IMG/VR virus record: IMGVR_UViG_3300032278_000115
Coordinates: 1 to 24,481 of that record
Direction: 5' to 3' (one strand)
DNA from: a virus
DNA length: 24,481 nucleotides
The notes below the pieces were generated by a model that was given only the letters and a program-made list of their open reading frames with translations, was not told the DNA's origin and did not search any database. A program made the position numbers and the translations under genes. Shown piece by piece: positions 1 to 24,481 of this stretch (position 1 is its first letter; every line of letters begins with the position of its first letter).

Positions 1-475
1 CCGGTTTATCTACTGATTCAGCAATTACCATTCTACATCTACAATTTGCCCCGCAAATAGTTGAACCGCCACCCGGTAATCCCATTGCTTCCCAATCTGT
101 CCATTCTCTTATGCCCATTCCGTTTCGATCTGAACAATCTTTGCATATACTTTTATCGCCGATCCCAAGCCATTCCCATTTGGTTGCATTAACATCCAAA
201 CCATCTAACGATTCTTTTCTTGCCGTTTCTTCGACACCCCACTTCATTGTAGTTTTAAATTGTTTCCTAAAATCACCAAATATCTGCCCACCTTCTTGAA
301 GATCACGGATCAATGCTTCTTTAATAATACCTTTTGACATACCACTTGCACTCATTCTCATTATGATTTCTTCCAATGATAATGATTGTCGCAGCGCACC
401 AATACTCAATGCGCTTGTTAAAACAATCCACATATCGCTTAAGTGAGCCGGTATTTCAGAGTCGGTTGATGGCAC
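1..475 (-). CDS. Minor head protein, Mu gpF-like (partial, cut by left window edge)
   Basis: The frame is open from a GTG at 475 (or an ATG at 435) to the window edge, so the C-terminus is missing. The visible end carries a CxxC pair (CKDC), then RNGMG, a tryptophan-rich stretch, PGGGSTICG and CRCR. This cysteine pattern is typical of Mu gpF-like and SPP1 gp7-like minor head proteins, which sit with the portal inside the procapsid. The position after terminase and portal fits. The GTG start would overlap the preceding gene by 20 nt, and no strong Shine-Dalgarno decides between the two starts. The assignment rests on the motif and synteny. Confidence 0.7.
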   Translation of the reverse strand, partial: MPSTDSEIPAHLSDMWIVLTSALSIGALRQSLSLEEIIMRMSASGMSKGIIKEALIRDLQEGGQIFGDFRKQFKTTMKWGVEETARKESLDGLDVNATKWEWLGIGDKSICKDCSDRNGMGIREWTDWEAMGLPGGGSTICGANCRCRMVIAESVDKP

Positions 476-881
476 GATCAAAACTTTTTTCTATTTTAGT
501 CATTACTTTTCGTTCTGCATCCGCTGATATTCCAAACCAGGGACGAAGTGGAACACCTTTACCTTCGTTATGATAAAAACCAATATCAATACGTTCTTCA
601 TTAGGTCGCAATGTTCCTTCTTGTTTCTGCTTTGTTGCTTCGGTTTTAATCATTTTATCTTTATCCATCATAATACCAGTTGCTTTTAAAGGATGGTCAA
701 AGCCTTTACTTTTTATCGTTGTCGGCGAATTAGGCGTAAATCTCTTACCGAACTGCGCCCCCACTTCGATTCCATTCTGTATATCTTTAGCAATCAAATT
801 AATTCCCTTATTAATTTCTTTATGTAAATCAGCGGGAATTACCCGATCCAAAGGTTTAAAGTTTCTTTCAAATTTTATCAT
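456..881 (-). CDS. Phage virion morphogenesis (Mu gpG / P2 gpS-like) protein
   Basis: This 141-residue protein has the layout of the phage virion morphogenesis family, which acts in tail completion or head-tail joining. There is an N-terminal helical part, a central segment with PNSPTTIKSKG and HPLKATGIM, and a C-terminal FYHNEGKGVPLRPWFGIS motif followed by a basic amphipathic helix. The L(K)xTGxM and (V)PxRPWFGI(S) signatures are what I recognise. It starts with ATG at 881, overlapping the stop of the 74-residue gene by 4 nt, so the two are translationally coupled. It sits between portal and minor head protein. Confidence 0.7.
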   Translation of the reverse strand: MIKFERNFKPLDRVIPADLHKEINKGINLIAKDIQNGIEVGAQFGKRFTPNSPTTIKSKGFDHPLKATGIMMDKDKMIKTEATKQKQEGTLRPNEERIDIGFYHNEGKGVPLRPWFGISADAERKVMTKIEKSFDRAINRL

Positions 882-1102
882 AGAATCTTTTTTAACTGCT
901 TTCCTTCTTTTCTCGCTTTCGAGAATAGGTCTTTTTCTTCCTTTAGAAATTCAACAGAAATTGCTTTCATAAAGTTTTTCGGATTTTTCATTAATAAATC
1001 AACATTTTTAGCCATTAATTCAAACATACTATCCGTCTTTTCATCAATTCTATCCCGAAGCGTATCAAGTTTTTTAAGGTGTTGAACAATTTTATCCGGC
1101 AA
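878..1102 (-). CDS. Small helical protein of the head operon, unknown function
   Basis: This is a 74-residue, highly charged, predicted all-helical protein with heptad-like spacing over much of its length. It starts at a TTG at 1102, which overlaps the end of the portal gene by 11 nt. A GGAAGG Shine-Dalgarno inside the portal gene at about 5 nt spacing supports this unusual start. I do not recognise the family. Its place between portal and the morphogenesis protein, and its coiled-coil character, would suit a portal accessory or scaffold-like role, but that is inference from position only. Confidence 0.6.
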   Translation of the reverse strand: MPDKIVQHLKKLDTLRDRIDEKTDSMFELMAKNVDLLMKNPKNFMKAISVEFLKEEKDLFSKARKEGKQLKKIL

Positions 1103-2414
1103 AGATACCTTCCAATCCCGTTTCTGGGCGTTGTGCTTCGGCTTCTGCCTGTTTGCTTTGGTCCACTCTTTCCATAAGTGCTTGTAAATCTTCTTCTGTT
1201 ATGTCCGGGTTATAATGCTTTATCAAGTCCTCGCGGCTCATTAATCCTTTGTCCATCATCCATTCCAAATGTGTTCTTTCATCCTGTGGCGATTGAGGGA
1301 ACTCTACCTCTGCGAAATCTACCGCATAATTTTCGCCCATATCTTTATTCGTATGAACGCGAATAATCTCGCGATCCACTTCATACCTCTCATGTTCCCA
1401 ATCCTTCCATTTAGGTATATCTGATATTCTTGATTCTAAATTCTCTATCTCAAGTAAACGCAATGCCGTCCCGCTTGGCGGATTACCTGATTCATCCCAT
1501 CTAATACGCAGATGATTATTCACCGCTGCTTGATTGGCAAATCCTTTAACGACTTCCATCATATCTTTTAACGATCCGGGATTTCCCACGAATGAGAATG
1601 TCGCACCTTCAGGGAGTAACAGTACACGGTCTATTCCCAGTTTCATCTTGGTTGCTTCCTCGATACCCGTTGCTACCGGCTGTCCAAAAGAAAAGCGTTC
1701 AGCCAAAGCGATTTCAGTATTGGCAATCCCGATCTGTATGGCAGCACGGATTACATCACTTGCGCTTGTTGTATAATCAACAAAGGTTACGGGGATAATA
1801 CCATACGGATTTACATTGTCATCGTTCACTTGGATTGTACGCCCCGCTTGATCGAATTTTAGGTGAATCCCATTCTCTCCATCCCTTCCCACAGACCAGA
1901 ATACATAGATGCGATTGTTCTTATGATCCCTTCCAACCTCATATGATACACCAAACGGTTCTGATTCGCCTTGGACATAATATCTTTTAAAGAATGGAAT
2001 TAAATCGTATTCAACTCTTTCCTTGCCCCACTTACTGCGGAATCCCATCTGTCCAGTAAGCCAAGATGTTTCGTTGAACTCTCTTGCCCTGGTATCCAAA
2101 TGATGCGTCATGTCTTTATAGTCGTCTGCTTGTTCGCCGTTTATCATACGCTTCGGCTCGTTCTTGTAGATCATGTTCCTTGCTCTTGCGAACCGGGGAA
2201 CGATCTTCTGCGGGAATACCGGGACTTGTTGTAATGTAGAAGTTGAAAACCATTGTTCAATATGTGTGTCCACGTTCTTGTGATAATAGAAATCCAAAGC
2301 AGTTGCACGTTCAGCGTTTTCCTTTTCTTCCAATCCCTTTTGTGCGCGGCGTATTGAATCAAGTACAATATCTTCAGAATAACTTGGAAGGACAACATCG
2401 TTTACGGACATCAT
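1092..2414 (-). CDS. Portal protein
   Basis: This 440-residue protein directly follows the large terminase and has the size and texture of SPP1 gp6-type portals. An N-terminal segment has repeated helices (residues about 15-110), the core is a mixed alpha/beta wing and clip (about 150-260), and a long helical stem/crown contains VVKGFANQAAVNNHLRIRW and GTALRLLEIENLESR. The C-terminus is helical and acidic with a Gln/Glu-rich tail. Portals form the dodecameric ring at the capsid vertex that docks terminase and tail. It starts at ATG 2414 (MMSV), overlapping the preceding stop by 4 nt. Identification is by gene order plus the GTALR motif region, not by a search. Confidence 0.85.
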   Translation of the reverse strand: MMSVNDVVLPSYSEDIVLDSIRRAQKGLEEKENAERATALDFYYHKNVDTHIEQWFSTSTLQQVPVFPQKIVPRFARARNMIYKNEPKRMINGEQADDYKDMTHHLDTRAREFNETSWLTGQMGFRSKWGKERVEYDLIPFFKRYYVQGESEPFGVSYEVGRDHKNNRIYVFWSVGRDGENGIHLKFDQAGRTIQVNDDNVNPYGIIPVTFVDYTTSASDVIRAAIQIGIANTEIALAERFSFGQPVATGIEEATKMKLGIDRVLLLPEGATFSFVGNPGSLKDMMEVVKGFANQAAVNNHLRIRWDESGNPPSGTALRLLEIENLESRISDIPKWKDWEHERYEVDREIIRVHTNKDMGENYAVDFAEVEFPQSPQDERTHLEWMMDKGLMSREDLIKHYNPDITEEDLQALMERVDQSKQAEAEAQRPETGLEGIFAG

Positions 2415-2578
2415 GCTTCAAACATCCAGTCCTGGTATAAGTCAGGTCGCAACTTTGCGTTGCGTAAAATCTTTTTCATATTTCTAAAGTCCTTTTTTTG
2501 CATCCACATTCCGTATATCCACATACTTATAAACAGAAGATTGAACATTACCGATGCACCCAGAATAAACGCTACCAT
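2411..2578 (-). CDS. Small single-span membrane protein between terminase and portal
   Basis: A 55-residue protein starts at ATG 2578, with GGGGAG about 8 nt upstream. A longer version from 2638 would only read the end of the terminase gene in another frame. Residues about 2-27 are strongly hydrophobic (VAFILGASVMFNLLFISMWI), followed by a basic tail. It is predicted to be an inner-membrane peptide with a single span. It overlaps the terminase by 7 nt and the portal start by 4 nt, so it is part of the operon. I know no function for it; a hydrophobic peptide in the packaging operon is unusual. Confidence 0.65.
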   Translation of the reverse strand: MVAFILGASVMFNLLFISMWIYGMWMQKKDFRNMKKILRNAKLRPDLYQDWMFEA

Positions 2579-3774
2579 ACAACGGACTCCCCAATACGGC
2601 GAATTATAGGCCACTTGTATTCGATTGCATAGGAACAAGCATCAAGCGCATGAGTTAATTCGATATTAGATTTATCGATCCCGCCCTTCTTATCCCGTTG
2701 TACTTGCTCTAAATCTTTTATGAGATACTTACATTTCGGATCAATGGTCATAGTTACATCTCCATTAGCATTAACCAACTTCCGATTCAATGCGTTCAGC
2801 CGATCAATATGCGATGGATGGGATTTCTTTGCCCGAACTGCATAACCATAATCACGAAGGATTGAATGATCGCTGCGGTGTGAAGTTGTTGATCTGGCAC
2901 TACCCGCCGGGTCCGGATATATCGTGGTAACTTCAGGCCAATTCTTTCGCATAGCCTTTGACATTGCTTCCGTATTAGAATTGGATTGTCTTATCTCATC
3001 ATAATAATGAACCGTTCCATCGGTGTATTCACAAGCAAGGACGGCAGTCATATAATCGACATTCATGTCCATCCCGATCCATTTAGTCGGTGCAATATCT
3101 TCTGCCTTCTTTAGATGTATCTCACGATCAAAGTTATATGCAGCGCGATTGCCTGTGGTTTCAAACGATCCTTCCATTTCCTGACGGTATAATCTTCCGT
3201 CCATATTAGATCGGATACGCTTGATTTCATCTTTTTCAACAAACCCGCCTTCAACTGTCTTGAACTGCCAGGACTTCCAATCGGTATCGGATTGCCCCTT
3301 TAAATACAGATCATACATTGCGTTATATCCAGACGGTGTTCCGATGAACATGGCTTGGCCTTTGGATGTGGCTAACATTGGTAGTATGATTTCTTCCCAG
3401 ACATAAGGCTTGAAGTAAGCGTATTCATCCAGGATAACTTTGTTGATTCCCGCACCTCTTAATGAGTCCTCATTGTCAGCACCCTTTATACATATCTCTG
3501 CCCCATTAGATAAAATAACCGACAATCCTGATTCGTTGATCTTGGCTTCCGAATGATGACGAAAGAGTCGTTTCAATACCGGCCACGCGATCATCTTCCC
3601 CTGGCGATAGGTCGGTGCTATGTACCACAGAGAATTGTTCTCCATAATTTCTTCCGAAAGCAGCCACATGATAGCAAGATGAGTTTTCCCCCATCTTCGC
3701 CCCGCCACGACTACCTTGAACCGGTGCGGATCGTTTATTATTTCCTTGCGTACTGCGTTTCTTTGCCACTTCAA
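2572..3774 (-). CDS. terL: Terminase large subunit (packaging ATPase/nuclease)
   Basis: This is the motor that pumps DNA into the procapsid and cuts the concatemer. The N-terminal ATPase has Walker A AGRRWGKT (residues 24-31), Walker B VILDEY (113-118) and the coupling motif IGTPSG (144-149). The C-terminal RNase H-like nuclease has acidic residues in GMDMNVD (234-240), YPDPAG (287-291) and HALDAC (375-380). At 400 residues it is slightly shorter than many terminases but complete. It starts 4 nt inside the preceding small terminase-like gene (ATGA). The following membrane peptide and portal overlap in turn. Confidence 0.97.
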   Translation of the reverse strand: MKWQRNAVRKEIINDPHRFKVVVAGRRWGKTHLAIMWLLSEEIMENNSLWYIAPTYRQGKMIAWPVLKRLFRHHSEAKINESGLSVILSNGAEICIKGADNEDSLRGAGINKVILDEYAYFKPYVWEEIILPMLATSKGQAMFIGTPSGYNAMYDLYLKGQSDTDWKSWQFKTVEGGFVEKDEIKRIRSNMDGRLYRQEMEGSFETTGNRAAYNFDREIHLKKAEDIAPTKWIGMDMNVDYMTAVLACEYTDGTVHYYDEIRQSNSNTEAMSKAMRKNWPEVTTIYPDPAGSARSTTSHRSDHSILRDYGYAVRAKKSHPSHIDRLNALNRKLVNANGDVTMTIDPKCKYLIKDLEQVQRDKKGGIDKSNIELTHALDACSYAIEYKWPIIRRIGESVVW

Positions 3775-4106
3775 TCTTCAAAATCAAAAACCTTTATAGG
3801 CTCGGTCTTTACCGTTGTTTCCCTAAATTCTTTTGCCTTCCCTTCAGTTCTATCCGCAATGAATTGGACCGCCCAGGGTCTGCCCTCTACTGCGAATTGA
3901 AAAACTTTATACAAAATTACATCGAGTTTGCTCTTGCCATCTACCGTGCCATCTTCTTCGCCGATCTTGCGAAGTATATCGGGAATGGATTGAATGCCTT
4001 TAGGTCTGCCATTTGGATTGCCAGATACGCCCGGCTTGAATCCTTTGCCTGTGATTCCACCAAGCATTTTGCCGTTGCTTTTCGTTGATCTATTAACGTT
4101 AGGCAC
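3771..4106 (-). CDS. DUF5681-like protein, probable small terminase subunit
   Basis: This basic protein carries GKGFKPGVSGNPNGRPKG near its N-terminus, the signature of the DUF5681 family that is common next to phage terminases. It continues as a helical domain with FAVEGRPWAVQFIADRTEGK. It overlaps the large terminase start by 4 nt, which is the usual place of the DNA-recognition (small) terminase subunit. The start is uncertain. I prefer GTG 4106, which overlaps the preceding methyltransferase by 8 nt. ATG 4067 and TTG 4163 are alternatives, and none has a strong Shine-Dalgarno. The terminase role is inference from family and synteny. Confidence 0.65.
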   Translation of the reverse strand: MPNVNRSTKSNGKMLGGITGKGFKPGVSGNPNGRPKGIQSIPDILRKIGEEDGTVDGKSKLDVILYKVFQFAVEGRPWAVQFIADRTEGKAKEFRETTVKTEPIKVFDFED

Positions 4107-5277
4107 TCGCTGCTTCAATTCTTTCTGATTGTTTCCCAGTATATACTTCCCAACGCTTAACAATTACATCGCAATAATGCGGATCTATCTCCATCCCATA
4201 ACACTTACGATTAGTCTTTTCACAAGCGATTAGTGTTGAACCAGAGCCGAGAAATAAGTCTAATACAATTCCATTTTTAGGTGAACTGTTTTTGTTGGCT
4301 CTTTCTGATAATGCTATTGGTTTTTGAGTAGGATGATATTCGTTTTTACTTGCTCTGTCGTATTCCCATAATGTTACTTCATTGTTTTCACCATACCACT
4401 TTGCGGTTTTGCCTTTCTTGTGTGCATAAAAACAAGGCTCGTGTTTACCTTTGTATTTTGCACTTGACATAAATTGTGCGTGATTCTTTGCCCATATTAT
4501 TTGTGCAGAAATAACCAAACCAGAATCAGCAGTTGCAGTTGCAGTTGCAGTTGCATCAGCATACCATACATAAAAAGCACCATCATCTTTTAACGATTCA
4601 ACCGCATAAGGCATAAATAAAGAATATATTTCTGTTCCAAGATTGTCATTTTTTAATTTATTTTGTTTCTTCATCCCACCATCATAATCAACTCCATAAG
4701 GCGGATCAGTAAACACCATATCAGCCTTCTGCCCATCCATCAATCGTTCCACATCTTCCTTCTTTGTCGCATCCCCGCATAATACCCGATGCTCTCCCAA
4801 TAGCCACATATCCCCCGATTGTGTAACCGCTTCTTCAACCTCTGGTACATCGTCATCGTCAATTAATCCTGGCAACGGTTCAGGATCATAAAATTGCAGA
4901 TCATCTTCGCTAAATCCCCATTCCAACAATTCACCAACGTCAAAATGGTTGGCTAACGCGTCCCAATCCCATTGGCCTGTGTTCTTATTGAGCCGGACAT
5001 TTAATTCCCGTTCTTTATTGGGAGTAAGATTTACTTCAACACAAGGCACGTCTTTATATCCAAGTTCCTTTACGATCCGCAGCCGTTGATGACCGCCGAC
5101 CAGAATATTCTTGCGTTCTTTGTGGGTGTTTACAATTAACGGATCAACCAGGCCGAAGCGGGTGATCGAGTCTTTTAAGTCTTGGTGTTGGATTTGTGTA
5201 AGTTCGCGCGGGTTATATTCTGCGAAGATAATATCAACTATGGGATATGAAACGGTTGTTAAGTTACCGTTTTGCAT
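4099..5277 (-). CDS. ParB-like nuclease-domain / DNA methyltransferase fusion
   Basis: This 392-residue two-domain protein has a ParB/Srx-type N-terminal domain (about residues 10-105, with NPRELT and GGHQR at 61-65). It is followed by a DNA methyltransferase with DPPYG (191-195, catalytic motif IV) and the SAM-binding motif LDLFLGSGSTL (339-349). The DPPY type suggests N6-adenine (or N4-cytosine) methylation. Such fusions are common just upstream of terminase in phages. They may protect phage DNA from restriction or mark packaging sites. Residues 241-251 are an alternating Ala-Thr run encoded by a hexanucleotide repeat. The ATG at 5277 lies inside the 3' end of the preceding small gene. Confidence 0.92.
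   Translation of the reverse strand: MQNGNLTTVSYPIVDIIFAEYNPRELTQIQHQDLKDSITRFGLVDPLIVNTHKERKNILVGGHQRLRIVKELGYKDVPCVEVNLTPNKERELNVRLNKNTGQWDWDALANHFDVGELLEWGFSEDDLQFYDPEPLPGLIDDDDVPEVEEAVTQSGDMWLLGEHRVLCGDATKKEDVERLMDGQKADMVFTDPPYGVDYDGGMKKQNKLKNDNLGTEIYSLFMPYAVESLKDDGAFYVWYADATATATATADSGLVISAQIIWAKNHAQFMSSAKYKGKHEPCFYAHKKGKTAKWYGENNEVTLWEYDRASKNEYHPTQKPIALSERANKNSSPKNGIVLDLFLGSGSTLIACEKTNRKCYGMEIDPHYCDVIVKRWEVYTGKQSERIEAASA
4529..4552. repeat. Hexanucleotide tandem repeat (GCAGTT)x4 inside the ParB-methyltransferase gene
   Basis: Four perfect copies of gcagtt lie on the plus strand, followed by a partial copy. On the coding strand they encode alternating Thr and Ala, just before the strand containing ISAQIIW in the methyltransferase domain. 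The unit length is a multiple of three, so gain or loss of units changes loop length without shifting frame. Confidence 0.9.
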
Positions 5278-5410
5278 ATTTTGCTTTTGATGTTACACGT
5301 TTGACTTGTCTTTCACGTTGCATTGCAGCGGCTCGGCTTCTGAATGTGCCTAACCGGCGATTGCCAGTTTTTGAATAAAGGATATATTTGTTTCCTTGTT
5401 TTCGTATCAT
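5264..5410 (-). CDS. Small basic phage protein with KYxLYSKTGxRxLGxF motif
   Basis: This 48-residue protein starts at ATG 5410. Its N-terminal half reads RKQGNKYILYSKTGNRRLG, then a helix with AAAMQRERQ and a Lys/Arg-rich tail. This beta-hairpin-plus-helix pattern recurs in very small proteins of many phages, usually annotated as hypothetical. It overlaps the ParB-methyltransferase start by 14 nt. A perfect 14-bp palindrome (5410-5423) touches the start codon. The function is unknown; the high positive charge suggests nucleic-acid contact. Confidence 0.65.
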   Translation of the reverse strand: MIRKQGNKYILYSKTGNRRLGTFRSRAAAMQRERQVKRVTSKAKYAKR

Positions 5411-5423
5411 CTAATCGATTAGA
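5410..5423. promoter_or_regulatory. Perfect 14-bp palindrome overlapping a start codon (candidate operator)
   Basis: The sequence TCTAATCGATTAGA is its own reverse complement. It overlaps the first base of the start codon of the 48-residue gene, at the junction between the regulator-like gene and the late packaging genes. A dimeric repressor site is possible, but I see no second copy in the window. Confidence 0.35.
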
Positions 5424-5521
5424 GGTACGCCCGTCTTTCCTGTCTACCGGCAAATTAATTATCCGATTTACGGACATACCGGGTAGGGCATCGGGACACC
5501 CCTCTACTATATTGGGGCAAT
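5424..5521. other. Short non-coding gap between regulator-like gene and packaging operon
   Basis: About 100 nt hold no convincing gene. On the minus strand there is a weak hairpin (TCCG / CGGA around TAAAT) followed by an AT-rich stretch, nested within a bulged CTACCcGG / CCGGTAG pair. This is a plausible place for a late promoter, but I find no convincing -35/-10 pair. Confidence 0.4.
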
Positions 5522-5824
5522 TTAAATGGTCTGGAAGTATTTACAGGCGCGATGAAACGCTTGTGAAACGGCTTGTGGGGATATGCCTTTAAGATCGGCA
5601 ATACCAGTAAATGAAAAACCTTGAATGGTGTGCATATAGACAATATCCTTCTGTAATACAGTTAATTGAGGCCATGCGTTTTCTGTGGCTTTAGCAAATT
5701 TCATTTCGTCAGCGTTATATTGATCGCGGTGATAAAAATATTCTACGGTATCATTGAAGGCGTTTAATCTTTTAGTGGATTTCTCCGCTTGTTCCGCCGC
5801 TTCTAAATTGTAACCCTGATCCAT
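5522..5824 (-). CDS. Sigma-70 region 4-like helix-turn-helix regulator
   Basis: This is a 100-residue protein. Residues about 52-98 (LTVLQKDIVYMHTIQGFSFTG then IADLKGISPQAVSQAFHRA) match the sigma region 4 type of helix-turn-helix, with the recognition helix at SPQAVSQAFHRA. ArpU/RinA-type late regulators of phages look like this and sit just before the terminase genes. It may therefore switch on the packaging operon that follows. The N-terminal half is helical and acidic. It starts at ATG 5824 in a TAATG overlap with the 46-residue gene upstream. The regulatory role is inferred from fold and position. Confidence 0.75.
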   Translation of the reverse strand: MDQGYNLEAAEQAEKSTKRLNAFNDTVEYFYHRDQYNADEMKFAKATENAWPQLTVLQKDIVYMHTIQGFSFTGIADLKGISPQAVSQAFHRACKYFQTI

Positions 5825-5964
5825 TATTTATTATTTTCAAACAATTCTGGAAAGTATTTTTTCAGTCTTTTTTCATCTTTTTTATTAGCAACTCTTTCAA
5901 CTACTAATCCTTCCCTCGTTCTTATTCTTTTATAATAGGGAAACTTCTTCTTTTTCTCTGGCAT
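5824..5964 (-). CDS. Small basic protein, unknown (46 residues)
   Basis: The ATG at 5964 is preceded by an AAGGGAA Shine-Dalgarno-like stretch. The product is very rich in Lys and Arg at both ends, with a short hydrophobic middle (EGLVVERVANKK) and a C-terminal KYFPELFENNK. The stop overlaps the start of the sigma-like regulator (TAATG), and the start overlaps the previous small gene. The tight coupling is the main evidence that it is real. I do not recognise it. Confidence 0.55.
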   Translation of the reverse strand: MPEKKKKFPYYKRIRTREGLVVERVANKKDEKRLKKYFPELFENNK

Positions 5965-6061
5965 CCTTGCGTTCCCTTCGTTTCTTGGATTTGTATTCTG
6001 CAATGCTCTTTCGTTTAAGCATCTTTGTACGTTTTCTTTGTTTTGCTTTTCTATTTGGCAT
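5930..6061 (-). CDS. Small, extremely basic protein, unknown (43 residues)
   Basis: This 43-residue open frame starts at ATG 6061, inside the last codons of the GNAT-like gene, with GGAAAAGG just upstream. About half of the residues are Lys or Arg (for example RKAKQRKRTKMLKRK), and the rest is helical. It is probably nucleic-acid binding or disordered. It overlaps the next small gene by 35 nt. Composition bias could make a spurious frame look real, so confidence is moderate. Confidence 0.5.
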   Translation of the reverse strand: MPNRKAKQRKRTKMLKRKSIAEYKSKKRRERKDAREKEEVSLL

Positions 6062-6479
6062 CCTTTTCCAATACTATATGTTTATGTTTTTTTGTTATTC
6101 CGCATTGTCTCCACCCGGCTCTCTTAAAACAGTATCCAGGATTAGTTGATTTGATTTTTTTCGCATTGACATAGGTATAGTGCCTTTGATTAGGCCAGAT
6201 CGCATCAGCAATCGCATCCGCTTCTTGAATGAGTGTACTGCTTTTTGCTTCCGATTCATTTCTGAATACGGCACAGTTAATTCCATCTTCTCCAGAGTCA
6301 TTTATAAATTTTCTCCATACAAACATCGCATCAGCTTTCCATGTGCGAAGCACAACTTTTTCTCCCGGACCAACGAATAACTTTTGTTCTCTGTTGTCTG
6401 CATAATCTCTATATGAATAATGTCGTTTAAATAAGTCCATACAATACTCATCACCGTCTTTTGTTAAATACCAATGCAC
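6051..6479 (-). CDS. Conserved phage GNAT-fold protein, possibly Mom-like
   Basis: This 142-residue protein starts at GTG 6479 (MHWYLTKDGDE). I recognise the pattern MHWYLTKDGD, LFKRHYS, FVGPGEKVVL, DAMFVWRKF, GINCAVFRNE, YTYVNAKKI and GYCFKRAGWRQCG from phage genomes, where it is usually hypothetical. The HYS motif, the SSTLIQEADAIADAIWP helix and the terminal NPGYCFKRAGWRQCGIT follow the layout of GNAT acyltransferases, and in particular of Mu Mom-type DNA-modification proteins. A role in modifying phage DNA against restriction is an inference. It sits among the methyltransferase and nuclease genes. The AAAAGG upstream is unusually close to the GTG. Confidence 0.6.
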   Translation of the reverse strand: MHWYLTKDGDEYCMDLFKRHYSYRDYADNREQKLFVGPGEKVVLRTWKADAMFVWRKFINDSGEDGINCAVFRNESEAKSSTLIQEADAIADAIWPNQRHYTYVNAKKIKSTNPGYCFKRAGWRQCGITKKHKHIVLEKDAK

Positions 6480-6542
6480 CTTTTATTCAACATAATTCTT
6501 TTCGGGATTAGGCAAGTAATCGGCCTATTGCCATGTCGTTTA

Positions 6543-6752
6543 TCACTTTTCAACCCCGAAAAACTTTGCGATCTCAACAACCGCCCTTAAATTTCCGATC
6601 TTATTGTTTCCCCACTTCTGGATATGTTGATGAATCATTCCCAATATCTTCTGAAGATTTAATTTTTCTTTTTTTAATTCTTCGATTTCTTCATTCAAAG
6701 CACCGATTTCAGCAATCATTCCATCGTAATCTTTTTGCTTTAATATCTTCAT
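6543..6752 (-). CDS. Coiled-coil protein, unknown (69 residues)
   Basis: The start chosen is ATG 6752, which overlaps the exonuclease stop (ATGA). Earlier in-frame starts lie inside the exonuclease gene. Residues about 12-40 (EIGALNEEIEELKKEKLNLQ) form a clear coiled coil. The C-terminal half, GMIHQHIQKWGNNKIGNLRA, may be a small helical domain. About 60 nt without a gene follow. The function is unknown; it may be a partner of the exonuclease. Confidence 0.65.
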   Translation of the reverse strand: MKILKQKDYDGMIAEIGALNEEIEELKKEKLNLQKILGMIHQHIQKWGNNKIGNLRAVVEIAKFFGVEK

Positions 6753-7684
6753 TTTGCTACACTTCGCATATCTGTATCGTCCTGGTTGACGTTTTTCTTG
6801 CCCCGAATGTAAGGAGTTTTGCAGCCTTGACACCTATACACAGGGAATTTATTAGCCGTTGTGAAATAGACTGAATCAGTTTCGTCTAAATATTCGCAAC
6901 CGCAATTAGGACAAACATCCATATCCACCAATACACCCAGATTCGGATGATTCTTGATATAAGGACGAAGTTTTAAATACACTTGTTCCAATCCCATTAC
7001 ATCATGCCGGTTATATTTTGCCATCTCATCGAGTCTGGCTTGATCCCCTTGCATACAATCAACCCATAATTGAAATTCGGTCTTTAATTTGTTTTCAAGT
7101 TCAAAGTGTTTCGTTAGGAAATCTTGCTTATAAGAAACGAAGGCAAATTCCTTCCGGGCAACCTTTAGCGTATCGATGGACCGGAACGGTGATGGCGGGT
7201 TAATGTCGTTATCAATGAAACGGGCATTCAATTTGCGTATGTCGAACCGATCAAGATTATGCCCTATAACGATTTCGGCTTCATCAAGTAGTTTCCATAT
7301 AGATTTTAAAATTCTCTTATCGTTTCTGGACCTGGATTCGCTTGGTGTTACTATGTCCGATTGAACATTATCATCGAATAACCATTTAGCCGCCCAGGAC
7401 AAGACAAACCACGACTTTTCACTACCGTCTTTATCCTTGATAATATTCGTGTGCGGGATGCGCTGCTTGTATAGTCCCCATACATAGACTTCCATTAATG
7501 CCGTTTCAATATCGAATAAAAGAATCTTCGGTAATTCCTGTTTTGGAGAATCTATCGGAGTTTGAAAATGTTTACCGCAACTATGGCAATACCATCTTTG
7601 TACGTTGCCTTCAAAGGAAGGCGAATATCTTATACCTTTTTTTCTATTATGTGTCGAGGTGCATTTTGGGCATATTGCTCTCAT
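6749..7684 (-). CDS. DnaQ-like (DEDD) 3'-5' exonuclease with flanking zinc ribbons
   Basis: This 311-residue nuclease of the RNase H-like DEDD superfamily has ExoI LLFDIET (D58, E60), ExoII GHNLDRFDI (141-149) and ExoIII YNRHDV (224-229, D228). It is bracketed by zinc-binding pairs: CPKC (5-8) with CHSC (33-36) at the N-terminus, and CPNCGC (258-263) with CQGC near the C-terminus. The zinc ribbons probably grip single-stranded or junction DNA. It lies between a PD-(D/E)XK-like nuclease and small genes, and fits a role in phage DNA replication or recombination. The start at 7684 overlaps the upstream gene by 38 nt; the early CPKC motif supports it. Confidence 0.85.
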   Translation of the reverse strand: MRAICPKCTSTHNRKKGIRYSPSFEGNVQRWYCHSCGKHFQTPIDSPKQELPKILLFDIETALMEVYVWGLYKQRIPHTNIIKDKDGSEKSWFVLSWAAKWLFDDNVQSDIVTPSESRSRNDKRILKSIWKLLDEAEIVIGHNLDRFDIRKLNARFIDNDINPPSPFRSIDTLKVARKEFAFVSYKQDFLTKHFELENKLKTEFQLWVDCMQGDQARLDEMAKYNRHDVMGLEQVYLKLRPYIKNHPNLGVLVDMDVCPNCGCEYLDETDSVYFTTANKFPVYRCQGCKTPYIRGKKNVNQDDTDMRSVAK

Positions 7685-8156
7685 TGTTTTTTCTCTGGTA
7701 TGTGGTTAATTCTGATTGATCCAAGACATAACCCGGTCCACGTCCCAAATCTTTAATATTTTCGTCTTTGAACAATTCCGATCCTTTCGCCATTCCTATA
7801 AATCTAAAATGAGGTATCTTACCTGTTAATAAAGCATAAAGATCGGCTTGTCTCATTTTTTTTGAACGGACTGCCAATAGACGACCGTTTCTATATTTTG
7901 TTGTTTTTACATCTACTGTTCCTTCAGGTATATCCGCATCGTATTCATCAATTTCTCCAACAATAAGATTAGGATATACGTTCATTGCTTTACAAAATGC
8001 AATTTCACCGGCAGCACCATTTAAATCGGTTTCATAATCGCTTTGACCGCCAACGCGAAGATTTGCTCTGCCTTTTTTCCTTGCAAGTTCAAAACGTTTT
8101 TTTCCAACACATTTCGCAAGTCTAATTTCTATTTCGTTTAAGGTAATTTCAATCAA
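7647..8156 (-). CDS. PD-(D/E)XK-like nuclease
   Basis: This 169-residue protein has the order expected of a restriction-endonuclease-like fold: GAAGEIAF (48-55, with the conserved Glu), an acidic DADI (73-76) and VDVKTTK (81-87, the D-x-K catalytic pair), then LLAVRSKKMRQADLYALL. It could trim phage or host DNA, or act as a Holliday-junction or homing-type nuclease; the substrate cannot be told. It starts at TTG 8156, with AAAGGAAAT about 9 nt upstream. The SD lies inside the short repeat-derived frame that separates it from the methyltransferase. Confidence 0.7.
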   Translation of the reverse strand: MIEITLNEIEIRLAKCVGKKRFELARKKGRANLRVGGQSDYETDLNGAAGEIAFCKAMNVYPNLIVGEIDEYDADIPEGTVDVKTTKYRNGRLLAVRSKKMRQADLYALLTGKIPHFRFIGMAKGSELFKDENIKDLGRGPGYVLDQSELTTYQRKNNESNMPKMHLDT

Positions 8157-8199
8157 GTTTTATTTCCTTTAATAATTCTTCCAGTTCGTAATTCTTCAT
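8149..8199 (-). pseudogene. 16-codon remnant copy of the NinG-like C-terminus
   Basis: A tiny frame from ATG 8199 encodes [16 protein letters not shown]. The C-terminus of the NinG-like protein upstream reads [18 protein letters not shown]. The shared residues come from the 27-nt direct repeat (8170-8196). I read it as a leftover copy of the NinG-like 3' end created when the methyltransferase gene entered, not as a functional gene. It may still help translational coupling from the methyltransferase stop (TAATG) to the nuclease start. Confidence 0.55.
8170..8196. repeat. Direct repeat copy 2 (27 nt, downstream side of methyltransferase)
   Basis: This stretch matches 9142-9168 at 26 of 27 positions (one t/c difference). 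It lies immediately after the stop of the TSPPY methyltransferase gene. The other copy lies immediately at its start, so the pair brackets the gene exactly. Confidence 0.9.
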
Positions 8200-9140
8200 T
8201 ATACAAATAAATCCTGTTGTATAAATCTTTTTTCTGCAATCTTTATATATTCTGGATTTAATTCAATTCCAATCCATTTCCTTCCCAATCTCTGCGCCAC
8301 CCATCCCGTTGTCCCAGATCCAAAAAACGGATCAAGAACAATATCACCTTCATTACTTCCGGCCATAATACATAATTCTGGTAATTTATCTGGGAATACG
8401 GCAAAATGTGCTTCTTTATAAGGTTTTGTTGTGATAGACCAAACAGATCTTTTATTCGCTTGTCCGTTAGTTGGTCTTAACATTCCAGAACCCTGTTGCG
8501 CGTTTCCTGGATAATTTCGATCTCGCCTTTGTTCTGTATAATTGCCATTGAATAGTCTTTTGTCGTTAAAAGTGGATGGTTTTAAATCTTCTAACATTTG
8601 ATTGAATTTGTATTTGGCAGATTTACTTAAAAGAAATATATATTCGTGTGCCTTTGTGCATCTATCCGTAACAGATTCTGGCATTGGATTAGGCTTATGC
8701 CATATAATGTCTTGCCTTAAATACCATCCATCGGACTGCAAGGCAAATGCTAAACGCCACGGGATCCCAACAAGATTTTTTGGCGGTAAATTGGTTTTTA
8801 CTTTAATATCGCCAGAAGTTTTTTGCATTTCTTGAACTCGATTCGTTCCGCCCTCTCTTTTATTTGTATTAAATCCTTTGCCTTGTTGCCTACCGTAACA
8901 ATCCCCCAAATTCAACCAAAGCGTCCCATCGTTCCTTAATACTCGTTTCACTTCACGAAATACTTTGACCATATTTTTTACATATTCTTCTGGAGTTTCC
9001 TCAAGTCCAAGTTGCCCATCAGATCCGTAATCCCTTAATCCCCAGTATGGCGGAGAAGTAACAACGCATTGAATTGACCGGTCCGGCAAATCCTTCAACC
9101 GATCAAAAACATTACCTTGATAGATGTGATTTAATTTCAT
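8199..9140 (-). CDS. DNA methyltransferase, TSPPY type (N4-cytosine or N6-adenine)
   Basis: This 313-residue beta-class methyltransferase has catalytic motif IV TSPPYW (28-33) near the N-terminus and SAM-binding motif [11 protein letters not shown] (270-279) near the C-terminus. The central target-recognition region includes [19 protein letters not shown] and [15 protein letters not shown] with this order is typical of N4-cytosine enzymes, though N6-adenine activity is possible. No cognate restriction enzyme is obvious next to it, apart from the unrelated-looking PD-(D/E)XK protein. It is probably anti-restriction. It overlaps the NinG-like gene by 29 nt and is bracketed by direct repeats, suggesting recent acquisition. 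Confidence 0.93.
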
Positions 9141-9483
9141 CTAATAATTCTTCCAGCTCGTAATTCTTGAATTTTCGCACGGTCTTATACCGCCTGTGAA
9201 GTTCGTGATATTTTTCTTCTCCGAATTTCTGTCGATACCATTCGGAAAACGGGTAGGGATCGAACTCGTGTTTAAAATTGCATGAAAGACATTGGCAATG
9301 ATTATTCCCGTCAGCCGATACGTCCCACCTGGTTGAATATGCGATCCGTGAGAATAGATGTCCATTCGTGAGATTTTTTGGAGAGCCGCAAACGACACAG
9401 TATTCATCTCGGTTTCTGATGTATTCTGATACGGCTTTGTCAAGGTTTCTGACTAATGTTTTTCGGCTTGGTTTCTTTGGCAT
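9112..9483 (-). CDS. NinG/Rap-like HNH recombination protein
   Basis: This 123-residue protein has a zinc-binding HNH-type core: CVVC (29-32), NGHLFSR (40-46), then TRWD and CQCLSCN (63-69) with [12 protein letters not shown] after it. Lambda NinG (Rap) has the same order of cysteine pair, GHF/LxxR, NTRWD-like and CxxCN motifs, and acts on recombination intermediates. This version is shorter than lambda NinG (about 200 residues) but keeps the core. It starts at ATG 9483, inside the preceding small gene. Its last codons lie in a direct repeat and overlap the methyltransferase. Confidence 0.85.
9142..9168. repeat. Direct repeat copy 1 (27 nt, in the 3' end of the NinG-like gene)
   Basis: The repeat encodes the C-terminal [10 protein letters not shown] of the NinG-like protein and ends next to the start codon of the methyltransferase (9140). 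It is the probable original copy of the pair with 8170-8196. Confidence 0.9.
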
Positions 9484-9610
9484 TCTTCATTTCCAATGCT
9501 TCGTTATATTTTTTCTTCAATTTTCTTATTTCTGTTTCCGGCTTCTTTTTACGGATTGCCCGTAACCACAACCCTTGTCGCGTTCTCAAAAGCCAGTCTA
9601 TTGTTTGCAT
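9440..9610 (-). CDS. Small basic helical protein, unknown (56 residues)
   Basis: This frame from ATG 9610 begins inside the last codons of the zinc-ribbon gene and ends 44 nt inside the NinG-like gene. The product starts MQTIDWLLRTRQGLWLRAIRK and continues as a Lys/Glu-rich amphipathic helix. It fills what would otherwise be a gap between two packed genes, which is the main support. No family is recognised and no strong Shine-Dalgarno is visible. Confidence 0.55.
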   Translation of the reverse strand: MQTIDWLLRTRQGLWLRAIRKKKPETEIRKLKKKYNEALEMKNAKETKPKNISQKP

Positions 9611-9843
9611 TTCGGACATATTTTTTTATTGTTTTTGATTCCTATTTTCGGGAAGTCATCATAATAATCTGCTTTTTTGTTATTGAAAAACGGCGGTTGC
9701 CATGCAGTATCACATTCCGGGCAAAGAAAAACGCGCTTATCTGTTCTTTTAGCACAAGATTTTTTCTTACTTTTTTTGTTTATCCTGGATTGGCCTGAAA
9801 CGTGCTGATCTAATCCGGCAATGACTGCTTCCAATACTTTCAT
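9598..9843 (-). CDS. Small zinc-ribbon protein
   Basis: This 81-residue protein has CPECDTAWQPP (from about residue 41) and a C-terminal CPKCKQ, giving one four-cysteine zinc ribbon with a basic N-terminal linker (KKSKKKSCAKR). It starts 4 nt inside the replication protein gene (ATGA), so it is coupled to it. The replication protein itself ends in a zinc ribbon, so the two may have related DNA-binding tasks. The precise role is unknown. Confidence 0.65.
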   Translation of the reverse strand: MKVLEAVIAGLDQHVSGQSRINKKSKKKSCAKRTDKRVFLCPECDTAWQPPFFNNKKADYYDDFPKIGIKNNKKICPKCKQ

Positions 9844-10571
9844 GCTGAAGCCTCATATTGTGGAATAAGTTGTGCGCGACATTCCGGGCAGACTCCCACA
9901 ATCCCTTTTTGCGATTTTCTTTTATAGTGTCCATTCGGACAGGTAATTATAATATCTTCTTTTATTTCTATTTCTTCCGTTGCGCTTTGAAACTGCTCAT
10001 TCCTTAACCAGTTTCTAAATGCTGCTTTATAATTCTTGTAATTCTTGCCGTGCATTTTTAGATAATCTTTAAATTTTAGAAATTCTTTTTTGACATTACG
10101 GTTTTTAAAATCGGTTTGATATGTTTCAAGCGAATCTTCGATTTCTTTTAATTGAACTTTTTTACTCTTTTTATCTTTATCTTTAACCTTATCCTTGTCT
10201 TTGTCTTTGTCTTTAACCCCTTGCAAGGGGCTTACACGACCCTTATATAGACCATATTTATTCAGAATATTAATTACAGAATTGTGAACTCTGTTATTTT
10301 CGTTCAATTCTCCATATTGATAAACGATAAATTTTGGAACAAACCATTTATCAGTTTTGAACGGAATTATCTTGCGATTAAAGACTTTTAAAATACTTGC
10401 TTCGTCCAGCTTTACGCCCATTTGAAACGAAGCCAATTCAATATCAACTTCCCAGATCCCGGCATGATCGCAGTTGTCTAATAGATAAAACCAAAACAAT
10501 TTCATTTCTGGATTCAGTTTGCGAATCCATTTCTTCTTCCAGGAATCGGTATCACGAAATCGTTTAGCCAA
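9840..10571 (-). CDS. Replication initiation/organizer-like protein, winged helix plus zinc ribbon
   Basis: This 243-residue protein starts FRDTDSWKKKWIRKL then KLFWFYLLDNCDHAG and GIWEVD, the N-terminal pattern of phage replisome-organizer proteins with a DnaD-N/winged-helix fold. A Lys-Asp linker follows at 120-138. Then comes a helical domain with FKDYLKMHGKNYKNYKAAFRNWL (helicase-loader-like) and a C-terminal zinc ribbon (C211, H215, C228, C231). It probably opens the origin and recruits the host helicase, since no phage helicase or polymerase is seen here. The Lys-Asp linker DNA is a natural place to look for an origin, as in other phages, but no iteron set is obvious. Confidence 0.7.
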   Translation of the reverse strand: MAKRFRDTDSWKKKWIRKLNPEMKLFWFYLLDNCDHAGIWEVDIELASFQMGVKLDEASILKVFNRKIIPFKTDKWFVPKFIVYQYGELNENNRVHNSVINILNKYGLYKGRVSPLQGVKDKDKDKDKVKDKDKKSKKVQLKEIEDSLETYQTDFKNRNVKKEFLKFKDYLKMHGKNYKNYKAAFRNWLRNEQFQSATEEIEIKEDIIITCPNGHYKRKSQKGIVGVCPECRAQLIPQYEASA

Positions 10572-10698
10572 CGAAATTACCTTCCGCTATTGCCCGGATG
10601 ATTTGGAAAAGCATGAACCACAAAAAAACCTTTATAGTGATCCAAGCAAAACGATCAAACTGGTTTTCCTGTTTGCGGATGTATTGCGATCTTTTCAT
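10564..10698 (-). CDS. Small single-span membrane protein (44 residues)
   Basis: The start at ATG 10698 is set by a near-perfect AAAGGAG about 8 nt upstream. A longer frame to 10809 exists but lacks such a signal and runs inside the 70-residue gene. The product has a basic, charged N-terminus (KRSQYIRKQENQFDRF) and one hydrophobic stretch (AWITIKVFLWFMLFQIIRAI). It overlaps both neighbours. The function is unknown; a small inner-membrane peptide made early may act on host membrane processes. Confidence 0.65.
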   Translation of the reverse strand: MKRSQYIRKQENQFDRFAWITIKVFLWFMLFQIIRAIAEGNFVG

Positions 10699-10867
10699 CT
10701 TTTTTCTCCTTTGGTTTAACTTCTTTAATGTCCCAATTCTTCGCTTCATAGCGGCGAATGGTTTTGGTGAAATGACCATCGTTGTATTCAACTTGATCTT
10801 TTGGAACAATTATCGCCATTGGTTCGCCTTCAAACGGGGGATAAAAATAAAATATTCTATACTTCAT
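10655..10867 (-). CDS. Hypothetical early protein (70 residues)
   Basis: This 70-residue protein begins MKYRIFYFYPPFEGEPMAIIV with beta-rich character and ends in a Lys-rich tail (KPKEKKDEKIAIHPQTGKPV). It lies between two other small early genes and overlaps the start of the membrane peptide by 44 nt. No strong Shine-Dalgarno and no recognised family. Gene packing and the ordered N-terminal domain support it. Confidence 0.55.
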   Translation of the reverse strand: MKYRIFYFYPPFEGEPMAIIVPKDQVEYNDGHFTKTIRRYEAKNWDIKEVKPKEKKDEKIAIHPQTGKPV

Positions 10868-10897
10868 AAGGCTTGGTTTTATGGTATGTGGACATAA

Positions 10898-11179
10898 TCA
10901 ATCTAACCTTGCCCGAAGTTTATCAATGACTTCTTGAACGGATTTAGATCCATCCTGTATTCGGTCAATGGTTATTCCCATTTTGCCGTAATCTTCTTTT
11001 AGTTTTTTTGCTTGGCGTTCCATTCTTTTCGCAAGGCTTTCAATAGATTCTCCATTTGCGTTACCGATAGGTGATTCAATCCAGGGCGGTCGCCGGAAAG
11101 TCTTTTCTTGATCTGAAGGACTTTTTTCCATCCCATCAAACTTTGTGCGATCGCCACTTTTTTTATTAGAACTTGCCAT
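10898..11179 (-). CDS. Hypothetical early protein with helical C-terminus (93 residues)
   Basis: The first 45 residues are polar and probably disordered. The rest (SLAKRMERQAKKLKEDYGKM and VQEVIDKLRARL) is amphipathic helix that could form a coiled coil. It starts 3 nt after the stop of the putative annealing protein, implying translational coupling. A role as a recombination or ssDNA accessory protein is suggested only by this neighbour. Confidence 0.6.
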   Translation of the reverse strand: MASSNKKSGDRTKFDGMEKSPSDQEKTFRRPPWIESPIGNANGESIESLAKRMERQAKKLKEDYGKMGITIDRIQDGSKSVQEVIDKLRARLD

Positions 11180-11182
11180 TCG

Positions 11183-11749
11183 TCAGTCTTCCAATTCAAG
11201 TTCTTTTGCTTTTTCTATCTTTTTGCCTTTTTCTATCTTTTTGGTCAGCATATCAATCGTTGTGTGCGCGGAATCTTTAGTGTGTCCTTTTGGATCTATT
11301 AACCAACCTTCTGCGGAAATTCGTTGTTCACCAGTTATATGATGCGATTGGATTAATTCCCTAATTTTCTTTTCTTGAGAAACGGTCATCATTGCATTTT
11401 GCTGATGTATGGCATTTTGAACTTCATCGGCAGAAGCAAATTCATTGCCCCCACCAAATCCGGCAGAACTTAATGCGCGACCGATCGCCGAAGTTTCGCA
11501 ATTCTCAAGCGCAGATGTTTTATTTATCTGGCTTGAATCTTCTTTTTCGTAAGCATGGCCGGTGTAAGTTAAAACGGATTCGCCATTAATAAGCGTTAAA
11601 GTGGCTTTCATAATTACCACACCGTTTTCCCAACTGATTAATTCAGTATTTAATGAATACTCCATTTCTCTTTTTCCAAGCATTCCATTAAGCAGATCAA
11701 TCCGTTCTGCTACTGTATAATATTCTTTATTGTGTATTAATACGGGCAT
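11183..11749 (-). CDS. Putative single-strand annealing / ssDNA-binding recombination protein
   Basis: This 188-residue protein has a beta-rich N-terminal half (NGVVIMKATLTLINGESVLTY) and the segment SALENCETSAIGRALSSAGF followed by EFASADEVQNAI. The ETSAIGRALxxAGxG..ASADEV pattern recurs in phage recombination-module proteins of the ERF/Rad52-like annealing type or related ssDNA-binding proteins. The C-terminus is Lys-rich and helical. A GAGAGGAATAAT Shine-Dalgarno leader precedes ATG 11749. It is near NinG and nuclease genes, as expected for a recombination module. The family name is tentative. Confidence 0.55.
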   Translation of the reverse strand: MPVLIHNKEYYTVAERIDLLNGMLGKREMEYSLNTELISWENGVVIMKATLTLINGESVLTYTGHAYEKEDSSQINKTSALENCETSAIGRALSSAGFGGGNEFASADEVQNAIHQQNAMMTVSQEKKIRELIQSHHITGEQRISAEGWLIDPKGHTKDSAHTTIDMLTKKIEKGKKIEKAKELELED

Positions 11750-11750
11750 A

Positions 11751-11999
11751 TTATTCCTCTCCTGTTATTTGGGATTTTATTTTATTTGTGATGTTAATTT
11801 TACGTTTATTCGGTTCAAAAATTGCAGATGCCAATACCGGATCGTGATCTTTATATTCTTTAAATCTTGATTGAATGGCATCAATAAATTGTTTTTTGTT
11901 ATTTCCAAAAGCATTTACAAAATAAAAGGACTCGCAACCTTCAACCAGGATTTCCGCCCAATATTTTTTATGATAATATTTAAAATTCTGGTTCATCAT
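11751..11999 (-). CDS. Hypothetical early protein (82 residues)
   Basis: The start is ATG 11999 (MMNQNFKYYHKKYWAE), preceded by TTGGATAAATAAA. A frame extending to 12041 would run inside the upstream gene and is less likely. The product is a compact basic protein with FYFVNAFGNNKKQFIDAIQ and SAIFEPNKRKINIT. I recognise no family. It precedes the putative annealing protein by 1 nt. Confidence 0.6.
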   Translation of the reverse strand: MMNQNFKYYHKKYWAEILVEGCESFYFVNAFGNNKKQFIDAIQSRFKEYKDHDPVLASAIFEPNKRKINITNKIKSQITGEE

Positions 12000-12004
12000 T
12001 TTAT

Positions 12005-12202
12005 TTATCCAATGATTTTTTCCGTTAAATCTTCGCCACAATCTTCACAGATCAAAACAGATTCGCCGTCCATTTTTTCGGTTATTACGGTATTATGCGG
12101 ACATTCATATTCATCATTTTTCAAATCTTCATAATGTTTATCCGCTGCAAACCAGTTTTTTTGTTCTGCCATTTCTAAATAATATTCGCCTGTTCGACTC
12201 AT
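12005..12202 (-). CDS. Small putative zinc-binding protein (65 residues)
   Basis: After an acidic, aromatic N-terminal helix there is CPHNTVI and then ICEDCGEDL. This CxH...CxxC set is consistent with a small zinc ribbon of a kind common in phage early operons. The start ATG 12202 overlaps the preceding stop (TAATG). The function is unknown. Confidence 0.6.
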   Translation of the reverse strand: MSRTGEYYLEMAEQKNWFAADKHYEDLKNDEYECPHNTVITEKMDGESVLICEDCGEDLTEKIIG

Positions 12203-12408
12203 TAATTGCCCCGACCTTCTTTAATTCTTTTCAACCGGTCCGAATCTATTGAAATCGGCTGATTGACTTGTTTAGCAATCCGAACAAGGAAGTCATTTAA
12301 AGATTCATATTTCTTCATTGGACTGCCTTTTAATTTTGTTCGATGGCTCATTCTTATCCGGTTACTTTTTGGACTATTTATTCTGTTCCTGATTTGCTTC
12401 TTTTTCAT
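12202..12408 (-). CDS. Small basic early protein, start uncertain
   Basis: The frame runs from ATG 12408, with further in-frame ATGs at 12351 and 12318. The last gives a 38-residue product (MKKYESLNDFLVRIAKQVNQ...) with AAAAGG 8 nt upstream, and is perhaps the true start. The N-terminal 30 residues are mostly Arg, Lys, Ser and Asn. A well-formed AAAGAGGAATAAAAT leader lies at 12426-12440 but is followed by ATC, not ATG, so it does not obviously serve this gene. Unknown function. Confidence 0.45.
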   Translation of the reverse strand: MKKKQIRNRINSPKSNRIRMSHRTKLKGSPMKKYESLNDFLVRIAKQVNQPISIDSDRLKRIKEGRGN

Positions 12409-12442
12409 ATATCAAAACCGATTATTTTATTCCTCTTTATGT

Positions 12443-13030
12443 TTATCCCCATTGATTCGCCATTGCAGATGCAATTCCGATATATGTTTCAGACCGTATT
12501 TTCCATCGTTTTGCTGATGGACCAAGGTTATTTTGTCCGCTTGGCGTTTGATTGGAATATCGAGCCTTTTTAATTATTTTAGTCGGTTCAAGCAATGGTA
12601 AGTTTTTCAACCATAAACAAGTTCTTTTACTTGCATCATGGCCAAATTGCCAAGGCTGAATAGTTTGGGTATATTTTTTCCCACCGATTCTTTCCAATGC
12701 GTATTTATGGGGGACAGGATTTTCAATAGCAATCTTATTACATGAATGATTAAGAAACAGATTAAAAAAATCTGCACTTTCATCTAATTTCGCCCACCTT
12801 GAAGAATCGCGATGCAACCAACTCACACCGCTATTGGCAAAATAAGTACACGGCGGATGTGCAATAATCAAATCCCAATTATCATATAAAATATCTTTTA
12901 TGTCGCCTTGATGATGATTCCCATTTGATTGGTCTGTTGGCAATAAATCACACGACCAAGCATCGTGTCCCTTTTTAGCAAAAGCATCCCTAACCCTTCC
13001 ACTATATTCACAAGCAACTAATACTTTCAT
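12443..13030 (-). CDS. DNA cytosine methyltransferase-like protein, short phage type
   Basis: This 195-residue protein has an N-terminal Rossmann start VLVACEYSGRVRDAF (C5-methyltransferase motif I region), CDLLP at 27-31, the catalytic HPPCTYF (58-64, motif IV PPC) and IENP (102-105, replacing the usual ENV/ENP of motif VI). It is much shorter than bacterial C5 methyltransferases and lacks a clear target-recognition domain. This small form is widespread in phages, where it may methylate phage DNA or assist pyrimidine modification. The leader AAAGAGGAATAAAAAA precedes ATG 13030. Confidence 0.8.
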   Translation of the reverse strand: MKVLVACEYSGRVRDAFAKKGHDAWSCDLLPTDQSNGNHHQGDIKDILYDNWDLIIAHPPCTYFANSGVSWLHRDSSRWAKLDESADFFNLFLNHSCNKIAIENPVPHKYALERIGGKKYTQTIQPWQFGHDASKRTCLWLKNLPLLEPTKIIKKARYSNQTPSGQNNLGPSAKRWKIRSETYIGIASAMANQWG

Positions 13031-13050
13031 TTTTTTATTCCTCTTTGCAT

Positions 13051-13476
13051 TTATTTACTTTTCACCTTTACCTTTGTAACAGTTGGTTTGTTTACACCTA
13101 ATGCCGTCTTAATAGATTCGTAAGATGTTTTAAATCGCCTTCCATTCTGTTTATAAATTATAGGATATTTCGGCGAACGTGGTTTAAACCCTACAATCTT
13201 TATTTGATTTCCATAGTATGACAAACCTTTTTCAAAGTGTTCTATTGTAATTTCTGGAAACCAAGTACCATATCTATTCAAATCATCTTCAAAAGAATTT
13301 CTTGCTACTTCTTCTGGATTTGCACCGTTGGTAACTTCGACTTTTGCAGTAAATGAAACATCACCAAATGTGATATGCTTCATATTTACTTTAACTTCAT
13401 ATTCTTCTTCAAGCGATTTAACAGACTCTTTAAAAGATATTCTAAAATCTTTTAATGTTTGCTTATTTATGTTCAT
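13051..13476 (-). CDS. Hypothetical early protein (141 residues)
   Basis: The N-terminus is a charged amphipathic helix (KDFRISFKESVKSLEEEYEV). Next is a beta-rich region with TFGDVSFTAKVEVT, and the C-terminal half contains FKPRSPKYPIIYKQNGRRFK and a Lys-rich tail. The short motif PKYPIIYKxxGRRFK looks like one seen in small phage proteins of unknown role. The leader AAAGAGGAATAAA precedes ATG 13476. It is among the first genes of the early operon, so a host-takeover role is plausible but unproven. Confidence 0.65.
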   Translation of the reverse strand: MNINKQTLKDFRISFKESVKSLEEEYEVKVNMKHITFGDVSFTAKVEVTNGANPEEVARNSFEDDLNRYGTWFPEITIEHFEKGLSYYGNQIKIVGFKPRSPKYPIIYKQNGRRFKTSYESIKTALGVNKPTVTKVKVKSK

Positions 13477-13496
13477 TTTATTCCTCTTTTTATTGA

Positions 13497-13619
13497 TTAT
13501 TTAGAAACTTTATTTTTTCTATGGGGATTTTTTTTCAAATATTCTTTCCAGATTTTTTGATTGTTTTTGGATTCTGCTTCAATATCAGTTTTTCTTACTG
13601 CTTTTTTTGCTTTATTCAT
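13497..13619 (-). CDS. First gene of the early operon, small basic protein (40 residues)
   Basis: ATG 13619 is preceded by AAAGAGGAATAAAATA, the same leader used by three following genes, which strongly supports the start. The product is Lys/Arg/Asn-rich (MNKAKKAVRKTDIEAESKNN, ending KKNPHRKNKVSK) and probably helical or disordered. It is the first gene after the promoter and the pseudoknot leader, so any regulation by that RNA would act directly on it. Function unknown. Confidence 0.65.
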   Translation of the reverse strand: MNKAKKAVRKTDIEAESKNNQKIWKEYLKKNPHRKNKVSK

Positions 13620-13642
13620 TATTTTATTCCTCTTTTAATGAT

Positions 13643-13735
13643 ACCGGGACGAAAATCGATGGTTAATACGATTGTGGAGAGAACGCCACTAAAGGATCGC
13701 CCCGGTGAAATGTTGTTTATTATCGTATTAACCAT
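13643..13735 (-). ncRNA. Predicted H-type pseudoknot in the 5' leader of the early operon
   Basis: On the minus-strand transcript two long stems cross. Stem B pairs 13735-13722 with 13672-13659 (14 perfect pairs, ATGGTTAATACGAT with ATCGTATTAACCAT). Stem A pairs 13706-13697 with 13652-13643 (10 pairs with one G-U, ACCGGGGCGA with TCGTCCCGGT). The arms occur in the order B5, A5, B3, A3, which is the topology of an H-type pseudoknot. The internal loop holds a small hairpin (13674-13689, GTGG/CCAC). Stem A ends about 10 nt before the Shine-Dalgarno of the first gene. The class is unknown and no riboswitch consensus was recognised. Confidence 0.6.
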
Positions 13736-13760
13736 GCCCCAATATAACCATAAAATAGGA

Positions 13761-13776
13761 ATAAATTGGAATTTAT
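13761..13776. promoter_or_regulatory. Inverted repeat, candidate operator
   Basis: Two 7-bp arms, ATAAATT and AATTTAT, are separated by 2 nt, just downstream of the predicted transcription start of the early promoter. This fits a dimeric repressor site acting as a block, but AT-rich sequence makes short palindromes common. Confidence 0.4.
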
Positions 13777-13793
13777 CTTTAAAACCACCCCGC

Positions 13794-13822
13794 CGTATAA
13801 AGCCATATCGTTTCCTGGTCAA
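13794..13822 (-). promoter_or_regulatory. Sigma70-type promoter for the early operon
   Basis: The minus strand has -35 TTGACC (13822-13817) and -10 TATACG (13799-13794) with an ideal 17-nt spacer. The expected start of transcription is near 13787, giving a leader of about 168 nt before the first gene. It lies right after the terminator of the tail operon, where a new promoter is needed. Confidence 0.6.
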
Positions 13823-13841
13823 TAATATACCTATTTTATGC

Positions 13842-13876
13842 AAAAAACCCCCATATTCGGCAAATATGAAGGTTTT
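13842..13876 (-). terminator. Intrinsic terminator of the tail/H-NOX operon
   Basis: The minus strand has CCTTCATATT (13872-13863) pairing with AATATGGGGG (13857-13848): 10 pairs including two G-U, around a 5-nt loop. It is flanked by AAAA upstream and six T downstream (13847-13842). It begins about 40 nt after the stop of the last cassette gene, and cleanly separates late from early transcription. Confidence 0.85.
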
Positions 13877-13917
13877 AAAGGTATTGTGATCTAAATGGTA
13901 AGGTCGTTTTACTGCTA

Positions 13918-14142
13918 TTATTTCCCGTTTCTGAAAGAACGCAATAAATCACGATTCAATTCTTGGATTTCGTCTTTCGTTTCTTCCATCGCTTTTGTGA
14001 TCTGATCTTTCAAATTATCCATGCGGCGGTGCATCGCAACAACCTTTGAATCGACTTTAATGAATTTGGCAATTAGCGTAATACATAAAACCGCAAGGAT
14101 CGCGGATACGCCCAGACTTTCGATAATACTTGGATCAATCAT
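13918..14142 (-). CDS. Small membrane protein with coiled coil, holin-like
   Basis: This 74-residue protein has a short N-terminus (MIDPSIIESLGVSA), one hydrophobic span (about 11-28, VSAILAVLCITLIAKFI), then a charged coiled coil (about 34-70, MHRRMDNLKDQITKAM and beyond). Small single-span proteins with a charged tail at the end of the tail operon are often holins or holin partners, so a lysis role is plausible. It is the last gene before the terminator. The start ATG 14142 overlaps the preceding stop by 4 nt. It could instead be a structural anchor in the H-NOX cassette. Confidence 0.7.
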   Translation of the reverse strand: MIDPSIIESLGVSAILAVLCITLIAKFIKVDSKVVAMHRRMDNLKDQITKAMEETKDEIQELNRDLLRSFRNGK

Positions 14143-14429
14143 CTTTTCAATCCCATTTTTTGAAGTAAACTTCGTTGCGTTTTGATTTCTTCCTGTAATT
14201 CTTCGTTGTGATGTTCCAATTCTTTAAGATGTTCGGCTTCCATATCAGCCATTTTGGAATTTAAAACTGTAATTTCTGTATGCAATTCTGCAATAGTACG
14301 CTGCATTTCATTCATCTTTGAAGTTGTCTGATAATAAGTCCCGACAACAATAGCAGTAACCGCCAATATTTTGAGTAGAAATGATACGGAAATCTGTAAA
14401 GATAATTGGTCATTTATTGTTTTCGCCAT
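14139..14429 (-). CDS. Membrane-anchored coiled-coil protein
   Basis: This 96-residue protein has an N-terminal hydrophobic span (about 13-33, SVSFLLKILAVTAIVVGTYY) followed by a long continuous coiled coil (about 38-90, MNEMQRTIAELHTEITVLNS and on). The layout resembles a signal-anchor protein with a periplasmic or cytoplasmic coil, as in some spanin-like or holin-accessory proteins, but there is no lipobox. It starts 20 nt inside the MshEN-like gene and overlaps the next gene by 4 nt. Its coil could pair with those of both neighbours. Confidence 0.7.
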   Translation of the reverse strand: MAKTINDQLSLQISVSFLLKILAVTAIVVGTYYQTTSKMNEMQRTIAELHTEITVLNSKMADMEAEHLKELEHHNEELQEEIKTQRSLLQKMGLKR

Positions 14430-14904
14430 TTCTTAATCTTTCCACTTCTTTTTCAAGTGTATCAATTTTAAACACGTTTGCCTGTATATCGGCCTGGAGT
14501 GCGTACCACATACCTATTAATGATATTAGGCCAGTTATAGCCGCTACCATTGTTTGAATTGATAATGTGAATTTTTTTTTTAGTATTTCATCCTCACTCA
14601 CAGATGATTTAGCAGAGGTTGGTACTGCCTTTGATACAACCGGCTTTGGCGTGATCTTCTTTTGGAAAATTTGTTTCTGTAATAACCGATCCCGCTTTGA
14701 CTTTTCTCTTTCAGATTGCGCGTCCTTCGCTTCACCCAACATAACTTCGGTTAGGTCCTCAATGGTAATGTATCCCATTTCAGTCAGGATTTGCCCAAGT
14801 TCTTTATCATCGCCATTAGACTGTTTGGCGATTGCTTCCGAAAGCTGTCGCTTTGTGATAATATCAGCATCCATTAACAACTTGCCTAATTTACTTTTAG
14901 CCAT
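14410..14904 (-). CDS. Membrane protein with N-terminal MshEN/T2SSE_N-like domain
   Basis: This is a 164-residue protein. Residues 5-28 (KLGKLLMDADIITKRQLSEA...) and 35-56 (ELGQILTEMGYITIEDLTEV) are two consecutive copies of the pattern found in the N-terminal domain of type II secretion/pilus ATPases (T2SSE_N/MshEN), some of which bind cyclic di-GMP. A charged linker (57-110), one membrane span (about 112-136, TLSIQTMVAAITGLISLIGM) and a short coiled coil (IDTLEKEVERLRN) follow. No ATPase is present. The second motif lacks the leading Arg/Lys, and the first has Asp where Gly is usual, so ligand binding is uncertain. It overlaps the H-NOX gene by 8 nt. Confidence 0.75.
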   Translation of the reverse strand: MAKSKLGKLLMDADIITKRQLSEAIAKQSNGDDKELGQILTEMGYITIEDLTEVMLGEAKDAQSEREKSKRDRLLQKQIFQKKITPKPVVSKAVPTSAKSSVSEDEILKKKFTLSIQTMVAAITGLISLIGMWYALQADIQANVFKIDTLEKEVERLRNGENNK

Positions 14905-15448
14905 CAGCAGTAAACTTTACTTCAAATACATCATGTTCATCAGTCCCTTTATATTCTATCTGGGTAATATCTGCCTTACCGCCAAAATGTTGGGCAATGC
15001 CTTTTAATGTTCCTATTGCTAATGGTGCTAATCCTTCCCGTGGCGATTCATAATGAATTTCAAAATGATTATCCCCAAGTTTTTCTATTTTAAATGATGG
15101 CGGGGATAAGTTGGGTAACATTTGTGCAATCCTAACGTGCATCTCATCCAATCCCCCAACAAAAGTTTCAAAGTCATTACCAAAGGCGTTAAAATAATCT
15201 CCGTATCCTTTTGGTGCTACCTCTAACGCCCAATAGACACCGAACATTTCTAAAACATCTGATGCCGGGATACCCAATGTTTCCGATGTTGCCCCGACAA
15301 GTGAATAAGTAACAGAATCATCATATCCTTCCATACCTTCAAATACGTCATCACCTACCCCAGAAGATTCAAGGACTTGATTCCATACTTCTTCCCCGGC
15401 TTCCCTTGTAACCAGAGTCCTGATGGCTTCGTTAATCATTCCATACAT
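14897..15448 (-). CDS. H-NOX (HNOB) heme nitric-oxide sensor protein
   Basis: This 183-residue protein is a complete stand-alone H-NOX domain. It starts MYGMINEAIRTLV, with GEEVWNQVLESSGV, SVTYSLVGATSETLGIPASD and FGVYWALEVAPKGYGD. It then has the proximal heme ligand H104 in LDEMHVRIAQMLP, conserved P117 in SPPSF, and the propionate-binding Y133-x-S135-x-R137 in YESPREGLAP. The position of the distal Tyr of O2-binding members (Tyr140 in Thermoanaerobacter) is Pro142, predicting an NO-selective sensor. It has no cysteines, so the zinc site of some family members is absent. ATG 15448 has AGGATGG upstream, inside the end of the 30-residue gene. It probably signals to a partner, since it has no output domain. 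Confidence 0.96.
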   Translation of the reverse strand: MYGMINEAIRTLVTREAGEEVWNQVLESSGVGDDVFEGMEGYDDSVTYSLVGATSETLGIPASDVLEMFGVYWALEVAPKGYGDYFNAFGNDFETFVGGLDEMHVRIAQMLPNLSPPSFKIEKLGDNHFEIHYESPREGLAPLAIGTLKGIAQHFGGKADITQIEYKGTDEHDVFEVKFTADG

Positions 15449-15452
15449 TTAA

Positions 15453-15545
15453 TTACCATCCTATTCCAAATACAAATGCGATTGCGGTCCATATTCCAAA
15501 CGCGACTAAAAATCTCGCATATAGATTCCCAAATTTCTGATTCAT
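15453..15545 (-). CDS. 30-residue single-span membrane peptide
   Basis: A frame of 30 codons begins at ATG 15545 in a TGATG overlap with the tail gene and stops 4 nt before the H-NOX start. The product begins MNQKFGNLYAR and is then almost wholly hydrophobic and aromatic (FLVAFGIWTAIAFVFGIGW). Its last codons carry the Shine-Dalgarno of the H-NOX gene. It is a membrane peptide of the size of small phage or host regulatory peptides. It may be a lysis or membrane factor, or mainly a coupling device for H-NOX translation. Confidence 0.65.
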   Translation of the reverse strand: MNQKFGNLYARFLVAFGIWTAIAFVFGIGW

Positions 15546-16636
15546 CAAAATTCTTCTTCAACGGTTAAAGATATATTGTATAAGTCCGGTGCGACTTGCG
15601 CCATATCCAAAGAATTGTTTGCGAACCTGGCAAAGATATGTTCCGATTCTGCATTGTCGCCTTCCGAATCCGCATCAATCGAAAAGATGAATGGGATATG
15701 ATTGCCATTGGTCTTATTCCAAACGTCATCAACAAAATTATCATCTGATGCGAGAATATCATATTCATCCGGCATCATATTAGCCGCACTTAAAAAACTA
15801 AAATTCATATCGTAAATAATTCTTCCGCCTTGACTATGGTATCCATTGGAAGCCGTTGTGAACGGCGATTTGGACGCACTCTCCGCCGTTCTACCGTATG
15901 TTTTCAAGTTACTAAATCGTTGTCCACCGTTTGATTCCTGTAAATCGTTCATTCTATTATATGAGATCATCCGGGTTACATTTAAATCGGGGGCGTGTGG
16001 CATTTCAAAATATTCTCCGATCATAATACATCCAACAAACATATCGGTAGTTCCCCACGTTCCGTTTGTAGCAACTCCCGTATTTGTGGTATTGCCTTCA
16101 AATTGTATTCCCCAATAACGCAACCCCGTTTCCGCAAATCTGATAATTGTGCTACCATCCGTTGCCGGTTCAATTACAACGCTTTTATCATTTGATGCTG
16201 CGGTTGTTGTATCACCATTAACAACATCTATTGCAGTATCATCCCCCCACGCAATGTCCGCCGTATCTGCATTTGCGCCATCTACTGCGGTAACATCACT
16301 TGCTATATCACCCGCAAATATTCTAATTTTCCCAACAGAACTAACCAGGTTATGATTTAGGATTGCGATATAAGATTTTTTTAAAGTTGTACTTTGTGTA
16401 TCAATCGTAATTAATACATGGGCATCTGTGTCTGCGCTTGTATCGAATGTGCATTTATTCAACGGGTTCATATCAAACAGTTCTGGTTCTGATCCTGTCG
16501 TAAAAGTTCCCATAAATAAATTCGTGGTATTTGATGCCGTAACATCAAACTCACCGTTCTGCGCAACACCTCTGCTCATAAGATGATTAATTATATCTGG
16601 ATAAAAACGCGGTGTTCTAATATTCATATTTGCCAT
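15545..16636 (-). CDS. Tail-associated virion structural protein
   Basis: This 363-residue beta-rich protein has many Thr/Asp/Asn runs, as phage tail tip and baseplate proteins do (for example TFTTGSEPELFDMNPLN, RYWGIQFEGNTTNTG, GEYFEMPHAPDLN). The RYWGIQFE segment resembles the carbohydrate-binding-like beta sandwich of tail proteins. It follows the large tail hub-like gene with a TAATG overlap and is the last obvious structural gene of the operon. It is probably in the distal tail; the receptor-binding role is not proven. Confidence 0.65.
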   Translation of the reverse strand: MANMNIRTPRFYPDIINHLMSRGVAQNGEFDVTASNTTNLFMGTFTTGSEPELFDMNPLNKCTFDTSADTDAHVLITIDTQSTTLKKSYIAILNHNLVSSVGKIRIFAGDIASDVTAVDGANADTADIAWGDDTAIDVVNGDTTTAASNDKSVVIEPATDGSTIIRFAETGLRYWGIQFEGNTTNTGVATNGTWGTTDMFVGCIMIGEYFEMPHAPDLNVTRMISYNRMNDLQESNGGQRFSNLKTYGRTAESASKSPFTTASNGYHSQGGRIIYDMNFSFLSAANMMPDEYDILASDDNFVDDVWNKTNGNHIPFIFSIDADSEGDNAESEHIFARFANNSLDMAQVAPDLYNISLTVEEEF

Positions 16637-19131
16637 TATGATACCTTTATTGCTTTAATTGAGCAGCCGTTTACCCGTTTAGTAATATCTGAAACGATAA
16701 AATAACCCGCCATTGCGCTGCCGTAAATTTTCAAACCCGCATTCCAATTACTGAAATCTATTATGTCCCCGATTTCCAAGTGATTATATTTTGGACTCAT
16801 ACAACTAAAATCAACTGTATTTTTTCTATCTTTCATTACTTCCAAATATGCTTCTGCCAGTTTCGTTGCAGTTGTTGAATCCAATACTTCATTTACATCG
16901 ATTTCAAGTTTCATCGTTTGGTTGTATCCGTTTACTGTCGTTCCCTGGGACGTTGAATCGGTTGCGGTTGCTTCTGAAAGATTTTGTTTTGCCCCGTAAT
17001 CGTGATTGTATTTTACAACGATAGAATTTTTAATATTTCCAAGCGATGTCTTTCCGATCTTATCTAAAGTAATATCACGAAAATCAACGGTTTGATCTGA
17101 CGAAGAATAATCATCGGTCCGGCGTAACGTCTTGATCTTAAATTTTCCGTCCCCACCGATATAGACATAAGATAAACATAATTGAGCCAATCGGTTAATT
17201 AAATCTTTTGAATTAATAAATTTATATTGTGAAAAAGCAAATTTTACATCGCCTACTGCATCTTCATATATGTCGCCCAGGTATCCACTACTTGTATTTC
17301 CAGAAGTATCAAAAGTGGCATAATCGATTTCATCTGAAGTTAATCCGCTGATAATATAACTTTCGCCACTTGCCATAATATTTGCATCAATACTTAATGT
17401 CGTTCCGCTATCTCTTGCCGTAACCATTGCGCTTGTTTTATCTTTAAGATTATAAACAGTCTGTCCAACAATGCTTGTAGCAAACGATGCGCCGGAATCT
17501 ACTAATTTATTTGAAGTCGTGCTTGTTGCAGATCCCGAATAAAGAATCCCTAATTCAGATCGTAAAATACTTTCAATGATATAAACCGGGTTTTCAATTA
17601 AGGCATTTGTGGCATATCCATTATCGCCGCTTTCACTATTTCCTCTATCATCTGCATCTATGTACGCGCCGTATTGTCTGCCTTTTCCAGAATAATAAAT
17701 ATAATCAATTTTGGAAGGTGTAAATTGTGAAGCCGGAACTATATATTCGGCATAACCAAGATCAAGTAAAACTGGCGGCCCTAATTCTGGCGAAATCATT
17801 TGTGTTATCCGGGATGTTATAGTTATTTCTTCATCATGTGTTTCTATATCTTCAATCGTGAAATCGATCTGCATTCCAGATTCGTATATTTCGGCAGATT
17901 CATCTGCATCTACTGATTCTAAAGTATAAATCATATCCCCTTCAAAATCCCAAGCATCTCTTGTTGCCGTATATCCAGTAGTCAAAGATGTTTTTGTTTC
18001 TGAATCACTTGTTATACTATCAAGACTAACACCGCCACCAGATTTTGTTGTGATTGAAAAAACATCACCACTTCCACTTAAATTTGTAACCGTTCCCCAT
18101 TTTATTAATGCTGAAATATCACTATAAACACCCAATTTATTAATCTTTGGCAAAGCAAAAGTAAGTGTAGCATCTGAATTATTTGTTTCCGATCCACTTG
18201 CGGTCCAAGTTGCTACTGCCGAAAAATCTCCATCACTAATTCGTGAGGCATTTGCTACCGAATAACTACCCGATCCTGAAGCAGATGCAATATTTGATAC
18301 ACTTATTGGGATATAAACCGAAGCCGTGCTTCCTTTGTATTCGATTTCAGGATTACCAGTTATATCAACCGTCCCGGTCAAGGTTGGATATTGACCATTC
18401 TTATAAAGATAAATATTTTCATTATCCATTGTATTGATTGCTTGACTGTCGGCTAATGCTTCTGAACCTTCTTCTTGCACGTCCCATTCATCTGTTATGA
18501 TTGCGGGGAATGCACCTTTGTAGAAATTATAAAAACGATCAAAGTTTGAAGTTGGAATCGTTCCAATATCTGTCTTTGCATGGAAATCCCCGTAAGCCAT
18601 TGGAATCGGTTTTCCTACATTGTTTGCCGGTGCGTTTGTATATGTGGACGAATCGACAGTATTAACAGGAACGCGCTTATGATGTTTTGAACTGTTATCG
18701 AAAAGAGTTAAAGTAACATTGTTTTCATCGTATGAAATTTCACCGCTGATTACACCCGTTCCAATCATTCTGGCGGCAGTATCTAAAGTGGATGTTTCGT
18801 TTGTATTTAAAAACAATTCCCATTTGCGGTTTGAGAAATTGTAACTGGAAAGAAGATCGGAAAAACGGTCGCCTTGAATACACTTTTCAGTATTAATAAG
18901 TGTTACTCCGATATTCCCGATTGAAGTTGTAAAATTAAAAAAATTTAAAGACTGACGGAAATTCCCAAATGAAGCCACAATGCCGTAATAAATATCAGTT
19001 CCATCTTGCCGATGGCGGTCGCTTACACCTATAAACGCAGATTCATCGTTATAATATAGTTTAAGAACCCAAAACGCCGTTGTATTTCTATTTTTAAGGG
19101 CGTTGGTAAGCGCAGTATCGAATGAGAGCAT
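16636..19131 (-). CDS. Large tail tip/hub-like structural protein
   Basis: This 831-residue protein directly follows the tape measure gene. The N-terminal part (about 1-200) includes FWVLKLYYNDE, YYGIVASFG and NIGVTLINTE, and looks like a distal-tail/hub domain. The middle is a Ser/Thr-rich beta region probably inserted in the hub (about 270-560). The C-terminus has KFKIKTLRRTDDYSS, SIVVKYNHDYGAK, then MSPKYNHLEIGDIIDFSN, typical of gp27/gpJ-like hub domains that close the tail tube. Its size and place fit the tail tip protein that contacts the cell envelope. No lysozyme motif is visible. Confidence 0.75.
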   Translation of the reverse strand: MLSFDTALTNALKNRNTTAFWVLKLYYNDESAFIGVSDRHRQDGTDIYYGIVASFGNFRQSLNFFNFTTSIGNIGVTLINTEKCIQGDRFSDLLSSYNFSNRKWELFLNTNETSTLDTAARMIGTGVISGEISYDENNVTLTLFDNSSKHHKRVPVNTVDSSTYTNAPANNVGKPIPMAYGDFHAKTDIGTIPTSNFDRFYNFYKGAFPAIITDEWDVQEEGSEALADSQAINTMDNENIYLYKNGQYPTLTGTVDITGNPEIEYKGSTASVYIPISVSNIASASGSGSYSVANASRISDGDFSAVATWTASGSETNNSDATLTFALPKINKLGVYSDISALIKWGTVTNLSGSGDVFSITTKSGGGVSLDSITSDSETKTSLTTGYTATRDAWDFEGDMIYTLESVDADESAEIYESGMQIDFTIEDIETHDEEITITSRITQMISPELGPPVLLDLGYAEYIVPASQFTPSKIDYIYYSGKGRQYGAYIDADDRGNSESGDNGYATNALIENPVYIIESILRSELGILYSGSATSTTSNKLVDSGASFATSIVGQTVYNLKDKTSAMVTARDSGTTLSIDANIMASGESYIISGLTSDEIDYATFDTSGNTSSGYLGDIYEDAVGDVKFAFSQYKFINSKDLINRLAQLCLSYVYIGGDGKFKIKTLRRTDDYSSSDQTVDFRDITLDKIGKTSLGNIKNSIVVKYNHDYGAKQNLSEATATDSTSQGTTVNGYNQTMKLEIDVNEVLDSTTATKLAEAYLEVMKDRKNTVDFSCMSPKYNHLEIGDIIDFSNWNAGLKIYGSAMAGYFIVSDITKRVNGCSIKAIKVS

Positions 19132-20577
19132 TTACCCAATCCTCGCCTGTCCTGTCGAGATCGCTTTATTTATGGCGGGGATAATATTATTGGCGGCAAA
19201 ATTATGGTCGATAACACCCATGCCGCCGAAGTTTTGATTGATTGTAATTCTACTGGCAGATGCTGCCATTCCCGCGCTTGGTGCGGTTTGTGTAGGTGAT
19301 GCACCGAAAAGAAAATTAGCAGCCGACATTAACCATGAGCCAGGTCCACCGGCGACAACTTGCATCGCAGCCATTTTTTCTTGAATGGCTTCTTGTATTT
19401 TTAATTGAGCCGTAATTAAAACTTGCTGAAACAATGCTCTTTTAAACGCATCTGCCACACTATCACCCATTGCGGCAGAAACTATTAATGATGTCGATGT
19501 TTGCGCGGTAAACTTCGCCAAGTTTTCAGATGCTTTTGCAGATAAGGAAATCGTATTCGCAATATTATCTGCGCCCTGTGTTGTTTCCTTTAAACTTTGA
19601 GCTGTCTTTTGTAATTCCGCTAATACTGGTGATAATATTTCCCCGGTTCTTGGGAATTTTTCTAATATGTTTGAAATTGCAGCAATTTGTTGTTGGATTA
19701 TATCAATATTTCCTTCTTCAATTACCGTCCTTGCATCAATCGCCATTTGTTTAACAAACTCTCTTGTTTCTTTTGGCAAGGTTAAAAATTTTATTTCTTT
19801 TACTGCGCCTTGTGTAAACTTTAAAAACCTAACTAATGAATCCGCTGCCGTTTCAACAGCCGCAGAAAAAGTTGTTCCCAATTCAATGGCGGATTCTTCA
19901 AGCGCAGCCTTCATTCTGTTTATGTGATCGGCTGAAGTAAGCGTTTCAGCACCAAGTTTATTAACTAAAGTATTTGCTTGGGACATTGCAGCATTTACAA
20001 AGGCTTGTTTCTTTTGTTGATCTGATAATTGAGAAACTGTAACCCCCAGATTTTCAGCGTAATCTTTATACGCTTTATTGGTATCAACCATTATACCAAG
20101 ATTGTCCAACATTAACTTTGATTGCCGACCAAGACCAGTAACCATTGATTCGATCCCGAAAGTCGTATCTTTTCCCAGGGATGAAGCAAGTCTTTGTGAA
20201 ATATCAAATAGTTCTGCCATTTGATCTTCGGAATCAACAATTCCCAAAAGCATCGCATTATTAGCCTGTGTCATTAATTGCATTGACGACATTGTGCCAT
20301 CCGTTGCTTTTTGCAATTTTCCTAATGATTGAGAAGAAAAACCTGATGCTTTCGCAAGATTACTGAATCCTCTTTCTACTTTTTCAAATCTTCCCGCAAG
20401 TTCAATAGAACGAGTCAATCCAGTAATTAAACCTCTTGCAGCAAAAAAGGATGCCCCGACTTTTAGGGCAGATTTTCCGACAGATTTCAGTCCTTTATCA
20501 ACGCCCTTTAAATCATCTTTTGTTTTCTTGCCACCAATCAGACGAAGTTTAATAAAAAGGTCTTTAATATTTGCCAT
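19132..20577 (-). CDS. Tail tape measure protein (short)
   Basis: This 481-residue protein has the typical order. The N-terminal helical region (LRLIGGKKTKDDLKGVDKGL, VGKSALKVGASFFAA) leads to the SSQSLGKLQKATDGTMSSMQ and NNAMLLGIVDSEDQM region found in many tape measure proteins, then long amphipathic helices. The Gly/Ala-rich C-terminus contains GGPGSWLMSAANFLFG and ITINQNFGG. Tape length sets tail length; at roughly 1.5 Angstrom per residue this implies a tail near 70 nm. It follows the frameshifted chaperone genes, as expected. The start ATG 20577 overlaps the upstream stop. Confidence 0.88.
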   Translation of the reverse strand: MANIKDLFIKLRLIGGKKTKDDLKGVDKGLKSVGKSALKVGASFFAARGLITGLTRSIELAGRFEKVERGFSNLAKASGFSSQSLGKLQKATDGTMSSMQLMTQANNAMLLGIVDSEDQMAELFDISQRLASSLGKDTTFGIESMVTGLGRQSKLMLDNLGIMVDTNKAYKDYAENLGVTVSQLSDQQKKQAFVNAAMSQANTLVNKLGAETLTSADHINRMKAALEESAIELGTTFSAAVETAADSLVRFLKFTQGAVKEIKFLTLPKETREFVKQMAIDARTVIEEGNIDIIQQQIAAISNILEKFPRTGEILSPVLAELQKTAQSLKETTQGADNIANTISLSAKASENLAKFTAQTSTSLIVSAAMGDSVADAFKRALFQQVLITAQLKIQEAIQEKMAAMQVVAGGPGSWLMSAANFLFGASPTQTAPSAGMAASASRITINQNFGGMGVIDHNFAANNIIPAINKAISTGQARIG

Positions 20578-20981
20578 TAGTTATTTTGTTCCGATTTAAA
20601 ATTCATACAGGCATTTATTTCCATATCAATAATTGAAAAACAGTCCAAACGATGTGCCGAAATATCGTCCAGATTCCCAAGCGATATATTGAATCGCGTA
20701 ACGTAATTAAATTCGTTTATCATTTCCATCATCCAGGGTTCGACAATTTGATTGCAGTCTGCAAAGAATGGGACCATATGAAACAAAGTTTGACCATCAG
20801 TAAACTTTTCTTCTGGTTTGCATATTTCATTTATTATGTTCCATATATCTTCTTTTGTTTGCACTCGCACCGGATCGTGTTTATAAGTAACCGGGAGTCG
20901 AGCCACAGTATAGGGGAGGCATCTATAAACATCACGCGGTTCTGGCATCCCAAACTGCCAACACCAAACCGCAAGGCTCAA
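20577..20981 (-). CDS. Tail assembly chaperone T-part (made by -1 frameshift)
   Basis: This 134-codon frame lies one nucleotide back (-1) from the G-like gene upstream. On its own it could only start at a poor TTG (20981) that overlaps the G-part stop and has no good Shine-Dalgarno. The slippery run A AAA AAA at 20999-20993 joins the frames as KK then RFRG then LSLAVWCWQFGMPEP, giving a fusion of about 224 residues. This is the G/GT arrangement of siphoviral tail chaperones, which bind the tape measure during assembly. WCWQFGMPEPRDVYRCLPY resembles the T-domain opening of other phages. Confidence 0.75.
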   Translation of the reverse strand: MSLAVWCWQFGMPEPRDVYRCLPYTVARLPVTYKHDPVRVQTKEDIWNIINEICKPEEKFTDGQTLFHMVPFFADCNQIVEPWMMEMINEFNYVTRFNISLGNLDDISAHRLDCFSIIDMEINACMNFKSEQNN

Positions 20982-21250
20982 CCCCCGGAATCTTTTTTTG
21001 ACGGTTGAAGTCCCAAGTATTCAAGAAAAACTGCCTGAAGAACTGAATCGACATCCGGCATATCCATATCCTTGAAATCGTTTTCTCCAAGTCCGGCAAT
21101 CGCGCCCACTTTTTCCAAAACATCGTAATATGATTCCACGTCCATTTTGCCATCCCACCAGACTTTTGCGTTGAGTTTGTGTAACTCCCGCCGTTCAGAG
21201 TATGTGCAATCATTTACATCCCATTCTTTTTTACCAACTTTAACAACCAT
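20978..21250 (-). CDS. Tail assembly chaperone G-part
   Basis: This 90-residue acidic protein (MVVKVGKKEWDVNDCTYSER, ending LGLQPSKKDSGG) lies between tail tube and tape measure, the place of lambda gpG-like tail chaperones. The seven-A slippery run sits a few codons before its stop, so most ribosomes make G and a fraction make the G-T fusion. The start ATG 21250 follows the tail tube by about 17 nt, with GGGAGG upstream. Confidence 0.78.
   Translation of the reverse strand: MVVKVGKKEWDVNDCTYSERRELHKLNAKVWWDGKMDVESYYDVLEKVGAIAGLGENDFKDMDMPDVDSVLQAVFLEYLGLQPSKKDSGG
20993..20999 (-). promoter_or_regulatory. -1 programmed ribosomal frameshift site (A AAA AAA)
   Basis: In the zero frame the coding strand reads TCA AAA AAA GAT, an X XXY YYZ heptamer of seven A. 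The -1 frame is open across it and continues as the T-part. Downstream, a two-part hairpin (GCGGTT at 20972-20967 with AACCGC at 20941-20936, inner TTGGCA-like stem with TGCCA) begins about 20 nt after the slip site and could stimulate slippage. Confidence 0.75.
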
Positions 21251-21267
21251 TTAACCTCCCGATTTAA

Positions 21268-22257
21268 TTAAGTTGCGATTATTGTGATTAGCGCACCCGA
21301 TCCATCTGCTGTTGCTTTGAACGGTAAATTAATAAATACGCCACTATCTGTACTCGTATGAGTATATCCTGTATATTTAGCCGTTGGAATATCGAAGTCA
21401 ATCGCTGATCCGTCACCAATGCTAATGTTTACAGAAGTCCCGGCTGTGAAATCGGCTATTGTATCAGTTACATTATCATCCAATTTCGCACTTACATTTC
21501 CGGTAACTTCAATCATTCCGCCCCTCATATAAGATGAAGGTTCTGCTTCAATTGAATTAACTGTTTCATATCCAACCCTTGTTGCGGGATTAGAAATTGT
21601 AACATCAAAATTATTTAATACTACATTGTCACCGCCAATAGTCATGGTCGTACAATCAAAAAATCCTTCTGAATAATCGGCAGCAGTTGCGTTTGCTGAA
21701 GTTCCTTCTGTTCCGATTACGGGTTGATAACCAGACCAGAATACTCCTGATGCCGTTAATCTTCCACCGTTAGCCGTTGGGTTCATACTCAATGTTAATT
21801 CTTGCAGAATTGAAGAAAACATTAATTTATCTTTATCCGCATCCGGCGAAGAAATAACAACACAAGCATATTCGCCTGTCGATGCGCCTTGTTCATAAAC
21901 GACTGTAGCTTGGTTTCCTGTCATTTCCGCCGATACCGAAGGACTTGTATCTTCAGTTACTAATTGCAATAGAAGTTGTAATAGCGTTTCGCTCTCAACT
22001 ACATAATCACTAAATGACCATGTAAAAGTCCCGCCTTTAAATACAGCGATATGATCTGTTGGTCTTTGAACTCTTTGTCCAGTTCGTATTACATCAGCAA
22101 AAGTTGAACCGGCTGAATAATCAATATCATTCACTTCCGGTGTTCTTAATTTATACAGCGTACCCGATACATCATTCGTTCCTAAAGCATCTGATTGCAG
22201 CGAAACATAAGATTCAAATTGCTTACCGGAATAGACTGTGTTGTCTAAACTTGCCAT
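21268..22257 (-). CDS. Major tail tube protein
   Basis: This 329-residue, beta-rich protein comes just before the tail chaperones. It starts MASLDNTVYSGKQFESYVSL and contains FKGGTFTWSFSDYVVESE, VVYEQGASTGEYACVVI and LQELTLSMNPTANGG. The C-terminal Thr/Asp-rich domain (from about residue 240, GNVSAKLDDNVTDTIADF) includes SFSD and ISNPA-type turns seen in tube proteins. Siphoviral tube proteins stack as hexamers around the tape measure. The leader AAAGGAAATAAAAA precedes ATG 22257. Identification is by position, fold texture and length. Confidence 0.8.
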   Translation of the reverse strand: MASLDNTVYSGKQFESYVSLQSDALGTNDVSGTLYKLRTPEVNDIDYSAGSTFADVIRTGQRVQRPTDHIAVFKGGTFTWSFSDYVVESETLLQLLLQLVTEDTSPSVSAEMTGNQATVVYEQGASTGEYACVVISSPDADKDKLMFSSILQELTLSMNPTANGGRLTASGVFWSGYQPVIGTEGTSANATAADYSEGFFDCTTMTIGGDNVVLNNFDVTISNPATRVGYETVNSIEAEPSSYMRGGMIEVTGNVSAKLDDNVTDTIADFTAGTSVNISIGDGSAIDFDIPTAKYTGYTHTSTDSGVFINLPFKATADGSGALITIIAT

Positions 22258-22298
22258 TTTTTATTTCCTTTTTTATTTTTATGATGTATCATCATCTT

Positions 22299-22814
22299 TT
22301 ATGTGAATATCTCCATTACGGTACAGTTAAATGAAACATTTGCTCTCCATACGTCCAGATCATCTTCATCCTGTTCGTATGCGACAGTTTCAACCCGCCC
22401 ATCGTGATACTTATAAATACCAGACGGCGAATAATGAGAATTGTTATGTATTAATCTTTTCAAATGTTCAGCGGTACTTGTTAATTGTGTCTTGACACTT
22501 TTCCATCCCCCGCCGCGTATTAATGTATAGATAATATCCACATCATAATTTCTTGTTTGTCCAGATGCAAAATATTCAATTAGCGTATCTTCGTTTGGAT
22601 CTATTACAAACGATTGATTCCCACGATGTTCGTCAAATATGGGAATTTTAAATTCTGTATTTATTATTTCTTGTAGGGATTCGATTACATTATCATAAAC
22701 TACATTTACATAACTATCTGAATCGTCAGTACCAGTTGCGAATGTAGTTCCTGTTATAGAATTCCAAAGTTCGTGTGTGTCTGCCCAAAGCGGTGATTGA
22801 ATATTTAAGGGCAT
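22299..22814 (-). CDS. Tail terminator / tail completion-like protein
   Basis: This 171-residue protein lies between the neck proteins and the tail tube. The central NYDVDIIYTLIRGGGWKSVK, the helix TAEHLKRLIHNN and the C-terminal DLDVWRANVSFNCTVMEI are characteristic of small alpha/beta tail terminator or gpU-like proteins, which cap the tail at the head-proximal end. It overlaps the preceding gene by 1 nt. Exact family not confirmed. Confidence 0.65.
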   Translation of the reverse strand: MPLNIQSPLWADTHELWNSITGTTFATGTDDSDSYVNVVYDNVIESLQEIINTEFKIPIFDEHRGNQSFVIDPNEDTLIEYFASGQTRNYDVDIIYTLIRGGGWKSVKTQLTSTAEHLKRLIHNNSHYSPSGIYKYHDGRVETVAYEQDEDDLDVWRANVSFNCTVMEIFT

Positions 22815-23797
22815 TAAATTCTTTCCGCCGTTGCGTATTTAATTGCCATTGTCCTTGAGTCGATAATTCCCGACACTTCTAATTCCCATTGGTCATTAAT
22901 CGTATAAACCCCAGGAGAAAACCGGACTTGCATTCCATGTCCTACATCTTGGAATCCGCCATCGATTGTTTCAGCATCGCTTGATTTATCAATCTTTAAT
23001 CCAGTATCATCTTTGACATAAGTATCATATTTCACACCCGAAGCTGAACCTGAAGTAAAGGTCCCCGCCGTACTGATAATAATTTTTATCACGTCCCAAT
23101 CAACAGTTGGTGTTCCGCGTACATCAATAATTGATCCAGTAGTGGAAGCATTAATTGAAATTTCCCTAACAATCCCGCCATGCTTTGCCATTCCTTCATC
23201 TTGGGAAAGAGCGATTTGCCCGGTACGGATCATATCTAAATATCCCGTGCCTTCCGGATTCATAGCCATTGCCATTATCTCGTCCCCTTTGTCTTTATCA
23301 AAAGGACGGACTAAATCAGCACAGGCGATAATTGCCGTGCTTCTCACAATGATTTCAGGCCAATCGTTTCCAGTTGCCGATGCCATCCCAACACCTTTTC
23401 TGGGATATATGGGAACAGGGAGTAAGTTTCTGACCAGATCACTTGCCTTCGCTACCGCTTCAACCTTCGTATCATACCAATCGCGACCGGCTTCGATTAC
23501 GGCACTATCCAAAAGTGATGTAGATGAATTTGTAACAAAGAAACTTAATAATCCTGTCCCCGTTGCATAATTAAATTCTTTATTTGCATCTGGTGTATCG
23601 GCTACGGAAGTCATTTCCTCGCCGTCTTTAAAAAGTTGCGTTACATATCCCGCTGAATAAAGATAATATAAATCAGTCGTTCCGGATGCTACCCAATCAC
23701 CGGGCAATATTCTTCTTAAATTATAATTATTTATGTTCGGTTCGATATAACTTAAATCGGTGTTCGTATCACAATAACTGGCTTCGTATGTACTCAT
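22814..23797 (-). CDS. Head-tail adaptor-like virion protein (neck)
   Basis: This 327-residue protein is longer than the usual 100-150-residue adaptors. Residues about 100-185 (DWYDTKVEAVAKASDLVRNL, LPVPIYPR, IIVRSTAIIACADLVRP) resemble the helical gp16/DUF1320-type head-tail connector fold. They are flanked by beta-rich segments, including a C-terminal domain with GIVREISINASTTGSIIDV and PGVYTINDQWELEV. The position before the terminator and tube genes supports a neck role. It could be a fusion of an adaptor with a decorating domain. Confidence 0.6.
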   Translation of the reverse strand: MSTYEASYCDTNTDLSYIEPNINNYNLRRILPGDWVASGTTDLYYLYSAGYVTQLFKDGEEMTSVADTPDANKEFNYATGTGLLSFFVTNSSTSLLDSAVIEAGRDWYDTKVEAVAKASDLVRNLLPVPIYPRKGVGMASATGNDWPEIIVRSTAIIACADLVRPFDKDKGDEIMAMAMNPEGTGYLDMIRTGQIALSQDEGMAKHGGIVREISINASTTGSIIDVRGTPTVDWDVIKIIISTAGTFTSGSASGVKYDTYVKDDTGLKIDKSSDAETIDGGFQDVGHGMQVRFSPGVYTINDQWELEVSGIIDSRTMAIKYATAERI

Positions 23798-23979
23798 GCC
23801 TGAAATATCCTATTCTTTAAATCTTTAAAATTAATTCGTGTCGGTTCTTCAATTTTTCTGATAAGATGCAGCAATTCCACAATGTCGTTATAATATGCTT
23901 CCGGGTTTTCAAACAAAACATTCAGATCAATGTCATTGGCTTTGTCTTTTATTGTATTTATGCTTTTTCCCAGACTCAT
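23794..23979 (-). CDS. Small helical protein of the neck operon (61 residues)
   Basis: The start ATG 23979 is chosen because it has AAGGAA upstream and an ATGA overlap with the preceding stop; a longer frame would only read the upstream gene out of phase. The product (MSLGKSINTIKDKANDIDLN, then LFENPEAYYNDIVELLHLIR) is helical and charged. Function unknown. It overlaps the adaptor-like gene by 4 nt. Confidence 0.6.
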   Translation of the reverse strand: MSLGKSINTIKDKANDIDLNVLFENPEAYYNDIVELLHLIRKIEEPTRINFKDLKNRIFQA

Positions 23980-24467
23980 AAATATTCCTTTACCGTGTCC
24001 ATGTACTTTTCTTCCGTCCCTTTTCCTTGATCCGTATTGTAATATTTCTTCCAGTATCTTGCACGGCCTTCTAATGTGTTCGGCATCTTCTTTGGCACTC
24101 GCCAATACTTTAAACGACAATGAACGATCCCGGCAGCAATATTCTTTTCCAATATATCCGACCATGCGTTTTCATCGTAATTCTGCCAATGTTTTATATC
24201 AACCATACTTGCTTCCGCACATTTGCTCATTAATGATTTACGATGTTTTAAATAGTGCATCAAATTATCAACTGCTGAAGCCGGTTCAATCTGCCAGAAA
24301 CTTTTTGCCGGTCCATCTCCCAACTGACGAAGGTATTTATACCCAGATTCAACCAAACCCGTTTCGTGAACAAGTGTAACTGCATCGTCAGAAGCAAATT
24401 TCCCGCCTATCTTTTCACAAGTGGATTTGATGAGCGATTTAATTTGTGTCGGACTTATCACTTCCAA
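23976..24467 (-). CDS. Lysozyme/transglycosylase-like phage protein (5' end probably beyond window)
   Basis: The frame is open to the right edge. The first usable start is TTG 24467 without a clear Shine-Dalgarno, so the true start probably lies outside. The segment LVHETGLVESGYKYLRQLGD then GPAKSFWQIEP matches a phage family of SLT/lysozyme-like proteins (pattern ...ESGxxxxRQxGxGPAxxxxQxEP), with a candidate catalytic Glu in ESG. Its place among neck genes suggests a virion-associated peptidoglycan hydrolase or the endolysin. Confidence 0.65.
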   Translation of the reverse strand: MEVISPTQIKSLIKSTCEKIGGKFASDDAVTLVHETGLVESGYKYLRQLGDGPAKSFWQIEPASAVDNLMHYLKHRKSLMSKCAEASMVDIKHWQNYDENAWSDILEKNIAAGIVHCRLKYWRVPKKMPNTLEGRARYWKKYYNTDQGKGTEEKYMDTVKEYL

Positions 24468-24481
24468 GCAATCTTTAATAA

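Follow-up and report, generated by a model that had tools for sequence, protein, structure and literature searches.

A group of environmental bacteriophages, probably marine, carries a gene for a stand-alone H-NOX (HNOB) heme NO/O2 sensor that is directly followed by a gene for a membrane-anchored partner protein with an MshEN-type domain. The genomic evidence argues strongly for a link between these two genes, and we consider the chances about even that the phage protein, an NO-type H-NOX by prediction, regulates its membrane partner within the late or lysis module. The window referred to throughout is the whole stretch of 24,481 nucleotides analyzed here (IMG/VR record IMGVR_UViG_3300032278_000115), and positions are given on this stretch.

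H-NOX serves as the receptor domain in animal guanylate cyclase and in the control of biofilms by bacteria. The window copy lies at 14897..15448 on the minus strand and encodes 183 amino acids; the interval is open only in that direction (15448 to 14897), the plus strand being non-coding. This is genuinely an H-NOX gene. Its product matches PF07700 (HNOB) with 157.3 bits (E 4e-46, cut-off 25.5) over positions 1-162/163, its best PDB match by phmmer is the Nostoc Alr2278 H-NOX (6e-46), and an AF2 model (pLDDT 82) has the H-NOX fold, with a Foldseek TM of 0.91 to the Nostoc structure 2o09. The proximal His104, the conserved Pro117 and the YxSxR heme-propionate motif (Y133/S135/R137) are all present, and align with H105, P118, Y134, S136 and R138 of Nostoc and with H102, P115, Y131, S133 and R135 of T. 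tengcongensis, whose sequence in the alignment was verified against 1u4h. A prior sequence-only reading of the window had claimed a full-length 183-residue domain with all signature residues, and the profile search and structure prediction that it proposed agree with it.

The distal side of the pocket informs the likely ligand. The column of the T. tengcongensis distal Tyr140 holds Leu143 in the window protein and Met144 in Nostoc; the same residue as Leu143 occupies this position in all full-length phage copies, so that the hydrogen-bonding tyrosine is absent, and window Trp73 corresponds to the distal Trp74 of Nostoc. Since the distal tyrosine is absent, family-based reasoning predicts an NO-type sensor, and heme loading and NO selectivity are accordingly expected, from homology, of the phage proteins. 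The sequence-only reading had reached NO selectivity by placing Pro142 at the distal tyrosine position; the actual residue is one further along, and the prediction itself is supported by the lack of an O2-stabilising tyrosine. The protein could alternatively be a heme-independent redox sensor, as PMC7108781 proposes for Vibrio cholerae H-NOX, where some H-NOX proteins are described as responding to oxidation through cysteines. The window protein and the aligned phage copies contain no cysteine, on which ground Cys/zinc redox sensing was rejected, and we find this alternative barely credible.

The window derives from a phage, as indicated by a terminase large subunit gene (2572..3774, minus; phrog_2 8e-43), and the tape measure gene at 19132..20577 (minus; phrog_3779 2e-16) identifies the setting of the H-NOX gene as a phage tail module. 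Upstream of H-NOX within this module lies a gene for 363 amino acids (15545..16636, minus) that has no family match. The partner gene (14410..14904, minus) follows H-NOX, with an overlap of 8 nt between its start codon and the H-NOX stop (ATGGCTAA). The partner in turn overlaps by 20 nt a gene at 14139..14429 (minus), whose small product has an N-terminal TM helix and a long coiled coil by hydropathy, a spanin-like layout with a weak match to the Rz-like spanin family phrog_739 (E 0.003). This gene overlaps by 4 nt another at 13918..14142 (minus), for a 74-aa protein with an N-terminal TM segment and a charged helix (hydropathy, sequence). The overlapping ends of H-NOX, the partner and the two further genes resemble those of translationally coupled operons. 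The gene type at 14139..14429 is conserved after the H-NOX/partner pair in contigs L002-L006, L012 and L017. These small membrane/coiled-coil genes downstream of H-NOX are succeeded by HicB-like and DNA-methyltransferase genes. Promoter and terminator scans returned no more than expected by chance. The sequence-only reading had described a phage-encoded gas sensor inside the tail operon; the sensor stands by sequence and fold, and its position is the operon's end. Late expression with the tail genes, which that reading also proposed, is suggested by position and orientation. It missed two features: a partner gene that overlaps H-NOX and is transferred with it, and an association with genes for lysis.

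Several other features of the window were recorded. Directly before H-NOX, at 15453..15545 on the minus strand, lies a 30-aa single-TM micropeptide (MNQKFGNLYARFLVAFGIWTAIAFVFGIGW) that is conserved in contig L002 and is possibly a pinholin-like peptide. Two DNA methyltransferases are encoded at 4099-5277 (-) and 8199-9140 (-), and the first is a fusion with a ParB-like N-terminus. A known anti-phage defence system was considered and rejected: PADLOC defence models gave no match for H-NOX or the window partner, and neighbouring genes gave only weak matches of a coiled-coil type.

Phage H-NOX genes were found on 14 further IMG/VR contigs, with 73-93% identity to the window copy, and there are nine distinct full-length sequences, the window included. 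A tblastn search of the sequenced phages in INPHARED found no H-NOX and BFVD held no H-NOX-like model; a wider viral scan based on an alignment of phage and cellular H-NOX yielded no second phage lineage, but used a few exact short patterns and so could miss divergent copies. The phage gene is under strong purifying selection, with dN/dS among copies of 0.03-0.16, values that are rough as many dS estimates are near saturation. In a tree with cellular relatives, a comparison that the sequence-only reading had called for, the phage copies form one clade on a long stem with support of 99/99, and the nearest cellular relative is about 43-44% identical. A phage-only clade on a long stem with distant cellular relatives indicates an established phage lineage rather than a recent capture.

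These data bear on the explanation that phages picked the gene up from a host recently, or that it is an artefact of binning or assembly, and that it has no phage function. H-NOX is common in bacteria, which lends this explanation some plausibility, but it is already contradicted by the phage-only clade and distant relatives, by the low dN/dS, by the occurrence of the same H-NOX/partner junction in 12 contigs, and by the presence of H-NOX in only 2 of 245 genomes of the likely host phylum, where it is of a type different from that of the phages. We rate it as very improbable. A chimeric contig, named in the sequence-only reading as grounds for refutation, is likewise contradicted at this locus: the junction recurs in 11 viral contigs other than the window, and the surroundings of the gene have the same GC (0.38-0.40) as the window.

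Binning evidence suggests that the host phylum is Marinimicrobia (Fidelibacterota). Window DNA matches short contigs of several metagenome-assembled genomes (MAGs) of this phylum, the best (4e-101, 66% over 1.6 kb) pairing window 20595-22172 with contig G107:C17 at 66% DNA identity. Among 242 genomes of the Roseobacter order, a control that differs in composition and genome type, no window DNA match was found at 1e-8. In the Marinimicrobia MAG UBA6531, one contig has a tape measure gene and then, at its end, the same H-NOX (26 aa, 100%), while a second contig starts in the partner; this is a further arrangement of the two genes, seen on contigs that do not include a junction between them. Short near-exact matches in Marinimicrobia genomes were considered as CRISPR spacers and rejected as being at chance level.

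The partner lies directly downstream of H-NOX, overlapping or abutting it, in 12 of the 12 contigs with downstream DNA. It comprises an MshEN-type domain (aa 4-60) and a charged linker, followed by a single TM helix (about aa 112-134, by hydropathy) and a short coiled coil; positive charges on the N side of the helix suggest that the N-terminus is inside the cell. The first 60 residues score 45.8 bits in the window and 53.3 in L009 against NCBIfam NF053729, an MshE-related c-di-GMP-binding domain (cut-off 38). The best PDB relatives of the domain are PilB (1e-10) and MshE (9e-5), and the top six Foldseek matches are all MshE/PilF c-di-GMP domains, but with E values of 0.1-0.5. MshEN homology is thus shown, and c-di-GMP binding would be the corresponding prediction. 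Compared with the MshEN consensus motif (PMC5013675), the window partner has Asp for Gly in motif I, and Glu for both Arg and Gln in motif II, so that the conserved ligand residues (R/L/G and Gln, both motifs) are not intact. These departures at key ligand positions make c-di-GMP binding by the window copy doubtful. The H-NOX-linked partners of another backbone (L007, L008, L009 and L013) passed a relaxed motif for motif II only; the motif-II Gln is kept in the H-NOX-linked partners of that backbone, whereas most copies lacking H-NOX carry Ser, Thr, His or Asn at this position.

The main rival to regulation of lysis is that the pair targets second-messenger or pilus/secretion physiology of the host. 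The MshEN domain would imitate the N-domain of host PilB/GspE-type ATPases and sequester c-di-GMP or the pilus platform, H-NOX would add NO dependence, and the outcome could be superinfection exclusion, detachment or biofilm exit. The partner domain is indeed closest to PilB/MshE N-domains and is also near PilB-like proteins (about 560-590 aa) of Marinimicrobia genomes; bacterial H-NOX usually acts on c-di-GMP turnover (PMC8738867); and pseudopilin genes occur near the partner in some phages (L029, N_methyl 4e-8). Against these points, the window partner has lost key ligand residues, and the partner is anchored in the membrane, carries a coiled coil and is usually encoded beside thioredoxin-like, holin or endolysin genes. 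We judge this rival rather unlikely, while giving it more weight than any other rival.

The comparison of phage backbones indicates that H-NOX and the partner are transferred together. They are the only genes common to the window, the L004 type and the L007/L013 type (blastp 1e-6, covering part of each contig), a TM/coiled-coil gene being shared by the window and L004 only, and backbones that are otherwise unrelated thus share this one cassette. The window terminase was absent from the 12 other H-NOX records tested, which are fragments. About 37 contigs have the partner but lack H-NOX, and 20 such partner-only records, checked whole, contained no H-NOX anywhere. In the partner tree, H-NOX requires three changes, and one of the rows scored as lacking it merely ends at the contig end. 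Occurrence alone in so many contigs argues that the partner has a function of its own, to which H-NOX looks like an optional add-on input.

Lysis genes lie near the pair in some backbones. An endolysin of GH108 (phrog_315 6e-45) or M15 (phrog_465 1e-40) type is encoded 0.8-1.5 kb downstream in L002, L004, L005, L006 and L012, and a 3-TM holin (phrog_3427 1e-26) about 0.45 kb downstream in L007 and L013, giving seven contigs in total; beside the pair in the window, L008, L009 and L015, no gene could be assigned to a holin or endolysin family. The neighbours in the window, two TM/coiled-coil proteins and the 30-aa TM micropeptide, gave no confident family match. Where H-NOX is missing, the phrog_3427 holin is often encoded 0.4-1.2 kb from the partner, and the next gene after the partner is nearly always one for a secreted thioredoxin-like protein. 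Tail and lysis genes often stand side by side in phage late modules, and proximity is for this reason not function.

Other genes around the partner are varied. The secreted thioredoxin-like protein (PF00085; L007:9223-9630 and equivalents) is encoded right after the partner in nearly all L007-type contigs and is absent from the window type. In L015, a short MscS beta-domain protein (PF00924; 1943-2362) is encoded downstream of the H-NOX, partner and thioredoxin-like genes. Two H-NOX-less contigs (L026:2866-3507 and L044:7064-7714) encode, close downstream of the partner, a Popeye-type (POPDC) membrane protein that includes a cyclic-nucleotide-binding domain (PF04831 and PF00027), another sensor-like membrane protein. 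A type IV pilin-like prepilin gene lies near the partner at L029:7905-8333 and also in L026 and L054, and some contigs have a PAP2-type phosphatase gene downstream (L028:8338-8958).

For regulation of the partner by H-NOX, we propose the following mechanism. Inside the infected cell H-NOX would take up heme and bind NO, and ligand binding would alter how H-NOX contacts the partner's MshEN-type domain in the cytoplasm; this domain may have a ligand of its own, either c-di-GMP or a protein. The signal would cross the single TM helix to the coiled coil and pass to the holin/spanin/endolysin apparatus encoded nearby, resulting in NO-dependent lysis or another late envelope event. We infer both the physical interaction and lysis as the output, lysis being the most likely late membrane event under partner control. 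These observations suggest that these phages may respond to a gas signal and adjust accordingly how or when they act on the cell envelope. More tentatively, an NO receptor and a membrane-anchored domain of c-di-GMP-receptor type may together form a two-input switch gating lysis or an envelope step, which would report on the infected cell's redox/denitrification or biofilm state; we regard this as possible but not probable. Phage H-NOX might instead act as an NO sink that detoxifies and shields the infected cell, as the heme-protein fold should bind NO tightly and a virus with norB-nirK has been reported from an oxygen-minimum zone (PMC8115048). H-NOX is, however, a stoichiometric binder and not an enzyme, and strict coupling to one membrane partner is unexpected for a scavenger, so that we consider this role quite improbable.

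If regulation by H-NOX is correct, viruses sense a diffusible gas during infection by means of a conserved pair that crosses between unrelated phages, and the partner is a candidate H-NOX output beyond kinases, cyclases/phosphodiesterases and chemoreceptors. It also makes an NO response of phage late functions testable, which is relevant to low-oxygen, denitrifying waters. The open-access literature, as covered by titles, abstracts and term counts, yielded no report of H-NOX or HNOB on a phage genome and none linking NO to lysis timing. The sequence-only reading had not regarded a phage H-NOX as an established trait.

Phage lysis regulators such as spanins and antiholins (for example T4 RI/RIII) are small membrane proteins of the late/lysis module that can adjust lysis in response to the environment. 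The H-NOX cassette resembles them in encoding small membrane proteins in such a module, a likeness with no sequence relation demonstrated, and we know of no phage lysis regulator that uses a heme gas sensor. The phage H-NOX shares with Nostoc Alr2278 (PDB 2o09, 4iae) the full-length fold, the proximal His, Pro and YxSxR motif, a distal Trp and the absence of a distal Tyr, but is about 39% identical and resides on a phage genome. Unlike stand-alone bacterial H-NOX, whose canonical signalling operons have an adjacent histidine kinase, GGDEF/EAL enzyme or chemoreceptor, it neighbours an MshEN-TM protein. The viruses with norB and nirK are comparable in carrying genes tied to NO chemistry; those genes encode metabolic enzymes, in contrast to a sensor domain, and PMC8115048 makes no mention of H-NOX. 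Finally, the partner has the 53-residue double motif of the MshEN/GSPII-B c-di-GMP receptors (MshE, PilB, PilF and NfrB), motif II being degenerate in the window copy, but it has no ATPase or glycosyltransferase; its domain is joined by a short linker to a single TM helix and a coiled coil.
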